Below, one piece after another: positions 1 through 64,000 of a stretch of DNA of 64,000 bases. Within the stretch, counting starts at the first letter, position 1, and each line of letters opens with the position of its first letter. Position numbers and translations under genes: made by a program. This stretch comes from Balneolales bacterium ANBcel1 (GTDB lineage: Bacteria; Bacteroidota; Rhodothermia; Balneolales; Natronogracilivirgulaceae): contig JARULB010000002.1 of NCBI GenBank assembly GCA_029688905.1, positions 186,001 to 250,000 of the forward strand, read 5' to 3'. The notes beneath the pieces are model-generated. The model searched no databases. It was not told where the DNA came from and worked only from the letters and a program-made list of their open reading frames with translations.

Positions 1-239
1 CCGTATCCATTGACGAACTGATGGAACACAGTAAAAGCGGCAAACTCAGGGAAATCTTCGGCTCCGGAACCGCGGCCGTAATTTCACCCGTCGGCATGAT
101 CCATCACCAGGGCAATGAAATCACCGTATCCACCTCCGCAGAAGAGATGGGGCCGGTAGCAAAATGGTTTTATGATCAGATTACCGGTATTCAGCATGGA
201 GAAATTGAGGATAAAAAATCCTGGTGTACTGTCGTCTGA
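1..239 (+). CDS. ilvE: Branched-chain amino acid aminotransferase, C-terminal part
   Basis: This is the 3' end of a gene that begins before the window; the reading frame is open from base 3 and stops at 237-239. The 78 visible residues contain the class-IV PLP aminotransferase C-terminal signature LREIFGSGTAAVISPVG and the closing YDQITGIQHGEIED, both typical of branched-chain aminotransferases (last step of Val/Leu/Ile synthesis, first step of their breakdown). The PLP lysine lies outside the window, so activity cannot be judged. The next gene, thyA, starts 39 bp downstream on the same strand. Confidence 0.85.
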   Translation, partial: VSIDELMEHSKSGKLREIFGSGTAAVISPVGMIHHQGNEITVSTSAEEMGPVAKWFYDQITGIQHGEIEDKKSWCTVV

Positions 240-278
240 TGTCATCAGTAATTCGTTTGTCACATAAACCGCATCTTT

Positions 279-1127
279 ATGAAGGCCTATCTTGATCTGG
301 TGAGCAGGGTTCTCGAAAAGGGAGTCCGCAAGAAGAACCGTACCGGAGTGGACACCATCTCTTCGTTCGCGGAATTCTATAAAGTGGATCTGGCCGATGG
401 ATTTCCACTCCTCACAACAAAAAAAGTGCCTTTCCGGTCGGTCATCCTCGAACTGTTGTGGTATTTGAGAGGAGAAGACCATATTCGATGGCTTCGCGAC
501 GAGATGGATTGCCACATCTGGGATGCCTGGGCGGATGAGAAGGGACATGTCGGACCCATATACCCTGTAATGTGGCGCCGTTTCCCTACCTTTCAAGCCG
601 GCCAGGTCAAAATGGAAGGAAACGCCGGGGTTGTTGAAAAACAGACCTATACCCTCAAGGAAGTCGACCAGATCGGCAATGCAATTGAAATGCTTCGCAC
701 GCAGCCGGAAAGCCGCAGAATTGTTGTGAGTGCCTGGCATCCGGGATTGCTCAAGGAGATGGCACTGCCGCCGTGCCATGTCATGTTCGTGTTTTCCGTT
801 GCCGAAGGGCGCCTGAATTGCCACCTTACACAGCGCTCGGGAGATATCGCCCTGGGCATCCCATTCAATCTGGCGTGTTATTCGGCGCTCACAATGCTTA
901 TTGCAAAAATTGTGGGACTGCAGCCCGGTGAGTTTGCGCATACCATTGTGGATGCCCATATTTATGAAAACCATGTGGAAGGGTTGCGACTGCAGCTGGA
1001 ACGTTCCCCAAAACCCTTGCCCGAACTGATCATCCACAACGACAGGCTTGATAATCTTGCCTTTAAGGATTTCGAACTGAAAAACTACGATCCTCATCCC
1101 CGAATCGCTTTTGAAGTGGCGGTTTGA
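279..1127 (+). CDS. thyA: Thymidylate synthase
   Basis: Converts dUMP and 5,10-methylene-THF to dTMP and dihydrofolate in the cytosol. The 282 residues carry the family landmarks in order: KNRTGVDT near residue 19, the catalytic Cys166 in PPCH, and QRSGDIALGIPFN followed by HIYENHVEG near the C-terminus (dUMP binding). The length is normal. The segment after GPIYPVMWRRFP (about residues 105-130) differs from the usual GPVYGKQWR region. There is no clear Shine-Dalgarno before the ATG, as is common in Bacteroidota. The downstream neighbour is dihydrofolate reductase, which regenerates THF from the dihydrofolate made here. Confidence 0.95.
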   Translation: MKAYLDLVSRVLEKGVRKKNRTGVDTISSFAEFYKVDLADGFPLLTTKKVPFRSVILELLWYLRGEDHIRWLRDEMDCHIWDAWADEKGHVGPIYPVMWRRFPTFQAGQVKMEGNAGVVEKQTYTLKEVDQIGNAIEMLRTQPESRRIVVSAWHPGLLKEMALPPCHVMFVFSVAEGRLNCHLTQRSGDIALGIPFNLACYSALTMLIAKIVGLQPGEFAHTIVDAHIYENHVEGLRLQLERSPKPLPELIIHNDRLDNLAFKDFELKNYDPHPRIAFEVAV

Positions 1128-1246
1128 CCCTGGCTGGGTTAATCCCCTGCCGGAAGTACCAGTCATCGGCTGGTATGCTCGAAAGCAGTTCGCACAAGGA
1201 AGCTGTTACCCTTCACTGTCATCCATTCAAACACACACCCTTCGCG

Positions 1247-1723
1247 ATGATTGTCAGCATGATAGCCGCGCACGACCCCAATCTTGTAATCGGCAAAGGC
1301 GGATCGCTCCCCTGGCATATTCCGGAAGACCTGGCCCACTTCAGGCAACGGACAACAGGACATACCATAGTAATGGGGCGTGGCGTTTTTGAGGAAATTG
1401 GAGAAAAGCCGCTTCCAAAACGCAGAAATCTGGTGCTGAGCCGCTCACGATCCTATGAGAATGTCGAAACCTGCAGGAGCGTTGCAGATGTGCTCGCAAA
1501 AACAGAGAATGAGCAAAAAATTTATATTATCGGAGGATCAGAAATCTACAATCTATTTTTCCCGCTCTGCAACCGTCTTGAAATCACCCTGATTCACGAC
1601 ACCTGGCCGGGTGACGTTTTTTTCCCTGAATATCGCAATCAACTGGGAAGTATCTGGAAAGAGGTTTTTCGGGAGGAGCGGGATGAACTGACATTTGTCG
1701 ATTATGACCGGGTTTCGGAATAA
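1247..1723 (+). CDS. folA: Dihydrofolate reductase
   Basis: Reduces dihydrofolate to THF with NADPH and so closes the cycle opened by ThyA. The 158-residue protein begins MIVSMIAAHDPNLVIG and continues with the substrate loop SLPWHIPEDLAHF, the cofactor motif VMGRGVFE, and IYIIGGSEIYNLF. The frame is open 123 bp further upstream, but those residues do not resemble the family, so the ATG at 1247 is preferred; ATG 1259 is also possible. It lies 119 bp after thyA and is probably co-transcribed with it. Confidence 0.93.
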   Translation: MIVSMIAAHDPNLVIGKGGSLPWHIPEDLAHFRQRTTGHTIVMGRGVFEEIGEKPLPKRRNLVLSRSRSYENVETCRSVADVLAKTENEQKIYIIGGSEIYNLFFPLCNRLEITLIHDTWPGDVFFPEYRNQLGSIWKEVFREERDELTFVDYDRVSE

Positions 1724-1850
1724 TGCGCTGGTGAATTACCGATACTGCACATGGTAATAGATTCTGCACGGTCGGTCACTTGCCTCTTTTAGACCCGAAT
1801 CCGCTCAAATAGGGCGGGGAATACCTTTTCATTACTAACCCCTTGCAGGC

Positions 1851-3626
1851 ATGAGAGCACGTTATCCCCAGGACAACAGATCATTCACGCAAAGAACCCG
1901 TCAGGTCTTGCGAATGTATTTCGGCACGGCAGTCGTCGTCTGTTTACTCACGCTGCTATCAGGAGTCGGTGTCACTATCGAAGCCCTTGCGGACGTGCCG
2001 GTCACACAGCCGCTAAGCCGGTACGAAAACACCATTCTCAATTCCGGCGGAGTGCTTCTGGAGGAACAATCGCGCTATGATGTCCAATCCTATGACATTG
2101 ACCTGTATGTGGATCCTTCGGAGAAAAGCATCTACGGAAGTGTGATAACCCGAATTTCTGTTTTGGAACCGACAGACAAGTTTGTTGCGCATCTGGATAC
2201 GGTGTTTGCAACCCATCGTGTGATGTGGGTGAGGATGCAGACTCAGCCCGTGCCTTTGGAGTTCCGACATGAACAGGGCCTGGTGATTGCGCAATTACCC
2301 GAAGAACTGCAGCCGGGCGATGTCGCTGATATCGAAATCACCTATTCCGGCAGCCCGAGACAGGCACCAAATCCTCCGTGGGAAGGAGGGTTTACCTGGG
2401 CCGAGACCGAAGAGGGAATCACATGGGTCGGTGTCTCATGTCAGATGAACGGAGCCGACATCTGGTGGCCTGTGAAGGACCATCCATCAGACAGGCCCGA
2501 ATCGGTATCCATGAAGGTTACGGTTCCGGATGGTCTGACTGCTCTTTCAAACGGAGTGCTGCAATCTGTGGAGCATTATACCCCGACTACGAGTACTTTT
2601 CACTGGCATACAGACCTTCCGATCAACAGCTATGCCGTTACCTTGAACATCGGGCCCTATGACCTGGTTTCCAGAGATTTTGAAAGTATCACGGGCGAGG
2701 TGTTCCCGATCTATTTCTGGACTTTGCCGGCCAACATTGGCAAGGCCCGGGAGTTGATGGATCAGGTGGTCCATCAGATGGAGTTTTTTGAGCGGCTTCT
2801 TGGTCCGTATCCCTTCCGAAGCGAAAAGTATGGTATAGCGGAAGCGCCTTTTCTGGGCATGGAACATCAGACACTGATCGCTTACGGAGCCGGGTACCGG
2901 GATGATGTTGTGTTCGAAACGGATTCCGGCTTCGACGACCTCCACCATCACGAATTGGCGCACGAATGGTGGGGTAACATGATTGCCGTTTACGACTGGA
3001 AAGATTTCTGGATCCATGAGGGTTTTGCTACCTACATGCAGCCCTTGTACGCGGAAGAGCTGCATGGGAAGGATCAATATCGCTATTTCATGCAGCGATT
3101 GTATGAACGTATTTCCAACAACATGCCTATTGCGCCTGTGGAAACCAGAACAACCAGGGAGATGTTCGAGGGTCGTGATATCTACATGAAAGGAGCATGG
3201 GTGCTCCATTCCCTTCGAAAATTGATCGGGGATGAGCCTTTTTTTACATCACTGCGTCAAATGCTGTATCCAGATCCGGAACTGGAAAAAGCGGGAGTCC
3301 GGCCGCCTTCAAGGCTGGTCGATACGGACGAATTCATAGCCATCGCCGAGCAGAACAGCGGAAGGGAACTGGACTGGTTTTTTGAAACTTATCTGCGTCA
3401 TGCAGATTTGCCCGAGCTGGAAAAGAGACAGGACGGTGATGTGCTGTACCTTTCCTGGAACGTACCCGGCGACATCTATTTTCCCATGCCGGTTGAGGTG
3501 TTTGACGGTAAAGAGCTAAGAGTGATAATCCCCGAAAAGGACAAGGAGGTCAAAATTTTTGACCGTTCACAGCTCAGGATTGATCCTGACGGCAAGGTTT
3601 TGAGGAGCGACATGTTTGACCGGTAA
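1851..3626 (+). CDS. Secreted M1-family zinc metallopeptidase
   Basis: A 591-residue aminopeptidase-like protein with an N-terminal hydrophobic segment (about residues 20-48, ending EALA) that looks like a signal peptide after a basic leader, so it is likely periplasmic or outer-envelope. The N-terminal beta domain leads into the catalytic domain: the exopeptidase motif appears as GMEHQ (336-340), and the zinc site is HELAHEWWG with H367, E368, H371 and the third ligand E390 at exactly the M1 spacing. YMKGAWVLHSLRK, after the zinc site, includes the probable transition-state Tyr. Residues for catalysis look complete, in contrast to the M1-like protein at 20740-23082. Its substrate is unknown. 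Confidence 0.9.
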   Translation: MRARYPQDNRSFTQRTRQVLRMYFGTAVVVCLLTLLSGVGVTIEALADVPVTQPLSRYENTILNSGGVLLEEQSRYDVQSYDIDLYVDPSEKSIYGSVITRISVLEPTDKFVAHLDTVFATHRVMWVRMQTQPVPLEFRHEQGLVIAQLPEELQPGDVADIEITYSGSPRQAPNPPWEGGFTWAETEEGITWVGVSCQMNGADIWWPVKDHPSDRPESVSMKVTVPDGLTALSNGVLQSVEHYTPTTSTFHWHTDLPINSYAVTLNIGPYDLVSRDFESITGEVFPIYFWTLPANIGKARELMDQVVHQMEFFERLLGPYPFRSEKYGIAEAPFLGMEHQTLIAYGAGYRDDVVFETDSGFDDLHHHELAHEWWGNMIAVYDWKDFWIHEGFATYMQPLYAEELHGKDQYRYFMQRLYERISNNMPIAPVETRTTREMFEGRDIYMKGAWVLHSLRKLIGDEPFFTSLRQMLYPDPELEKAGVRPPSRLVDTDEFIAIAEQNSGRELDWFFETYLRHADLPELEKRQDGDVLYLSWNVPGDIYFPMPVEVFDGKELRVIIPEKDKEVKIFDRSQLRIDPDGKVLRSDMFDR

Positions 3627-3632
3627 TCGACA

Positions 3633-3725
3633 TACGTTCGTGGAAAAACCGCTGTTTATGACGCTAAGCGGCTCGTCAAAGTTAAATCGGTCAAAGCGTC
3701 ATTCTCCGGTGTTTGCTCGAACGTA
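3633..3725. repeat. 93-nt imperfect palindrome between convergent genes
   Basis: Two nested perfect inverted repeats share one centre: TACGTTCG (3633-3640) with CGAACGTA (3718-3725), and TGACGCT (3659-3665) with AGCGTCA (3695-3701). The 18-nt and 16-nt segments between them also partly match in inverted orientation. The structure fills most of the gap between the M1 peptidase (plus) and the FecR-like gene (minus). It could be a bidirectional transcription end or a small repeat element. It has no U-tract, so it is not a standard intrinsic terminator. Confidence 0.5.
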
Positions 3726-3747
3726 ACACACGGTACGTGCAGAAAGC

Positions 3748-4674
3748 CTAATCTTGCGGCAGGTCGTCTGCAGGCAGAATGTGGAACGAATACGGATCCG
3801 ACCAGTTTCCCGAGACCCCGTAAAAATCAACGGTCATAATCCTCAGTTTGTAAGAACCGGGGGGCAGATCCTCGGAGCTGAATGTGTTATCCTTGCGGAT
3901 GCGAAATCTGTGACTCACCTGCTCTTCCTGGGGTGAATAGATGTGAACGAGGTAATGATCACTCATGGGGACCGGCTTCCAGCTTAGATGAATTCCGGTC
4001 CGACTGTCGTTGGCGAGACGGTTTTTGATGTTGACCGTGTCCAGAATCTGGGGTTTGTCCGGTTGCGGCACATCCATGAATCGGGTGGATTCGGAACGAC
4101 CGACAATAGCTGTTCCCTCATGGACTAAATGACGTTCTGAGGGCGTGTCAAAAACGATGTCACCTTTCTGACCGGTCAGGGCTATGCCCGCCTCCCCCCG
4201 GCACATCAATCCATACTCGAAAGCCTCTCCGGTTGAATCATGAAATACCTTGGTATCAAAGCAGATAACACCTCCGGAAAGAAGGCTGGTTCCTGAGGCG
4301 TTGAGTACATGGATTTCCGCATCCAGTAAAGTCAACTGCGTGCCGTCTTCAGCAAAACGCACTCTGGAGAGCGGGTGGATGATAATGTGCTCCTGTTTTC
4401 CAAAGCGTAAAACGACAAACTGACCGCTAACGGTCTCCAGCTCATCACCGGGTTGCAACAGATGATCCATCCACAGGTCCAGTGGTTCACTGTTAATCAA
4501 AACTGTGGTCGGCCCGTCACAGTACTCGATATACGGGAACAGGTAGGCACCGGTTGTATCGACAGGGGGCAACGGGTCGGCAGCATGTGCCGAATTGAGT
4601 GCGGATACCAGAAGGAAGCCCGGCAAAAGCATCCATGTGATTACCCTGAGCCGATTGAGGATGTATGTAGTCAA
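3748..4674 (-). CDS. Secreted FecR-like domain protein with Fn3-like C-terminus
   Basis: The 308 residues start with a signal peptide (hydrophobic about residues 13-26, cleavage near SAHAA). The middle part (about 55-195), with LQPGDELETVSGQFVVLRFG followed by RVRFAEDGTQLTLLDAEIHVL, resembles FecR-type beta domains, which bind or scaffold rather than catalyse. Residues about 205-300 have a fibronectin-III-like pattern ending YKLRIMTVDFYGVSGNWSDPYSFHI. The start overlaps the stop of the HD-hydrolase gene by 4 bp (ATGA), so translation is probably coupled. No TonB receptor or anti-sigma context is present, so a FecR signalling role is not supported. Function unknown. Confidence 0.6.
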   Translation of the reverse strand: MTTYILNRLRVITWMLLPGFLLVSALNSAHAADPLPPVDTTGAYLFPYIEYCDGPTTVLINSEPLDLWMDHLLQPGDELETVSGQFVVLRFGKQEHIIIHPLSRVRFAEDGTQLTLLDAEIHVLNASGTSLLSGGVICFDTKVFHDSTGEAFEYGLMCRGEAGIALTGQKGDIVFDTPSERHLVHEGTAIVGRSESTRFMDVPQPDKPQILDTVNIKNRLANDSRTGIHLSWKPVPMSDHYLVHIYSPQEEQVSHRFRIRKDNTFSSEDLPPGSYKLRIMTVDFYGVSGNWSDPYSFHILPADDLPQD

Positions 4675-5942
4675 ATCGAGACCTCTTTAAGATGTACTGC
4701 AAAATGCTTGATCACAGGCCTGGTCAGTGCTGTGATATGGCGGCTGTCGGAGGCTTTGGAGAACTCCACCGCGATATTATCCTGAAGAATCCAGATACCA
4801 TCACTGTTAAAGGTATATGCTTCGCTCTGGCTATAATCGTAAAAAAGGTAGTCATTGACAAACGATTCCGCGTCAGGAATTCCCATTTTCGTCAGCGCAT
4901 CAGCAGTTTTTTCTTCCCACTGCCGAATCTGATGCTCTCCCGGTTTCCTGTCGAGGAAGGTAGTCCGGAAATAGCGGCGGTTCAGAAATCTCCGGCAAAG
5001 GTCGGACAGCACCGGGCAGTCCGAATGCTGCCAGTATTTCAAATTAATGAGGATGTCGTTGTCGTCCAGATTCACAAACGCGTCGAGCATTTTCCGGCTC
5101 ACCTTCCCGGTGCCCTGTGGTTTTAGCCCGAAGAAATACTTCAGCGATGGTGAGTAAATCGGGAAACCGGAGTTCTTCGCATAAAGCCGTCGTGCGCGCG
5201 TGAGGATGGCCATCAGCAGCTTGTCGCCGGCCAGAACCGTTTTATGCAGATACACCTGCATGTACATGAGTCTTCTGGCGACAATATAGTTTTCCACCGC
5301 GTAAATGCCTTTTTTATCAATAACAATATTGCCCTGATGCACACGCATTGTCCTGATGATGCGGTCGATCCCGATCGATCCTTCGTGAACACCGGCAAAC
5401 ATACTGTCGCGCCGGAGGTAATCAAGCCGGTCGATATCGAGTTGGGAAGAGATCAGCTGATGCAGAAATTTTTTGGGATACTGATTGGTAAAGATGCTGA
5501 TGGCGGTGTCGAGACGACAGTCATACTCACGGTTAAGCTCCTCCATCATCAGCAGTGTCAGTTTCTCGTGATGCACCTTTTTTATGATGCTGTTCTCGAG
5601 GGTATGCGAAAACGGGCCGTGGCCAATATCGTGGAGCAGGATGGCAGCCAGCGTACTTTCAAACTCATGATGCGTAATGGTGGTATCCCTTTCACTCAGG
5701 TGATGGAGCACCCGCTGCATCAATCCGAGCGCCCCCAGGGCATGCGAAAAACGGGAATGCTCGGCACCCGGAAAAACAGTATTGGCCAAACCCAGCTGCC
5801 GGATTCTTCGAAGACGCTGGACATAGGGGTGATCCAGCAGTTGAAGCACCATGCCCTTGGGCACACTGATAAAACCGTGAACAGGATCGGTAAATATTTT
5901 GTATTGGGTGGATTTGTCCATGTATACAGGATGATGTTGCAA
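4671..5942 (-). CDS. HD-domain phosphohydrolase (YdhJ/COG1078-like)
   Basis: The 423 residues show the HD metal-dependent phosphohydrolase pattern: SRFSHALG (H67), LLHDIGHGPFSH (H104-D105, H108, H113), and a later QLDIDRLDYLRRD that supplies the last metal-binding Asp. This arrangement matches the dGTPase-related family also found as YdhJ/YwfO, whose members act on (d)NTPs in the cytosol. The start is uncertain: ATG 5942 gives the full length, but ATG 5921 (residue 8) places the conserved IFTDPVHGF nearer the N-terminus, as in relatives. The gene is translationally coupled to the FecR-like gene, an unusual pairing of a cytosolic and an exported protein. Confidence 0.82.
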   Translation of the reverse strand: MQHHPVYMDKSTQYKIFTDPVHGFISVPKGMVLQLLDHPYVQRLRRIRQLGLANTVFPGAEHSRFSHALGALGLMQRVLHHLSERDTTITHHEFESTLAAILLHDIGHGPFSHTLENSIIKKVHHEKLTLLMMEELNREYDCRLDTAISIFTNQYPKKFLHQLISSQLDIDRLDYLRRDSMFAGVHEGSIGIDRIIRTMRVHQGNIVIDKKGIYAVENYIVARRLMYMQVYLHKTVLAGDKLLMAILTRARRLYAKNSGFPIYSPSLKYFFGLKPQGTGKVSRKMLDAFVNLDDNDILINLKYWQHSDCPVLSDLCRRFLNRRYFRTTFLDRKPGEHQIRQWEEKTADALTKMGIPDAESFVNDYLFYDYSQSEAYTFNSDGIWILQDNIAVEFSKASDSRHITALTRPVIKHFAVHLKEVSI

Positions 5943-6246
5943 TAGCAGATTCTCTTGCGACAGACAGTTGCTGTCTTAATGGCCCTGCATGTAGAAAATA
6001 AATAAATAAATATGAATTCTTTCTTTTTGTGTTATTTCATATGTTTGAAATTTTTGATTTATAATGTCAGATAGAATGACATGACCGGTTTTAATCATGC
6101 GCCTGTGGGTCCTGATCCCGGCCCGGTCATGATCATAGCACTTCGTGACCTTCGGTTCATCAGTTTCCGTTAAAAAAAACGGAGCGGCTGTTTGGCGTCC
6201 TGCAATTCGTTACCATCGACAATAGTACTTAATCACACTGTTTACC
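5943..6246. other. Intergenic region between divergent genes
   Basis: No gene is visible in these 304 bp. The segment is AT-rich at 5995-6065 and contains a candidate promoter for the M42 gene (6017-6047). It also holds an inverted repeat CATGACCGG/CCGGTCATG (6080-6088 and 6123-6131) and a short hairpin TCCGTT-A6-AACGGA (6166-6183). Both dyads lie in the predicted 5' leader of the M42 transcript. No riboswitch class was recognised. Confidence 0.5.
6017..6047 (+). promoter_or_regulatory. Candidate Bacteroidota-type promoter of the M42 peptidase
   Basis: TTC (6017-6019), 20 nt, then TATGTTTG (6040-6047), which matches the TAnnTTTG -7 element; the -33 element has TTC instead of TTG. The spacing equals that of the three exact promoters in the window. 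It predicts a start near 6052 and a leader of about 195 nt. Confidence 0.4.
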
Positions 6247-7326
6247 ATGGCATTTGACAAGAAAACAGAATCCTTCCTGGAACAATTACTGGTCACTCCG
6301 AGTCCGGCCGGCTTTGAAAAAGCGGGGCAACAAGTATGGATGGACTATCTCCGGCCGGTAGCCGACCGAATTGAGGCCGACGTCTATGGATCTGCGGCGG
6401 CTCACCTGGACGTGGATGATAACGCCATAACAGTTATGATAGAAGCCCATTGCGATGAAATAGGTATGATTATTCAGCATATTGACGATTCCGGTTTTCT
6501 ATATGTCAACAAAGTCGGTGGGAGTGATCCTGCGATTGCACGTGCCCGCAAGGTGTACATCCACAGTCGCGACGGGATAGTGAGCGGCATAATCGGCCAT
6601 ACTGCCATTCACCTGCAGGATCGTGCCAATAACAAGGCTCCCAAATGGAGCGATCTTTTTGTCGATATCGGCGCTGGTAACAGGGAGGAGGCCTTGTCCA
6701 TGGTTCAAGTGGGCGATCCCGTCACATTGGCCGAGCAGTTTGAGTTTCTTTCCGATGATATCATTGTGGGCAGGGCGCTTGACAACCGGATTGGCGGTTT
6801 CGTACTCGCAAAAGTGATGGAAAACCTCAGAGAGCGCAAACAAGAGTTGCAGGTGAATGTGATCGCGCTGAATGCCGTTCAGGAAGAGGTGGGTGGCTTC
6901 GGAGCGCGGATGATGACGTATCGCTATGAACCGGATGTCGCCATTGTTACCGATGTGACACACGCCACTGATACGCCAGTAATCAGCCATAAGGAGCACG
7001 GATTGATCAAACTGGGAAGCGGACCCGTTATCACCCATGGAGGGGCAAACCACGCCAAAGTATTGGCATGTATCGAGAAGGCCGCGGATAAAGCGGGCAT
7101 TGATTTGCAGCGCGAAGCCGCCGGCTCAAGAACGGGAACCGACACCGACAGTATATTTTATCAGAAAAAAGGAGTGCCCAGCGGACTAATTTCCCTTCCT
7201 CTCAGATACATGCACAGTCCGGTTGAAACCGCTTCTAAAAATGATGTGCTGGACCTGGCGGAACTGATGACAGAAACCGTAATCGGCATGACCCCAAATC
7301 AACGGTTTGGCATATTCGATGGATAA
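6247..7326 (+). CDS. M42-family aminopeptidase (glutamyl aminopeptidase/endoglucanase family)
   Basis: A 359-residue cytosolic co-catalytic metallopeptidase. Probable metal ligands and catalytic residues are visible and in family order: H68 (EAHCDEIG), D179 (ALDNRIGG, bridging), E213-E214 (QEEVGG, base and ligand), D236 (TDVTH) and H323 (YMHSPVE). Family members form dodecameric tetrahedral (TET) aminopeptidases that trim peptides released by larger proteases. The gene is single, with its own candidate promoter, and ends at a bidirectional terminator shared with the histone-like gene. Many relatives are labelled endoglucanase or cellulase; there is no sequence reason to accept that here. Confidence 0.9.
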   Translation: MAFDKKTESFLEQLLVTPSPAGFEKAGQQVWMDYLRPVADRIEADVYGSAAAHLDVDDNAITVMIEAHCDEIGMIIQHIDDSGFLYVNKVGGSDPAIARARKVYIHSRDGIVSGIIGHTAIHLQDRANNKAPKWSDLFVDIGAGNREEALSMVQVGDPVTLAEQFEFLSDDIIVGRALDNRIGGFVLAKVMENLRERKQELQVNVIALNAVQEEVGGFGARMMTYRYEPDVAIVTDVTHATDTPVISHKEHGLIKLGSGPVITHGGANHAKVLACIEKAADKAGIDLQREAAGSRTGTDTDSIFYQKKGVPSGLISLPLRYMHSPVETASKNDVLDLAELMTETVIGMTPNQRFGIFDG

Positions 7327-7346
7327 ATCCGCATGCATCAGACCAT

Positions 7347-7384
7347 AAAAAAAAGCCAAATCGATTGCTCGAAATGGCTTTTTT
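7347..7384. terminator. Bidirectional intrinsic terminator
   Basis: Eight A (7347-7354), a stem GCCA-aa-TCGA, loop TTGC (7365-7368), TCGA-aa-TGGC, then six T (7379-7384). The stem has one symmetrical 2x2 internal loop. It has a U-tract in either direction, so it can end both the M42 transcript (plus) and the histone-like transcript (minus). Confidence 0.8.
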
Positions 7385-7402
7385 CAGAAAAAGCAACTGG
7401 TC

Positions 7403-7576
7403 TCAGTCTTTCTTTTTGTCCTGAATATCAATTCGGATATCCTGAGCAAGCTTCTTGAGATCCTGGAGTGTTTTACGAGCACGAGTACCAGCAGTCTTGT
7501 TATTCTTGCTGTAAAATTTTTCCATATCCACCTCTAAATCATCAATCAAAGATTTGACTTCGCTGAATCTGTTCAT
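7403..7576 (-). CDS. Histone H1-like (Hc1-type) small basic protein
   Basis: A 57-residue ORF, MNRFSEVKSLIDDLEVDMEK at the start, then FYSKNNKTAGTRARKTLQDL and a lysine-rich tail ending DKKKD. The pattern (helical N-terminus, FY.K.NK.AGTR.RK..QDLK.LAQ.IR..IQD) is the short Hc1-type histone-like family widespread in Bacteroidota and related to chlamydial Hc1, with a presumed DNA-binding or nucoid role. GGAG lies about 10 nt before the ATG. The gene has its own candidate promoter and ends at the shared terminator. It is too short for many gene finders. Confidence 0.85.
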   Translation of the reverse strand: MNRFSEVKSLIDDLEVDMEKFYSKNNKTAGTRARKTLQDLKKLAQDIRIDIQDKKKD

Positions 7577-7640
7577 GAATAACTCCGTTTGTTTATAATT
7601 TATTTCTGAAATGTGGAAGACGGGTTGTCTTCATTTGCAT

Positions 7641-7671
7641 CAAGCTAATTATAAGCAATCCAAGATGTCAA
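7641..7671 (-). promoter_or_regulatory. Candidate promoter of the histone-like gene
   Basis: Read on the minus strand: TTG (7671-7669), 20 nt, then TTAGCTTG, which differs from TAnnTTTG at two positions. It predicts a start near 7635 and a leader of about 60 nt. A TATAAT lies between the two boxes but only 12 nt from TTGACA, too close for a standard sigma-70 pair. Confidence 0.35.
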
Positions 7672-7674
7672 GCA

Positions 7675-7691
7675 GGAATTACGCTAATTCC
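7675..7691. promoter_or_regulatory. Palindrome abutting the histone-gene promoter
   Basis: GGAATTA-CGC-TAATTCC, perfect 7-bp arms, immediately upstream of the predicted -33 box of the histone-like gene. The position suits a regulator binding site. It is followed on the plus strand by A- and T-rich runs. Confidence 0.4.
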
Positions 7692-7754
7692 ATCAAAAAA
7701 AACATTTTTTCTGTTTTTAAATGATGGATTGGCTTATAATTCAACAGCATGGCG

Positions 7755-8396
7755 CTAAAGTGCTGTTAATTTGGAAGTATCCGGCAGTTTGGCAAAACCT
7801 TGAAGGGTGCAGAAGAAGCCGGATGCAGGTGGTGGAAGCAAATCGTAAGGCGGGCTCCATCCCTTTGTTACAGAATCCCCGGCAGAATCAGGTTCATTTT
7901 CTCGGCTCTGTCCAAGTATAACGCCACCTGTTTCCTCGGCGGGAAACACTATGACATGCTCATAATTGAGTGCTTCCCGAAGCAGGTCTGCCAGCCGTGA
8001 GAGCGGTATGTCGAGGATCTCTCCGGAGAACGAATCCCGAACCAGGTTGGATAACACCAGATGTGTTCCGGGAGGGCGCAGAGAAAACCACGCTGTATCG
8101 ACATTGATGTTGTTTTCACTCCGGGTGATCAGGTTTTTCTGAAAGCCATTGACCCCGACGGCTGAAATACCGCTGTCGGCCAGCAGTGCAATAATGCGGT
8201 GATTGAGGTCACGTGTGCTTCGGATTCGCGCATCCTGACGTGTCATGCCGGTCTGGATCAGACGATCGGTATAGGGACTGTCACCATGAAGTATGATGCC
8301 GCTGCATCCTCTCTGCATGGACATGGCCTCCGCAAATGTCTTCATGAAGAAGGAGTGGTCAAGGTGGTCGTGATCCAGGATAGCGATATAGTTCAT
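7755..8396 (-). CDS. Degenerate acetylglutamate-kinase-like (amino acid kinase fold) protein
   Basis: The 213 residues resemble the amino acid kinase fold. GIILHGDSPYTDRLIQTGM corresponds to the VVVHGGGP.I...L segment, DLNHRIIALLADSGISAVGVNG to the VNK.LV.L....G..AVGL.G segment, and DIPLSRLADLLREALNYEHVI to the N.N.D.AA..LA..L.A..LI segment. The N-terminal K.GG motif is missing (MNYIAILDHDHLDHSF instead), the HGGG loop is HGDS, and the C-terminal nucleotide-binding part is short and unlike the family. A catalytic role is therefore doubtful. It is the last gene of a three-gene operon with the acylase-like and deaminase genes. The assignment rests on pattern matching. Confidence 0.5.
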   Translation of the reverse strand: MNYIAILDHDHLDHSFFMKTFAEAMSMQRGCSGIILHGDSPYTDRLIQTGMTRQDARIRSTRDLNHRIIALLADSGISAVGVNGFQKNLITRSENNINVDTAWFSLRPPGTHLVLSNLVRDSFSGEILDIPLSRLADLLREALNYEHVIVFPAEETGGVILGQSRENEPDSAGDSVTKGWSPPYDLLPPPASGFFCTLQGFAKLPDTSKLTAL

Positions 8397-8468
8397 GTGG
8401 AATTGAAACGCTTTCGGGTGATATTCCCTGTATCGATTTGCAGACTTTCGGATTTGTCTATAGTTGTT

Positions 8469-9254
8469 TTATTCGTTCTTCAGGGATGATTTTTTCAGGC
8501 CAGATGCCATGAACTGATATGGAAGCAAATCTCCCACCTTCAGGATTGTGATGTCCATATCTGCATTATAGAGCGTAACCTGACCATGGTTCATGTGTTC
8601 GGCCATAACTTGCCGGCAGGCACCGCACGGGCTTACATAATCTCCCATTGGTGCATAAACATGAATCTCCTGAAACTTCGTTGCACCGCAGGAGATTGCT
8701 TTTGCCAGAGCGACCCGCTCGGCACACAGTCCCTTCTGCCAATCCGGCACTTCAATGTTAACACCGGAGAAAACGCCGATGTCGGTCAGCAAAAGAGCCG
8801 TGACCGGAAAATCCGAGTGCGGAATAACGCAGTGACTTGTCAACTTTTTCAATCGCCCGGCACTGATACTGTTTTCAGTGGTAACAAACAACCGTTCGCC
8901 GTCCAGTGGTTCCCTTTCGGGATGAGTGGAGACATCAAGGCGATACCACTCAATCCAGGCCCTGTTCCACTGATCCGGATACTTCATGCCATATTTTTCC
9001 TCTGATCGTTCTTCGCCATGAATGGAATCAGTGCCGCTTTCCGGTATTAAAAGCTTTTTTGGCGTATCACCTTCGCTGAGACAGGAGAAAATGGCCGCCT
9101 GAACAGCATCCACCGACAGGGGATAGGAAATATTCTCAACCCGTACGCCCGGATACAACCTGCCGTTACGGCCTTCTACCAGGCAGACTTCGTTTCTGTC
9201 GGAATGGGGAATATGGCATCGCTGCCTGAGTGTGTTCCAAAAAAAAGGTTTCAT
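8469..9254 (-). CDS. cdd: Cytidine deaminase with inactive N-terminal repeat
   Basis: 261 residues made of two cytidine-deaminase-like domains. The C-terminal one (about 130-240) is complete: HSDFPVTALLLT, the zinc and proton-shuttle motif C177-A178-E179, and the zinc pair P-C210-G-A-C213-RQ. The N-terminal one (about 10-72) matches the same fold (GVRVENISYPLS followed by AAIFSCLSEGD) but has Asp49 and Val51 where Cys and Glu should be. Known two-domain enzymes such as E. coli Cdd have the active half first, so the order is reversed here. It salvages cytidine or deoxycytidine to (deoxy)uridine. The start overlaps the acylase stop by 4 bp, so the two are co-translated. Confidence 0.8.
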   Translation of the reverse strand: MKPFFWNTLRQRCHIPHSDRNEVCLVEGRNGRLYPGVRVENISYPLSVDAVQAAIFSCLSEGDTPKKLLIPESGTDSIHGEERSEEKYGMKYPDQWNRAWIEWYRLDVSTHPEREPLDGERLFVTTENSISAGRLKKLTSHCVIPHSDFPVTALLLTDIGVFSGVNIEVPDWQKGLCAERVALAKAISCGATKFQEIHVYAPMGDYVSPCGACRQVMAEHMNHGQVTLYNADMDITILKVGDLLPYQFMASGLKKSSLKNE

Positions 9255-11647
9255 GGGATAAACAATTGATCGTGCTGCCCCGGTTGCTGCGAACGTACAT
9301 CAGGGATCCGGACATGTCGCATGTTTCCATTTTGCCACAACGGATTCTGATCGTCAAAGTGATCTGAAAAGACATTCCCGGATTGTCCGGTACTGAGAAT
9401 ACCATGGAATTCCTTGTGGGGAGTGTTCTTCATGATCCGTTTCAGTGTGCTGGTGCCGGTCAACCTGAGTTCTTCGTTGGCTTTCGTATGACTCGCGTGA
9501 ATCGTATGTGGAGCTCCTGAGACGTGGAGCTCATTTGTTTTGAAAAGGCTGCGCGCAGCGGCTCGTGCAGGAAAACTTCGCTTTGTCGTGGCATCAAATA
9601 ACACCGGCATAATTGAGGGACTCACAACCGGGTTCCATTGCCAGGCATGGGGCTCTTCCCCATATGTTGAAATCAGATAACGGACGGCCTCTTTCATGGA
9701 TGTATGAATCCAGTCGCTGTATGTCATGGAGTGTGAAGCCGGCCAGTGTTCCGGCTCTTGCAATAGCAGGGATACGGCGGAAATAGGGATATCCGAACTG
9801 GTATAGAGCGCCGCATACCGGTCATGATCCATATAATTCCGGTAAAGCAATTGAGCGCTTTTTCCCAGAAAGACCTCGAATAGCGTTGCTGCTGTCTCGT
9901 TGGCCCGGTACTCATGGTTCCAGTTTTGAAGATAGGGCAGGGCCATTGCGACGATAGTGTCGCCTTCCTGGACGGATTCCAGGCTGCTGACAAGCGAAGA
10001 GGCCAATGATGCGGCAAATGGCGAGTAAACGTCCTGAATCCAGGTATCGGTTATCAGCTCCGGCAGACGGGAAAATGGAGCGTCACTGAATAGCTCAAGA
10101 TACCGATCGGCACGATCCCACGGCTTGAAGAATAAGTTGTTGGAGACAGCCGGAACATCTCTCCATGACTCCAGAAAAAAAACAGGGCGGCCGTCACCTC
10201 TGACTGTTGACGGAAAAAGCGATGAAGCATTTTCGACATCAGCCGGTATGGTGCCGTCGTGAATGGCAAACGGAGTTTCTATGCTGAATATATTGCCAGC
10301 AGGGAAAAGCCCCGCTTCCTTTTTATCCGTTGCCAGAATTTGAACTGCCGGATGATGAATCCGGCGAGCGACAGCCTCGAGATCGGATAACGTGCGCGTC
10401 AGGGCAAGATCATGATACGCTCCAAAATCGGCAAAAGTATCAAAGCCGGTCCAGTCAAAGGCAAGGTAGCGGTTATCCGGGACGGAGTGCGCCACAACCG
10501 GACGGTTTTTCGCTGAAAACGTGACCAACTGATACTCCGAACCGTCCTGAAAAGTCAATATGCGACGATTCGCCTGTACATCATCCGATAGAAGCTCTTC
10601 ATACTGAATATCGGTCTTCCAGTCAACCGGCCCATCCACAGGCTCCTCGAACAGACTTCCGGAAAAAAAATATCCGTCATCGGCCGGCAAGGGCATAAGC
10701 GCCCAGGAGACAGATTCATTTTGCCCGGTCAGCATAACCGGGAATCCTGGAATTGTTATTCCGGCCCTGATCCGGTCCTGGACCTCCACAATCATCTCAT
10801 ACCCCTGATCGGGAAGTTGCAGGGCCGATTCGTGATGTACCTTGAGTACCGAAAATGGCTCGGGGGATTGGGTTGACATGGCAAATCCCGTTCCTGAATA
10901 TCGATCTTGGGCGGAACGGGACGTTCGGGCAAACGCAAGCCAGTCGTCCGTCAGATTCGCTATGGCCGAAGAGTCGGCAGTCGGTATGCCTCTGTCAAAA
11001 TGCTGGTCCGTGGGAGCCTCAAGCGTCGTAAGCAGCCGGATGATGTCATCGTCTTCGTATCCGTTCAGATGAAACAACGCCGGTTTTGTCCAAAAAGCCT
11101 GCTGCTGCTCCCAGCTCCAAAGCAATTGCACCCCAATAGCGTGCCAGGGTTCCCAGGAAAGCGGTATGGTATTGCTGAGTGTGAATTCCAGCGGAAGCCT
11201 TTTTTCGTTATTATCAATAAAGGCATTAATCCCCATGGCGTAAGCGGCCAGTAGTCGCTGATCTCTTTCCGGCAATTCCCGGAACTGATCCCTGGCTACA
11301 GCGCCGAAATTCATTGTCAGATAAAACCGGTCCAGATCCAGCAGATTTCTGTCGATCATCTGTGTATGCAGGCCTTCCAGCTTGTAGAGTTGACGGTTCA
11401 TCTGCCAAAGGCGGTCACGAGCATGCAGATATCCCATAACGGCATAGGCGTCTGATTCGCTGCCGGCGGTAATATGGGGAATCTGAAACTCATCCCAGAT
11501 CACCGTGACCTCCTCTTCCAGGCCGTCAATCCGCACGGTTTTATCCAGGGATGGTATCAGCTGAAACCATGTCCAGTAAATAGATAGGCCGGCAAGCACC
11601 ACAATGAGTAGCAGAAAAAGGAGAAGTATCTTTACTGCTGATTTCAT
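9251..11647 (-). CDS. Penicillin-acylase-family (S45, Ntn-hydrolase) protein
   Basis: 798 residues with an N-terminal membrane segment (about 5-25) but no obvious cleavage site, so it is probably anchored in the inner membrane facing the periplasm. The alpha-subunit part is recognisable: EVTVIWDEFQIPHITA, then YAVMGYLHARDRLWQMN. The family self-cleaves before a Ser at the start of a (S/C)NxWxV motif; here the segment reads SGTGFAMS (251-258), which puts Gly252 at the nucleophile position with Ser251 and Thr253 beside it. A later TGQNESVSWALM matches the conserved G.W region. It may be inactive or use a shifted nucleophile. First gene of the acylase-deaminase-kinase-like operon. Confidence 0.75.
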   Translation of the reverse strand: MKSAVKILLLFLLLIVVLAGLSIYWTWFQLIPSLDKTVRIDGLEEEVTVIWDEFQIPHITAGSESDAYAVMGYLHARDRLWQMNRQLYKLEGLHTQMIDRNLLDLDRFYLTMNFGAVARDQFRELPERDQRLLAAYAMGINAFIDNNEKRLPLEFTLSNTIPLSWEPWHAIGVQLLWSWEQQQAFWTKPALFHLNGYEDDDIIRLLTTLEAPTDQHFDRGIPTADSSAIANLTDDWLAFARTSRSAQDRYSGTGFAMSTQSPEPFSVLKVHHESALQLPDQGYEMIVEVQDRIRAGITIPGFPVMLTGQNESVSWALMPLPADDGYFFSGSLFEEPVDGPVDWKTDIQYEELLSDDVQANRRILTFQDGSEYQLVTFSAKNRPVVAHSVPDNRYLAFDWTGFDTFADFGAYHDLALTRTLSDLEAVARRIHHPAVQILATDKKEAGLFPAGNIFSIETPFAIHDGTIPADVENASSLFPSTVRGDGRPVFFLESWRDVPAVSNNLFFKPWDRADRYLELFSDAPFSRLPELITDTWIQDVYSPFAASLASSLVSSLESVQEGDTIVAMALPYLQNWNHEYRANETAATLFEVFLGKSAQLLYRNYMDHDRYAALYTSSDIPISAVSLLLQEPEHWPASHSMTYSDWIHTSMKEAVRYLISTYGEEPHAWQWNPVVSPSIMPVLFDATTKRSFPARAAARSLFKTNELHVSGAPHTIHASHTKANEELRLTGTSTLKRIMKNTPHKEFHGILSTGQSGNVFSDHFDDQNPLWQNGNMRHVRIPDVRSQQPGQHDQLFIP

Positions 11648-11673
11648 GAAACAGGAAAATATGTGTAATTTTG
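11643..11673 (+). promoter_or_regulatory. Candidate promoter of lysA
   Basis: TTC (11643-11645), 20 nt, TAATTTTG (11666-11673), a full match to TAnnTTTG with TTC in place of TTG. It predicts a start near 11679, about 50 nt before the lysA ATG. The -33 box overlaps the start codon of the divergent acylase-like gene. Confidence 0.4.
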
Positions 11674-11729
11674 GGGCTGTTGAAAATTAGGCACAAATTA
11701 CAAATTCTTTATCACAAGCATTCCATCAA

Positions 11730-12983
11730 ATGCACTCCCCGAATCTACTTCCTGTTGACCCCGACCGATTGACCGCGATCGCTAAAAAATGGGGGACGCC
11801 CACCTATGTGTACTCCGAGAAGGCTATTCGTGACCAGTGCCGAAAATTGACCGGACTTTTTTCTGATGTACCCGTTTCCTGGCTTTATGCCGTTAAGGCA
11901 AACGATAATCCCCATATTGTACGTGTGATTGCAGAGGAAGGCCTGGGGTTCGATACCGTCAGTTTTGAGGAAGCATTATTGTGCCTGGAACTGGGGACCG
12001 ACCCGGGGGATATCTTCTATACCGAAAACAATATGACCGAAGCCGAAATGAACGGTGCGGTCGAAGAGGGTATCGTCCTGAATATCGGATCGGTCGATCG
12101 GCTGAAGGCCTTCTGCGAGCAATGGCCCGGTACATCCTGCAGCATACGGCTGAAACCGGACATAGGAGATGGTCACCACGTGAAAGTCGATACCGGTAAC
12201 ATCGACAGCAAGTTCGGCATCAGAATGGATCTGATCGATGAGGTAATCGCTCTGGCCGAATCGCACAAGGTCACGATCAGGGGACTGCATGCCCACATTG
12301 GCAGCGGCATTCAAAAGCCGGAGAACCTGATTTATGAGTTGAATGTTCTCCTGGAAGCTTCCGGAAAATTCAAGGACCTTGAGTTCCTGAATTTCGGTGG
12401 TGGCATTCCTATTCCGTACCGAAGCGGAGATCCCGAATTTGACGTCGAACGGTTTGCGGAAATGGCCTCCGAACGGTTCCGGACACATCTCGAGGAGAGC
12501 GGCAAACCGCTGCGTTTTTATTTTGAGCCTGGAAGGTGGATCGTCGGCGCCTCCGGAATACTGCTTGCGGAAGTGACAACGGTCAAGGATCAGGGGCGGA
12601 AAACGTTTCTTGGCACCAACACCGGATTCAACCATCTGCTTCGGCCCGCCTTGTATGATGCCTATCATGAAGTGATAAACATTTCAGCAGGTGACGACGA
12701 GCCCCGAAATATTTATGATATCGCCGGCAACATTTGTGAAAGCGGAGATATTCTGGCGGCCGGGCGATCTCTCCCGGAAACGAATACCGGAGATATTCTG
12801 GCGATCCTGGACGCCGGTGCATATGGGATGACCATGGCCTCCAGCTACAACCGCAGGGCACTTCCCGCCGAAGTAATGGTCACCGAACAGGGATTCCATA
12901 AAACCATCAGAAGCAGAAAGTCGGCCCGCCAGACCGTCAGGGAGTTTCTTAATGACACAGGAGTCGCCACCGACAATGATTGA
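11730..12983 (+). CDS. lysA: Diaminopimelate decarboxylase
   Basis: Last step of lysine synthesis: meso-diaminopimelate to lysine and CO2, PLP-dependent. The 417 residues form an alanine-racemase-type barrel then a beta domain. Key residues are visible: PLP lysine K56 in YAVKAN, HAHIGSG (187-193), the phosphate-binding NFGGG (221-225), EPGR (266-269), and the second-subunit C336-ESGD. DAGAYGMTMASSYN closes the site near the C-terminus. The length is normal. The stop overlaps the start of the threonine aldolase gene, so the two are probably co-translated. Confidence 0.93.
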   Translation: MHSPNLLPVDPDRLTAIAKKWGTPTYVYSEKAIRDQCRKLTGLFSDVPVSWLYAVKANDNPHIVRVIAEEGLGFDTVSFEEALLCLELGTDPGDIFYTENNMTEAEMNGAVEEGIVLNIGSVDRLKAFCEQWPGTSCSIRLKPDIGDGHHVKVDTGNIDSKFGIRMDLIDEVIALAESHKVTIRGLHAHIGSGIQKPENLIYELNVLLEASGKFKDLEFLNFGGGIPIPYRSGDPEFDVERFAEMASERFRTHLEESGKPLRFYFEPGRWIVGASGILLAEVTTVKDQGRKTFLGTNTGFNHLLRPALYDAYHEVINISAGDDEPRNIYDIAGNICESGDILAAGRSLPETNTGDILAILDAGAYGMTMASSYNRRALPAEVMVTEQGFHKTIRSRKSARQTVREFLNDTGVATDND

Positions 12984-13995
12984 TCTGAGAAGCGATACCG
13001 TAACCAGGCCAACGGAACCCATGTGGGATGTGATGAACCGGGCCCCGGTTGGCGACGATGTATTTGGCGAAGATCCCGGCATAAACGCCCTGGAAGTGAA
13101 GGTAGCCGGCTTGTTTGGGAAGGAGGAGGGACTGTTTGTTCCGAGTGGGACGATGGGGAACCAACTCGGGGTCAAAGTCCATACCCAATCGGCAGACGAG
13201 GTGATTATCGATGAGCACGCACACATTTTCAATTCGGAAGGTGCGGCGGCCGGACTCATTTCCGGTGTTCAGATGCGAACACTGCCTGGCAACAGGGGAG
13301 TAATGGATCCCGAGCGTGTAGCCGATGCCATACGCAGCAAAAACGACTGGGATCCGCATACCCGCCTGGTTGCGGTTGAAAACACCTCCAATATGGGAGG
13401 GGGAACCTGCTACCCGCTGCAGACACTGCGCGACATTTACGAGACAACCCGGAGGCACAGCCTTGCACTCCACATGGATGGCGCAAGAATCTGGAACGCG
13501 GCCGTTGCTACCGGCACAAGACTCGAAGAATTTGGCGCCCTGTGTGATACTATTTCGGTCTGCTTCAGCAAGGGACTGGGGGCACCGGTCGGCTCCATGC
13601 TTCTGGGAAGCGGGGATGAAATTAAGAAGGCGCGACGATACCGCAAGTTGCTCGGTGGCGGCATGAGACAGGCCGGTATGCTGGCCGCCGCCGCATCCTA
13701 CGCTGTTGACCACCATTTCAACGACCTGGCCCATGACCATCGCCGGGCCAAAACGCTTGCGCACGCCCTGTCTGCGTCACCATATTTCCAGATACTGCCG
13801 GAACATGTCGAAACAAATATCGTGTTGTTCAAGGTAGACAAAGCACCGGTCGATGCCGTTCTTGATCACTTTCACCAGCACGGAGTGGCCATGATTCCTT
13901 TCGGGAAGCAGACAATTCGAGCCACATTCCATCACCAGGTTTCCGATGCTGACCTTGAAACCGTCATTGATAGTGTAACATCATACCGTTTGTAA
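12976..13995 (+). CDS. ltaE: Low-specificity L-threonine aldolase
   Basis: PLP enzyme that splits L-threonine or L-allo-threonine into glycine and acetaldehyde. The start at 12976 gives MIDLRSDTVT, the usual first residues of the family; an ATG at 12952 would add eight residues and a longer overlap with lysA. Visible motifs are GDDVFGEDP, FVPSGTMGN, VENTSNMGGGTCYP, HMDGARIWNA and the PLP lysine K199 in CFSKGLGAPVGS. 339 residues, normal length. It overlaps the lysA stop by 8 bp (ATGATTGA), which favours coupled translation. Confidence 0.92.
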   Translation: MIDLRSDTVTRPTEPMWDVMNRAPVGDDVFGEDPGINALEVKVAGLFGKEEGLFVPSGTMGNQLGVKVHTQSADEVIIDEHAHIFNSEGAAAGLISGVQMRTLPGNRGVMDPERVADAIRSKNDWDPHTRLVAVENTSNMGGGTCYPLQTLRDIYETTRRHSLALHMDGARIWNAAVATGTRLEEFGALCDTISVCFSKGLGAPVGSMLLGSGDEIKKARRYRKLLGGGMRQAGMLAAAASYAVDHHFNDLAHDHRRAKTLAHALSASPYFQILPEHVETNIVLFKVDKAPVDAVLDHFHQHGVAMIPFGKQTIRATFHHQVSDADLETVIDSVTSYRL

Positions 13996-14007
13996 CTCTT
14001 TTTTAAG

Positions 14008-15234
14008 GTGAACCTATTTCAATTCGTCAGATCCTACTGGCGGCTGCCTCTTTTTGGTCTCAGTTTTACATTCTTCTCCAACTTCGGACAAACATTTCTC
14101 GTCTCCCTGTTTGTCCCCGGGTTTCTTGCCGCTTTTGAAATGTCCAATGCCTCTTTCGGGACGCTGTATTCGGCGGCGACAATGAGCAGCGCCATCACTC
14201 TGGTCTGGATCGGCTCGAAAATCGACCGCATTTCCCTGAAGAGGTACGCCTTCATGGTAACCGCCGGACTGGTACTGGCTTCCCTGATCCTGGCTTTCTC
14301 CTTGTGGATATGGATGCTGTTTCTGGGGCTGTTTGCCATCAGGCTGTTCGGACAGGGATTGAGCAGCCATACGGCCCATACAGCAATGGGACGGTATTTT
14401 ATCACCATGCGCGGCAAAGCGCTGAGTATCTCCAGCCTCGGTTACACACTCGGTGAAGCGATATTGCCCATCACCATTACGGCACTGATTACCGCAGCGG
14501 GGTGGAGGTTCGGATGGATCACCATCAGCCTGTTCATCGCACTGGCTCTGCCCGCAATTATCATATTTACCCTTGGCCGAAATCCTCAAGACTCGGCTGA
14601 AAAGAAAAGTACAGGATTTGCCGACGGAGCCTCCCAACCAGGCAGCAACTGGCGCCGGTCGACTGTTCTCCGCGATTATCGTTTTTATCTTTTTCTTCCA
14701 GGCATTCTGATTTCTCCGTTTCTGCTCACTGGAATTTTTCTGTATCAGACACGTCTTGCCGAATTCAAGGGCTGGGAAATAGAAATACTCGCTTCAGCAT
14801 TTATCGCTTTTGCAGCTGCAAAATCCATTTTCTCACTAGTCGGCGGACCCATGGTCGACCGCTTCAGGGCTTGCCGCATGTTTCCCTTCTTTCTGATACC
14901 GTTTTTTACGGGACTCCTTGTACTGACCCTCTCTTCACACAGTATCACACCTTTTCTCTACCTCTTCCTGGCGGGGATGTCGGAGGGCTTTGGCGCAAAC
15001 ATTAAAACATCCATCTACGCCGAGCTCTATGGCACCGCCAATCTGGGCACCATTCGCAGCATGATATCCATGTTTGTGGTGATTAGTACTGCAATTAGTC
15101 CTATTTTATTCGGACATCTGCTGGACGCCGGAATCCCGTTCGGCTCCATTATTCAGGGCTCCATGGGGCTGATGATCGTCATAATGGTTCTGGGATCCTT
15201 TATGTATCGTGAGGCCCGTAATATCATTTCATAA
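14008..15234 (+). CDS. Major facilitator superfamily transporter
   Basis: 408 residues with about twelve hydrophobic segments, the first at about 13-37. A loop after the second segment (GSKIDRISLKRY) resembles the MFS motif-A loop, and a hydrophilic stretch (about 192-215) separates the two halves. The substrate cannot be read from sequence. The frame starts with GTG at 14008, 12 bp after ltaE; no ATG is available before the first membrane segment. The following gene begins 14 bp after its stop, so ltaE, this gene and the next are likely one transcript. Confidence 0.8.
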   Translation: MNLFQFVRSYWRLPLFGLSFTFFSNFGQTFLVSLFVPGFLAAFEMSNASFGTLYSAATMSSAITLVWIGSKIDRISLKRYAFMVTAGLVLASLILAFSLWIWMLFLGLFAIRLFGQGLSSHTAHTAMGRYFITMRGKALSISSLGYTLGEAILPITITALITAAGWRFGWITISLFIALALPAIIIFTLGRNPQDSAEKKSTGFADGASQPGSNWRRSTVLRDYRFYLFLPGILISPFLLTGIFLYQTRLAEFKGWEIEILASAFIAFAAAKSIFSLVGGPMVDRFRACRMFPFFLIPFFTGLLVLTLSSHSITPFLYLFLAGMSEGFGANIKTSIYAELYGTANLGTIRSMISMFVVISTAISPILFGHLLDAGIPFGSIIQGSMGLMIVIMVLGSFMYREARNIIS

Positions 15235-15247
15235 TATTATCGCACGT

Positions 15248-15832
15248 ATGAACGAGAAAGAATTACTGCTCTCCGGCAAAGCGACATTTCATGTTGAAGT
15301 TCCGTATCGGCTGTATCGCACCGGGAACGCCGCATCCCAGCCTCTGTATGTTTACCTGCATGAGAACGGGCTGAATCTGGTCCGCCTTGAAGAAAAGGCA
15401 AACCCTCTGCTGGATCTGCCCGGGTATCATCTGCTTTTTCAGGCGCCATACGCGGAAATAGCACCCGTTGAGGGGGAAAGGGGCTATCACTGGATTCCCG
15501 AGTCCGATGACGACGCTACAGTGACCTCAGCCCGTGAGCATGTCTCGGAATTCATGCAGGAGGTCATCGATGGCCTGTTGCCCCACATCCAGGGAAACCG
15601 GCTTGTTCTTGTTGGATGGGAGCGTTCACGGAGACAGGTCTCCTATTTCTGCGCAACACGGCCGCATTATGTTAATGAACTGATACTTTTTGAGGGATCC
15701 ATGGATCAATCATGGATGGAGGAGGATAGAAAAAGATACCGGCATTTACGTGTCCTGGGACTGTCCGGCAAGGATGCGGAAATAAATAAAAATACCGTAA
15801 ATACGATCTCACGGTGGATTGAAAGCAATTAG
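15248..15832 (+). CDS. Alpha/beta-hydrolase-fold protein lacking the nucleophile Ser
   Basis: 194 residues from ATG 15248; the frame is open 39 bp further upstream inside the MFS gene. It resembles carboxylesterase/phospholipase-type alpha/beta hydrolases: PLYVYLHENG (oxyanion strand, normally LHGxG), LLFQAPYAE, NRLVLVGWERSRRQVSYF and VNELILFEGSM. The nucleophile elbow GxSxG reads GWERS, so Glu replaces Ser. It may be a non-catalytic binding protein. The 216-bp gap after it holds a hairpin and no gene. Confidence 0.55.
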   Translation: MNEKELLLSGKATFHVEVPYRLYRTGNAASQPLYVYLHENGLNLVRLEEKANPLLDLPGYHLLFQAPYAEIAPVEGERGYHWIPESDDDATVTSAREHVSEFMQEVIDGLLPHIQGNRLVLVGWERSRRQVSYFCATRPHYVNELILFEGSMDQSWMEEDRKRYRHLRVLGLSGKDAEINKNTVNTISRWIESN

Positions 15833-15943
15833 CCTGTTAGATAACGTAATGATTGACAAGAAAATAGGGCTCGTACGAGACTCTTGCATGGCAGGCTTCC
15901 AGACAGCACGAAAAAAAAACGCAAATAGTGCTATTTATTATTA

Positions 15944-15969
15944 TTAATGTTAGTTTTTACTAATATTAA
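15944..15969 (+). promoter_or_regulatory. AT-rich hairpin upstream of the response regulator
   Basis: Arms TTAATGTTAGT (15944-15954) and ACTAATATTAA (15959-15969) with a TTTT loop. The single mismatch becomes a G-U pair in RNA, giving an 11-bp stem. It lies about 80 bp before the regulator start. A smaller dyad AAATAG-TG-CTATTT sits just upstream at 15923-15936. It could be an operator, for example for autoregulation, or an RNA element. Confidence 0.45.
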
Positions 15970-16050
15970 ATGCGGGATGGAATACTATCAGGGCTTATAA
16001 CCCTGTCGATTGTGGCTGGATAACCCTACGGAAACCCAATTGATAACTCT

Positions 16051-16755
16051 ATGGATTTAATGAAAATTCTTGTCATTGAAGACGACCGGATTGTACGTAC
16101 ACTGGTCAAGCACGTATTAGAAAAAGAGGGGCATGAGGTGTCTATTGCCGAAAATGGTCAATCAGGCGAAGATATCGCGTTAAATGAAGAATTCGACATG
16201 ATCATTCTGGATCTGGGATTGCCGGACAAAAGCGGTATGGACGTTTGCAAGACATTGCGTGACAGTGATGTGAATACACCCATCCTGATTCTTTCAGCCT
16301 ACCAGAACACGGATACAAAAATCACCGGATTGAATACGGGTGCCGATGATTACCTGACCAAGCCATTTGATAACAAGGAGCTTCTGGCCCGTATCGACGC
16401 CATCATCCGTCGTGTCCAAAAGCGGGACGATACCGGCAATATTTTTGAGTGCGGGGAATTGAAAATCGATCTGGTTAACAGGGATTTCTATGTGAAAGAT
16501 AAAAAGGTATTGTTGACCAACAACGAGTTCAATCTGATGGCCTATTTCCTGAAGAATCCCAACAGGATTCTTGATAAGGACGAATTGACCAATAATGTGT
16601 GGGATATCAACTTCGATACCAACACCAACTTCCTGAATGTCTATATCAGCTACCTCAGGAAGAAGATTGAGGAAATTACCCCCGTAAATTACATTCAGAC
16701 CATTCGGAAAAAAGGCTTTATGCTTCAGTGCGAATCTTTCGCTGATCAGGCCTGA
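16051..16755 (+). CDS. OmpR/PhoB-family response regulator (orphan)
   Basis: 234 residues: a receiver domain (about 4-120) with acidic pocket D11-D12, phospho-acceptor D54 (LDLGLPD), S82 and K104 (LTKPFD), then a winged-helix DNA-binding domain (about 130-228) with LTNNEFNLMAYFLKNPNR and a C-terminal YIQTIRKKGFML hairpin. All phosphorylation residues are present. A second ATG (residue 4) would give MKILVIEDD. No sensor kinase is nearby. It is followed 10 bp later by trmH, with which it is probably co-transcribed; the upstream dyads may be its own binding sites. Confidence 0.9.
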   Translation: MDLMKILVIEDDRIVRTLVKHVLEKEGHEVSIAENGQSGEDIALNEEFDMIILDLGLPDKSGMDVCKTLRDSDVNTPILILSAYQNTDTKITGLNTGADDYLTKPFDNKELLARIDAIIRRVQKRDDTGNIFECGELKIDLVNRDFYVKDKKVLLTNNEFNLMAYFLKNPNRILDKDELTNNVWDINFDTNTNFLNVYISYLRKKIEEITPVNYIQTIRKKGFMLQCESFADQA

Positions 16756-16765
16756 ACGATGCTGA

Positions 16766-17485
16766 ATGAGCGATTTTAAACCGGATAACGCCAGTCAGGT
16801 TGCCGAAGCCATCGCTTTCTTTTCCGAGTACGTGAGCGATCATAAAAAAACACTGTTCCGATCCATACTGGAGTCACGCACCCGTTTTTTTACCGTTGTA
16901 CTGGAGGATATCTATCAGCCGCAGAATGCTTCTGCCGTGTTGCGGAGTTGTGACGGATTCGGTATTCAGGATGTCCATGTCATCGAAAACAGGAATGTAT
17001 TCGATGTGGACAAGGGAGTGACCATTGGGTCGGACAAATGGCTCACCGTCAACCGCTATAATGACAATAAGGTCAACAATACGGAAAGGGCCTATCGCCA
17101 TCTGAGGGAGAAAGGATATCGGATTGTGGCAACCACTCCTCATGAACACCAGATTTCACTGCCGGATTTTTATCCCGACCAACCCACAGCCCTGGTTTTC
17201 GGCGCGGAGAAGGCGGGACTCACACCCTATGCCATCGACCATGCCGATGAATGGCTGTATATCCCGATGTTCGGCTTCAGCGAAAGCTTTAACATATCCG
17301 TGTGCGTCGCGTTGTGCCTCTACCAGCTTCGCAGGGTGATGTCGGCCGAAGGGCAAGATTTCTCATTGTCGGAAAGCGAGAAAGAGGCGCTGTATCTGCA
17401 TTGGATTCGGAAATCCATCCGGAAGCTGGATGCGCTGGATCGCAAGTTTCTGGAAAAGCAGCAACCGCAGGAAGACCGGCCCTGA
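16766..17485 (+). CDS. trmH: SPOUT-family tRNA (guanosine-2'-O-)-methyltransferase
   Basis: 239 residues of the SpoU/TrmH type, which methylates the 2'-O of G18 in the tRNA D-loop using SAM. The family motifs are visible: motif 1 VVLEDIYQPQNASAVLRSCDGFG (Asn and Arg central), motif 2 ALVFGAEKAGL, and motif 3 YIPMFGFSESFNISVCVALCLY, which form the knotted SAM site. The N- and C-terminal extensions match TrmH rather than the rRNA enzyme RlmB. It ends at an intrinsic terminator that overlaps the stop codon. Confidence 0.88.
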   Translation: MSDFKPDNASQVAEAIAFFSEYVSDHKKTLFRSILESRTRFFTVVLEDIYQPQNASAVLRSCDGFGIQDVHVIENRNVFDVDKGVTIGSDKWLTVNRYNDNKVNNTERAYRHLREKGYRIVATTPHEHQISLPDFYPDQPTALVFGAEKAGLTPYAIDHADEWLYIPMFGFSESFNISVCVALCLYQLRRVMSAEGQDFSLSESEKEALYLHWIRKSIRKLDALDRKFLEKQQPQEDRP

Positions 17486-17500
17486 ACCGGTCACTTTTTT
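17474..17500 (+). terminator. Intrinsic terminator of trmH
   Basis: Stem GACCGG (17474-17479), 7-nt loop containing the trmH stop codon, CCGGTC (17487-17492), then AC and six T (17495-17500). Confidence 0.65.
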
Positions 17501-17529
17501 AGGACCAGCCGGTTTTGTGATAAAGAACA

Positions 17530-17547
17530 GGGCTGGTTACGCAGCCC
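17530..17547 (-). terminator. Possible terminator of tex
   Basis: On the minus strand, GGGCTG-CGTAAC-CAGCCC followed by a U-rich TGTTCTTTATC, 15 bp beyond the tex stop. The U-tract is interrupted, so this may be weak. Confidence 0.4.
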
Positions 17548-17561
17548 GTACACTGAACACA

Positions 17562-19757
17562 TTACGTGGCCGGCTTTTTGTCTGTTACCATCTCGAGACC
17601 GATCCTCCCTCGTTGCTCATCCAGGGAGTCTATTCGGACCCGGATAATATCACCTACAGATACCACCTCATGAGGATTGTTAACCCGTTTGCGGTCGCTC
17701 ATTTTTGAAATATGCAGCAGCCCGTCCTGCTTTACACCGATATCGACAAAGGCTCCGAAATCAACCACGTTTCGAACGGTTCCCTCCAGCTCCTGTCCCT
17801 CCCGTAAATCACTCATGGACAGAATATTCTGCTTCAGGAGGGGCTTGGGCAGCGATTCCCGGGGATCACGTCCCGGTTTCTGCAGGTTTTCAATGATCAG
17901 TTTCAGCGTAGGCAAACCAATTCCGGCACTTTCTGCAGTCCTGTCGAGATCCAGATCCCTGAATTTAAGCGGCAGCAGATCGGCCATGTCCCGAATTTTC
18001 CCAGGTTCAATACCCACTTTTTTACAGACGATTTCGGCCGCTTCGTAACTTTCCGGATGGATGGCCGTGTTGTCCAGCGGCTGAGGGGAGTCCGGTATGC
18101 GAAGAAATCCCGCTGCCTGCTGGAATCGAAACTCGCCGACTCCGGCAACACTCCTGAGCTGCTCCCGATTACGGAATGGCCCGTTCTGGTCACGGTGCAA
18201 GACAATATTTTTGGCTATGGTACTGCTGAGGCCCGAAACATAAGCAAGCAGGGCAGAGCTGGCCGTATTTACATTGATTCCGACCATATTCACACAGCTT
18301 TCCACTACATCATCCAGTTTGCGGGAAAGCTGAACCTGGTTTACATCGTGCTGGTACAATCCCACACCTATGGATTTCGGATCAATCTTCACCAGCTCAG
18401 CCAGCGGATCCTGCACCCGGCGGGCAATGGAGATGTTGCCTCTCATGGCGGCTTCCAGATCCGGAAACTCCTGCTTCGCCAGTGGCGAGGCCGAATAGAC
18501 GGATGCTCCCGCCTCATTGACAATTAGATAGTGAAGGGTTTCATCGGCCTTCTTCTCTTTTCGCAAGCCGATCAGTTCGGCAACCACCTGTTCGGTTTCC
18601 CTGCTCCCGGTTCCGTTGCCAATGGCGATCAGGCTCACGCCGTGCCGTTCGATCAAATCATCCAGAACCGCAATGGACTCACGAATCTTCTTTCGGGGTG
18701 GTGTAGGGTAGATGGTTGTGCCCTCAAGATACTTGCCCGTAGCATCCACAACGGCAACCTTGCACCCGGTTCGGTAGCCCGGATCGATTCCGATCACGTT
18801 TTGCGATGAGAGGGGTGGTTGAAGCAACAGGTTTTTCAGATTTTCCGCAAAGGTACCGATGGCGTGTTCTTCCGCTTTCCCGGTCAATTCCTTGCGGGCT
18901 TCCCGTTCCAGCGCCGGGAACAGAAGGCGGCGAAACGCATCCGCCGCTGAAAGCTTCAGCTGTTCAGTGAATATGGATTTAGAGTTCGTAATAATATGGC
19001 GCTCAATTTTTTCAACGGCCTTATCTTCCAATATTTCTATATTTGCACTCAGAATTCCTTCACGTTCCCCACGGTTGACGGCCAGGATCTGATGCGGCCG
19101 GACGTGGGTGAGTTTTGCCGCGAATTCGTAGTACTCCCGATAGGTCTCCTTTTCATCCGGTTGTTTGGTTTTGGTGACGGAAAGCACCCCGTGCCGTTCG
19201 ATCTGTTTACGAATACTGTTGCGGATATCCACCTCTTCATTGATCCACTCGGCGCAGATGTCACGTGCCCCTTGAAGCGCCTCTTCGACGGAATGGACGT
19301 TTTTTTCGGCATCCAGATAATCCATGGCGAGTGTCTCTGGATCGCCCGTAACATTTTCCTCCTCCCACATCAGGATTGCCAGTGGCTCGAGACCTTTTTC
19401 GCGCGCCACAGAAGCTCTTGTTTTTCGTTTTGGTTTATAGGGGAGATAGAGGTCCTCCAGCTCCTTTAAAGTCTTGCAAGAGGCAATTTCGGCAGCCAGT
19501 TCCTCGGTCAGTTTTCCCTGCTCGCGAATCACACCCAGAATACTTTCCCGGCGCTCGTTCAGGAGTCTGATAAACTCGAGGCGATCCCTTATATCACGAA
19601 GCTGCTCTTCATCCAGTCCGCCGGTGCGTTCTTGCCGGTAGCGGGCGATGAAGGGGATGGTCGCACCTTCATCAAGAAGGGCAGACACCGCCGCGACCTG
19701 CGCGGGAGCCATGTTGATCTCTTTTGCGATTTGCGAAATAATTCCTTCGGATGCCAT
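17562..19757 (-). CDS. tex: Tex family RNA-binding transcription accessory protein
   Basis: 731 residues in the Tex order: N-terminal helical domain (MASEGIISQIAKEINM, then LDEGATIPFIARYR), a YqgF/RNase-H-like domain (VIGIDPGYRTGCKVAVVD near residue 320), tandem HhH motifs (NTASSALLAYVSGLS, then AGVGEFRFQQAAGFLRI), and a C-terminal S1 domain (about 650-725; GTVRNVVDFGAFVDIGVKQDG in two parts). Members bind nucleic acids and influence transcription; their exact role is unsettled. Divergent from hisN, with an exact promoter whose -33 box touches the hisN start codon. Confidence 0.93.
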   Translation of the reverse strand: MASEGIISQIAKEINMAPAQVAAVSALLDEGATIPFIARYRQERTGGLDEEQLRDIRDRLEFIRLLNERRESILGVIREQGKLTEELAAEIASCKTLKELEDLYLPYKPKRKTRASVAREKGLEPLAILMWEEENVTGDPETLAMDYLDAEKNVHSVEEALQGARDICAEWINEEVDIRNSIRKQIERHGVLSVTKTKQPDEKETYREYYEFAAKLTHVRPHQILAVNRGEREGILSANIEILEDKAVEKIERHIITNSKSIFTEQLKLSAADAFRRLLFPALEREARKELTGKAEEHAIGTFAENLKNLLLQPPLSSQNVIGIDPGYRTGCKVAVVDATGKYLEGTTIYPTPPRKKIRESIAVLDDLIERHGVSLIAIGNGTGSRETEQVVAELIGLRKEKKADETLHYLIVNEAGASVYSASPLAKQEFPDLEAAMRGNISIARRVQDPLAELVKIDPKSIGVGLYQHDVNQVQLSRKLDDVVESCVNMVGINVNTASSALLAYVSGLSSTIAKNIVLHRDQNGPFRNREQLRSVAGVGEFRFQQAAGFLRIPDSPQPLDNTAIHPESYEAAEIVCKKVGIEPGKIRDMADLLPLKFRDLDLDRTAESAGIGLPTLKLIIENLQKPGRDPRESLPKPLLKQNILSMSDLREGQELEGTVRNVVDFGAFVDIGVKQDGLLHISKMSDRKRVNNPHEVVSVGDIIRVRIDSLDEQRGRIGLEMVTDKKPAT

Positions 19758-19889
19758 AAATTTTGCTATTTTTCAATCGATCAATACGTTATAGCCGGTT
19801 AAAACCCGGCCTGCATGCAACGGTCGCCATGAATTCGAATACGGATCTGTCCGTAGCATCGTGAACGAGACGGCCGGCAAGGCAGGAGC

Positions 19890-19920
19890 CAAATATATCA
19901 GCACTCCAAACGATTTCCAA
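19890..19920 (-). promoter_or_regulatory. Promoter of tex (TTG-N20-TATATTTG)
   Basis: On the minus strand TTG (19920-19918), exactly 20 nt, TATATTTG (19897-19890): an exact match to the Bacteroidota -33/-7 pattern. Predicted start near 19884, leader about 125 nt. The first base of the -33 element is the A of the divergent hisN ATG. Confidence 0.65.
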
Positions 19921-20702
19921 TGAATCTAACTACGAAACAGCAATTATTACAATTTGCAATATACCTCGCACGAACTGCTGGGAAATTGACCCTTTCCCGA
20001 TTCCGAAAAGGCGTGGATGTCGACCGAAAAGATGACGATTCGCCTGTTACCGTTGCCGACAGAGAGGCAGAAGAGTGGATGCGGAAGCAAATCGGGAACA
20101 CCTACCCGGATCACGGCATCATCGGTGAAGAGTACGGCAACGAGGGAGAGAGCAAATCCGTGAAATGGATTCTGGACCCTATCGACGGCACACTCTCTTT
20201 TATTCACGGCGTACCGCTTTACACCACCCTGATCGGTATAACCGTTGATGGTGAACCGGAGGCGGGTGTTATTTACGCGCCCGCAACTGACGAATTGTGT
20301 GAAGCCGGAATCGGACTTGGTGCTCGCTACAACGGTACCGATTGCCGCGTCAGGGAGACCCATTCACTCAGCGAAGCAACACTGCTCTCCACGGATATGA
20401 CGACGATTATCCAGGAAAACCTGATGGAGCCGTTTACAAAACTGCTGTCCACCTGCCGATTGCACCGGACCTGGGGCGATGCCTACGGCCACATGATGGT
20501 TGCAACAGGCCGGGCAGATATCATGTTCGACCCGCTGCTGAATATCTGGGATGCGGCCCCGTTGCTGCCGATTCTCCAGGAAGCCGGCGGACATTTCCTT
20601 GATTTTTCCGGCAAAGCTTCCATTGAAAGCGGACACGGGTTCTCAGCCGGCGAAACGCTTGCCGGCAAGGTCCTGGCCGTTATGCAGAGCCGCGGCGCGT
20701 AA
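19920..20702 (+). CDS. hisN: Histidinol-phosphatase / inositol monophosphatase family
   Basis: 260 residues of the Mg-dependent inositol-monophosphatase fold. Metal and phosphate motifs: VTVADREAE, GEEYG, LDPIDGTLSFIHGVPLY and WDAAPLLPILQEAGG. The forms SFIHG and WGDAYGHMMVATGRAD are those of histidinol-phosphatases of this fold (dephosphorylation of histidinol phosphate in His synthesis), but substrate choice in this family is hard to read and no other his gene is close. Normal length. It precedes the M1-like gene by 37 bp. Confidence 0.75.
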   Translation: MNLTTKQQLLQFAIYLARTAGKLTLSRFRKGVDVDRKDDDSPVTVADREAEEWMRKQIGNTYPDHGIIGEEYGNEGESKSVKWILDPIDGTLSFIHGVPLYTTLIGITVDGEPEAGVIYAPATDELCEAGIGLGARYNGTDCRVRETHSLSEATLLSTDMTTIIQENLMEPFTKLLSTCRLHRTWGDAYGHMMVATGRADIMFDPLLNIWDAAPLLPILQEAGGHFLDFSGKASIESGHGFSAGETLAGKVLAVMQSRGA

Positions 20703-20739
20703 GACAGTGTTCATGTAACCTTGAAATTTGAGACCTCTA

Positions 20740-23082
20740 ATGGTGAAACTCTTCGTTTTTGTCATCATCACCGGCATGCTCCCGGTCATTGCCGCTCCCG
20801 GCCTGCAGGCAGAGGAACGGAAGATGCCGCCCGGTGATTATCCGACGCATCCTGCGCTGGAAGTTGCCTATACGGAAGCGGTAGCGTTTATAAGCGTTCA
20901 TCCGGAGCAAAGAATACTGGAAGGGGAGGTTACCTACCGGTTTCGTCCAAAACACGCTCACGTCACGGAACTGGCATGGTTCGCACCCGGGTTGACACTT
21001 TCGGATGTCTCCGCCAGTATGGAAGATTTCGGATATGAAACTGTGGGCGACACCTTGTTTCTGCGATTCGGGGATCCGTTATCCCCGGATAAGGTGGCTA
21101 CGGTTTCGCTATCATACGAAACCAGTCCCTTGTTCGGAGTCCATTTTCTGCCGTCCGGCACTATGTTCTCATCAAACCTTCCCGGAGGAACCGGTCACTG
21201 GTTGCCGGGCCCCGTTCATCCAAGGGTTACGGTTCCGCTTGAGTTGACGATCGAGGTGCCTGACGGGTATCAGGCGGTTTCCGGTGGCGTTCTGGAGTCA
21301 TCGGAATCGAATGGCGACGCTCAGCGATTTTTCTGGGTACATGAATCGCCGGTACCGCTTTCGGAAGTCTCCTTTGCAGTCGGAGATTTCGATGTGGAGG
21401 AAGCGTTCTACGGCACTAAAAACCTGCGTGTTTACCATGAAGCCGGGGCAATAACCGCCGATGAACGCCGCGGTTTGTTAGACCAGATGGTGCGCCAGCT
21501 CCGAAGCCTGGAACGACAGTTTAGAAGTGAGGTTCCCGTTTCGGCCATACAGATTGTCATATTGCCGGATGACCGATGGGAAACGCGATCCTATGCCGCC
21601 GGCACAGCCTTCCTGTATAAATCCCTCGAAGGCATGGATGCTCAGCTGGATCGTGCTCTTGCCGCTCAGTGGTTTGGCATAGCGCTTCGTTCGTCCGCCC
21701 GCCACCAGTACACATTCATTACGCTATTGCAGGCATTGGCAGCTGAAGAGGCGGGACATGCGGAGTGGAACAACGGCCGAAACTCTCTGGAACAGGCTTT
21801 TGAAATACCGGAAACCGTGTATGGCTATGAGGATATGGACCGCTGGCAATGGGCACGCCGCTATGTGCAATCAGCTCCCGGGACCGGAGGAATGCAGGAA
21901 ATCCTGGTTTCCACTCTTGCTGCTTCACTACGAGACCATGCCGGGGAGCGTGGCGTTCGCGACAACTCCTGGTTTTCCGGCCGACTTTACGAACAAACCG
22001 GTCTGTGGATAGAAGCTCCGGAAATCGGTCATCCGGAACCGGAGCCCGCTTTTCAGTTCAGCGTCGTGGTAGAGGAGGTAAGAGGCTCCGACAGCTACCG
22101 GCTCAATATTGAACCTCTTGGCGAAATTAAGGACCGCATGTTCCCTGTTACAGTTGCATGGAACCGGGACGGGCGCATTATTGAAAACGAATACGCTTTT
22201 CATGGGCAAGGGGATCAGCTTACGGTGGAGCCGGGAGGGCTTGTAAGCAATATTACGGTTTCGGATGCCTCGGAACTGGAGCTCTCATTCACTGTGGAAA
22301 AACCATTTTCCTTCTGGATGCATCAGCTCAGAAGATCGGTCCGGCCGCAGCACAGAATTAAGGCGGCGGAGGCTCTCAAGGATTTTGCGGATGACCCCGA
22401 TCTGCAGCTTGCGGTTCAGGATGTGATCGGTAGAGAACAGGACCCGCATGTACAGGCGGCCATGTATGATCTGCTGGCTGAAATCACGGCAGGGGCCAGC
22501 GGCACCGAACGTCGTTTTCTGGACGGGCTTTCCAGTTCGAATCCGGAGATTCGCGAAGTTTCCATGAACGCCCTCAAAAGATACCCCGGTGTACGGCGGG
22601 TTGAGGATGAAGTGATGTCCATTATTCAGGTTTCAGACGACATCGCCTTTGTCAATATGGCTATCGGCACTTACCGGCATCTTGTAGATGAAGAGGAGTT
22701 TCGTGACTTTGCCATCCGTTTTCTGAGGGAGGACCGACAGGAGCTGCTTTTCACCAAAACGTTGCTTAGGGAACTCTTCGAATTGCCGATAACAGAAGAA
22801 AGTGTTGATGCGGCTTCGCTGTATCTGCTGGAAGATTATCCGTTTGATCTGCGCTGGAAAGCTTACCGTCTGCTGCGGCAAAGTGAGTTTAACTCCAACT
22901 GGCAATCGGCCTTTCTTGAAAAATGCGCCGATGATGCCGATCCCAGGATTCGATTTTTAACCCTGTTTTCACTCTCGGCACTGGAAGCGGAAAAACGGGG
23001 ACCTTTTTTGGAGTCCAGACTGTTGAAAGAGTACGATCTTCGTATATTGAAACGTGTGCAGGAACACAAGCTTTCTGAGTAA
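20740..23082 (+). CDS. Secreted M1-peptidase-like protein without zinc site
   Basis: 780 residues from ATG 20740 (a TTG four codons earlier is less likely). It has a clean signal peptide (hydrophobic about 3-20, cleavage near LQA). The N-terminal beta domain resembles M1 aminopeptidases. The helix that should read HELAHQWFG reads RALAAQWFG (305-313): both zinc His and the catalytic Glu are Arg, Ala and Ala, and the third ligand position, 19 residues on, is Thr. The exopeptidase motif is also lost (AGTAFLYKS). Residues about 530-770 look like HEAT-type helical repeats. Probably a periplasmic non-catalytic binding protein. Followed after 24 bp by a small unknown gene. Confidence 0.65.
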   Translation: MVKLFVFVIITGMLPVIAAPGLQAEERKMPPGDYPTHPALEVAYTEAVAFISVHPEQRILEGEVTYRFRPKHAHVTELAWFAPGLTLSDVSASMEDFGYETVGDTLFLRFGDPLSPDKVATVSLSYETSPLFGVHFLPSGTMFSSNLPGGTGHWLPGPVHPRVTVPLELTIEVPDGYQAVSGGVLESSESNGDAQRFFWVHESPVPLSEVSFAVGDFDVEEAFYGTKNLRVYHEAGAITADERRGLLDQMVRQLRSLERQFRSEVPVSAIQIVILPDDRWETRSYAAGTAFLYKSLEGMDAQLDRALAAQWFGIALRSSARHQYTFITLLQALAAEEAGHAEWNNGRNSLEQAFEIPETVYGYEDMDRWQWARRYVQSAPGTGGMQEILVSTLAASLRDHAGERGVRDNSWFSGRLYEQTGLWIEAPEIGHPEPEPAFQFSVVVEEVRGSDSYRLNIEPLGEIKDRMFPVTVAWNRDGRIIENEYAFHGQGDQLTVEPGGLVSNITVSDASELELSFTVEKPFSFWMHQLRRSVRPQHRIKAAEALKDFADDPDLQLAVQDVIGREQDPHVQAAMYDLLAEITAGASGTERRFLDGLSSSNPEIREVSMNALKRYPGVRRVEDEVMSIIQVSDDIAFVNMAIGTYRHLVDEEEFRDFAIRFLREDRQELLFTKTLLRELFELPITEESVDAASLYLLEDYPFDLRWKAYRLLRQSEFNSNWQSAFLEKCADDADPRIRFLTLFSLSALEAEKRGPFLESRLLKEYDLRILKRVQEHKLSE

Positions 23083-23106
23083 ATTAAAGCAACCGGCTAT
23101 CAGTTT

Positions 23107-23370
23107 ATGAATTACATCATCAAACTACCCCCCAAATCCAAGCGGGATGAAGTCATTGACGCCTGGGTTTCCGACATTCTGAACGATCACGAATACCGCA
23201 ATTTCCGTTCAACCATGAACAAGCTCATCAAGAGCGGATTCAACCGGGATGGGGTAATGTTCATGTTTCTGCATCGCACCACCCATGAAATTGCACGCAA
23301 GCGCATCATTAAACAGTCTCACTACGACCTTGCCGACGTGGCCTTCAGCACTCCTATAAGCCTGAACTGA
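23107..23370 (+). CDS. Conserved-looking small protein of unknown function
   Basis: 87 residues from ATG 23107, 24 bp after the M1-like gene and on the same strand, so probably co-transcribed. It has no signal peptide or membrane segment, is basic, and appears mostly helical (VIDAWVSDILNDHEYRNF, then a lysine- and arginine-rich IARKRIIKQSH). No family was recognised. The coding-like composition and start position support a real gene, but not strongly. Confidence 0.55.
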   Translation: MNYIIKLPPKSKRDEVIDAWVSDILNDHEYRNFRSTMNKLIKSGFNRDGVMFMFLHRTTHEIARKRIIKQSHYDLADVAFSTPISLN

Positions 23371-23495
23371 GGACTAAAGGTTACGACGTTTGTGTAATTC
23401 ATCCATGGCGAATCGCGCTCACGGACCGGCACAGCTGATTCAGACCATCAGCCGCATTTACCTGCCCATAAAGCTGTGACCGAGGCCCTGGGGCA

Positions 23496-24770
23496 TCACG
23501 CCTGCCTGACCCACTTGACCAGTTCCCTGAACGACGCCTTCTTTCCGTACATGAGAATACCGATGCGGTAGATACGGGAACTCATCCAGATAAGTACCAG
23601 AAATGTCAGGATCATGATAGCCATGGTTCCGGCAAACTGCCATAAAGGCACCGAGACCACGGCCATACGAACCGGCATCAGGATGGGTGCGAAAAATGGA
23701 AACATGGAGAGTGCTATGGCCAGAGTGGAATTGGGGTTCTCCGAGACGGTCATCAGAAATATAAGCGGCACGACAATCAGCATTATGATGGGGATCTGAA
23801 GCTGCTGGCTGTCGGATTCCTGCTCAATGGCCGAGCCTACCGCTGCAAACAGGGCGCTGTACACCAGATAACCGAGCAAAAAGAACAGCACGAAACCGAC
23901 CCAGACCATCGGCGAGATTGTGGGCAGGGTAAAGGCGGCAGCTTCACCGGCGGCTTCGGCGGTAGCGGCATCAGCCCCGGTAAACAAGGCCAATACCGGT
24001 CCGGCCGCCATCATCAACAATGCCCCGGAAAATGCCCAGATTAGAAACTGTGTGAGGCCCAGAAGCGCAACACCGGTCACTTTTCCAAGCAACAACTCGA
24101 AGGGACGAACCGATGAAGCAATAACCTCTACAACACGCGAGGACTTCTCTTCCATAACGCTTCGCATGATGACGGTACCATACCCGAGCATCGCTCCGTA
24201 TATGATGAACCCCATGATAAAGCCAATAGCCGCCGATGCACCGGTGTCTGCGGCTTCTTCGCCCGTTTCGGTTATGGTGTAGTTGTTTACGGAGATACGC
24301 TCACTCAGCACTGCGCGAATTTCATCCGACGCCTCCAGACGGTCAAGCCGCTCCTGCCGCACAAACTCACGAATATCGGAGCGAATTCGTGATGTGGTTG
24401 TCATTCCGGCGCTGCCATCGTGGTAGAAAGCGGGCTGGCCCCGGCCATCCAGGACTTCGTGTGGAATTAGGATGTATCCCTCGATGGATCCGACCTGGAG
24501 TCTTTGTCTCAACTCTTCCGTAGATGCATTGGCCGGTTGGTAAAACACCGAATCGGTAGCGATCATCCGTTGTGCGATGACCCCGGTTTCGTCATATACC
24601 TGGAAGCGGCGTTCTGTGTCGCTTGTCAGTACATGAACCAGGCTGGGAATCACCAGTAGTAAAATCATAAACACGGGTGCCAGGATGGTGGTGACAATGA
24701 AAACCTTGCTTTTCAGCCTGACCAGGTATTCCCTTTGAATAATTAGCAGCAGTTTTTCTGTTGAAAGCAT
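23496..24770 (-). CDS. ABC-2 type transporter permease (NatB-like)
   Basis: 424 residues: one membrane helix near the N-terminus (about 22-45, after LIIQREYLVRLKSK), a large external domain (about 50-170), then five or six hydrophobic helices to the C-terminus. VMEEKSSRVVEVIASSVRPFELLLGK is the hallmark coupling segment of ABC-2 permeases of the NatB/YhaP group, which are linked to sodium or drug efflux. It lies 41 bp downstream of its ATPase gene. The substrate is not determined. Confidence 0.88.
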   Translation of the reverse strand: MLSTEKLLLIIQREYLVRLKSKVFIVTTILAPVFMILLLVIPSLVHVLTSDTERRFQVYDETGVIAQRMIATDSVFYQPANASTEELRQRLQVGSIEGYILIPHEVLDGRGQPAFYHDGSAGMTTTSRIRSDIREFVRQERLDRLEASDEIRAVLSERISVNNYTITETGEEAADTGASAAIGFIMGFIIYGAMLGYGTVIMRSVMEEKSSRVVEVIASSVRPFELLLGKVTGVALLGLTQFLIWAFSGALLMMAAGPVLALFTGADAATAEAAGEAAAFTLPTISPMVWVGFVLFFLLGYLVYSALFAAVGSAIEQESDSQQLQIPIIMLIVVPLIFLMTVSENPNSTLAIALSMFPFFAPILMPVRMAVVSVPLWQFAGTMAIMILTFLVLIWMSSRIYRIGILMYGKKASFRELVKWVRQA

Positions 24771-24811
24771 TGTTACATCCTGTTTTGGAATTTCTGTGGA
24801 TTGGGGAAGAG

Positions 24812-25711
24812 TTATCCGGTGACGGTATCGATGAAAATTTCCTGCAGGCCGGGTTCAATCAGCTCAAACCCTTCAACACGGGCATGTTTCTGGGCTTCCC
24901 GCAGTATGGCCTGGTCGTCGGCGCCATCAAGCAAGCGGATCTCGGCATAATGCACGGAGCGGTTGTTGATGCGGACATTTTCCAGGCGGTCCAGAAATGT
25001 GTGGTCGCCATGAAATTTGAGCCGGATGCTGTTTTTGCCATAGGAAGCCTTGATCTGCGACAGTTCTCCGTTGAGTACCAGCTTCCCGTTGTTGAACAGG
25101 GCGATATCGTCGCACAGTTGTTCAACCTGCTCCATGCGGTGTGTGGCAAAGAAGATGGTCTTTCCTGCCGCCCTGAGCTCGAGGATCACCTCTTTCAGCA
25201 TTTCACTGTTGATGGGATCCAGTCCGCTGAAAGGCTCGTCAAATATCAGACATTGCGGATCGTGGGCGATGGTGGCGACAAACTGGATTTTCTGCTGCAT
25301 GCCTTTCGAGAGTTCACCGATCTCCTTTCCTGTCCAGTCGGAAGCGCCAAATCGGTCCAGCCAGAACCGGATTTTCTCCCTGGCGTCATGGCGGGAGAGT
25401 CCTCTTAGCCGGCAAAGATAGACAAGTTGCTCGCCTACCTTCATCTTTTTGTAAAGCCCCCGTTCCTCCGGAAGATAGCCGAGTTTATGCTGGGTTCCGG
25501 GGCCGGCCTGCTCCCCGTATACCCGGATCACACCCGAATCGGGAACCAGTATATGGGTCAGCATTCGGATGCTGGTGGTTTTACCCGCACCGTTGGGCCC
25601 CAGTAAACCAAAGATTCGCCCTTCGTTTACGGTAAAGGATACATCATCAACAGCACGTTGATCTCCGAACTTTTTTACTACATTCTCAAACGCTACAACG
25701 GTATCATTCAT
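24812..25711 (-). CDS. ABC transporter ATP-binding protein (NatA-like)
   Basis: 299 residues from ATG 25711 (MNDTVVAFENVVKKFG). The frame stays open 210 bp further upstream, but that stretch has no ABC character and lies in the AT-rich promoter region. Motifs: Walker A GPNGAGKTTS, Q-loop YLPEERGLYKKM, signature LSKGMQQK, Walker B CLIFDEPFSGLD and the H-loop FATHRM. The EERGLY form and the C-terminal domain after residue 215 are typical of NatA/YhaQ proteins. It powers the permease encoded next. Confidence 0.9.
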   Translation of the reverse strand: MNDTVVAFENVVKKFGDQRAVDDVSFTVNEGRIFGLLGPNGAGKTTSIRMLTHILVPDSGVIRVYGEQAGPGTQHKLGYLPEERGLYKKMKVGEQLVYLCRLRGLSRHDAREKIRFWLDRFGASDWTGKEIGELSKGMQQKIQFVATIAHDPQCLIFDEPFSGLDPINSEMLKEVILELRAAGKTIFFATHRMEQVEQLCDDIALFNNGKLVLNGELSQIKASYGKNSIRLKFHGDHTFLDRLENVRINNRSVHYAEIRLLDGADDQAILREAQKHARVEGFELIEPGLQEIFIDTVTG

Positions 25712-25982
25712 GATCTGTGGGTTATTTCTGATATGCCCCCCTCCAAATGAGGATAGATGAAACATCCATGGCCAACAATTCGGCCACACAGGCGAATGAT
25801 CAAATTCATGGATGCTACATGTGACATTATGAAAAAAATAAATTTTTACACATGAAAATAAGGTTTGTATCATACTTGATGAAATCCTTATATACCAATA
25901 AAACCGATATATTTTACGCAAATGCGCCCTTCCGGAAACAGGTGCATCTGAAACCGCGATAAATCGATTTGGGACACCTACG

Positions 25983-25998
25983 AATTATTTAAATAATT
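25983..25998. promoter_or_regulatory. Perfect 16-bp palindrome ahead of glgA
   Basis: AATTATTT-AAATAATT ends eight bases before the glgA ATG. It is a perfect dyad and could be an operator or a structure masking the start. The 295-bp region between natA and glgA holds no other recognisable element and no exact TAnnTTTG promoter. Confidence 0.4.
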
Positions 25999-26006
25999 GT
26001 TTCACT

Positions 26007-27446
26007 ATGCAGGTAATACAGGTCAGTTTTGAATGCTATCCGGTCGCCAAAGCCGGCGGTCTTGGCGATGTTGTCGGAGCTCTTCCCAAATACCTGCAGC
26101 AATTTGATGTCGACTCGTGGGTGGTCATGCCCCATTTCGACATTCCCTGGGTTCGCAACCATCAACTCAAGCAGGTCCACGACGGTATCACGCGAATGGG
26201 TGATGAGCGATTCCACTACCGGATCATGAGAGAGGAGGGGGGCATTCTTGGATTCCCTCTGTTTCTTGTGGATATCCCCGGGAAACTGGACCGGCCGGGC
26301 ATCTATATCGATCCCAACAGCGATTTTCCTTACTGGGATGAATATGAACGATTCCTGTCCTTTCAGATTGCCACTTTGGATTGGATGAAGTCCTTCAGCA
26401 AAAAACCGGATATCATCCATTGCCACGATCATCATACCGCACTGATTCCTTTTTTGATGACCAGTTCGCCCGTTTTTCATGAATTTGCATCCATTCCATC
26501 CATTTTGACGATTCATAACGGACATTACCAGGGGTGGTACGATTCAGGAAAGAGCTCACTTCTGCCGACTATCGACCCCCAACGGGAAGGCTACCTGTAC
26601 TGGAACGGCCAGATGAACGCATTGTCGGCCGGAGTACGCACCGCCTGGCAGATCACCACGGTATCGCAATCCTATCTCGAAGAGCTGCAACTCTCCAGTA
26701 AAGGGCTGGAATCGCTGCTTGCCAATGAAAGGGGCAAGTCAAGAGGCATCATCAACGGCATCGACAGCGATATCTGGAATCCGGCCACAGATCCGCTGAT
26801 CATAGAGAATTACGATGCCAAAAACGTGCTGCAGGGCAAAAAGAAAAACAAGGAATGGTTGTGCCACCAGTTTGAACTGGATGCCGATCTTCCGCTGTTT
26901 GTTTTTATAGGTAGACTGGTTGATGAGAAGGGGGCCGACTTGCTGCCCGACCTCATCATTCGTTTTCTGGAAACCGGCCTGAAGGCAAGTTTTTTGATTT
27001 TGGGTACGGGAGATCCTTTTTTACATACCAGATTTGAGGAACTGAAAAACAGATACCCCGGTTTTTGTGACGTATCACTGACCTATAATGAAGAACTGGC
27101 GCACCGTATGTATGCCGGAAGTGATTTTCTGCTTATGCCGTCGAGGGTGGAACCGTGCGGCTTGAACCAGATGTATGCCCTCAGGTACGGCTCCATACCC
27201 GTTGTTCGAAGTATCGGCGGACTAAAAGATTCCGTTATCGATTTTTCCGAACCGGACGGCTACGGTATTCTGTTTGAAAACTTCAATCTGGATGATTCAT
27301 TTGAAGCATTGAAACGGGCCATGACGGTCCATGCCGACGAGGGTCTCAAGTCAAAGTTGCAAAACCGGGCTCTTTCCAAGGATTTCTCATGGCATAATTC
27401 GGCGCAGCAATATCACGAAATGTATCAATCACTAATCACGGAGTGA
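26007..27446 (+). CDS. glgA: Glycogen synthase (ADP-glucose type)
   Basis: 479 residues, GT5 family: transfers glucose from ADP-glucose to growing alpha-1,4-glucan. The N-terminal KAGGLGDVVG (K15, G17-G20) binds ADP-glucose, HCHDHHTA and TIHNGHYQGWY line the N-domain, and in the C-domain GRLVDEKGADLL precedes the nucleotide-binding MPSRVEPCGLNQMYALRYG with the retaining GT-B EPCGL motif. Normal length. glgC follows 5 bp later, so precursor and polymer synthesis are encoded together; no branching enzyme or phosphorylase is in the window. Confidence 0.93.
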   Translation: MQVIQVSFECYPVAKAGGLGDVVGALPKYLQQFDVDSWVVMPHFDIPWVRNHQLKQVHDGITRMGDERFHYRIMREEGGILGFPLFLVDIPGKLDRPGIYIDPNSDFPYWDEYERFLSFQIATLDWMKSFSKKPDIIHCHDHHTALIPFLMTSSPVFHEFASIPSILTIHNGHYQGWYDSGKSSLLPTIDPQREGYLYWNGQMNALSAGVRTAWQITTVSQSYLEELQLSSKGLESLLANERGKSRGIINGIDSDIWNPATDPLIIENYDAKNVLQGKKKNKEWLCHQFELDADLPLFVFIGRLVDEKGADLLPDLIIRFLETGLKASFLILGTGDPFLHTRFEELKNRYPGFCDVSLTYNEELAHRMYAGSDFLLMPSRVEPCGLNQMYALRYGSIPVVRSIGGLKDSVIDFSEPDGYGILFENFNLDDSFEALKRAMTVHADEGLKSKLQNRALSKDFSWHNSAQQYHEMYQSLITE

Positions 27447-27451
27447 CTATT

Positions 27452-28726
27452 ATGATGGATTCGACGATTGCCGTAATTTTAGGTGGTGGCGCAGGAACCC
27501 GCTTGAACCCTCTCACCAAAAGCAGATCCAAACCGGCCGTTCCCGTTGGTGGAAAGTACAGACTGGTCGATATACCGATATCCAACTGCCTCCACTCCGA
27601 GTTGAGAAAAATCTTTGTTCTCACACAGTTTAATTCGGCATCTCTGAATCAGCATATCAAAAACACGTTCAGTTTCGATGCTTTTTCCAGCGGGTTCGTG
27701 GATATTCTGGCTGCCGAGCAGACACCCACCTCTCATAACTGGTTTCAGGGGACGGCGGATGCCGTCCGGCAGACCTTCCGGCATCTGGAAAATCATTCGG
27801 CCGACAAGGTCCTGATTCTCTCCGGAGATCAGCTCTATCAGATGGATTACCGAAAGATGATGAAACAGCACAAGGCCAACAATGCCGGACTCACCATTGC
27901 GACCCTTCCTGTTACAGCCGAGGATGCCACCGGTTTCGGAATCATGAAAACCGACGCAAACGGAATGATCACCAGTTTCATCGAGAAGCCGTCCATGGAT
28001 GAGCTCACGTCATGGAAGTCTGAAGTATCCGAAGAACAGAAGGTCCAGGGAAAGCATTACCTGGCCTCCATGGGGATCTATATTTTTGAACTGGAACTGC
28101 TCAGAGACCTGATCAACAATAATCCCGATGCCGTTGACTTCGGCAAAGAGATCATTCCAAAAGTCATTGAAACGGATGTCCCGGTGGCCAGTTACAATTA
28201 TTCCGGCTACTGGACCGACATTGGTACCATCAAATCGTTTTATGAGGCCAATCTGGAACTGGCCGACCCGTTGCCCCAGTTTGACCTCTATGCGGAAGGA
28301 AAGAAGATCTTCACGCGCGCGCGGTTGCTCCCGCCATCCAAGGTTTTCGGCACCACCATGGAGTCCACGCTCATGGCCGAAGGGTGTGTGGTAGAAGCGG
28401 CCTGGATCGAGCATTCGGTGGTCGGTATCCGGTCCCGCATTGGCCGGGGCACAACCATCAAGGATGCCATCATCATGGGTAACGACTACTATCCCACACT
28501 CGAAGAGATTGCTTCGGCGAAAGACTCCGACAGACCGACCCCCGGAATCGGGGCCGATTGTCACATCGAACGGGCCATCATTGACAAAAATGCCCGAATC
28601 GGTAACAACGTGCGAATAATTGGCGGCGATCATCATCAATATACCGAGAACAACAACTATTCTATTGTCGACGGAATCGTTGTTGTGGAAAAGAATGCTG
28701 TCATCGAAGACGGAACGGTAATCTGA
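27452..28726 (+). CDS. glgC: Glucose-1-phosphate adenylyltransferase
   Basis: 424 residues: makes ADP-glucose from ATP and glucose-1-phosphate, the committed step of glycogen synthesis. N-terminal GGGAGTRLNPLTKSRSKPAV is the nucleotidyltransferase loop; GTADAVRQ, SGDQLYQMDY, and GFGIMKTDANG then SFIEKPS continue the active site, and the C-terminal left-handed beta-helix (about 290-424) carries the hexapeptide repeats. ATG 27452 is preferred over a GTG that overlaps the glgA stop. GGAG lies about 9 nt upstream. The 5'-nucleotidase gene starts 3 bp after the stop. Confidence 0.93.
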   Translation: MMDSTIAVILGGGAGTRLNPLTKSRSKPAVPVGGKYRLVDIPISNCLHSELRKIFVLTQFNSASLNQHIKNTFSFDAFSSGFVDILAAEQTPTSHNWFQGTADAVRQTFRHLENHSADKVLILSGDQLYQMDYRKMMKQHKANNAGLTIATLPVTAEDATGFGIMKTDANGMITSFIEKPSMDELTSWKSEVSEEQKVQGKHYLASMGIYIFELELLRDLINNNPDAVDFGKEIIPKVIETDVPVASYNYSGYWTDIGTIKSFYEANLELADPLPQFDLYAEGKKIFTRARLLPPSKVFGTTMESTLMAEGCVVEAAWIEHSVVGIRSRIGRGTTIKDAIIMGNDYYPTLEEIASAKDSDRPTPGIGADCHIERAIIDKNARIGNNVRIIGGDHHQYTENNNYSIVDGIVVVEKNAVIEDGTVI

Positions 28727-28729
28727 CCT

Positions 28730-30430
28730 ATGGCGATACCTTCCAGTTCTATCAGATCGCCGGTATTGGCGCTTGTTTCCATCTGGCTTCCAGTGCTTCT
28801 TATTTCCGGACCGGAAGCTTCCGCCGGGACATCCAGCGACGATTCAAGAATCCCGGCCGATACCGTGACCATAGCCGTAATGGCAACTGCGGATGTCCAT
28901 GGCCGGGTTCGCGCATGGGACTATTACAGACACCGGCCCGAGCCCCGTTATGCGCTTTCCAAGGTGGCCACGCTGGCCGATTCCATTCGCGGAGAACACC
29001 GCCATACACTGCTGCTGGATGCCGGCGACTGGCTCCAGGGCAACCCGTTTGCCGAGTATTTCGCTCTTCAAAGTGAACCGGACATCCGGTATCCTTTTCT
29101 TAAAGTTGCCGACCAAATGAACTTTGACGCCATTGTGCTTGGAAACCATGAGTTCAACTTCGGAATCGATTACCTGAACCGGCAGATTTCACTCACAGAA
29201 ACTCCGATTCTGGGAGCCAATATCTACCATCACCTGTCCGATGATCCTGCGTATCCACCATACATAATTCAGGATATTGCGGGGATACGGGTTGCGGTGA
29301 TCGGATTAACCACCCCGGGATCCGCCGTCTGGGATCGAGCCCATGTCGAAGGAGTTCTGGATTTCGGGGATGGAGTGGATGCCGCACACCGTTATGTCAC
29401 AGAGGTCAGGGAACAGGAGGGAGCCGATGTGGTTGTCATTTTGGCCCACTCGGGTCTGGATGGTACTACCAGCTACCATGGTGAAGGACTTGGTGCGGAG
29501 AATTTTGGAAGGGCGGTCGGAGAGCAGGTCGCGGGTGTTGACCTGCTGGTACTGGGCCACACCCATAGTACCATCGATGATGTGGTTCTGGAGGGGCTTG
29601 ATGGACGCGCTGTTGGAGTGATCCAGCCCGGCCGATGGGCCTCCCATCTCGGTGTCGCAATGCTGGAGCTAGTTCGCTACGATGATGGATATGTGTCCAT
29701 CATCAGTCAACGAACCCATAATCTGCCGGTTGAAGGGGTAGAGGAGCATCCACAAATTGTGGAAATGACAGAACAGGCACATCTTCAGGTTGTCGAGTAT
29801 GTTACGGAACCGATGGCCCGAACTCCGGAGACATGGTCTGCCCGCGATTCCAGAATGAGGGATACCCCCATCATCGACCTGATCAACCATGTTCAAAAGA
29901 AAGCAACCGGCGCGCAGCTCTCTGCGGCTGCCGCCTTCAACACATCTGTATCGTTCGGCCCCGGAGATATCACCAGGGGAGATATTGCCCTGCTCTATCC
30001 CTATTTCAATACCCTGTACAAACTGGAGATTACCGGTGCGCAACTCCGCGAATTTCTGGAGTACACATCACGGTACTACCTGACCGGAACCGGGTATGAC
30101 GGCCTGCCCGAAATCAACCGCGAGTGGCCCGGTTTTAATTATGATATGGTGTCGGGTGTGGACTATGTGCTGGATCTGAGGCTTGATCCGGGCCAGAGAG
30201 TGACGCTGCTGGAATATGATGGCGAGGCGGTCGCAGACGATGACCGGTTTACCATCGCCGTCAACTCCTACCGTACCGAAGGCGGCGGCGGTTTCGATAT
30301 GCTGGAAAACGCCCGGGTCCTGGAACACCTGGACCGTTCTGTCGGGGATATGATCCTCGAATACCTCAAGGGCAGGGAGGAGATTCGTCACCAGGATGTG
30401 TTCGAGGAAAACTGGCATCTTGTATATTGA
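28730..30430 (+). CDS. Secreted 5'-nucleotidase / 2',3'-cyclic phosphodiesterase family
   Basis: 566 residues with a signal peptide (hydrophobic about 11-27, cleavage near EASAG). The N-terminal calcineurin-type metallophosphatase has ADVHG (D55, H57), DAGDWLQGN (D97), GNHEFNFG (N139, H140), LAHSG and GHTHS, a full dinuclear metal set. The C-terminal 5'-nucleotidase domain (about 370-560) contains AAFNTSVSFGPGDITRGD, YKLEITGAQLREFLEYT and YRTEGGGGFDML. It likely hydrolyses nucleotides in the periplasm. Its tight linkage to glgC is unexplained. Confidence 0.88.
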   Translation: MAIPSSSIRSPVLALVSIWLPVLLISGPEASAGTSSDDSRIPADTVTIAVMATADVHGRVRAWDYYRHRPEPRYALSKVATLADSIRGEHRHTLLLDAGDWLQGNPFAEYFALQSEPDIRYPFLKVADQMNFDAIVLGNHEFNFGIDYLNRQISLTETPILGANIYHHLSDDPAYPPYIIQDIAGIRVAVIGLTTPGSAVWDRAHVEGVLDFGDGVDAAHRYVTEVREQEGADVVVILAHSGLDGTTSYHGEGLGAENFGRAVGEQVAGVDLLVLGHTHSTIDDVVLEGLDGRAVGVIQPGRWASHLGVAMLELVRYDDGYVSIISQRTHNLPVEGVEEHPQIVEMTEQAHLQVVEYVTEPMARTPETWSARDSRMRDTPIIDLINHVQKKATGAQLSAAAAFNTSVSFGPGDITRGDIALLYPYFNTLYKLEITGAQLREFLEYTSRYYLTGTGYDGLPEINREWPGFNYDMVSGVDYVLDLRLDPGQRVTLLEYDGEAVADDDRFTIAVNSYRTEGGGGFDMLENARVLEHLDRSVGDMILEYLKGREEIRHQDVFEENWHLVY

Positions 30431-30439
30431 GCATTATTC

Positions 30440-31585
30440 ATGAATATCCTTTTGGTCGAACCGTTTTTGGGTGGATCTCACCGGGCGTTTATTGACGGTT
30501 TCAGCACCCACTCCCGTCACAACGTCTATTCTGTGACCATGAGAGGGACCCACTGGAAATGGCGGATGAGCGGTGGCGGAGTTACCCTGGCGGAGAAGAC
30601 CGAGGCGATTTCCGAACCCATCGACCTGGTTCTGGCCAGCAGCATGACCAACCTCCCCGCTTTTATCGCACTGACCAACCCCCGGTTTGCCCATGTGCCG
30701 ATAGTTCTCTACATGCATGAGAATCAGCTCACCCAACCGGTCCCGGGGTCCGAGGAGCGGGATTTAACCTATTGCTATATCAATTACCTGAGCGTTTTGG
30801 CGGCCGATTACGTGTTCTTCAACTCGGAATTCCACAAGCGGGATTTTCTCGATGCGCTGCCCGGTTTCCTGGCCCGGTTCCCGGATTATCAGCAGTCCGA
30901 GTCCATTGCGAAAGTCGCGGCCAAGGCGGATCGGCTGTACCCCGGCCTGGATCTCAAGGTTTTTGACTCCGCTGTGCGGCAGCGTACCAATCGTCCGCAC
31001 AATCAGCGGCCTGTTATCGTCTGGAATCAGCGCTGGTCATTTGACAAAGATCCAGACAAGTTTTTCCGCGTCATCGACAAACTGGATGACGCAGAGTGTT
31101 CGTTTGACCTGATCCTGGCCGGCGATCATGAACATGACCAGAGCGGCAGATTTGAAGAGGCCTGGAAACGGTATGGCAGCCGGATTCTTCACTACGGATA
31201 TGTGGAAAACAGCGAGCAGTACGGCAACCTGCTCCAGAAAGGAGACTTTGTGGTCTCCACCGCCATGCATGAATTTTTCTGCACCGCAATCATGGAGGCC
31301 GTTTACTGCGGATGCCATCCGGTCATGCCCAGGAACTTGACCTATCCCGAACTGATCCCCAAATCGCTGCAGGAACCCCTCTTGCACGGACCGGTTTTTT
31401 TTGAGGATGAAACCGATCTGTTCCGAAAGATGAAACGGTTACTGGACGGGACCCACAAGAAACTGCCCCTGCCGACACTGCAGGCCGTCAACCGCCACCT
31501 CGACTGGAGCGTGATCATACATGAGTATGACGATCGCCTGGAAGCGATTAAAAAGGACTATCCTCGTCGTCAGGGGGAGCCGTAA
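30440..31585 (+). CDS. tRNA-queuosine alpha-mannosyltransferase (QTMAN/GTDC1, DUF3524) homologue
   Basis: 381 residues. The N-terminal domain has the DUF3524/QTMAN pattern known from GTDC1-type proteins: MNILLVEPFLGGSHRAFIDG, DLVLASSMTNLPAFIAL, VLYMHENQLTQPV, and INYLSVLAADYVFFNSEFH. The C-terminal GT-B half starts with VIVWNQRWSFDKDPDKFF and has HEFFCTAIMEAVYCG as the donor-binding segment. The animal enzyme mannosylates queuosine at position 34 of tRNA-Asp; the role of bacterial homologues is inferred. It lies 9 bp after the nucleotidase gene, and its last 38 bp overlap the 3' end of dnaB on the other strand. Confidence 0.8.
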   Translation: MNILLVEPFLGGSHRAFIDGFSTHSRHNVYSVTMRGTHWKWRMSGGGVTLAEKTEAISEPIDLVLASSMTNLPAFIALTNPRFAHVPIVLYMHENQLTQPVPGSEERDLTYCYINYLSVLAADYVFFNSEFHKRDFLDALPGFLARFPDYQQSESIAKVAAKADRLYPGLDLKVFDSAVRQRTNRPHNQRPVIVWNQRWSFDKDPDKFFRVIDKLDDAECSFDLILAGDHEHDQSGRFEEAWKRYGSRILHYGYVENSEQYGNLLQKGDFVVSTAMHEFFCTAIMEAVYCGCHPVMPRNLTYPELIPKSLQEPLLHGPVFFEDETDLFRKMKRLLDGTHKKLPLPTLQAVNRHLDWSVIIHEYDDRLEAIKKDYPRRQGEP

Positions 31586-33107
31586 AGCCGGTTTTTTTCG
31601 CGCGCTTTTCGATGTTTTTATCCTGTGAGCCGGCCTTGTCAGGTAGTGCGTCATGCGCTGCTCCGTCGCCGGAATCCAGATAGGGCACATCGTCATAGGT
31701 CCGGGAGAGGTTTTCAAAGCGGGCGTAGTTCTTGACAAAATGAAGATTCACAGTTCCAACAGGTCCGTTTCGCTGCTTGCCCACAATAAGCTCGGCAACC
31801 CCTTCGGTCGAATTGCCCTGCTCGTCGGTGGTTATCTTGTAGTACTCGGGACGGTAGAGGAAGCAGACTACGTCGGCGTCCTGCTCAATGGACCCTGACT
31901 CACGAAGGTCACTAAGCTGCGGCCGCTTGTCACCTCCCCGCTGTTCAACGGCCCGGCTCAACTGGGAAAGGGCAATAACCGGGACATCAAGCTCTTTGGC
32001 CAGGGCCTTGAGTCCACGTGAGATACCGGCAATTTCCTGTTCCCGGTTCTGCCGGTCGTTATGCTGTCCTGTCATCAACTGAAGATAATCCACTACAACC
32101 AGGCCAATGTCGTGTTCGTTCTTAAGCCTCCGGCATTTGGAACGCATCTCCATGATGCTGATAGAGGGGGTATCATCAATAAAAATGGGGGCGGTGTGCA
32201 GTCTGCCGGCCCCTTCGATGAGCTGTTTAAATTCGGTGTCGTCCAGTTTGCCGGTACGGGCTTTCTGCGCATCCACCCGCGCCTCCATCGTCAGCAGTCT
32301 CTGCACCAGAGCCTGGTCGGACATCTCCAGACTGAAGAGCGCAACCGGTGCCCGTTTCTCTGGATCCTGATTCAGGGACGCGTTCCTGGCTACTGTTAGT
32401 GTAAATGCCGTTTTTCCCATGGAAGGCCGGGCGGCGACAATAATCAGATCCCCCCGCTGCCAGCCGGCGGTGAGGTGGTCCACGTCAAGGCCAGTAGGCA
32501 CACCAGTGATGCCCAGTTTTTTGCCCCGGATCTCTTCCAGATAGGAGAGGGTGTTTTTCAGGATTTCGCCCAAAGCCTGGCCGCCGCCACGGGCTCTGGC
32601 ATTGGTAATTTCGTAGATACGCTGTTCGGCCTGGTCCAGCACTTCGAACGAATCGCTGGCCGAGTCGTAGGCATCCTGAATAATATCCGAGCAACTAAGT
32701 ATAAGGTTGCGCTTGAGTGCCTTCTCCGCGACAATCTGACAATGATATTCGATATTTGCCGCTGAGCTGACCGCCCGGGTCAGATCGGAGAGATATCCGC
32801 TGCCACCAACGGTCTCGAGTAGGTCACGGTCGCGGAGTTCGTTTTCAACCGTCAAAATATCCAGCGGGTTATTTCGCTCAAACAGCTTTGTCAGCACTTC
32901 AAAAATATGCCGGTGGGCGGGCTTGTAGAAATCATCCACCTGAAGAATTTCCAGGGCGGTGGAAGCGGCCTGCTCTTCAATGAGCATGCTGCCCAAAATG
33001 GCTTCTTCGATTTCAACGGCCTGTGGCGGAATTCGTCCTTGCGCTTCAAGGAGTGAATTTGAATCGGGCTTTCTGTTTTTATCTTTGGTGTGCGAACTGT
33101 TGGCCAT
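31548..33107 (-). CDS. dnaB: Replicative DNA helicase
   Basis: 519 residues. The N-terminal helical domain (about 27-130; PPQAVEIEEAILGSML) binds primase and loader; the RecA-like domain has Walker A ARPSMGKTA (226-234, K232), Walker B LVVVDYLQLM, and the DnaB motifs LRESGSIEQDADVV and KQRNGPVG. Unwinds DNA at the fork as a hexamer. The C-terminal tail beyond residue 470 is acidic and polar. Its 3' end overlaps the convergent QTMAN gene. No intein is present. The 243-bp gap upstream holds no gene; a small GAAGAG-TG-CTCTTC dyad lies at 33217-33230. Confidence 0.95.
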   Translation of the reverse strand: MANSSHTKDKNRKPDSNSLLEAQGRIPPQAVEIEEAILGSMLIEEQAASTALEILQVDDFYKPAHRHIFEVLTKLFERNNPLDILTVENELRDRDLLETVGGSGYLSDLTRAVSSAANIEYHCQIVAEKALKRNLILSCSDIIQDAYDSASDSFEVLDQAEQRIYEITNARARGGGQALGEILKNTLSYLEEIRGKKLGITGVPTGLDVDHLTAGWQRGDLIIVAARPSMGKTAFTLTVARNASLNQDPEKRAPVALFSLEMSDQALVQRLLTMEARVDAQKARTGKLDDTEFKQLIEGAGRLHTAPIFIDDTPSISIMEMRSKCRRLKNEHDIGLVVVDYLQLMTGQHNDRQNREQEIAGISRGLKALAKELDVPVIALSQLSRAVEQRGGDKRPQLSDLRESGSIEQDADVVCFLYRPEYYKITTDEQGNSTEGVAELIVGKQRNGPVGTVNLHFVKNYARFENLSRTYDDVPYLDSGDGAAHDALPDKAGSQDKNIEKRAKKTGFTAPPDDEDSPF

Positions 33108-33350
33108 CTTGTAATTAAAAAAATCGATCCTTCGGTTTGAAAAACAATCCCCGATAGCCGGGAGCCACGGGCCCGGTTTGGCTGGCAGGAGAGATCACAA
33201 GGTATTAAAAATTGAAGAAGAGTGCTCTTCCGGAAGAAAAAAAGCGGACACTTTTTTCCATGATGCAAGCCTGGTGAACCACAGCTGGTACAACAGGCCG
33301 AATTGCCTGTCGGGCGCCGGAGAAGCACACCGGGTTCTGGTCACATTCGG

Positions 33351-34142
33351 CTATCTGGCGTCGGATACACCGGACTGACTATCCCGGTTTCCTGTCAATT
33401 CATCATAGCTTCTGCGCAGCATTTTCATATCCTCCCAGGTATCCCGTTTCCACGCGGGATTTCGGAGCAGCGCCGCCGGATGAAAGGTTACCATCAGCTC
33501 GAAATTATTCCGGAAGGGATGAAACCGGCCACGGAGCGTTTTCATGGGCTCGGTGGTTTCCAGCAGGGTTTGGGCGGAAACCCTGCCGAGACAGACGATC
33601 CAGCGGGGGTCGATCAGGTCGATCTGTCGGTAGAGGTAGGGAAGGCTACGGAGCCGCTCTTCGGGCAGGGGATCCCGGTTGTTGGGAGGCCTGTGCTTTA
33701 GGATGTTGGCGATATAGACATCCTCCCGGTTGAAATGGATGGCGGCCAGGATTTTGTTCAGAAGCTGTCCGGCTCGGCCTACAAACGGCTCACCCTGCTT
33801 GTCCTCCTGTGCTCCGGGAGCTTCCCCGATAAACATGATGTCGGCGCCCGGATTGCCTGTGCCGAACACAAGGTTGGTGCCGGCCAGATCGGTGCGCAGT
33901 TCATCAGATTTCTCGCAAATTGCGCGCAGTTCGTCAAGACTGTTGGCCGACAGCGGTTCCGCTGCATCTTGCACCGACTCGGAGCTTTCCGCCCAGATGT
34001 TCTCATCGGATACTGCCATGGCTTCTTCCTTCTGAGGAGCGGGAGCGGGTTCCGGGACCTGGAACGGGCCGTACACTTCCTGTTCCAGTTTCAGATACTC
34101 ACGTATGGAGTTGATAATTCGATGTTGCTCGTCTTCTGCCAT
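33351..34142 (-). CDS. Family-4 uracil-DNA glycosylase lacking Fe-S cysteines
   Basis: 263 residues; the catalytic domain begins near residue 68 after a low-complexity N-terminal region rich in Pro, Ala and Glu. Family-4 motifs are intact: [20 protein letters not shown] (106-125), [13 protein letters not shown] and [11 protein letters not shown] (H221). The family normally binds a [4Fe-4S] cluster through four Cys (CxxC, KCRPP and a Cys in the next helix). Here only C76 remains; the others are S79, H150 and about S166. Removes uracil from DNA if active. Between mtaB and dnaB on the minus strand, 29 bp after mtaB. Confidence 0.83.
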
Positions 34143-34171
34143 GAGTTTAAAACGGGTTGAGGTTGGCTGGA

Positions 34172-35488
34172 TCAGACCGCGGCCCGGTCGGTAGAGGTGA
34201 CGACTGCCGTGACTGCGCCGGAAGGAGGACGCCCATCCAGGCGGCAGTAAACAATGCGGTTTACCAGAGCGTTGTCATATGGAACGGCTACGCGGATGTA
34301 GTTGTCGGACCACCCAAATATGCTGCCTTCGGAGACCTCCTGTTCAAAAAGCACCGGCCTTACCATGCCAAGGTTGCGGTGATCGAAATCAAATCGTTTT
34401 TTATCAGAAAGCCGCCGCAGTTTGTGCGTGCGTGCCTTGCGGACCTCTTTGGCAACGGATCCGTCAAGATCGAGAGCATGGGTATTGGGCCGCTCCGAAT
34501 AGGTAAAAACATGGAGATATCCGACATCGAGAGCGTCAATAAACCGGAAGGTCTCATCAAACAACGAATCGGTTTCCCCCGGATGGCCGGTAATCACATC
34601 CACACCGATGCATGCGTCGGGCATGTGCCTGAGTATGGTTTCCACACGGCTGCGGTAGTTTCCGGTGCGATACCGCCGCTTCATCAGATCCAGCATGGTA
34701 TCGGATCCGCTTTGAAGCGGAATATGAAAATGGGGCTGTACCGTACGGGAATCTGCGGCAAAGAGGATGATGTCGTCGGTAAGCAGGTTCGGCTCAATGG
34801 AAGAGATACGGATGCGTTCCAGACCGGGAAGGGGATCCAGGGCTTTGAGCAAATCCAGAAAAGACTCCGTACCATAACGGCCGAAATCACCGACATTCAC
34901 TCCTGTGAGCACAATCTCACGATAGCCGTCGGCTATAACACTTCGGGCCTGTTGCACCACCTGGGCAACCGAGGGGCTGCGACTCTTGCCCCTTGCCAGA
35001 GGTATGGTGCAAAAACTGCATTTGTAGTCGCATCCGTCCTGAACTTTCAGGAAAGCGCGGGTTCGGTCATTGGATGAGAAAGCGTGATGGAAATCGGCGG
35101 CTTCGTTGACATCCGTGCGATGGATAATGGTTTCGTCAGGTTTCTCGAAGTTGCCCGCCAGTTCCATGATATCAAATTTGTCTCTGGCGCCAACGACCAG
35201 GTCCACGCCATCGATAGCCGCTATCTCATCGGGTTCCAGCTGGGCATAGCATCCGGTGACGACAATGAACGCCTCCGGGTTTCTTCGTCGGGCTTGCCGC
35301 ACGGCTTTGCGACAATCGCGGTTCGCATCACTGGTAACCGAACAGGTGTTGACTACATAAACATCGGCTTTGCTTTGAAACGAGGCTATTTCAAACGCAC
35401 CGCCGCTAAACTGCCGCTTCAGGGTGGAAGTTTCAGCAAAATTCAATTTACAGCCGAGGGTATGAAATGCAACCGATCGGGTGGACAT
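34172..35488 (-). CDS. mtaB: tRNA t6A37 methylthiotransferase
   Basis: 438 residues from ATG 35488 (MSTRSVAFHTLGCKLNF); an upstream GTG would add 17 unconserved residues. The N-terminal UPF0004 domain has three cluster cysteines, C13 (TLGCKLN), C49 (NTCSVT) and C80 (GCYAQ); the radical-SAM triad is C153-x3-C157-x2-C160 (CDYKCSFC). A C-terminal TRAM-like region follows. Converts t6A to ms2t6A at position 37 of tRNAs. It follows nuoH by 137 bp, where no exact promoter was found, so read-through is possible. Confidence 0.9.
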   Translation of the reverse strand: MSTRSVAFHTLGCKLNFAETSTLKRQFSGGAFEIASFQSKADVYVVNTCSVTSDANRDCRKAVRQARRRNPEAFIVVTGCYAQLEPDEIAAIDGVDLVVGARDKFDIMELAGNFEKPDETIIHRTDVNEAADFHHAFSSNDRTRAFLKVQDGCDYKCSFCTIPLARGKSRSPSVAQVVQQARSVIADGYREIVLTGVNVGDFGRYGTESFLDLLKALDPLPGLERIRISSIEPNLLTDDIILFAADSRTVQPHFHIPLQSGSDTMLDLMKRRYRTGNYRSRVETILRHMPDACIGVDVITGHPGETDSLFDETFRFIDALDVGYLHVFTYSERPNTHALDLDGSVAKEVRKARTHKLRRLSDKKRFDFDHRNLGMVRPVLFEQEVSEGSIFGWSDNYIRVAVPYDNALVNRIVYCRLDGRPPSGAVTAVVTSTDRAAV

Positions 35489-35625
35489 CTGAGCAATCTG
35501 GTTTGGAGTAACAGGTGCGGGTGGACCACGGAGCAACACCGGATCCAGGTAATGGCAATATTACGTTTACAATGCCATGAAGGATTAACGATGGAGCCGA
35601 ATCTGCATGAACAGTACCGGGAAAA

Positions 35626-36624
35626 TCACCCGATATAATACAATATGATGGCTATGACCGCAAAATTGAGAATCGCCAGCGGGAGCATCTTGGTCCAGCC
35701 CAGACGCATGAGCTGATTAAATTTAAACCGGGGAAGCGTCCATCGTACCCAGATAAAGACAAAGGCCCAGAACACCACCTTGATCAGAAAAACATGAATA
35801 TCAAGGATCGATTTTGCTACAACGCCCATTTCCGGCAGCCAGTATCCGGCGAAGGGGAGGTGGTAGCCGCCGAAGAAGAACGTCGTGATCAGCATGCTGG
35901 CGATCACGACATGCATATATTCCGCCAGGAAAAACGTACCGAACTTCATGGAACTGTACTCGGTGTGAAAACCGCCGACCAATTCCTGTTCCGCTTCCAC
36001 CAGGTCAAACGGAGCGCGGTTGGCTTCGGCGAACGCGGCTACGGTAAAAATGACAAATCCGATCGGGTTCAGGAAGATATTCCACCATGTTTCCTGCGAA
36101 GCGACAATATCCACAACACTCAGCGATCCGGCGAACAGGATTACCGAAGCCAGGGCCACCCCCATGGGCAGCTCGTAGCTGATCATCTGCGCCGCAGCTC
36201 GCAAGCCGCCCAGCAGCGAATATTTGCTGTTGGACGCCCATCCCGCCAACGTTACCCCATAGACGGAAAGCGACGCCACCGCAAGTAGGAACAGTACACC
36301 GACATTCAAATCCGTGATGTACACATGTTCGCTGAATGGTATGACGGCAACGGTAATAATGGCTGTGCTTACCGGGATCATCGGTGCCAGGGTGTACAGA
36401 AAACGGTTGGCCTGTGTCGGTACGATATCCTCTTTCAGAAAAAGCTTGATCACATCGGCAAAAGGCTGAAACAAGCCCAGCGGACCAACACGATTGGGGC
36501 CGTACCGGTTTTGGATGAATGCCGATACACGGCGTTCGGCATAAACGGCTACAGCCGCCGAAGGCATCAGAAACAGCAGGACTACTGCCAGCATGACCAG
36601 GGTAGAAAAAAGTAGAGGATCCAT
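35626..36624 (-). CDS. nuoH: NADH-quinone oxidoreductase subunit H
   Basis: 332 residues with about eight membrane helices; lies at the junction of the hydrophilic and membrane arms of complex I and forms part of the quinone channel. Recognisable parts: ERRVSAFIQNRYGPNRVGP near the N-terminus, AEANRAPFDLVEAEQELVGG in the middle, and WVRWTLPRFKFNQLMRLGW near the end. Starts directly after the nuoG stop. It is the last nuo gene here; nuoI-N do not follow. Confidence 0.95.
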   Translation of the reverse strand: MDPLLFSTLVMLAVVLLFLMPSAAVAVYAERRVSAFIQNRYGPNRVGPLGLFQPFADVIKLFLKEDIVPTQANRFLYTLAPMIPVSTAIITVAVIPFSEHVYITDLNVGVLFLLAVASLSVYGVTLAGWASNSKYSLLGGLRAAAQMISYELPMGVALASVILFAGSLSVVDIVASQETWWNIFLNPIGFVIFTVAAFAEANRAPFDLVEAEQELVGGFHTEYSSMKFGTFFLAEYMHVVIASMLITTFFFGGYHLPFAGYWLPEMGVVAKSILDIHVFLIKVVFWAFVFIWVRWTLPRFKFNQLMRLGWTKMLPLAILNFAVIAIILYYIG

Positions 36625-38367
36625 TTAGACCGTGTTAGCTTCGGTGATTTTTTTGATTTCGAGTTGTATCCCGTTTTCATCGTCCATGCGGTCGTAAGAT
36701 ACGCCCTCGAAAACAGGGATTCGGGTGGATATGGCTTCCATGATTTCTCTGGAGGTTTTCCAGCGTTCTGCCTGTTGGCTGGACGGGATCCGCGAGAAAA
36801 ACTCCCAGGCGGGAATACAGTCGACTCTGTTGTCGTCGGATACCCAGTTGTCGAATTTGGTGCCGTAATGGTCGAGCCTGGCCATGGACATTTCCAGGTT
36901 GAGTCGCCGGTTGGTGTAGAGCGTCTCCTTGGCAGGCACCGTTCGCTGTATACGGCCATCGACATTAACGTAAGAGGCGGCGTGCTCGGCGGCACAGGTG
37001 ACCGGAATCACCAGATTGGCACTGCGGGTGGTCTCGGAGTGGTTGGACGCCCAGATGATGGTGTAACTTTCCCCAAAAAGTTGCCCGGGAAGTCCGGTGC
37101 GGCCGAGGAGGTCATCCTCCAGAATGGCGATGATTTTGGGTTTTGTGGATTCAATTCGTTTGGCCAGACTTTTTTCGTCTTCTTCCTGAAAACCGAGTGC
37201 CCGTACCCCGTTGGAGTTGGGCGCATGATCATCCGAAATCAACAGATCGTCGCCGAAACCGGGTTCAACATGGGGGAGGAAAACAAAACTTTCGGCCCCT
37301 TTTTGTTCGAAAAAGCTTCTGAAAGCGAAATTGTCTTCCACGGAGGCATGGGCACTGCCGATTACCAGAATGTCGGAGCCCTTCACCTTGTCAAGTTCTT
37401 CGCCGAAGGTAAGTTCGGCATTATTCCAGGAGGTCTTTACCTGATCTCGGTCATCCAGCTTGAGGTGCGGCCTGGAGACCCTGTTTTCGTTGTATTTCTT
37501 ATAATCCAAACGGGCATAGTCTGGCATCCAGTGATCGTTGACCGCTTCGTTGAAACGGGGTGTGATACGGAGAACCAGATTGTCACGGGTCCAGAGATAG
37601 GTATTGCATCCCTTGCCGTTGGTCATATCGATACCCGGTGTCTGGTTCATCTCCCATACACGGGCCTTGAACCGGAAGTCTGCAGAGGTAAGCGCTCCGA
37701 CCGGGCAAATATCCACGGTGTTCAGGGAGTAGGGATCATCAAACGTCTCTCCATCGGCGGTCATCGGATAGTTTTTGTCACCGCGGGAGATGATGGTCAG
37801 TTGCCGTGATTTACTGATTTCGTCGGTAAAGCGCACACATCGGGTGCAGTTGATGCAGCGCTCCGCATCGAGAATAACCCTGGGCCCCAGCTGGATTGCC
37901 TTGGGCTTGTGCACTTTCTTGTGTTCAAACCGGCTGCCTTCGGGACCGTATTTGTAAGTCAGGATCTGAAGCGGGCACTCACCGGCCTGGTCACAAATAG
38001 GACAGTCCAGCGGGTGGTTGATCAGAATGAATTCCAGGTTATCAGCCTGAGCCTGTTTGACCAGATCGTCGGTTACGTGCGAATGTATGACCATACCGTC
38101 GGCCATATCCAGACTGCAGGCGGTCATCAGCTTCGGGAAAAAGCGGATTTTCCGGTTTCCATCTTCATCGGTTTCAAAGGTTCCCTTGTCCTTGTCGAAA
38201 ATCGGCATACCGGCTTTAACAATACACTGCCTGCAGTTGGCCGGTACCGACAGGGACGGGTGATAACAGAAGAAGGGAAGGTCCATCCCGTTATCGAGCA
38301 TGAACTGAAGCACCTTGCCCGGCTTTTCATACTCATATCGGATGTTGTCAATAAAAATTTCTGGCAT
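36625..38367 (-). CDS. nuoG: NADH-quinone oxidoreductase subunit G (short form)
   Basis: 580 residues, shorter than common NuoG proteins. N-terminal [2Fe-2S] ligands are C34, C45, C48 and probably C84 after an insertion; the His-ligated cluster uses H118, C122, C125, C131; the next [4Fe-4S] uses C171, C174, C177, C221. The later domain is reduced: the first part (MTNGKGCNTYLWTRDN) is kept and the rest of the molybdopterin-like domain is condensed. Carries electrons from NuoEF towards NuoI. An 88-bp gap separates it from nuoF, the largest in the operon. Confidence 0.92.
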   Translation of the reverse strand: MPEIFIDNIRYEYEKPGKVLQFMLDNGMDLPFFCYHPSLSVPANCRQCIVKAGMPIFDKDKGTFETDEDGNRKIRFFPKLMTACSLDMADGMVIHSHVTDDLVKQAQADNLEFILINHPLDCPICDQAGECPLQILTYKYGPEGSRFEHKKVHKPKAIQLGPRVILDAERCINCTRCVRFTDEISKSRQLTIISRGDKNYPMTADGETFDDPYSLNTVDICPVGALTSADFRFKARVWEMNQTPGIDMTNGKGCNTYLWTRDNLVLRITPRFNEAVNDHWMPDYARLDYKKYNENRVSRPHLKLDDRDQVKTSWNNAELTFGEELDKVKGSDILVIGSAHASVEDNFAFRSFFEQKGAESFVFLPHVEPGFGDDLLISDDHAPNSNGVRALGFQEEDEKSLAKRIESTKPKIIAILEDDLLGRTGLPGQLFGESYTIIWASNHSETTRSANLVIPVTCAAEHAASYVNVDGRIQRTVPAKETLYTNRRLNLEMSMARLDHYGTKFDNWVSDDNRVDCIPAWEFFSRIPSSQQAERWKTSREIMEAISTRIPVFEGVSYDRMDDENGIQLEIKKITEANTV

Positions 38368-38455
38368 AACTGATGTCTGGGTTTAGGACTGCATCCGTGA
38401 ATTGTGTCAGAGGCAGCCGCTGTCTTCCGGAAAAAGGACATTCAGGCCCGATGCT

Positions 38456-39745
38456 TCAGGCCATGGCATAAACGGTTTTCTTGCACTTCTGTTCGAATTC
38501 ATCCCTGAACCGCTCGATGGAATATCGGACCGGCCATGCGGCGGCATCTGCAAGGGCACAGATGGTTCGCCCCTCCATGCGGTTGCAAATGGCAAGCAGC
38601 AAGTCGAGGTCGCGCATTTCACCGTTGCCATCGCGAATTTTGAGCAGGGTTTTCTCAAGCCAGCCGGTGCCTTCGCGGCAGGGAGTACACTGGCCGCATG
38701 ACTCATGGTGGTAGAAATGCGAAATCCGCCAGATCACATCCACCATATCGGTATCCTCATCAAGAACCACCATTCCGGCGGTTCCCATCATGGAACCCAC
38801 TTCGCGAAGGGAGTCGGAGTCCATGGTGACCCCTTCAAGCATATCTGCACGCAACGGCGGGGTTGACGAACCTCCCGGGATCAACGCCTTGAGTTTTTTG
38901 CCGCCGCGCACACCTCCGGCCACTTCATTGATCAGCGTCATAACACTCATACCCGCGGGATACTCGTAAACTCCGGGACGATTTACATGACCGGATATAC
39001 CGTATAAAACAGGTCCAGGGTGCGAATCCGGACCAAAGCTCTTGTACCACTCGGCGCCGTTATTAATGACCAGCGGCACATTGGCCAGCGTTTCGATATT
39101 ATTGATGGTGGTAGGACGGCCCCAGAGTCCACGCTGAGCCGGGAACGGCGGTTTGACCCTCGGGTAGCCGCGCTTTCCTTCCAGCGATTCCATCAGTGAC
39201 GATTCCTCTCCGCATATATAGGCCCCGGCCCCCATGTGCGTGTACATTTCCACACTGAAGTCCGAGCCCTTGATATTTTTCCCCAGGTATCCTTTTTCGT
39301 AGGCCTGGTCAATGGCCCGCTGAAGCATCTTCACAAACGGGCGATATTCACCTCGGATGTATACATAAATGGCATCCACGTGCATCGCATAAGCGGCGAT
39401 TATGGCACCTTCAATAAACAGATGGGGATTGAATTCGAACAGCTTGCGGTCTTTGAACGTACCGGGTTCCGATTCATCGCCGTTGCAGGCAAGATAGCGC
39501 GGTTTTCCGTCAGGCTCCGGCATAAAAGACCATTTCAGGCCCGCATTGAAACCGGCTCCGCCTCTGCCGCGGATGTTGGCCGCCTTGACTTCATCGGTAA
39601 CCCGTCCGGGGCTCCATGTATCGGAATCCTTCAGTACGGTATTCAGTGCCTTGTAACCCCCGTTTTTTTCGTACACGGATATTTCGTGCAGGTCTTTGAT
39701 TGCGGGCAGGAGGACAGGTTGATATGATTTCCAGTCGTTGACCAT
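38456..39745 (-). CDS. nuoF: NADH-quinone oxidoreductase subunit F
   Basis: 429 residues. Binds NADH and FMN and holds the N3 cluster. RGRGGAGFNAGLKWSF is the glycine-rich nucleotide site, YICGEESSLMESLEGKRGYPR the FMN region, and ESCGQCTPCREGTGW plus a C-terminal Cys (NRMEGRTICALADAAAW) supplies the [4Fe-4S] ligands. Works with NuoE and NuoG as the NADH-dehydrogenase module. Starts 1 bp after the nuoE stop. Confidence 0.95.
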   Translation of the reverse strand: MVNDWKSYQPVLLPAIKDLHEISVYEKNGGYKALNTVLKDSDTWSPGRVTDEVKAANIRGRGGAGFNAGLKWSFMPEPDGKPRYLACNGDESEPGTFKDRKLFEFNPHLFIEGAIIAAYAMHVDAIYVYIRGEYRPFVKMLQRAIDQAYEKGYLGKNIKGSDFSVEMYTHMGAGAYICGEESSLMESLEGKRGYPRVKPPFPAQRGLWGRPTTINNIETLANVPLVINNGAEWYKSFGPDSHPGPVLYGISGHVNRPGVYEYPAGMSVMTLINEVAGGVRGGKKLKALIPGGSSTPPLRADMLEGVTMDSDSLREVGSMMGTAGMVVLDEDTDMVDVIWRISHFYHHESCGQCTPCREGTGWLEKTLLKIRDGNGEMRDLDLLLAICNRMEGRTICALADAAAWPVRYSIERFRDEFEQKCKKTVYAMA

Positions 39746-39746
39746 C

Positions 39747-40292
39747 TTACTTATCGGATCCGTTTACGTGTTGAGGCATTTTGTTGGATTCAAACCGGGG
39801 TTGCTGGTCGTTATTCAGCTCTTCGATCAGTTTGTCCAGTTTTTCACGGGTCAGGTGATTGACGTACTTGTCGTTGGTAACCTGAAGCATGGGAGCATAC
39901 CCGCAGGCACCGAGACACTCCACCGACTGGATGGAAAACTTTCCGTCGGCGGTGGTCTCACCGGCTTTTATTCCCAGCTTTTCCTCAAGGTAGTGCAGCA
40001 TGTCATATCCGCCGCAAACCTGGCAGCTCAGGCAGGTACACACATCCAGCACGTGCTTGCCCATGGGTTTTTCGTAGAATTGGGTATAGAAGGTCACAAC
40101 CCCGTGAATATGCGCTTCCGGGATGTCCAGCGTCCGTGCCACCAGCTCCTGAACATCAGGATCGGTATGGCCAAACTTGTCCTGGGCATACCATAGAACG
40201 GGCAGTACGGCTGCCTGCTTCTCCGGATATTTGGCGATTAATTTTCGGATCTCACCAAGATCCTTATCATCGAATGTATAAGTATCTGCCAT
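39747..40292 (-). CDS. nuoE: NADH-quinone oxidoreductase subunit E
   Basis: 181 residues, thioredoxin-like fold with a [2Fe-2S] cluster: VCTCLSCQVCGG supplies the first Cys pair (C-x4-C) and CLGACGYAP the second (C-x3-C). HIHGVVTFYTQF lies just before the cluster, as in the family. The C-terminal tail (about 145-181) is charged and not conserved. Ends 1 bp before nuoF and starts 2 bp after nuoD. Confidence 0.94.
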   Translation of the reverse strand: MADTYTFDDKDLGEIRKLIAKYPEKQAAVLPVLWYAQDKFGHTDPDVQELVARTLDIPEAHIHGVVTFYTQFYEKPMGKHVLDVCTCLSCQVCGGYDMLHYLEEKLGIKAGETTADGKFSIQSVECLGACGYAPMLQVTNDKYVNHLTREKLDKLIEELNNDQQPRFESNKMPQHVNGSDK

Positions 40293-40294
40293 AA

Positions 40295-41581
40295 TTACTT
40301 GTCTGAATCTCCCATAACCGGATCCATGCCACCGATAATAACTACCGTGTCGGCGACCATTTCCCCGTCGAGTATGGTTTCGAGTCCCTGTAGATTACTG
40401 AATGAGGGTGAATTGATTTTCAACCGCCAGGGATGTCCGGTTCCGTCGCTTTGAATGTAAAAGCCCAGTTCGCCCTTGGGTGCCTCAATCGCGTGATACG
40501 CCTCTGCGCCGGCCGGCGGACACACTCCGGTGTCGGTCATCATGAAATCGTGAATCAGTCCTTCCATGGAGTAATACACTTCGTCTTTGGACGGATAGGA
40601 TTTTTTCGCGTCATCGACACGGATCGGCCCCTTTGTGGGCATTTTTTTAAAGCACTGCTCAATGATGCGGATTGATTCCGACATCTCTTCCATACGGCAG
40701 TAGTAGCGGGCCAGGTTATCTCCTTCGGTGCGTGTGGGTACTTCAAAATCGATCTGATCGTAATGCAGGTACGGATCGAATTTGCGGATGTCATATGCAA
40801 TTCCCGTTGCCCTTAATGCGGGCCCGGTTAAACCGGCAGCAATGGCTTCTTCATGGCCGATAGCGCCGACGTCCGCATTCCGATCCACGAAGATGCGGTT
40901 GCGGTCCAGCAGTTTGTGCCAGCCTTTCAATTCATCGGGGAACTCACGAACGAATTTTTTGATCTTTTCAACGGCAACGGGAGTCAAATCGTTATTGACC
41001 CCTCCGATGCGCGAATGCGATACGGTAAACCGGTGGCCGGCTACTTCATCAAATATGTCATAAATTTTTTCTCGCTCCCGGAACGTCCAGATGAAAAAAG
41101 AGACCGCACCCGCATCCATAACCATGGTTCCCAGCCACAAAAGGTGTGAGGAGATGCGAGCCAATTCATTGCATATCATGCGAATATAATTTGCCTTCTC
41201 AGGGCTTTCGATATTCGCGATTCGTTCTACTGCCAGGCATAACGCCACATTGTTGCTGTAGGGGGAGAGGTAATCCATGCGATCGGTGTAGGGCATGAAT
41301 TCCTGGTAGGTTTTGTTTTCTGCCATCTTTTCGATGCCGCGATGGAGATACCCGGTATCCAGGCGGCACTTTGTGATGGCCTCTCCGTCCAGTTCCATCA
41401 AAACCCTGAGAACCCCGTGTGTGGCGGGGTGCTGCGGACCCATATTGAGGGTCATTCGCGTAGAGAGGGGATCGGATTGATCCACTTCAACCGTCGCGTG
41501 TTTGTCTTCGAGGCTTTTATAGATGGCTTCCTGGTGTTCCGGAAAAAACGTCGGCCTCTTTTTTGAAGTAATTGGATCCAT
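40295..41581 (-). CDS. nuoD: NADH-quinone oxidoreductase subunit D
   Basis: 428 residues, the 49-kDa-type subunit that forms the quinone pocket with NuoB. Motifs: MTLNMGPQHPATHGVLR (quinone-contacting His and Tyr loop), GYLHRGIEKMAENKTYQ, PYTDRMDYLSP and the C-terminal SFSNLQGLETILDG. The first 45 residues are not conserved. 14 bp separate it from nuoC. Confidence 0.95.
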   Translation of the reverse strand: MDPITSKKRPTFFPEHQEAIYKSLEDKHATVEVDQSDPLSTRMTLNMGPQHPATHGVLRVLMELDGEAITKCRLDTGYLHRGIEKMAENKTYQEFMPYTDRMDYLSPYSNNVALCLAVERIANIESPEKANYIRMICNELARISSHLLWLGTMVMDAGAVSFFIWTFREREKIYDIFDEVAGHRFTVSHSRIGGVNNDLTPVAVEKIKKFVREFPDELKGWHKLLDRNRIFVDRNADVGAIGHEEAIAAGLTGPALRATGIAYDIRKFDPYLHYDQIDFEVPTRTEGDNLARYYCRMEEMSESIRIIEQCFKKMPTKGPIRVDDAKKSYPSKDEVYYSMEGLIHDFMMTDTGVCPPAGAEAYHAIEAPKGELGFYIQSDGTGHPWRLKINSPSFSNLQGLETILDGEMVADTVVIIGGMDPVMGDSDK

Positions 41582-41595
41582 AGGGTAAAGCGGTG

Positions 41596-42099
41596 TCAGT
41601 CGTGGTCAGGAGTAGAGCTTGGGAGTTCAATTGAGCCCGGAACACCGAGCAGCGGGAATTCCTTGCGAAGCGGGAAATACTTGAAGTCCTCCGGCAGGAA
41701 AATTCTTCTAAGGTCCGGGTGGCCATCGAACCTGATGCCGAACATGTCGTACACTTCCCGTTCGTTCCAGTTGGCGCTATTCCAGAGATCGGTCACGGTC
41801 GGCAACACGGGATTTTCTTCGTCAACATACACTTTCAGGAAAAAGCGTTGTTGTTCGCGGAGCGATATCAGATGGTAGATGACTTCAAAGCGGTCTTCCG
41901 AGGTAAAGCGGTCGGTCGCAAATACATCATTCAGATAGCTGAAATGGAGTTCTTCCTTGAAAAAACGGCAGGTGTCGTGCAGGACTTCCTGGTTTATTCG
42001 AAGAAGCGGGTAGGCATACTCCTCGTAGACCAGGTGCAGATCATTGCCCAGCCTGTCCCGGACTTTTTGTAGTATGGCTTCTTTGATAGTTGCATCCAT
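41596..42099 (-). CDS. nuoC: NADH-quinone oxidoreductase subunit C
   Basis: 167 residues, 30-kDa-type subunit of the peripheral arm. The conserved segment is ERFEVIYHLISL-type followed by VTDLWNSANWNEREVYDMFGIRFDGHPDLRR in consecutive parts and FPLRKEFPLLG. It is a separate protein here, not fused to NuoD as in enterobacteria. 11 bp after nuoB. Confidence 0.92.
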   Translation of the reverse strand: MDATIKEAILQKVRDRLGNDLHLVYEEYAYPLLRINQEVLHDTCRFFKEELHFSYLNDVFATDRFTSEDRFEVIYHLISLREQQRFFLKVYVDEENPVLPTVTDLWNSANWNEREVYDMFGIRFDGHPDLRRIFLPEDFKYFPLRKEFPLLGVPGSIELPSSTPDHD

Positions 42100-42110
42100 G
42101 GGAAAACGGG

Positions 42111-42593
42111 TTAACTGTCGAGCTTGAGGGACTGTTCTTCCTTGATTTTATCCTGAATCTTCATGATGGCGTTGATGACCGACTCGGGCCGCGGAGGACA
42201 TCCGGAAATATAGGCATCAACCGGCAGGAAATTATCCACTCCCTGAACCACACCGTAGCACCGGTGCATCCCACCGGTGGAAGCACACGCGCCCATGGCG
42301 ATACACCACTTGGGGTCGGGCATCTGGTCCCAGACTCTTCGAATGGCATGCGACATCTTGTAGGTACACCAGCCGGCGACGATCATTACGTCACTTTGGC
42401 GGGGTGAAAAGCGAAAAACTTCCGATCCAAAACGAGCGGCATCATATTTAGGGCCGGCAAAGGCCATCATCTCTATCGCGCAGCAGGCCAGACCCATGGG
42501 CATGGGCCACACAGCGTTGGAACGGCCCCATTTGGTCAGCGCATCGATAGTTGTGGTGAAGAAGCCTTCACCCATCACTCGATCTAAACTCAT
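42111..42593 (-). CDS. nuoB: NADH-quinone oxidoreductase subunit B
   Basis: 160 residues. Holds the terminal N2 [4Fe-4S] cluster that reduces quinone: the tandem cysteines in [11 protein letters not shown], then the Cys in [11 protein letters not shown] and in ISGCPPRPE. The N-terminus ([18 protein letters not shown]) is typical. 11 bp after nuoA. Confidence 0.95.
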
Positions 42594-42604
42594 ATTCGGT
42601 TGAT

Positions 42605-42991
42605 TTAAACTTGGTTTTTTACAGCGGAATGTTCCGTATCCCAGTTAAAGGAGCCCTTTTTAAAGGTGTATATCAGTCCAAGGAATAAAATGAATATAAA
42701 TAGCATCATGGCCCACAGTGTTCCGGGACCAAATTCCTGAAACCGAACCGCCCATGGATAAATAAACACCACTTCAAGGTCAAACACGATAAACTCCATG
42801 GCAATGATGTAGAAACTCACGGAGTACCGGTCTCTTGCATGTCCGATGGGATCCATTCCGCTTTCGTATGCGCCCAGTTTGTTTTGGGCGGGCCTGTTCG
42901 GTCCGAGCAGGCTGGACAGAACGATAAATGCAACGGCCAGTACGATGGCCAGTGCAATCAGCAATAAAACAGGTATGTATTCTTCAAGCAT
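42605..42991 (-). CDS. nuoA: NADH-quinone oxidoreductase subunit A
   Basis: 128 residues from ATG 42991, three membrane helices, with the loop [25 protein letters not shown] and [13 protein letters not shown] in order, both diagnostic. The frame is open upstream to a TTG at 43054, but that TTG coincides with the predicted -33 box, so the ATG is the better start. First gene of the nuoABCDEFGH operon. Confidence 0.93.
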
Positions 42992-43023
42992 TACAAAATT
43001 GGGATAAGGCCGGGATTCGGCAC

Positions 43024-43054
43024 TAAAATTACTTCCGATATGGGCTAATGTCAA
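43024..43054 (-). promoter_or_regulatory. Candidate promoter of the nuo operon
   Basis: Minus strand: TTG (43054-43052), 20 nt, TAATTTTA (43031-43024), differing from TAnnTTTG only at the last base. Predicted start near 43018, about 27 nt before the nuoA ATG. Confidence 0.5.
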
Positions 43055-43092
43055 TCACAAGAGCATATCCAGCTCCATGTTTTTCCGAAAGA

Positions 43093-43108
43093 ACAGGCAT
43101 CTGCCTGT
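43093..43108. promoter_or_regulatory. Dyad upstream of the nuo promoter
   Basis: ACAGGCA-TC-TGCCTGT, 7-bp arms. It lies about 40 bp upstream of the nuo -33 box (near -80), a position usual for an activator site, and about 180 bp before the divergent nuclease gene. Confidence 0.4.
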
Positions 43109-43272
43109 AACCGTTATAAATGAATGGCCGTGTCGTCTTTGGTGTTTAAGAGTGCGGAAAATTTGGTTACATTTAGAAGAGATATAAGAACATTTTTTGT
43201 TATATGCGTTACAGTGGTGCTCCGGCAGCGCGAAATCACTGAACGTATTCATTTTTAAATCGTCTTGCGGTT

Positions 43273-43884
43273 TTGAACAGGATTCAGATGGACATATTGG
43301 GGCTTTCCACAAGTCCCAGCAGCGGTGGCGCATATGCGCTTATTCTTAATGAAGCGGATGGAAAGAGAAGGCTACCGATAATCATCGGTACATTCGAGGC
43401 ACAGGCCATCGCCCTGGAACTTGAAAACATCAAGCCGCCCAGGCCGATGACGCATGACCTGATGCGCAATATCATCCAGAGCTTCGACACCCAGGTCAAG
43501 GAAATATTTATCAACGACCTCAAGGAGGGTACGTTTTACGCACAGATCATCTACGATTCCAACGGGAACGAGGTGGCGCAAGACTCCCGTCCCAGTGATG
43601 CGATCGCCCTTGCTATCCGGTTCAATGCCCCGATTTATGTCTCTGATCAGATCATCGAGGAAGCCGGGATCGAATCGGATCCTCAAACCGAGGGTTTCGA
43701 GGAGGCCGAAGAACCTTTTCAGGAAAGCAAAGAGCCTCCAACACCGGAAGAAGAACCCCCTTCCACAGTCAGCAAGGAGGGACGCATCAAGGTGCTGGAA
43801 AAGAAACTGACCACGGCCATTGCCGAAGAAGATTATGAAAAGGCGGCAAAACTCAGAGACGAAATAAACCGCCTCAAAGACTGA
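43273..43884 (+). CDS. Bifunctional nuclease (DUF151) with UvrB/C motif
   Basis: 203 residues. The BFN/DUF151 domain (about 1-140) shows ILGLSTSPSSGGAYALILNE, LPIIIGTFEAQAIALELE, PRPMTHDLM and SRPSDAIALAIRFNAPIYV; family members have been reported to cleave DNA and RNA. After an acidic, proline-rich linker (about 140-165), the last 35 residues form a UvrB/UvrC-interaction motif (KLTTAIAEEDYEKAAKLRDEI in part). The start is TTG 43273, which restores the usual first strand; ATG 43288 is five codons in. bshC starts 5 bp later. Confidence 0.85.
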   Translation: MNRIQMDILGLSTSPSSGGAYALILNEADGKRRLPIIIGTFEAQAIALELENIKPPRPMTHDLMRNIIQSFDTQVKEIFINDLKEGTFYAQIIYDSNGNEVAQDSRPSDAIALAIRFNAPIYVSDQIIEEAGIESDPQTEGFEEAEEPFQESKEPPTPEEEPPSTVSKEGRIKVLEKKLTTAIAEEDYEKAAKLRDEINRLKD

Positions 43885-43889
43885 ATCCC

Positions 43890-45512
43890 GTGGATATCAC
43901 CAAAGAAAGCTTTCGCAAGCTTCCGTTTTCCCCGCTGTTTCGTGATTTTGCTGATGGACATGAGGTCCTTGATCCGTTTCTTGCCGACCGGCACAGTTAT
44001 GAATCGCTGGTTCGGCGCATAAATGACTATTCGTTCTCCGGTGACCGCCGCGTTTCCGCGGAACAGGCACGACGCTTCAATCGCGGCTTTTCCCTCGATA
44101 CCTGCGCTTTGGAAAATATCGAAGCCCTCAGCGATGAGAATACCGTTACCATCACTACCGGTCAGCAGGTAAGCCTCTATGGCGGTCCGCTGTACACCGT
44201 ATTCAAAACCCTGACCGTCATTCATCTTGCCAAATCACTGAGCAGGGACACCGCAAAGCATGTCGTTCCGGTTTTCTGGTTAGCGGATGAAGATCACGAC
44301 TTCGAAGAGATCGCTTCGGTTTCGCTACCGGTTCAGGGGGAAGTCAAGCGCGCATCCCTGCCCTGCAAAGCCTGTGCCCGGCATGCTGCTGGAAATATCA
44401 CCGTTGAGGAATCCTCGTTTGCAAAATTCAGGAACGAGGTCATGGAATATCTGCCGCCAACAGATTTTCGGGACGAACTGTTTTCTCTTCTGGATGAATG
44501 CTATGTGCCGGGCCGTTCCCTGAAACAGGCATTCGGCGAACTGTTGATGCGGCTTTTCTCGCGTCACGGACTGATCCTCGCCGGCAGTAATGAACGCGAA
44601 GCGAAACGGATCACGCGCGATGCCATACGCATTGCCATAGAACGAGCCGACGATATCGTATCGGCTCTTGAGCATCAGTCTGCTGAGCTGGAGAGCCACT
44701 ACCACCGGCAGGCGCATATCTCCGACAGCCTGCTGTTCTGGCATGACGATGACCATGGCCGGGTAAGGCTTGTCCATGATAACGGAAGATGGTCACGTGA
44801 GCCGGGGATAGAGCTCGGAACGCAAGAGTTGCTGAATGAGCTCGAGACTCATCCGGAGCGTTTTTCTCCGAATGTATTTTTACGGCCGATCCTCCAGGAC
44901 CAATTGCTGCCCAACGCCGCTTATGTGGGCGGTCCCGCTGAAATCGCATACTATGCACAGATGAAGCCGCTGTACGATGTCTTTGACCGGAAAATGCCGT
45001 TTCTGATCGCCCGGCTTTCCGCCACAATCGTTGAGCCGCAAATAAGCCGATTCCTTTCAGATCTGCCCTACACTATTCCGGAATACTCCGGCCGGTTCGA
45101 GGAGCTCGAGCAGCACTATCTGAGGAAATATGGCGAACCTGATCTGGATACCCGGTTTGACCACTGGAAGGAGGAGGTTGAGCTGCTTTCTGAGAAAATG
45201 GTCGAAGAAACTGAAATTGCCGATCCCGGTCTGCGCAAACACGCACAGGCGATTACCAGAGAGTACACAAAGGCCATCGACAAACTCAGAAAAAAGAAGG
45301 TCCAGGCCGTCAGGCAGAAAGAGGAAGTCCGAATCAACCGGCTGAAGAAAGTTAAACTCGGACTTTTCCCGAATGACCGGCTGCAGGAGCGAGAGATATC
45401 CTTCATCTATTTCATGAATAAATACGGCCCGGATATTTGGGAGCAGCTGCTGACCCGATTGAATCAGGAACAGGCCGGGCTTTTTAACCGTCATCTATAT
45501 TTGGAGCTTTAG
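43890..45512 (+). CDS. bshC: Bacillithiol biosynthesis cysteine-adding enzyme
   Basis: 540 residues: adds cysteine to glucosaminyl-malate in the last step of bacillithiol synthesis. Conserved segments are TITTGQQVSLYGGPLYTVFK and VPVFWLADEDHDFEEIASV near the nucleotide-like site, QDQLLPNAAYVGGPAEIAYYAQ in the middle, and a long C-terminal coiled coil (about 440-500; rich in Lys, Arg and Glu). Starts with GTG. bshA and bshB are not in the window. The cyclo-ligase gene begins 10 bp later. Confidence 0.9.
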   Translation: MDITKESFRKLPFSPLFRDFADGHEVLDPFLADRHSYESLVRRINDYSFSGDRRVSAEQARRFNRGFSLDTCALENIEALSDENTVTITTGQQVSLYGGPLYTVFKTLTVIHLAKSLSRDTAKHVVPVFWLADEDHDFEEIASVSLPVQGEVKRASLPCKACARHAAGNITVEESSFAKFRNEVMEYLPPTDFRDELFSLLDECYVPGRSLKQAFGELLMRLFSRHGLILAGSNEREAKRITRDAIRIAIERADDIVSALEHQSAELESHYHRQAHISDSLLFWHDDDHGRVRLVHDNGRWSREPGIELGTQELLNELETHPERFSPNVFLRPILQDQLLPNAAYVGGPAEIAYYAQMKPLYDVFDRKMPFLIARLSATIVEPQISRFLSDLPYTIPEYSGRFEELEQHYLRKYGEPDLDTRFDHWKEEVELLSEKMVEETEIADPGLRKHAQAITREYTKAIDKLRKKKVQAVRQKEEVRINRLKKVKLGLFPNDRLQEREISFIYFMNKYGPDIWEQLLTRLNQEQAGLFNRHLYLEL

Positions 45513-45522
45513 GGTTTCCGGC

Positions 45523-46113
45523 ATGAAAACAGACCGGCAGATCATTCGCGATGATGCCGTCGGACGCCGCAAGAGTCTGCCGCCGGGCGAGTTGCACCGA
45601 CTCGGCGACGCCATTTCCCGTCAGGTTTTCAACACGACCTGGTTCAGGGAAGCCTCGGCTGTTCACTGTTTTTTTGGAGTCGTCGAAAAAGGGGAGGTTT
45701 CAACACGGAAGCTGCTCGAAGGGATTTTGTCGGAGGGAAAGACCCTGGTGATGCCGAGGATGGAGGGAGAAGAAGGGAGGATGGGGCATTATATTGTCCA
45801 GGATCTGAACCGGCTTGAAATAAACTCCCGCGGTATCCCCGAACCTGCCGATTGTCCGGCAGCCTCTGTACGCGATATCGACCTGGTGCTGGTGCCGGGC
45901 CTTGCCGCCGATCGTGCCGGTAACCGGATCGGATTCGGAAAAGGGTACTATGACCGTTTCCTCTCTCAGCAGGAGCTTACGGCATCATCCATACTGCTAC
46001 TGCCGGAAGTTTTTCTCGTGGAAACCGTTCCGGCGGAACCGCATGATGTTCCGGTGGATGCGATAGCCACTGACACGAGGTTGATCGACTGCCATGGTTA
46101 CAGAAACTTTTAA
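45523..46113 (+). CDS. 5-formyltetrahydrofolate cyclo-ligase
   Basis: 196 residues: ATP-dependent conversion of 5-formyl-THF to 5,10-methenyl-THF, recovering folate trapped in a storage form. LVLVPGLAADRAGNRIGFGK followed by GYYDRFL is the family signature; the N-terminal RRKSLPPGEL and HCFFGVVEKGEVST fit the ATP- and substrate-binding regions. Normal length. It links to thyA and folA functionally, though they lie 44 kb away. Confidence 0.9.
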   Translation: MKTDRQIIRDDAVGRRKSLPPGELHRLGDAISRQVFNTTWFREASAVHCFFGVVEKGEVSTRKLLEGILSEGKTLVMPRMEGEEGRMGHYIVQDLNRLEINSRGIPEPADCPAASVRDIDLVLVPGLAADRAGNRIGFGKGYYDRFLSQQELTASSILLLPEVFLVETVPAEPHDVPVDAIATDTRLIDCHGYRNF

Positions 46114-46168
46114 AAACAACTTCTCGTATGGTCCGGTAACTGTGAACCACTCAACAAGGTGAACCCAT

Positions 46169-46831
46169 ATGAAGGAGCAGAAGAAGACCCATAATAATCT
46201 GAGGAACAATCTGTACGACCACGAACTCAGTGATGAAGAGTATGAAGAGTTACGAACGGCCTATGAGTTCGAAAAGAGTGAACGGCAGAAACCGGATAAA
46301 GGTGCACGCATTGCCAAAATCGCAGGAACCATATTCCTGATACTGGGTATCCTGTTCCTAATCCAGCAGTTCTTTTTCTCCTTTGGTCCCGATTTTACCA
46401 GTCTCTTACGGTTCATCCCGACCGGAGGTACCATTATCATTTTAATTATCGGACTTGGATTGCTCGGCCGGATTCGAAGCAAAAAGCGGAGCCGTCGCAT
46501 GGACCCGACTCCGAACAATCAGCCCGGAGGGGATCGCTGGAACACCTCTACCACCGGGGATGCCGAAGAAACCACTGCCGGCAGACCATGTACATCGGCC
46601 GATTTTGATCCCTACGCGTTTCGGAACACCAAGCGCTGGTTTCGCTCCCGCAAAGAAAAAATGCTGTTTGGTGTTTGCGGAGAAATCGCCGAGAGACTTA
46701 ACATCGATCCGACCGTGATCCGCGCATTGTTTGTGATCGCATTTTTCAGTTATGGATTCAGTTTTGTTATCTATATTGCACTCGCAATTGCGCTGCCCAG
46801 GCGCCCGTTGCAAAAAACGTGGCAGATTTAG
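46169..46831 (+). CDS. PspC-domain membrane protein
   Basis: 220 residues. Two hydrophobic segments (about 48-72 and 85-102) follow an acidic N-terminus; after a polar linker the C-terminal PspC domain (about 158-215) reads KRWFRSRKEKMLFGVCGEIA and then ERLNIDPTVIRALFVIAFF with a final membrane helix. PspC domains take part in envelope-stress sensing in other bacteria. AAGGTG about 10 nt upstream may serve as ribosome-binding site. tmk follows 16 bp after the stop. Confidence 0.82.
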   Translation: MKEQKKTHNNLRNNLYDHELSDEEYEELRTAYEFEKSERQKPDKGARIAKIAGTIFLILGILFLIQQFFFSFGPDFTSLLRFIPTGGTIIILIIGLGLLGRIRSKKRSRRMDPTPNNQPGGDRWNTSTTGDAEETTAGRPCTSADFDPYAFRNTKRWFRSRKEKMLFGVCGEIAERLNIDPTVIRALFVIAFFSYGFSFVIYIALAIALPRRPLQKTWQI

Positions 46832-46847
46832 GAAAAAAGGAGATGAT

Positions 46848-47468
46848 GTGCTGATATCGCTGGAAGGTATAGACGGATGCGGTAAGACGACCCAGATACA
46901 GAAGATTGAGGCTTTCTACAAAAGCAGAGGCCGAGAGGTCCGGGTATTCAGAGAGCCGGGCGGAACCGGTCTGTCGGAACAGATCAGGGAGATACTGCTG
47001 AACAGCAAGGAGGATATCCATCCGCTGGCGGAAACACTGCTGTTTTCTGCGGCAAGGGCCCAGTTGGTGGCCCGGCAGGTTCGGCCGCTGCTGCAGGAGG
47101 GGACGATAGTGATCCTGGACCGGTTCTACGACTCCACCACTGCCTATCAGGGATTCGGAAGAGAAGCACTGCCCGTCGAGGATATTGAAAACATAAACCG
47201 GATAGCCACCGCCGGACTTCAGCCGGACATCACCTTCTACCTGAAAATCGATGAGGATATCGCATTGAAGCGCCGGTTGAAGTCCGGTGAAGAGGACCGG
47301 ATGGAACGGTCCGGCAATGCGTTTTTCAGCAGAGTCGCCAAAGGGTTTGACCACATCGCATCCAAAAACAAACGGGTCGCCACCATTGACGCATCCCGAA
47401 ATCCGGATGAAATCTTCAGTGACATCAGAAGCCACCTGCTGAAAGCCGATACCCGCTTCGGGCCCTGA
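46848..47468 (+). CDS. tmk: Thymidylate kinase
   Basis: 206 residues from GTG 46848, with AGGAG (46838-46842) 5 nt upstream, one of the clearest ribosome-binding sites in the window. An in-frame upstream extension runs through the PspC gene and is not plausible. Walker A GIDGCGKTTQ, FREPGGTGLSEQIR and the DRFYDSTTAYQGFGR dTMP-binding segment identify it. It phosphorylates dTMP, the product of ThyA, to dTDP. Confidence 0.95.
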   Translation: MLISLEGIDGCGKTTQIQKIEAFYKSRGREVRVFREPGGTGLSEQIREILLNSKEDIHPLAETLLFSAARAQLVARQVRPLLQEGTIVILDRFYDSTTAYQGFGREALPVEDIENINRIATAGLQPDITFYLKIDEDIALKRRLKSGEEDRMERSGNAFFSRVAKGFDHIASKNKRVATIDASRNPDEIFSDIRSHLLKADTRFGP

Positions 47469-47570
47469 TATCCATGGAAACCGTTGCAGCGGTTGCCATA
47501 TCGCGGATCATCGGTATCGCTTTTCCATTGAGCAAAAGCGCCTATCTGCCGATTTTATATTTTTTTTGGA

Positions 47571-47601
47571 TTGATGTAAACAAGAAAAATGCTTAAATTT
47601 G
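47571..47601 (+). promoter_or_regulatory. Promoter of the SRPBCC gene (TTG-N20-TAAATTTG)
   Basis: TTG (47571-47573), exactly 20 nt, TAAATTTG (47594-47601), an exact Bacteroidota -33/-7 match. Predicted start near 47607, leader about 95 nt. Confidence 0.65.
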
Positions 47602-47701
47602 GTCTATTGTGCACATCATGCAGCCACTGCTGGCACATTCATGGTGATACCAGCTACAAATCACACGAACCATTCAACGTTACGAAGTATAAAAGTACAT
47701 T

Positions 47702-48181
47702 ATGGCGCATCAAAGAATTGAAGTTGACCTGCCCCTCGCAAAAGTTTATGAATTGATGAGCTGTCCGACCGATTTTCCCAAATTCCTTTCGTCTATTTCG
47801 GAAGTGAATAAAATCAATTCGCAAACTTTTGAATACGCAACTGAAATTGGTGGAGAGGAGTTTCGTTGGACCACCAACATCATTGATGATCTGAGAAACA
47901 CCCGTTTTGCCTGGATCACCATCAATGGGAATCTCAATCAAACCGGAACGATCCGTTTTACCCCCCTGGACAACGGCACTCGTACCAGGGTTGATTTTAG
48001 TCTGGATTATCGGACATTTTTCGGAGAACCATCCGAGGATATGTCGGCTTTCATGGAGCAGCTTCCTGACACCCTGTCTACTGATCTGGAAAAGTTCAAG
48101 GAGCTTGCTGAAAGCGGAAGTTTCAAGGATGAAGAAGAAAAAGAAGCCGCTGCTGAGAAGAAGGAAGAAGTAACGGCCTGA
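47702..48181 (+). CDS. SRPBCC/START-like domain protein
   Basis: 159 residues. Residues 1-135 follow the polyketide-cyclase/COQ10-like SRPBCC pattern: RIEVDLPLAKVYELMSCPTD at the start, beta strands in the middle, and a long C-terminal helix starting DMSAFMEQLPDTLSTDLEKF. The fold forms a hydrophobic ligand cavity. The last 25 residues are almost all Lys, Glu and Ala. No exact role can be given. It has its own exact promoter and a strong terminator, so it is a single-gene transcript. Confidence 0.75.
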   Translation: MAHQRIEVDLPLAKVYELMSCPTDFPKFLSSISEVNKINSQTFEYATEIGGEEFRWTTNIIDDLRNTRFAWITINGNLNQTGTIRFTPLDNGTRTRVDFSLDYRTFFGEPSEDMSAFMEQLPDTLSTDLEKFKELAESGSFKDEEEKEAAAEKKEEVTA

Positions 48182-48207
48182 TCGTTGACATCCAATTTCC
48201 AAAAGAA

Positions 48208-48233
48208 GGGGCTGACGAGCCCCTTTTTTTTTT
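48208..48233 (+). terminator. Strong intrinsic terminator after the SRPBCC gene
   Basis: GGGGCT (48208-48213), loop GACG, AGCCCC (48218-48223), then ten T. It sits 27 bp after the stop and 24 bp before the aroE start. Confidence 0.9.
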
Positions 48234-48256
48234 GGATTTCATCCGCCTTCACGCAC

Positions 48257-49234
48257 ATGACTCTATCCGAATTCCTGGAATCCGGTATTTCAGAAACACC
48301 GTTTGCCGCTGTCATCGGTCACCCGGTGTCGCACAGCCTCTCCCCGGTCATACACAATGCAGCGCTTCGGGAACATGATATTCCGGCAGTGTATTACGCC
48401 ATCGATTGCCCGGAGTCACAGTGGCCGCGCCTGGGCGAGTTGTTAAGTCATGAGCAATGCAAGGGAATCAACGTTACATTGCCCCTGAAACGGGTTGTCA
48501 TGGACTATCTGGATGACTGTGACGAATCGGCAGAAGCGATCGGCGCGGTCAACACTGTAGTTCCGGACATGGGTATGGCGGCAAAACATCAAAATAGCCC
48601 TAAGAAACCCCTGAGCGCTCATGGTGATCCAGGCACCGAGAAGACCGACTTGAAAAAGAAATCGGCAGACAAGCGTACTCTTCGTGGCTATAACACGGAT
48701 GCCTACGGGTTCATCAAGCCGCTTGAAACGTATCCGGTCATTGACACGGCAACGGTACTGGGCTCCGGAGGCGCGTCCCTTGCAGTCCAATATGCGCTTG
48801 CAAGCTACGGCGTGAACACCGTATATCTGGCCAGCCGTAAACACAAACCGGGCCGGATTGGGAGAGGGCACTCGAAGGAGGCAGGACAAGGTTCACCCAT
48901 CATTCCGGTTTCTTATTCGGAGCTTGGCGATGCTGTGGCCGAATCGCGGCTGATTGTCAATACCACTCCGGTCGGCATGCATCCCGACACAAATGCGACA
49001 CCGTTCCCTCCGGAGATGGGTTCCTTGCTAAAGGGGAAAATCTGCTATGACATCATCTACAACCCGCTGGAAACCCGCTTCCTTGCCCTTGCAAAACAGA
49101 ATGGTGCCGAAACGATAGATGGCCTGGGTATGTTCGTGTTTCAGGCGGCCAGGGCATTCGAGCTGTGGTTCGACAAGCCGATGCCCACAGAACTGGCGCG
49201 CAGCCTGGTACTTGAGCATCTAAAAAAAACATAA
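48257..49234 (+). CDS. aroE: Shikimate dehydrogenase with insertions
   Basis: 325 residues from ATG 48257, longer than the usual 270 or so. It reduces 3-dehydroshikimate to shikimate with NADPH. Motifs: VIGHPVSHSLSP (19-30), NVTLPLK with catalytic K78, GAVNT (96-100), GYNTDAYGF with D148, GSGGAS (169-174), ASRK, and NTTPVGM. Two additions stand out: residues about 104-141, a polar Lys-rich insert between GAVNTVV and GYNTD, and about 22 residues after ASRKHKPG in the NADP-binding half. The start lies just after a terminator, and no clear promoter was seen in the 23-bp gap. Confidence 0.88.
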   Translation: MTLSEFLESGISETPFAAVIGHPVSHSLSPVIHNAALREHDIPAVYYAIDCPESQWPRLGELLSHEQCKGINVTLPLKRVVMDYLDDCDESAEAIGAVNTVVPDMGMAAKHQNSPKKPLSAHGDPGTEKTDLKKKSADKRTLRGYNTDAYGFIKPLETYPVIDTATVLGSGGASLAVQYALASYGVNTVYLASRKHKPGRIGRGHSKEAGQGSPIIPVSYSELGDAVAESRLIVNTTPVGMHPDTNATPFPPEMGSLLKGKICYDIIYNPLETRFLALAKQNGAETIDGLGMFVFQAARAFELWFDKPMPTELARSLVLEHLKKT

Positions 49235-49256
49235 CCACAGCAAATCCTGCAGGATT

Positions 49257-49985
49257 ATGTCGCTTATCTGGACAAAAAAACGGGGTGGGGTACACGCGGC
49301 ATTACTGTCGAAAGCCGAAGAGACGACAGGCGCCCGCATATCAACACTTGCCAACCTTGAAACGCGTTCGGAAGAGGTTCAGGCGCTGGAAGCCAACAGA
49401 ACTCTGCTTGCCGAACATCTGGAATGGCCTTCCCTGCGTTTGAGCATGGCCCGGCAAGTGCATGGCACGCATGTCGCATTCACCGACAAACCGGAAATCA
49501 TCGACAATACGGATGCGCTGGTAACCAACAGGGTTAACCTGGCAATAGGGGTACTGGTTGCAGACTGCGCCGCGGTGCTGATAGCGGATCCGGTCTACAG
49601 AATTGTTGCCGCCGTCCATGCAGGATGGCGTGGTGCCGCCGGAAATATCGTGGAGAAGGGGGTAGCGACCATGATCCGGGCGGGCGCCGAGCCGGATGTC
49701 ATGCAGGCCTATATCAGTCCGTGTATCTCCGTCGCCAATTTCGAGGTCGGCGAAGAAGTGGCTGAAAAATTCCCGCAACGGTTTGTGGATTACACGGGAG
49801 TGAAGCCCCACGTCGATCTCAAGGGGTTTCTCCGCCAGGAGCTAATGGACACCGGTATACCAGACGACCGGATCCAGGTCGACGGTCGCTGCACTTTGCA
49901 GGAAGCCGAAACATTGCACTCATACCGAAGAGACGGAAACGACAGCGGTCGCATGCTGGCCGTAATTGCATTGGGGGACTCCTGA
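49257..49985 (+). CDS. pgeF: Laccase-domain purine nucleoside phosphorylase (YfiH/PgeF family)
   Basis: 242 residues. Zinc-site residues are H69 (RQVHG), C104 (VADCAAVLI) and H121 (AAVHAGWRGAAG). Although once called polyphenol oxidases, family members act as purine nucleoside phosphorylase/adenosine deaminase, or on misincorporated peptidoglycan precursors in E. coli. Starts 22 bp after aroE. Confidence 0.85.
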   Translation: MSLIWTKKRGGVHAALLSKAEETTGARISTLANLETRSEEVQALEANRTLLAEHLEWPSLRLSMARQVHGTHVAFTDKPEIIDNTDALVTNRVNLAIGVLVADCAAVLIADPVYRIVAAVHAGWRGAAGNIVEKGVATMIRAGAEPDVMQAYISPCISVANFEVGEEVAEKFPQRFVDYTGVKPHVDLKGFLRQELMDTGIPDDRIQVDGRCTLQEAETLHSYRRDGNDSGRMLAVIALGDS

Positions 49986-50070
49986 TTTTATGCTATTTTA
50001 TTCCGCTCACTGACACGACTTTCAATCAGTGTTGCCCAATACTCAGAACAGACCCATTCACCCCGATTCA

Positions 50071-51219
50071 GTGAAAACGCAGCAGTTACTTATACTGGGA
50101 TCCACCGGATCCATCGGCAGACAGACTCTGGATATTGTCCGGTCCCATCCCGAGAGATTTTCGCTGTTCGGAGTGACGGCGAACTCAAACTGGAAGGAGC
50201 TTGCGGCACAAATCAACGAGTTTCAGCCTGCCTATGCGGTGATATCTGATGAAAGCTGTGCCAAAAACCTGGATGCAGCCATAAATCACCGGAACACGGT
50301 GATTTTAACCGGAAATGATGCACTTGAGGCACTCATTCGGGAAGAAGCCGTGGATACCATCGTCAACAGCCTGGTGGGTTTCTCGGGGTTTGCTCCAACA
50401 CTTACTGCGCTGGAACACGGAAAAAAAGTGGCGCTGGCCAACAAGGAGTCGCTTGTGGTTGGCGGCGAGCTACTGTCCCCATTTTTGGACGGATCGTTTG
50501 ACAGGCTCATCCCCATAGACTCAGAACACAGCGCCATTTTACAGTGCCTCGCCGGTGAGTCTGCCGACAGTATCCACAAACTGATTATTACAGCCAGCGG
50601 CGGACCCTTTCGCACCTGGTCCGCTGAAAAAGTGGCAAACGCCAACGTCAGGGACGCACTAATGCATCCCAACTGGGATATGGGATCGAAAATAACCATC
50701 GATTCCGCAACCATGATGAATAAGGGGCTTGAAGTTATTGAAGCCCATTGGCTTTTTAATCTTCCGCTATCAAAAATTGAAGCGGTTGTGCATCCCCAGA
50801 GTATCATTCATTCGATGGTTGTGTTTCGTGACGGTTCGATCAAGTCGCAGATGGGGTTGCCAGATATGCGCCTTCCCATCCAGTATGCGTTGTCGCACCC
50901 TGACCGCTGGCCGCTCGAATCCGAACAGATTGACTGGGCGGAACCACAGGAATTGACCTTTGAGCCGGTTGACCATAACAAATTCCCCTGCTATGATCTC
51001 GCACTTGAGGCTCTCAGGCAGGGGGGATACGCTCCAGCCGTACTGAATGCCTCCAACGAGGTTGCTGTCGAACGATTTCTGAAGGAAGAAATTTCATATA
51101 TTCACATCTCTGAAATTGTGGCCAGCAGTTTGTCTCATATTACAAGTTCAGATTCGTTATCATTGCCGGTGCTCCTTGAAGTCGATCGTGAAGCCCGGAA
51201 ATTTGCACGGTCCATCTGA
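50071..51219 (+). CDS. dxr: 1-deoxy-D-xylulose-5-phosphate reductoisomerase
   Basis: 382 residues from GTG 50071, giving (M)KTQQLLILGSTGSIG, the normal N-terminus; a GTG at 50029 would add 14 residues. Second step of the MEP isoprenoid pathway, using NADPH and a divalent metal. Motifs: GSTGSIGRQTL (NADPH), ANKESLVVGGELL, PIDSEHSAI (metal Asp and Glu), ASGGPFRTW, NWDMGSKITIDSATMMNKGLE in two parts. Followed 17 bp later by rseP, a common pairing in bacteria. Confidence 0.94.
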   Translation: MKTQQLLILGSTGSIGRQTLDIVRSHPERFSLFGVTANSNWKELAAQINEFQPAYAVISDESCAKNLDAAINHRNTVILTGNDALEALIREEAVDTIVNSLVGFSGFAPTLTALEHGKKVALANKESLVVGGELLSPFLDGSFDRLIPIDSEHSAILQCLAGESADSIHKLIITASGGPFRTWSAEKVANANVRDALMHPNWDMGSKITIDSATMMNKGLEVIEAHWLFNLPLSKIEAVVHPQSIIHSMVVFRDGSIKSQMGLPDMRLPIQYALSHPDRWPLESEQIDWAEPQELTFEPVDHNKFPCYDLALEALRQGGYAPAVLNASNEVAVERFLKEEISYIHISEIVASSLSHITSSDSLSLPVLLEVDREARKFARSI

Positions 51220-51236
51220 CCAACTCACTCATTTTT

Positions 51237-52589
51237 ATGGAAGTAATCTTCAGCATATTGCAGACCGTCGTGATTTTTATTGCGGCCATTTTTATCCTTG
51301 TACTGGTCCATGAGCTGGGCCATTTCCTTGCAGCCAAGCTGTTTGGCATGAGAGTGGAACGCTTTTCCATCGGCTTTCCCCCGCGTTTGTTCGGCATCCG
51401 GAAAGGCCATACCGATTATTGTATTTCTGCTCTTCCGCTGGGCGGATACGTGAAAATTTCCGGCATGGTGGATGAAAGTATGGACGACAGCTTTGCCGCC
51501 TCCGAGCCGAAACCGTATGAATACCGCAGCAAACCTGTCTGGCAGAGAATGATCGTAATATCAGCGGGGGTCATTTTTAACATGATTCTGGCCTATGTCA
51601 TTTTCACAGTCATCACATTTTCCTACGGAGTCAATCAGATCCCTGCCGAAAATATCCACGGGATGTACATTCCCGAAAGTTCCACCGCCGCCGAAGTGGG
51701 GTTTGAGACCGGCGACCGGCTGGTAGCTGTAAATGAGAAGGAAATCGACTATGTTCGTCGCGGACAATTTTTTTCCATGAGTGACCTCACCAGCATGCCG
51801 CTGAGTTTTACTGTGGAGCGCGACGGCGAGCGGGTAACCATCCACCCTCCATCCGATTTTCTGGATTATCTTGCCCGTAACCCGGAGTTCCTGGAACTGC
51901 AAAACGCCCTTCCCAGCAAAGTGGGAGCCGTTGCTGACGGCACTCCCGCCGAAGAGGCCGGCCTCATGGAAGGAGACAAGATCGTCGCCATCGATGGGGA
52001 AGAGGTAGGTTACTGGGTCCAGATGGTAAACATGATACAATCCGGTGGCGACCAGATGCAGTTTACCATCGAACGTGACGGGGAACGCCGGGAGATAGAT
52101 ATCCGTCCCGACCCCGACCGCAGAATAATCGGGATCACCATCGTCGATCCGCAGGAGTATTTCGGATTCGAGACCGTCAGCTTCGGCTTTTTCGGCTCCA
52201 TCAGAGAGGGGGTTAACCAGGCCCACGACACCCTTTTCGGGATCATCAACGGTTTTCGGCAACTGCTCACCGGCACGATCTCTGTCAGGGAAAACCTCGG
52301 CGGACCCGTAGCCATTGCCTCTGTAACGGCCGAAGTTACCGAGCGGGGAGGAGCACTCGGCTTCTGGAATTTCACCGCCTTCCTGAGCATTACACTTGCT
52401 TTAATGAACATTCTCCCGATCCCCATGCTGGACGGCGGCCACCTCATGTTCCTGATCTACGAAGCGGTTACCCGGCGGGAACCTTCCATGAAGGTTAAAA
52501 TGGCTCTTCAGCAAATCGGTTTCATTCTCCTTATCGGACTGATGATTTTTGTCACTTTCAACGATATCCTTCGACACGTAGTCAATTAA
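51237..52589 (+). CDS. rseP: RIP site-2 zinc metalloprotease
   Basis: 450 residues, integral membrane. First helix carries the zinc motif H25-E26-x2-H29 (HELGH); the last part has LPIPMLDGGHL with the third ligand Asp. Two PDZ domains lie in between (about 120-190 and 215-290; the second contains DGTPAEEAGLMEGDKIVAIDG in part). Cuts membrane-bound substrates such as anti-sigma factors in other bacteria. It sits between dxr and lipid-synthesis genes. Confidence 0.93.
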   Translation: MEVIFSILQTVVIFIAAIFILVLVHELGHFLAAKLFGMRVERFSIGFPPRLFGIRKGHTDYCISALPLGGYVKISGMVDESMDDSFAASEPKPYEYRSKPVWQRMIVISAGVIFNMILAYVIFTVITFSYGVNQIPAENIHGMYIPESSTAAEVGFETGDRLVAVNEKEIDYVRRGQFFSMSDLTSMPLSFTVERDGERVTIHPPSDFLDYLARNPEFLELQNALPSKVGAVADGTPAEEAGLMEGDKIVAIDGEEVGYWVQMVNMIQSGGDQMQFTIERDGERREIDIRPDPDRRIIGITIVDPQEYFGFETVSFGFFGSIREGVNQAHDTLFGIINGFRQLLTGTISVRENLGGPVAIASVTAEVTERGGALGFWNFTAFLSITLALMNILPIPMLDGGHLMFLIYEAVTRREPSMKVKMALQQIGFILLIGLMIFVTFNDILRHVVN

Positions 52590-52592
52590 ACC

Positions 52593-53237
52593 ATGAGAAT
52601 CGCCAAGGATGGTGTCCCTGTTATTGTAGCCGTACTGTTTCTGGCCCTGGTAGCCGTTTTAATTGGATGGATTCTCAATAATACCGTTTCCTACCTGCTC
52701 TACCTTGTCGCTGTTTCCATGAGCGGTTTTACGCTCTTTTTTTTCCGCGACCCCGAGCGCAGCATTCCCGAAGGCGACCTGTTGCTGGCACCGGCCGACG
52801 GCAAGGTGATCAGCATTGAACCGGTTCGGGAGGAGACCTATTTGCAGGGTACTGCGGTACAAATAACCATCTTTCTATCCCTTGCGGATGTGCATGTCAA
52901 CCGCTATCCCGTGTCAGGGACAGTGGAGCACGTTTCCTATCACCCCGGAAAATACCTGGTTGCCTGGCATCCCAAAGCGTCCGAACTTAACGAGCGGGCC
53001 GAATTCGGTATAAAACATGCATCCGGCACCCGGTTTTTCTACCGGCAGATAACCGGATTCATCGCTCGCCGAATCGTGTTCTACACACGGGAAGGGGATG
53101 AGGTGAAGGCCGGCGACCGATTCGGCATCATGAAGTTTGGCTCACGAATGGATATATTGGTTCCCGAAGACATGGCCATTCAAATTCAGAAAGGCGACAA
53201 GGTAACGGCCGGTGAGACTGTCATAGCCCGGCTTTAG
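52593..53237 (+). CDS. psd: Phosphatidylserine decarboxylase (short type)
   Basis: 214 residues: two N-terminal membrane segments (about 7-27 and 31-51), then the short-type PSD domain with LLAPADGKV, FLSLADVHVNRYPVSG and the self-cleavage site KFGSRMDI. Cleavage between G183 and S184 would create the pyruvoyl group. Produces phosphatidylethanolamine from phosphatidylserine. Starts 3 bp after rseP, and the next gene makes its substrate. Confidence 0.93.
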   Translation: MRIAKDGVPVIVAVLFLALVAVLIGWILNNTVSYLLYLVAVSMSGFTLFFFRDPERSIPEGDLLLAPADGKVISIEPVREETYLQGTAVQITIFLSLADVHVNRYPVSGTVEHVSYHPGKYLVAWHPKASELNERAEFGIKHASGTRFFYRQITGFIARRIVFYTREGDEVKAGDRFGIMKFGSRMDILVPEDMAIQIQKGDKVTAGETVIARL

Positions 53238-53261
53238 CGAACTGCGATGAGTTACTGAGGA

Positions 53262-54062
53262 ATGATAAACCCCGACAAAAGGCAATTGCGCCGTCAGTTG
53301 CGCAACTCCCATCTGAAAAGGAAGTTCAACCGCCCGATTCCGCGATCGGTCGTGCCCAGCTTTTTTACACTGATGAATCTGTTTTGCGGCTTTGTTGCCA
53401 TGGTGCAGATTTATGAAGGGAAACTGGAATTCGGTGCCTGGCTTATTGTTCTGGCCGCCGTATTTGACATGATGGACGGGTTCATGGCCCGAGTGACCCA
53501 GGGCACTTCGGAGTTCGGCATTGAGCTGGATTCCCTCAGCGATATTGTCTCTTTTGGTGTTGCTCCTGCCTTTCTGATGTACAGCTACTCGCTGAATGAA
53601 CTGATGATCATGGGGATTATCATTTCGGCATTCCCGGCTCTGTGCGGTGCCGTCCGGCTGGCACGGTTCAATGTGGATGCCCGTGTTGAGGATCCGGATT
53701 ACTTCAAGGGCTTGCCGATACCATCTTTGGCTATGATGCTGGTGGCGCTGTTTTTAATCTTTCATCAGAGCCCCGAACTGTTTGATCATTTCAAATATGG
53801 GTTTAACAGTATGATGATTCCCGTCATCCTGCTGCTTTCCCTGCTGATGGTCAGTACCGTTCCATTTGACAAAATCCCCAGATTCAAGAAAGAATACCTC
53901 CGCCAGAATCGCAGGAAAGTATATCTGTTTCTCTTCTATTTCGTCGCTGTTGTAACTCTTCAGGAGTACGGACTGATTCTGGTGTTCAGTATCTTCATCG
54001 CCAAGGGAGTAATAAAATCGCTCGTTCGTTTCTGGCAGGAAATTCATCAGGAAATTCCCTGA
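53262..54062 (+). CDS. pssA: CDP-diacylglycerol-serine O-phosphatidyltransferase
   Basis: 266 residues with about seven hydrophobic segments. The CDP-alcohol phosphotransferase motif is complete: D72-G73-x2-A76-R77-x8-G86-x3-D90-x3-D94. Makes phosphatidylserine from CDP-DAG and serine; psd upstream then decarboxylates it. GAGG precedes the ATG. The basic first 28 residues are not conserved. It ends 107 bp before a convergent gene, with no clear terminator in between. Confidence 0.93.
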   Translation: MINPDKRQLRRQLRNSHLKRKFNRPIPRSVVPSFFTLMNLFCGFVAMVQIYEGKLEFGAWLIVLAAVFDMMDGFMARVTQGTSEFGIELDSLSDIVSFGVAPAFLMYSYSLNELMIMGIIISAFPALCGAVRLARFNVDARVEDPDYFKGLPIPSLAMMLVALFLIFHQSPELFDHFKYGFNSMMIPVILLLSLLMVSTVPFDKIPRFKKEYLRQNRRKVYLFLFYFVAVVTLQEYGLILVFSIFIAKGVIKSLVRFWQEIHQEIP

Positions 54063-54169
54063 ATGTCAATCGGGAGGCACAATCGACTCATATATGGATA
54101 ATACTGCCGCGGAATAATACGAGCACGGGCTGCCGGGCAAGGCCACATCCCGTCAAATCATCGGAAAGG

Positions 54170-55138
54170 TTAGAAGTAATACTGGAGGCTGACGGCATGA
54201 GCGGTGCCGAATCCGGTTTCATAGGGCATGAAGGCATAATTGAAATAGAACTCATTCACCAGCAGCCCGGCTCCGAAGCTGAATCTCCTTTGCGTGTCGC
54301 CGGTTCGGTAACCGGCACGAATATCAATGAGGTTGGACAGGTTGATTTCCAGGCCGGCATTGAAATACCCGTCATCCTGCGCGCTAATGGACTCATCCGC
54401 TCCACCGGTTTCATTGACCGGAATGTTGTAATCGGCCATAAGGGAGATCACCAAAGGGATTTCGTCCTCAAACGCGGATGTGGAAAACTGAATCAGCTGG
54501 ATGTCCGTGCCGAAACTGAGCAGGGTGGGCAGCCTGGTAGCCGTATTGTCAAGGTCGTTCATGGATCCCACGTTTCTCAGGGAGGAAGCCAGGGTCAGGC
54601 GATCCTGCAGCATCGTGTAGCTGATGCCGGCATTGAGACCGACCCCGGAAGCATCCTGCTGAAAAAACTGCTCATGCAGGTACATCCCTGTAACTCCGGC
54701 CGAAAACGGACCAATATTCCGGGCATAGGATGCGGCCACGGCAAAGTAGCGTATGGCAAAGCTGCCGTCAGGTTCTGTAGATGGCCTGCTTCGGAACGGG
54801 ATATCATCGACCAGCGAGGAGAGGAAGGCTGCGCCGAATGCATCGTTTTCGCGCCGCAAGATGACACCGGCAAAGCTGTTTTGCGTGTCGGTGGCCGGCC
54901 AAAGCATGTAGGAGAGGGTGGCGCTGCTTTGTTGTTCGCGGGATAACATGGCGGGATTAAGGAAAATCGCCGATGACCCGGATAGCGACGCGGTATGCGC
55001 CTCGGAGATACCCATACTGTGTGCGGATGGACCGGTTAGCAGAAACTGCATGCCGGTTGACTCATTGGCGACTGACGCCCGGGGCATTCCTGCCGACAGC
55101 GCAAGTACGCCGAGCAGCAGCATCAATAATTGTTTCAT
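54170..55138 (-). CDS. PorV/PorQ-type outer-membrane beta-barrel protein
   Basis: 322 residues from ATG 55138, which gives a clean signal peptide (MKQLLMLLLGVLALSAGMP). An upstream GTG-type extension is unlikely. After cleavage come GPSAHSMGISEAHTASLSGS and SAIFLNPAML, the opening of the PorV/PorQ (UPF0164-like) family, then alternating beta strands and a final aromatic SLQYYF. Last gene of a four-gene envelope operon. PorV and PorQ work with type IX secretion, but members also occur outside it. Confidence 0.72.
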   Translation of the reverse strand: MKQLLMLLLGVLALSAGMPRASVANESTGMQFLLTGPSAHSMGISEAHTASLSGSSAIFLNPAMLSREQQSSATLSYMLWPATDTQNSFAGVILRRENDAFGAAFLSSLVDDIPFRSRPSTEPDGSFAIRYFAVAASYARNIGPFSAGVTGMYLHEQFFQQDASGVGLNAGISYTMLQDRLTLASSLRNVGSMNDLDNTATRLPTLLSFGTDIQLIQFSTSAFEDEIPLVISLMADYNIPVNETGGADESISAQDDGYFNAGLEINLSNLIDIRAGYRTGDTQRRFSFGAGLLVNEFYFNYAFMPYETGFGTAHAVSLQYYF

Positions 55139-55225
55139 ACGTGAATTTGTTTTATGGCTCACTTCCAAAATACGAATTATTTGTCGGATACCGGATGTAC
55201 TTCGAACCATCCTTCCGAAGACATC

Positions 55226-56266
55226 CTAAAGGATCATCCGAATGGATAACACATGCATGCCCGAGATGCCCAAAGGTTCACGGACAAAGGCATAATCCAC
55301 CGATGGACTGAGAAAATCATAGGGCAGGTGAACGGAAAAGCCGGTGCTGATCCGGTGCGTTTCCCGGATGTAATCGAGATCCATAACTTCCCATCCGCCC
55401 CGAAGGGTAAATCGCTCATGTGCCTGCCAGGAGGCCCCGAAACGTATCAAATGGCTGTGGGTGGTAACGTTGTCTTCCGACCGTGTGGTGCTTCTCGGCG
55501 GCAGCTGGCCTTCGGTAATCATGATTGTGCGATACTCGGAATTCTGTCGCTGAATTTCATATTCCGTACTCAGCAGCAGATTCCACTGATTCAGGCGGTA
55601 CGAACTGCCGAGCCGAAACCGATCCGGAAACGGATCCGATCGCGAACGTCCGCCCTGCGCGCCGTACAAATCGGTCGTGTCCCAGGAGTATTCAGAAACC
55701 AGGTCCTGTGCGGCAAAACCGATCCGCCACGAATCGGTTGCCTGAAAAATTATGCCGGCGTCAAAACCTGCGCCGGTGGCGTTGTCGACGGACTCGTGGA
55801 AGTTGGCAAGATGCAGTTTAACCGACACTCCCGCTTTAAGCCGGGTGCTGATATTCAAACCGAAGGATGCGAACAGCTGAAACTCATGGGTGGAGAGGTA
55901 GTCGGTATGATAACCGCTGGAAGTGCGCCCGTCGATATCGGAGACGTTGGCATTCAGCAGGCCGATATTCAGTCCGGCGGAAGGAGGCAGGGGCAGCGCG
56001 AAATTAACGACGTTCAGGCTCCGGTCAAATGACATGAGCGCGGTACCAATGTCGAGCTGCCTTTGTCCGGCATAAGCGGCCAGTGCGGGGTTGTAGTGAG
56101 CAAAAATACCTTCCTCCGATACCGTTCCCATGGCATTGCCCATGGCCATACCCCTTGGCCCCATACCCATTCTCGTGAATGCGCCGCTGTATCCGCCGCT
56201 TTGCGCTATGGTGTCGGTTAGCGGAATCAGCAGCAGGAACAGAAGCAGCCACAACAAACGTGACAT
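55226..56266 (-). CDS. PorV/PorQ-type outer-membrane beta-barrel protein
   Basis: 346 residues from ATG 56266, giving a signal peptide MSRLLWLLLFLLLIPL ending near TIAQ. ATG 56389 would add 41 residues containing CPKC and would close the gap to the upstream gene to 2 bp; the long preceding segment makes it less likely. GPRGMAMGNAMGTVSEEGIF followed by HYNPALAAY is the family opening; about 14 beta strands follow, ending VLSIRMIL. Homologous in layout to the next gene, so the two may be ancient duplicates. Confidence 0.7.
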   Translation of the reverse strand: MSRLLWLLLFLLLIPLTDTIAQSGGYSGAFTRMGMGPRGMAMGNAMGTVSEEGIFAHYNPALAAYAGQRQLDIGTALMSFDRSLNVVNFALPLPPSAGLNIGLLNANVSDIDGRTSSGYHTDYLSTHEFQLFASFGLNISTRLKAGVSVKLHLANFHESVDNATGAGFDAGIIFQATDSWRIGFAAQDLVSEYSWDTTDLYGAQGGRSRSDPFPDRFRLGSSYRLNQWNLLLSTEYEIQRQNSEYRTIMITEGQLPPRSTTRSEDNVTTHSHLIRFGASWQAHERFTLRGGWEVMDLDYIRETHRISTGFSVHLPYDFLSPSVDYAFVREPLGISGMHVLSIRMIL

Positions 56267-56391
56267 CCGGCCGGAATGCCGTTCGAAGGCCGATCCCTTG
56301 CTGTTTTGAATGGATGACGGATGGCATTTCGGGCACGAAAGCCGTTGTGACAGGTAACTCATATTCCGGATGGATAAACAGTTAAGCATGG

Positions 56392-57954
56392 CTACTCAAG
56401 GAGAAGGATTTTCCCGACGACACGGTCACCACCGGTTTTGATTTCGTAAAAAACGGTGCCGTTGGCGACTTTTCGGCCCTGCTGATCGGTGCCATCCCAG
56501 TAGGCTTCAAACGTGCCGCGCTCCATCATGGAGCGTTTGTCCAGAGTGCGAATCAGGTTCATGCCGAAATCATAAAGACGGATGGTCACGTCCGATGGAG
56601 ACGCATTTGAAAACCGGATACGGACCACATCGTGATGGCGGGGTGAAAACGGGTTCGGGTAGGCATAGGCTTTGACAGCGGGCGCGCCATCCTGGTGCAG
56701 GTTTTCACCGGACAAGGGGAAGTTAACGCGTGTGATCGCCCAGGTGTCCCCAAAGTCAACGGTCGATGCCAGTCCGTCGCTGCTGCCGATCCATACCCGG
56801 TCATTTGCGGTGGCCACACTGTAATAGGTGGTATTTGAAGCAAATGCGGTATTCGGGCTTTGGATTTGGCTTATCTGGCGCCATGTGTCTCCGTTATCCC
56901 GGCTGATAAACACACCATTTCTTCCGGCAGCATAGATGGTTTCTCCCTGGAATCCGATGTCGTATATCCGTTCGCCAGTCAGATGCTTCTCGAAAGTATC
57001 CCCGCCGTCTCTGGTTACGACGATACCCTCGCGGTCGGTACCGGCCAGGGCAATCCAGTTGGTCATCCAGACAGCGTTGTCGAAGGAGTTTTCACGGATC
57101 GAAGTAATCCAGCTACCAAGGAGTCCGTGCGGACCATCGGATTGACGCACCTGGCGCCACCTGATACTGTCGGCAGGTGCAACCAGCGCGTTATCGGAAA
57201 TATTCAATCCGCCTGCGGTCCCTGCATAGACCGTTCCGTCAGCAGCTATCGCTACGGAAAAGCCAAGAAAGTTGAGATAATCATTCGACTGTTCCGATCC
57301 GCGAGGATCGATTGAAAAGCTGTAGTTATGATCCGGGTTAAGCTCATCCATGCCATAGGGGGGGAGCACAACCCGCTCCCAGGTCTGACCGAAATCGGTA
57401 CTGCGCCGAATGCCGGAGGCCCATCCGGCAAAAAAGACCACATCGCCACGAAAATCAACCATGTAGGGCGGCGATTGCTGGGGCACGATAACGGGAATTA
57501 TGTCGAGATCCTGGCCTCCATACCGGATGGTAGTATCGTCCGGATGATCGAGTGTCCTCGAGGTGTCTATCAGCTCCCAATTCAGTCCGCCGTTTTTTGA
57601 GACATAGAACCCCATTTGGGCCTGTACCGACTCACCGTTGGTGGGTTGATTGTACCCGACACCGGCGAATATCGTGTCACGGGCAAGGGCGATGGAAAAC
57701 AGACGGCCGCGCCCGTCGACGATGGAGTCCGCCTCATCGGGAAAATGCCAGTCAAATTCGTTGCCGACATTGTACATCAGCCGCGGACCAATCCACAGCG
57801 TGTCGCCGAATGCCCCCATATTTGATACTGAGTTTTGCGATATCGAATAATAGGGAGATGGCAATTGGCCGGGGTGGATCTGGCCGTTAGCGCCGGTTGC
57901 CGACAGGGCCGACAGGGCCGACAGCAAGAGAAGAAATATTGCGGGGTGTCTCAT
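56392..57954 (-). CDS. Secreted beta-propeller protein with FlgD-like C-terminal domain
   Basis: 520 residues. Signal peptide (about 1-24) has three LSA repeats. The body shows at least five Asp-box-like turns, such as NGGLNWE, DFGQTWE, DGGDTFE, DNGDTWR and DFGDTWA, as in sialidase- or photosynthesis-factor-type propellers. The C-terminal 90 residues are a FlgD-Ig-like domain (AYPNPFSP, then a closing GKILLLE), which in this group serves type IX secretion and surface attachment. Likely an exported surface protein. It overlaps the lipoprotein gene by 4 bp. Confidence 0.75.
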   Translation of the reverse strand: MRHPAIFLLLLSALSALSATGANGQIHPGQLPSPYYSISQNSVSNMGAFGDTLWIGPRLMYNVGNEFDWHFPDEADSIVDGRGRLFSIALARDTIFAGVGYNQPTNGESVQAQMGFYVSKNGGLNWELIDTSRTLDHPDDTTIRYGGQDLDIIPVIVPQQSPPYMVDFRGDVVFFAGWASGIRRSTDFGQTWERVVLPPYGMDELNPDHNYSFSIDPRGSEQSNDYLNFLGFSVAIAADGTVYAGTAGGLNISDNALVAPADSIRWRQVRQSDGPHGLLGSWITSIRENSFDNAVWMTNWIALAGTDREGIVVTRDGGDTFEKHLTGERIYDIGFQGETIYAAGRNGVFISRDNGDTWRQISQIQSPNTAFASNTTYYSVATANDRVWIGSSDGLASTVDFGDTWAITRVNFPLSGENLHQDGAPAVKAYAYPNPFSPRHHDVVRIRFSNASPSDVTIRLYDFGMNLIRTLDKRSMMERGTFEAYWDGTDQQGRKVANGTVFYEIKTGGDRVVGKILLLE

Positions 57955-58727
57955 TCTACAAATTCAAAAGTTGATCGAAGCGTATCGCTCCGGATACCAA
58001 GAACATTCACCGCTTGCACTTCGACGGTATAGGTATCGGGCCGGTTGTTCTGGTTCACACTGAAGTTCTGTACATAAATGCCTGCACTTTGGCTGCCCAT
58101 TTGCGAGGCAAAAATCCGGTTCCTGGCACTGTCGTACAACTCCAGTCGTACGCTCTGGATGAAGTCAAGCGAATGGGGGTGTCCGACCCTGGCGATGATA
58201 TTGAAGTTGGTCTGACCGGCAGCGGGTATCCGAACGGATTGGGGGTGTTCCAGGCTCAAAATTTCCGGCTCTCCGATATTTTCCCAACGGACACGCAGCC
58301 GGGTTTCAACACGGTCACCGATGCGCTGATCCCTGGTCTGGGGAAAGACATATACCACCAGGTCGTCAAAGGAGCTGGTTTGCCCCACCATCTGCAGTTC
58401 GGCCCGGTATTTGCGCGGATCGGATTCAACGGACAACAATGTGTCCGAAGCCAGAACACTGCTCTCCTGAAGCGAGTAAATTCTGGCTACAAGGCGGGAA
58501 TCTTCGGGCAGGTCGCTTTTTGCGGATATACTGATCGTGATGGTCGTATCGCGCACCCCATCCTCACCGGTAAAGGTGAGCTCCCTTGGATGGACTTCAA
58601 GCTCCTCGATAACCGGGGAATAATCGAAGACGCCGACAGGGCCATCGGCGCTATCGCAGGAAACAAGAAAAAGCACGGCTGCAACAGCGTACGCCGCACA
58701 AAAGGGGAACTTTTGGGAATGTCTCAA
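57951..58727 (-). CDS. Outer-envelope lipoprotein of unknown function
   Basis: 258 residues starting with TTG at 58727; no ATG is available upstream. Signal peptide with lipobox LVSC, so the mature protein starts at the lipid-modified Cys, followed by DSADGP. The rest is beta-rich, about two Ig-like repeats (about 35-135 and 145-258, each beginning with a Pro-rich strand such as SPVIEELEVHP and EPEILSLEHP). First gene of the operon lipoprotein-propeller-PorV-like-PorV-like, which suggests a joint surface complex. Confidence 0.7.
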   Translation of the reverse strand: MRHSQKFPFCAAYAVAAVLFLVSCDSADGPVGVFDYSPVIEELEVHPRELTFTGEDGVRDTTITISISAKSDLPEDSRLVARIYSLQESSVLASDTLLSVESDPRKYRAELQMVGQTSSFDDLVVYVFPQTRDQRIGDRVETRLRVRWENIGEPEILSLEHPQSVRIPAAGQTNFNIIARVGHPHSLDFIQSVRLELYDSARNRIFASQMGSQSAGIYVQNFSVNQNNRPDTYTVEVQAVNVLGIRSDTLRSTFEFVE

Positions 58728-59060
58728 AGCTGCAAAATGAAATAAATAATAAAAGAGTACTGTAAAGCTGTAACGTTATACCATGCGGCAGTTGTGACAT
58801 TCTTGTGGATTCCACGTGATATTACTTGATGACGTGTTGAATGTCAACCGGAGAATCGATCCGGTTCATTCACAAACTGACCATAATCACCGGGTTTTCC
58901 ATCTGCCGAATGGCATGAGCCACTTCATCACAACGAATGAAACAAGATATCATGTATTGCGCGGAGTCGAAACAGATTATCCTGCTCAAAGAATCATTAC
59001 TTTCAGATACCGGCATATTCATCGCACTCATTATCCATCTGTAAAAATTTCAGGCTGATA
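58728..59060. other. Intergenic region between divergent operons
   Basis: No convincing gene. A possible promoter for the lipoprotein operon lies on the minus strand, TTG (58847-58845), 20 nt, TAATATCA (58824-58817), but its -7 box has three mismatches. An 80-codon GTG frame (58816-59058) has no family resemblance or ribosome-binding site. I see no other structure before the trp promoter. Confidence 0.4.
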
Positions 59061-59091
59061 TTGCATCGCTTATCGGGGATGTGTAACTTTG
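59061..59091 (+). promoter_or_regulatory. Promoter of the trp operon (TTG-N20-TAACTTTG)
   Basis: TTG (59061-59063), exactly 20 nt, TAACTTTG (59084-59091), an exact Bacteroidota -33/-7 match. The expected start is about 4-7 nt after the -7 box, at or next to the leader-peptide ATG at 59097. Confidence 0.7.
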
Positions 59092-59096
59092 CCAAC

Positions 59097-59147
59097 ATGA
59101 AAAACGGAAACGTACATACAGCCAACTGGTGGTGGCCAATCTGCTGA
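59097..59147 (+). CDS. trpL: trp operon leader peptide
   Basis: A 16-codon ORF, MKNGNVHTANWWWPIC, with three consecutive TGG codons at 59127-59135 and a TGA at 59145-59147. It is the sensor of a ribosome-stalling attenuator: when charged tRNA-Trp is scarce, the ribosome halts on the Trp codons. The stop codon lies inside segment 2 of the attenuator, so a ribosome that finishes the peptide covers segment 2. An in-frame ATG at 59079 could extend it by six residues only if transcription began upstream of the predicted promoter. Confidence 0.85.
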   Translation: MKNGNVHTANWWWPIC

Positions 59148-59205
59148 AAGCGGATTGATACCGGTATGTACTGTACCCGTCAATGAGTATACAACCCGCT
59201 TTCAG
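59144..59205 (+). promoter_or_regulatory. trp attenuator antiterminator
   Basis: CTGAAAGCGG (59144-59153) is perfectly complementary over 10 bp to CCGCTTTCAG (59196-59205). The second segment is shared with the terminator stem, so the two structures exclude each other. The 42-nt loop includes the palindrome ATACCGGTAT (59158-59167). Confidence 0.8.
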
Positions 59206-59230
59206 TTTATCTGGGAGCGGGTTTTTTTTT
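59193..59230 (+). terminator. trp attenuator terminator
   Basis: AACCCGCT (59193-59200), 15-nt loop, AGCGGGTT (59216-59223) and an uninterrupted T run to 59230. It would end transcription 60 bp before trpE when Trp is plentiful. Confidence 0.88.
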
Positions 59231-59290
59231 GCTCCGAACTGCATGAAACCGTCTTTAAATACCTGTATCGTCGTCTAATCGGATCCTTTT

Positions 59291-60832
59291 ATGAATCGTG
59301 ACACTTTTTTGAAGCTGGCCGGCAACTATACCGCAATACCCGTCTACCGGGTGATGATGGCCGACACCTTCACCCCGGTATCCCTGTTTCTGAAAATCCG
59401 TGAAGACGGCCGCTTTCCGTTTCTGCTCGAATCCGTTGAAGGGGGTGAGCACCTTGCCCGCTATTCGTTTCTGGGGAGAAACCCCTATCAGATTTTGAAG
59501 TATCACAACGACCAGGTGCAGTTGCTCAGGAAGAAGACGGATCAGACGAACGCCGCATTCGAAATGACCGGCAGTGAGACCGGCAGCAGCTCCGGATCGT
59601 CCGGAGAACAGGAGTTCGCCACCACCATCCTGGAGGAACCCTATTTTGATGCGCTGAAACGTCTGTGCATGTCATATGACGAGCCTAAAATTCCGGACAT
59701 GCCCAGGCTCACGGGCGGTGCCGTCGGTTTTTCCGCCTACGACACGGTGCGGCAGATTGAACTGTTGCCGGACATGCCTCCCGATGACCTTGAGCTGCCG
59801 GAGGCGATATGGTCATTTTATGATGAAATCTTCGCCTTTGACCACGTCAAGCACCGTGTGGTACTGATCAAAACCGTTTTCACCACACCTGACGCCGATC
59901 ACGAGACTCAATACAGGACGGCCTGCAACGCCCTGGATCGGATGGAAGAGATCGTGGGCCGGAGTGTTGAAGATAAAGGGACCTACCGGAAAACAACCGA
60001 CCGTCTGCAAAGCAATATCTCCAAAGAGGCGTTTCTCGATAATGTCGATAAGGCGAGAGAATACATCTATGCGGGCGATATTTTCCAGGTTGTTCTTTCA
60101 CAGCGTTTTGCCAGTTCCTTCGAAGGTGACCGGTTCATGCTCTACCGCGCGCTCAGAATGGTAAATCCTTCACCATACCTCTATTATCTGGACTTCGACG
60201 ATTTCGCCCTGGTCGGCTCTTCACCGGAAGTTCTTGTACAGGTTCAGGATGAACAGGTGCGGCTGCTCCCGATCGCAGGAACACGTCCACGCGGCGACTC
60301 AGCAGAACAGGACGTAGCCTACGAGGAAGAGCTGAAAGCGGATCCCAAAGAGCTTGCCGAACACATTATGCTGGTTGACCTGGGCCGCAACGACCTGTCG
60401 CGGGTTTGCCGACCCGACACTGTGCGCCTGACCCGCGACCGTGTCATTGAACGATATTCCCATGTCATGCACATTGTATCTGATGTTAGCGGGCGGCTGA
60501 TGAAGGATAAAACGGCCGTTGATGCCCTGATAAACTGTTTTCCGGCAGGAACGGTTTCCGGGGCTCCCAAGGTTCGCGCGATGGAAATCATCGACGAGCT
60601 GGAAACGGGCAAACGGGGCCCCTATGCCGGAGCCGTGGGTTATTTCGATTTCTCCGGCAACATGGATACCTGTATTGCCATCCGAACCATGGTGGTTACC
60701 CACAGCGACATCTACATCCAGGCAGGGGCCGGTGTTGTCGCCGACAGCGATCCGGAACGTGAGTACGAAGAAACCGTCAACAAGGCGAAGGCGCTTGTGA
60801 AAGCGCTGGATATTGCGCTTCAACTGGAATAG
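59291..60832 (+). CDS. trpE: Anthranilate synthase component I
   Basis: 513 residues: forms anthranilate from chorismate with ammonia from TrpG, first committed step of Trp synthesis. The N-terminal LLESVEGGEHLARYSFLG includes LLES (45-48), the region that binds feedback Trp in known TrpE. The catalytic part has GDIFQVVLSQRF, IAGTRPRG, HIMLVDLGRNDLSRV, FPAGTVSGAPK and QAGAGVVADSDPE. A polar Ser- and Gly-rich stretch (about 95-105) is a variable loop. Expression should follow the attenuator. A GC-rich hairpin (60835-60858) starts right after the stop. Confidence 0.95.
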   Translation: MNRDTFLKLAGNYTAIPVYRVMMADTFTPVSLFLKIREDGRFPFLLESVEGGEHLARYSFLGRNPYQILKYHNDQVQLLRKKTDQTNAAFEMTGSETGSSSGSSGEQEFATTILEEPYFDALKRLCMSYDEPKIPDMPRLTGGAVGFSAYDTVRQIELLPDMPPDDLELPEAIWSFYDEIFAFDHVKHRVVLIKTVFTTPDADHETQYRTACNALDRMEEIVGRSVEDKGTYRKTTDRLQSNISKEAFLDNVDKAREYIYAGDIFQVVLSQRFASSFEGDRFMLYRALRMVNPSPYLYYLDFDDFALVGSSPEVLVQVQDEQVRLLPIAGTRPRGDSAEQDVAYEEELKADPKELAEHIMLVDLGRNDLSRVCRPDTVRLTRDRVIERYSHVMHIVSDVSGRLMKDKTAVDALINCFPAGTVSGAPKVRAMEIIDELETGKRGPYAGAVGYFDFSGNMDTCIAIRTMVVTHSDIYIQAGAGVVADSDPEREYEETVNKAKALVKALDIALQLE

Positions 60833-60834
60833 TA

Positions 60835-60858
60835 TGCGGCCTGGCCGCACTGGCCGCA
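60835..60858 (+). other. GC-rich hairpin after trpE
   Basis: TGCGGCC (60835-60841), 10-nt loop, GGCCGCA (60852-60858), with no U-tract. It lies in the 124-bp gap before trpS and may stabilise or separate the trpE message rather than end it. Confidence 0.4.
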
Positions 60859-60956
60859 GGTACCGGCCTGCCTGATTTCCAGTTATACGCAAGGGCCGCC
60901 TCCAACTCAATCAACCAAATTCATTCAACCCGTAACATATTTATTAACTCAGTTCG

Positions 60957-61961
60957 ATGACCTCCAACAAACCAACCATTCTCTCCGGTATTCAGCCTTC
61001 CGGCAGACTCCATCTGGGAAATTATTTCGGTGCCATTCGTCAGCACCTGGAATTCCAGGACAGGGGAGAGGCCTTTTACTTTATCGCCAACTACCATTCA
61101 CTGACATCCCTGCAAAACGGCGAACTTCTTAGACAGTACACCTTTGACGTCGCCCTGGATTATCTGGCACTGGGCATGGACCCCGAAAAGTGCACCTTCT
61201 TCGCCCAAAGTGATGTTCCCCAGGTTTTGGAACTGTCATGGATACTGGGAACCCTCACGCCGGTGAGCCTCATGGAAAAAGGGGTCTCCTACAAGGACAA
61301 GGTCGCCCAGGGCCTGCAACCCAATATCGGCCTGTTCACCTATCCGGTACTTCAGGCCGCCGACATCCTGATTTACCATTCCGATATTGTTCCGGTAGGA
61401 GCCGATCAGAAGCAGAATATCGAGATTTCCCGCGACCTTGCCGCGCGTTTCAACCGAATATATGACGGGGAGTATCTCCGTATCCCCGAACCGCATATCG
61501 TGGAATCGGTGGCCACGGTGCCGGGAATCGACGGCCGGAAAATGAGCAAGTCCTACGACAATACCATCGATATCTTCGACTCCGGCAAATCCCTGAAAAA
61601 GAAGGTTATGGCGGTTCAAACCGACTCGACCCCGCTTGAGGAGCCGAAAGATCCGGATACATGCAATGTCTTTGCGCTCATCAAGCTTTTTGCGACAGAC
61701 GAGAAGAGGGATGAAATAAGGGAAAAATATCTTTCCGGCGGATACGGTTACGGCCATGCCAAGAAGGAGCTGCTTCAACTCATTGATGATATGTTCGCCG
61801 AAGCGCGTGAGCGGAGGATGGAGCTGGCCTCCGATCCGGACTCGGTCAGGGACATGCTCAGCGATGGCGGCAAGAAAGCCAGAATCCGGGCGGAAACCGT
61901 TATGGAAGGGGTCAGGGAGGCTACCGGAGTCGTCCGGCACTTCGCTATTTCCAAATCCTGA
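60957..61961 (+). CDS. trpS: Tryptophanyl-tRNA synthetase
   Basis: 334 residues, class I synthetase: PSGRLHLGNYFG supplies the HIGH-type signature (HLGN, 19-22), KMSKS is at 195-199, and YPVLQAADILIY with VPVGADQKQ lines the Trp pocket. Charges tRNA-Trp. It lies within the trp operon between trpE and trpG, so the attenuator that senses Trp-tRNA would also set the level of its charging enzyme. Confidence 0.95.
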   Translation: MTSNKPTILSGIQPSGRLHLGNYFGAIRQHLEFQDRGEAFYFIANYHSLTSLQNGELLRQYTFDVALDYLALGMDPEKCTFFAQSDVPQVLELSWILGTLTPVSLMEKGVSYKDKVAQGLQPNIGLFTYPVLQAADILIYHSDIVPVGADQKQNIEISRDLAARFNRIYDGEYLRIPEPHIVESVATVPGIDGRKMSKSYDNTIDIFDSGKSLKKKVMAVQTDSTPLEEPKDPDTCNVFALIKLFATDEKRDEIREKYLSGGYGYGHAKKELLQLIDDMFAEARERRMELASDPDSVRDMLSDGGKKARIRAETVMEGVREATGVVRHFAISKS

Positions 61962-62009
61962 ATCCGGTTTGGACAGAACCGGTCACATGACTGTAGACAA
62001 TAGAATACC

Positions 62010-62576
62010 ATGGTTTTAATCATTGACAACTACGACTCTTTCACCTACAACCTGGTGCACCTGGTGGCCCGGCACACCGATGACTACCGGGTGGTGAGAA
62101 ACGACAAAATCACCTCCGGTGAAATCCGCCGGATCAGTCCTGAAAAGATACTGATATCCCCCGGTCCGGGCCGGCCGGAAGATGCCGGCATCACCGAAGA
62201 GGTGATTCAAACGTTTGGCGAGGATACCTCCATTCTGGGAGTATGTCTTGGCCATCAGGCGATCGGACACGCGTTCGGTGCAGATGTGATTTCAGCACCA
62301 TCGCTGATGCACGGAAAAACCTCCCGCATACGTCACGACGAATCTTCTCTGTACCAAAATGTGTCTCAATTGTTTACGGCCACACGTTACCACTCGCTGG
62401 TCCTGGATGAACCGACCATTCCGGATGATTTTCTGATCACTTCCCGAACGGAAGATGGCGTGGTAATGGGGATTCGGCATAAAAAGCATCCTCTGGAAGG
62501 GATTCAATTCCATCCGGAGAGCATTCTCACGACAGAAGGTCCGCGCCTTATCGAAAACTGGATGAAGCGCACCTGA
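62010..62576 (+). CDS. trpG: Anthranilate synthase component II (glutamine amidotransferase)
   Basis: 188 residues, class-I glutamine amidotransferase. Catalytic triad C79 (GVCLGHQ), H168 and E170 (FHPES); SPGPGRPEDAG is the oxyanion-loop region. Hands ammonia to TrpE. It is not fused to TrpD. In some bacteria the same protein also serves folate synthesis; no pab genes are in the window. Confidence 0.95.
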   Translation: MVLIIDNYDSFTYNLVHLVARHTDDYRVVRNDKITSGEIRRISPEKILISPGPGRPEDAGITEEVIQTFGEDTSILGVCLGHQAIGHAFGADVISAPSLMHGKTSRIRHDESSLYQNVSQLFTATRYHSLVLDEPTIPDDFLITSRTEDGVVMGIRHKKHPLEGIQFHPESILTTEGPRLIENWMKRT

Positions 62577-62607
62577 TCATCCCACCACAACCCTTATCCT
62601 GAACTTC

Positions 62608-63639
62608 ATGAACGATTTTACTGAAATCCTCCAGCAGTTGTCTGAAGGAGCTGATTTGTCGCCCGAACAGGCGGATTTTGCTCTCAGGGAGATTATTGCA
62701 GGCAATGTAAACGGCTCCAGGACCGCCGCCTTTCTGTATGGCATGCGCTGCAAGGGAGAGACGGTGGATGAGCTTTCGGCGCTGGTCGGCGTGATGCGTG
62801 GTGCGGCTGTTGCCGTCGATGTAAATACCGAAAATGCCGTAGATCTGTGCGGGACGGGCGGTGACCGTTCAGGCACGTTCAATATCTCTACCGCCGCCAT
62901 GTTTGTTGTTGCCGGCGCAGAGGTTCCTGTGCTCAAACACGGCAATTCCGGCGTATCCAGCCGAAGCGGCAGCTTTGACGTTCTGAAAGCGCTGGGAGTC
63001 CATCCCGACCTCAACAAGGAGCAGGTAGAGACCTGCTTTCGCGAAACCGGAATGGCCTTCATGTTCGCTCCGCTGTTTCATCCCGCCATGGCGCGGGTGA
63101 TGAACGCTCGCAAGGAGCTCGGACTGCGTACCTTCTTCAACATCATGGGGCCATTGCTCAATCCCGCGGGAGTCACCCGGCAGGTCGCAGGTGCCTATGA
63201 TGCCGAGACGGCGCGAATGATGGCACGCATCCTCGGCAGACTGGGGACGGATTTCGCCTATACCGTGCATTCCGATGACGGTCTGGATGAGTTTTCGACC
63301 ACTTCCGGCTCCCGGATTTTTCTGTTGAACGGAAACGGGGAGCCTCAGGAGCGATCCTTCGACCCGCGTACCCTGGGAATGGAACTGACAGAGATCGATC
63401 AGTTGAAAGGCGGCACGCCGGAAGAGAACGCGGACATCATCCGGGCCATACTGGATGACAGAGCCACCGATGCCCAGCAGGATATCGTATTGCTTAATGC
63501 CACATTCGCCATTCACGCATCCGGACTCTGTTCCGACATTCAGGACGCCTTGCTGGCCGCAAGGGAGAGCCTTGAGTCGGGCGAAGCCCTGAATGCCCTG
63601 AACCGGTTCGCCGAGTGTACCACCGACCTTGCATCCTAA
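62608..63639 (+). CDS. trpD: Anthranilate phosphoribosyltransferase
   Basis: 343 residues: joins anthranilate to PRPP. DLCGTGGDRSGTFNISTAA is the PRPP-binding loop, KHGNSGVSSRSGSFDVL the diphosphate region, and FMFAPLFHPAM with RTFFNIMGPLLNPA the anthranilate tunnel. Starts 31 bp after trpG. Confidence 0.95.
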   Translation: MNDFTEILQQLSEGADLSPEQADFALREIIAGNVNGSRTAAFLYGMRCKGETVDELSALVGVMRGAAVAVDVNTENAVDLCGTGGDRSGTFNISTAAMFVVAGAEVPVLKHGNSGVSSRSGSFDVLKALGVHPDLNKEQVETCFRETGMAFMFAPLFHPAMARVMNARKELGLRTFFNIMGPLLNPAGVTRQVAGAYDAETARMMARILGRLGTDFAYTVHSDDGLDEFSTTSGSRIFLLNGNGEPQERSFDPRTLGMELTEIDQLKGGTPEENADIIRAILDDRATDAQQDIVLLNATFAIHASGLCSDIQDALLAARESLESGEALNALNRFAECTTDLAS

Positions 63640-63691
63640 CCATCTATGGCAGATATTCCACCCCTGAAAACACCCTCTTAGTTTCGTAATC

Positions 63692-64000
63692 GTGGCAAAT
63701 ATTCTTGATAAAATTGTTGATCAGACCCGTGAGGATATCGGGCGGCGCAGAAAGAAAGTCGCGCAGCACGACTTCCAGTCCTTCGCCGAATATCACCGCA
63801 CCAGGCGGGATTTTGGAGAGGCCCTGCGTGATACGGACCACGTATCGATCATCGCCGAAATAAAAAAGGCTTCCCCATCAAAAGGAGTTATCCGGGAGGA
63901 TTTTTCGCCGGTTATCCATGCCCGGGACTATCTGGAAAACGGCGCGTCGGCCATCTCGGTACTCACCGATGAGCCCTTCTTTCAGGGAACGCTCTCTTAT
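63692..64000 (+). CDS. trpC: Indole-3-glycerol-phosphate synthase, N-terminal part
   Basis: 103 residues visible, running off the window. It starts with GTG 63692 (ANILDKIVDQTREDI); no ATG is available. IIAEIKKASPSKGVI contains the first catalytic Lys and phosphate-binding residues, and ISVLTDEPFFQGTLSY the second Asp and Glu region. Fourth step of Trp synthesis. Order so far: trpE-trpS-trpG-trpD-trpC. Confidence 0.93.
   Translation, partial: MANILDKIVDQTREDIGRRRKKVAQHDFQSFAEYHRTRRDFGEALRDTDHVSIIAEIKKASPSKGVIREDFSPVIHARDYLENGASAISVLTDEPFFQGTLSY

What the first reader, a model, noticed from the sequence alone, without database searches (positions are those of the whole stretch)
59097..59230. 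Complete Trp-codon attenuator ahead of trpE in a Bacteroidota-type genome
All parts are visible: a 16-residue leader peptide with three adjacent Trp codons; a segment right after them (59144-59153) perfectly complementary over 10 bp to 59196-59205; and that second segment forming the left arm of an 8-bp terminator stem followed by a T run. The leader stop codon sits inside segment 2. This is ribosome-mediated attenuation, best known from Proteobacteria. The stall-protecting 1:2 hairpin is the only weak part (outer CAGC/GCTG and CCA/TGG pairings).
Basis: partly seen in the sequence, partly recalled or inferred. Interest (0 to 1): 0.8.

Follow-up and report, generated by a model that had tools for sequence, protein, structure and literature searches.

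The report
Tryptophan attenuator ahead of trpE
Just upstream of its tryptophan-making genes, this Balneolales bacterium (a relative of Bacteroidota) carries a complete tryptophan-sensing RNA switch of the textbook E. coli type, shared by nearly all its relatives, with a start codon that seems to sit at the very beginning of the RNA and one extra conserved hairpin arm.

Summary
The 16-codon leader MKNGNVHTANWWWPIC*, the 10-bp 2:3 antiterminator and the terminator are at the stated places. The terminator stem is 13 bp, not 8. The first gene downstream is trpE, followed by trpS-trpG-trpD-trpC.

Chance is excluded: 1 of 1500 shuffles gave even a weak look-alike. A Trp-doublet leader plus terminator precedes trpE in 66 of 67 Balneolales and 32 of 40 Rhodothermales regions, and Trp leaders recur across other Bacteroidota. 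Segments 2 and 3 change together between lineages. The genome has no detectable TrpR or T-box.

Two features go beyond the report. (1) A Bacteroidota-type promoter (TTGC...TAACTTTG) ends 5 nt before the leader ATG, so the leader is probably translated from a leaderless RNA; this layout is kept in 63/63 Balneolales tested. (2) A fourth helix, P0 (59112-59119/59164-59171), encloses 1:2 and covaries across Balneolales (z = 8.1), but not detectably in Rhodothermales.

Verdict: a classical ribosome-mediated Trp attenuator, a new member of a known kind, below the curated cut-offs of Rfam Trp_leader and Pfam Leader_Trp. Function is inferred; nothing was measured.

The parts
59061..59064 (+). -33 promoter element TTGC
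   Evidence: Sequence. A TTG/TTT element 16-21 nt upstream of the -7 box accompanies nearly all -7 boxes found in relatives.
59084..59091 (+). -7 promoter element TAACTTTG, an exact match to the Bacteroidota consensus TAnnTTTG
   Evidence: Sequence. TAnnTT lies 5-10 nt before the leader start in 63/63 Balneolales (shuffle mean 7.1, max 15) and 23/32 Rhodothermales (mean 1.1, max 4). The box occupies -12 to -5 in flavobacteria (PMC9723704), which puts +1 at about 59096.
59097..59147 (+). leader peptide ORF MKNGNVHTANWWWPIC*, inferred leaderless start
59127..59135 (+). three tandem Trp control codons
   Evidence: conserved in relatives
59112..59119 (+). P0 helix, 5' strand (GTACATAC), inside the leader ORF
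   Evidence: Pairs with 59164-59171; minimum-energy fold and RNAalifold; permutation test z 8.1 on 36 divergent sequences
59164..59171 (+). P0 helix, 3' strand (GTATGTAC)
59131..59145 (+). segment 1: outer GGTG 59131-59134 plus inner CAATCTGCT 59137-59145
59149..59162 (+). segment 2 as the 3' arm of the 1:2 hairpin: AGCGGATTG 59149-59157 plus TACC 59159-59162
59144..59153 (+). segment 2 as the 5' arm of the antiterminator (CTGAAAGCGG); holds the leader stop codon
   Evidence: 100% paired in 13 family members; permutation tests
59193..59205 (+). segment 3: 59196-59205 pairs with segment 2; 59193-59205 pairs with segment 4
59211..59223 (+). segment 4, 3' arm of the terminator; its end overlaps the T run 59222-59230
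59291..60832 (+). trpE, anthranilate synthase component I
   Evidence: NCBIfam TIGR00564 545.8 bits, over cut-off
60957..61961 (+). trpS, tryptophan-tRNA ligase
   Evidence: TIGR00233 285.7 bits, over cut-off; follows trpE in many relatives
62010..62576 (+). trpG, glutamine amidotransferase subunit
   Evidence: TIGR00566 216.2 bits, over cut-off
62608..63639 (+). trpD, anthranilate phosphoribosyltransferase
   Evidence: TIGR01245 354.3 bits, over cut-off
63692..64000 (+). start of a TrpC-like ORF that runs off the window
   Evidence: Open ORF; TrpC identity judged by eye from the sequence, not tested

Best explanation
A ribosome-mediated Trp attenuator controls trpE-trpS-trpG-trpD-trpC. Transcription starts within about 1-2 nt of the leader ATG (inferred), so ribosomes load on a leaderless RNA. 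With enough Trp-tRNA the ribosome reads the three Trp codons, reaches the UGA inside segment 2 and blocks 2:3; segments 3:4 then form the terminator. When Trp-tRNA is scarce the ribosome stalls on the Trp codons and covers segment 1, segment 2 is free to pair with segment 3, and RNA polymerase reads into trpE. Without a ribosome, or after its release, 1:2 locked by the enclosing P0 helix keeps segment 2 occupied, so the default is termination. Shown: the sequence parts, their conservation and covariation, and the predicted energies. Inferred: transcription start, stalling, switching and the role of P0.
For: All parts are present and correctly ordered. Before region 4 is transcribed, RNA left free by a ribosome stalled at Trp codon 1 or 2 folds into 2:3 (-24.8 and -24.4 kcal/mol); with the ribosome at the stop codon 2:3 is impossible and the terminator folds; without a ribosome P0 + 1:2 + 3:4 is the minimum. 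Leaders with Trp doublets and terminators ahead of trpE: 63 of 67 Balneolales by script plus L059, L067 and L068 by eye, and 32 of 40 Rhodothermales. Trp is by far the most frequent doublet residue found by the same detector. Segments 2 and 3 of the same genome pair better than permuted partners (19.1 against 15.2, maximum of 5000 permutations 16.7; pruned Balneolales z 7.5). No TrpR and no T-box found in this genome. Promoter geometry.
Against: No expression data. Within the window's own family the 2:3 helix is almost invariant and so silent about covariation; the support comes from between-family differences, which partly reflect shared ancestry. One Balneolales genome (L039) keeps a terminator but no Trp doublet was found. 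The detector picks region 2 by complementarity, which the permutation test only partly offsets.
Confidence: 0.93

Rival explanations
1. Same RNA parts, but control is mainly by whether the leaderless start is translated at all (initiation or growth-rate sensing), with Trp codons as a secondary signal.
For: The leader start appears leaderless and has no Shine-Dalgarno-like motif in nearly all relatives; 1:2 plus P0 gives termination as default without a ribosome.
Against: Tandem Trp codons are the most conserved part of the peptide while the rest varies, and the operon is Trp biosynthesis.
Confidence: 0.04
2. A chance short ORF beside an ordinary terminator belonging to the upstream gene.
For: An upstream ORF lies within 400 bp.
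Against: That ORF (57951-58727) is on the opposite strand and points away. Shuffles rarely reproduce the arrangement. It is conserved across two orders.
Confidence: 0.01
3. Control by another Trp sensor acting on the same terminator: T-box, TRAP protein or TrpR.
For: These control trp genes in other bacteria (established knowledge).
Against: No T-box (RF00230) or TrpR (PF01371) in this genome. TRAP was not searched for, but TRAP would not need a Trp-codon leader.
Confidence: 0.02

Closest known systems
E. coli trp attenuator (trpL-trpE)
   Same: Short leader with tandem Trp codons, 1:2, 2:3 and 3:4 helices, terminator with T run, trpE downstream (here; E. coli sequence; its helices from established knowledge). 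E. coli also has a 7-bp enclosing pairing, GGGTATC upstream of the ATG with GATACCC before segment 3.
   Different: E. coli has a 5' UTR upstream of trpL and uses TrpR as well (established knowledge). Here the leader start appears leaderless, TrpR is absent, and the enclosing P0 helix uses leader codons.
Sinorhizobium meliloti trpLE(G) attenuator
   Same: The terminated RNA starts with the ATG of trpL, so it can act as a leaderless mRNA, and the operon is controlled by attenuation alone (PMC7298713).
   Different: Alphaproteobacterium with split trp operons; its peptide also acts in trans. No such role was tested here.
Leader-peptide attenuation suggested in Flavobacterium psychrophilum
   Same: Bacteroidota; 'strong clues' for leader-peptide attenuation upstream of amino-acid biosynthesis operons (PMC9723704).
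   Different: The main text does not mention trp, and the organism belongs to another class.
Rfam RF00513 Trp_leader
   Same: Best-scoring sub-threshold Rfam match; covers the whole 100-position model at 59124-59230 (26.5 bits, E 0.0022).
   Different: Below the gathering score of 41; none of 20 related loci reaches it.

Membership tests
Ribosome-mediated Trp attenuators (functional class) | Leader ORF with tandem Trp codons upstream of trp genes | tested here: met
Ribosome-mediated Trp attenuators (functional class) | Intrinsic terminator 3:4 with T run | tested here: met
Ribosome-mediated Trp attenuators (functional class) | Mutually exclusive antiterminator 2:3 | tested here: met
   covariation between lineages
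Ribosome-mediated Trp attenuators (functional class) | 1:2 protector hairpin overlapping the control codons | tested here: met
Ribosome-mediated Trp attenuators (functional class) | Read-through rises when Trp-tRNA is scarce | not testable with these tools
   Needs expression data
Rfam RF00513 Trp_leader | Score at or above the gathering score (41 bits) | tested here: not met
   26.5 bits; no hit at gathering
Pfam PF08255 Leader_Trp | Peptide above the curated cut-off | tested here: not met
   No match in the whole genome; control rings in E. coli
T-box (RF00230) | T-box RNA in the genome | tested here: not met
   No match; control genomes ring
TrpR-controlled trp operon | TrpR repressor encoded | tested here: not met
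   PF01371 no match; controls ring

The most novel reading that the evidence does not exclude
Balneolales evolved a four-helix, leaderless version of the Trp attenuator: the P0 helix, built from the leader's own codons and the spacer after segment 2, closes once a ribosome has left or failed to load, which both locks termination and shuts further loading on the leaderless start.
Probability: 0.35. Interest if true: 0.55.

Novelty: new member of a known kind. Interest (0 to 1): 0.42.

Why it matters
Leader-peptide attenuation is usually described as a proteobacterial and actinobacterial device (PMC2965389); PMC3766115 suggests that the Rfam amino-acid attenuators originated in gammaproteobacteria with few transfers. 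Here it is the conserved trpE control across two orders and recurs through much of Bacteroidota, invisible to Rfam and Pfam at their cut-offs. Because few Bacteroidota mRNAs are leaderless (5.5% in F. psychrophilum, PMC9723704), a leader start at the RNA's 5' end kept across a whole order offers a natural system for asking how transcription-translation coupling works on leaderless RNA. Having trpS in the attenuated operon ties the charging of the sensed tRNA to the switch itself.

Tried and rejected
First scans missed a dozen relatives because minus-strand loci are not reoriented; corrected. A His-type attenuator upstream of hisG was looked for and not found in the 1.5 kb held. P0 in Rhodothermales: not supported (15.0 against 14.4 +/- 0.42). 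A reversed-strand control for P0 gave a mild z of 2.3, so the effect size of P0 should be read with that in mind. RNAalifold on the Balneolaceae-type alignment found only the terminator, probably because 1:2 and P0 shift register. Second Trp attenuator elsewhere in the genome: a pattern search gave one further hit in GC-rich sequence, not followed. The 2004 comparative study by Vitreschak and colleagues, which I recall as mentioning Bacteroidetes/Chlorobi attenuators, was not found in the library and could not be checked. Papers on Balneola attenuators: none.

Full report
What is there. The leader ORF 59097-59147 reads MKNGNVHTANWWWPIC and stops with TGA. Segment 59144-59153 is an exact 10-bp complement of 59196-59205. 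The terminator is a continuous 13-bp stem, 59193-59205 with 59211-59223, loop TTTAT, then a T run; it folds at about -21 kcal/mol with z -7.5. The stop codon lies at the apex of this hairpin, as expected of a classical attenuator.

Context. trpE (59291-60832), trpS (60957-61961), trpG and trpD follow on the same strand and a TrpC-like ORF runs off the window. The nearest upstream ORF with a plausible coding role (57951-58727) is on the other strand and points away, so the terminator is not its own. A TrpS-like frame follows trpE in all f1 loci read and many other Balneolales, but not in L016, L019-L023 or L028.

Who it is. The window is therefore a Balneolales genome; class-level relatives are Rhodothermales by the titles.

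Chance and conservation. In 1500 dinucleotide shuffles of the upstream kilobase, 2 held any Trp-doublet leader with terminator and none reached an antiterminator score of 16; the window scores 26.5. In real upstream regions the same detector finds a Trp doublet in 63 of 67 Balneolales and 32 of 40 Rhodothermales, more than any other residue; the next residues (Val, Asn) partly reflect the same leader ORFs. L059, L067 and L068 were added by eye because their T run or score fell below the threshold. L039 is the one Balneolales region without a Trp doublet. In 40 further regions, three from deep class-level families and the rest from other parts of the phylum, Trp-run leaders appear in about 24; many of these did not meet the full detector criteria, and a large family of 2-3-Mb genomes (f27) has none in the three regions read.

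Covariation. Within the window's family, segments 2 and 3 hardly vary, so the signal lies between families: CCGCTTTCAG/CTGAAAGCGG here, CCCACTGC/GCAGTGG(G) in Balneolaceae-type leaders, CCCACCGC/GCGGTGGG and CCCGTT/AACGGG in Rhodothermales. Own 2:3 pairs score 19.1 on 57 distinct arms against a permutation mean of 15.2 and maximum of 16.7; on 36 divergent Balneolales z is 7.5. The terminator stem shows compensatory changes at 5 pairs in the Balneolaceae-type alignment.

Two architectures. In the window's family the stop codon lies inside segment 2; in Balneolaceae-type and most Rhodothermales leaders the ORF runs through segment 2 and stops after it. Both fit the same logic: a ribosome that runs on to the stop masks segment 2.

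Leaderless start. TTGC (59061-59064) and TAACTTTG (59084-59091) match the Bacteroidota -33 and -7 elements. With the -7 box at -12 to -5 (PMC9723704) the predicted +1 is 59096, one base before the ATG. TAnnTT lies 5-10 nt before an in-frame leader start in 63/63 Balneolales (shuffle mean 7.1) and 23/32 Rhodothermales (mean 1.1); a Shine-Dalgarno-like motif was seen in one case. Start choice among in-frame codons was limited to 18 codons from the Trp run, so a few assignments may be wrong. S. meliloti trpL is the experimental precedent for a leaderless trp leader (PMC7298713).

The P0 helix. GTACATAC (59112-59119) pairs perfectly with GTATGTAC (59164-59171), outside 1:2. RNAalifold finds most of it independently in the family alignment. 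Across 63 Balneolales, best own pairing between the pre-Trp codons and the spacer after segment 2 scores 17.4 against 13.7 +/- 0.35 permuted; on 36 pruned sequences z is 8.1, the promoter-region control is -0.2, the complement control 0.9, the reversed control 2.3. Examples are AGCTCATAAAAAT/ATTTTTATGAGCT, ATCGTTCAA/TTGAACGAT and AACGTA/TACGTT. Within the 13-member family alone the own score (17.7) exceeds the permuted mean (15.9 +/- 0.56) by about three standard deviations. It is not detected in Rhodothermales. E. coli has a comparable enclosing pairing that uses its 5' UTR; I recall, without having checked it, that this pairing was reported to limit leader peptide synthesis. The most likely role here is to hold 1:2 closed when no ribosome is on the leader, so that the default is termination.

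Mechanism and alternatives. Predicted folds match the model at each ribosome position. At full equilibrium the terminator wins even with a stalled ribosome, so, as in E. coli, the switch must work kinetically, with 2:3 forming before segment 4 is made; no pause site was tested. TrpR and T-box were not found. Rfam Trp_leader and Pfam Leader_Trp fall below their cut-offs, so it works like a Trp leader but is not a member of those families as they are defined.

Novelty. The mechanism is known. What appears undescribed, as far as the held library shows, is its near-universal presence ahead of trpE in Balneolales and Rhodothermales, its leaderless layout and the P0 helix. The earlier statement that no leader-peptide system was shown outside Proteobacteria and Actinobacteria (PMC2965389, 2010) has since been softened by a flavobacterial study (PMC9723704).

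Noticed in passing
window 60957-61961; L001-L030, L111-L113: trpS sits right after trpE in many Balneolales, so the charging enzyme for the sensed tRNA would be under the same attenuator; L016, L019-L023 and L028 lack it at that place.
   Followed up: partly
L039 (G041), about 383 nt before the end of the oriented stretch: A Balneolales trpE upstream region that keeps a CCCG-type terminator and an AGCGG segment but shows no Trp doublet; possible decay or change of the leader.
   Followed up: partly
L138, L160, L180 (Candidatus Poribacteria), 700-850 nt before the end of the stretch read, upstream of the trpE match: Three similar short ORFs of the form ..SHSxLHxxSNxxHWW.. each followed by a strong terminator (GCCTTATGCAC...GCATAAGG); looks like a conserved leader rich in His and Trp, probably with a gene between it and trpE.
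   Followed up: no
L161 (Desulfobacteria), about 254 nt before the end of the stretch read: Leader MLGYLTVQFGNSAWSWWWSSGRVCLPPER followed by two terminator-like hairpins upstream of trpE.
   Followed up: no
L193-L230, other Bacteroidota: Trp-run leaders upstream of trpE (for example MNNILNNTWWWSNLRRKS, MKIQNNQTWWWHTNSFGVL) occur in many families, but not in the three regions read from family f27 (2-3-Mb genomes).
   Followed up: partly
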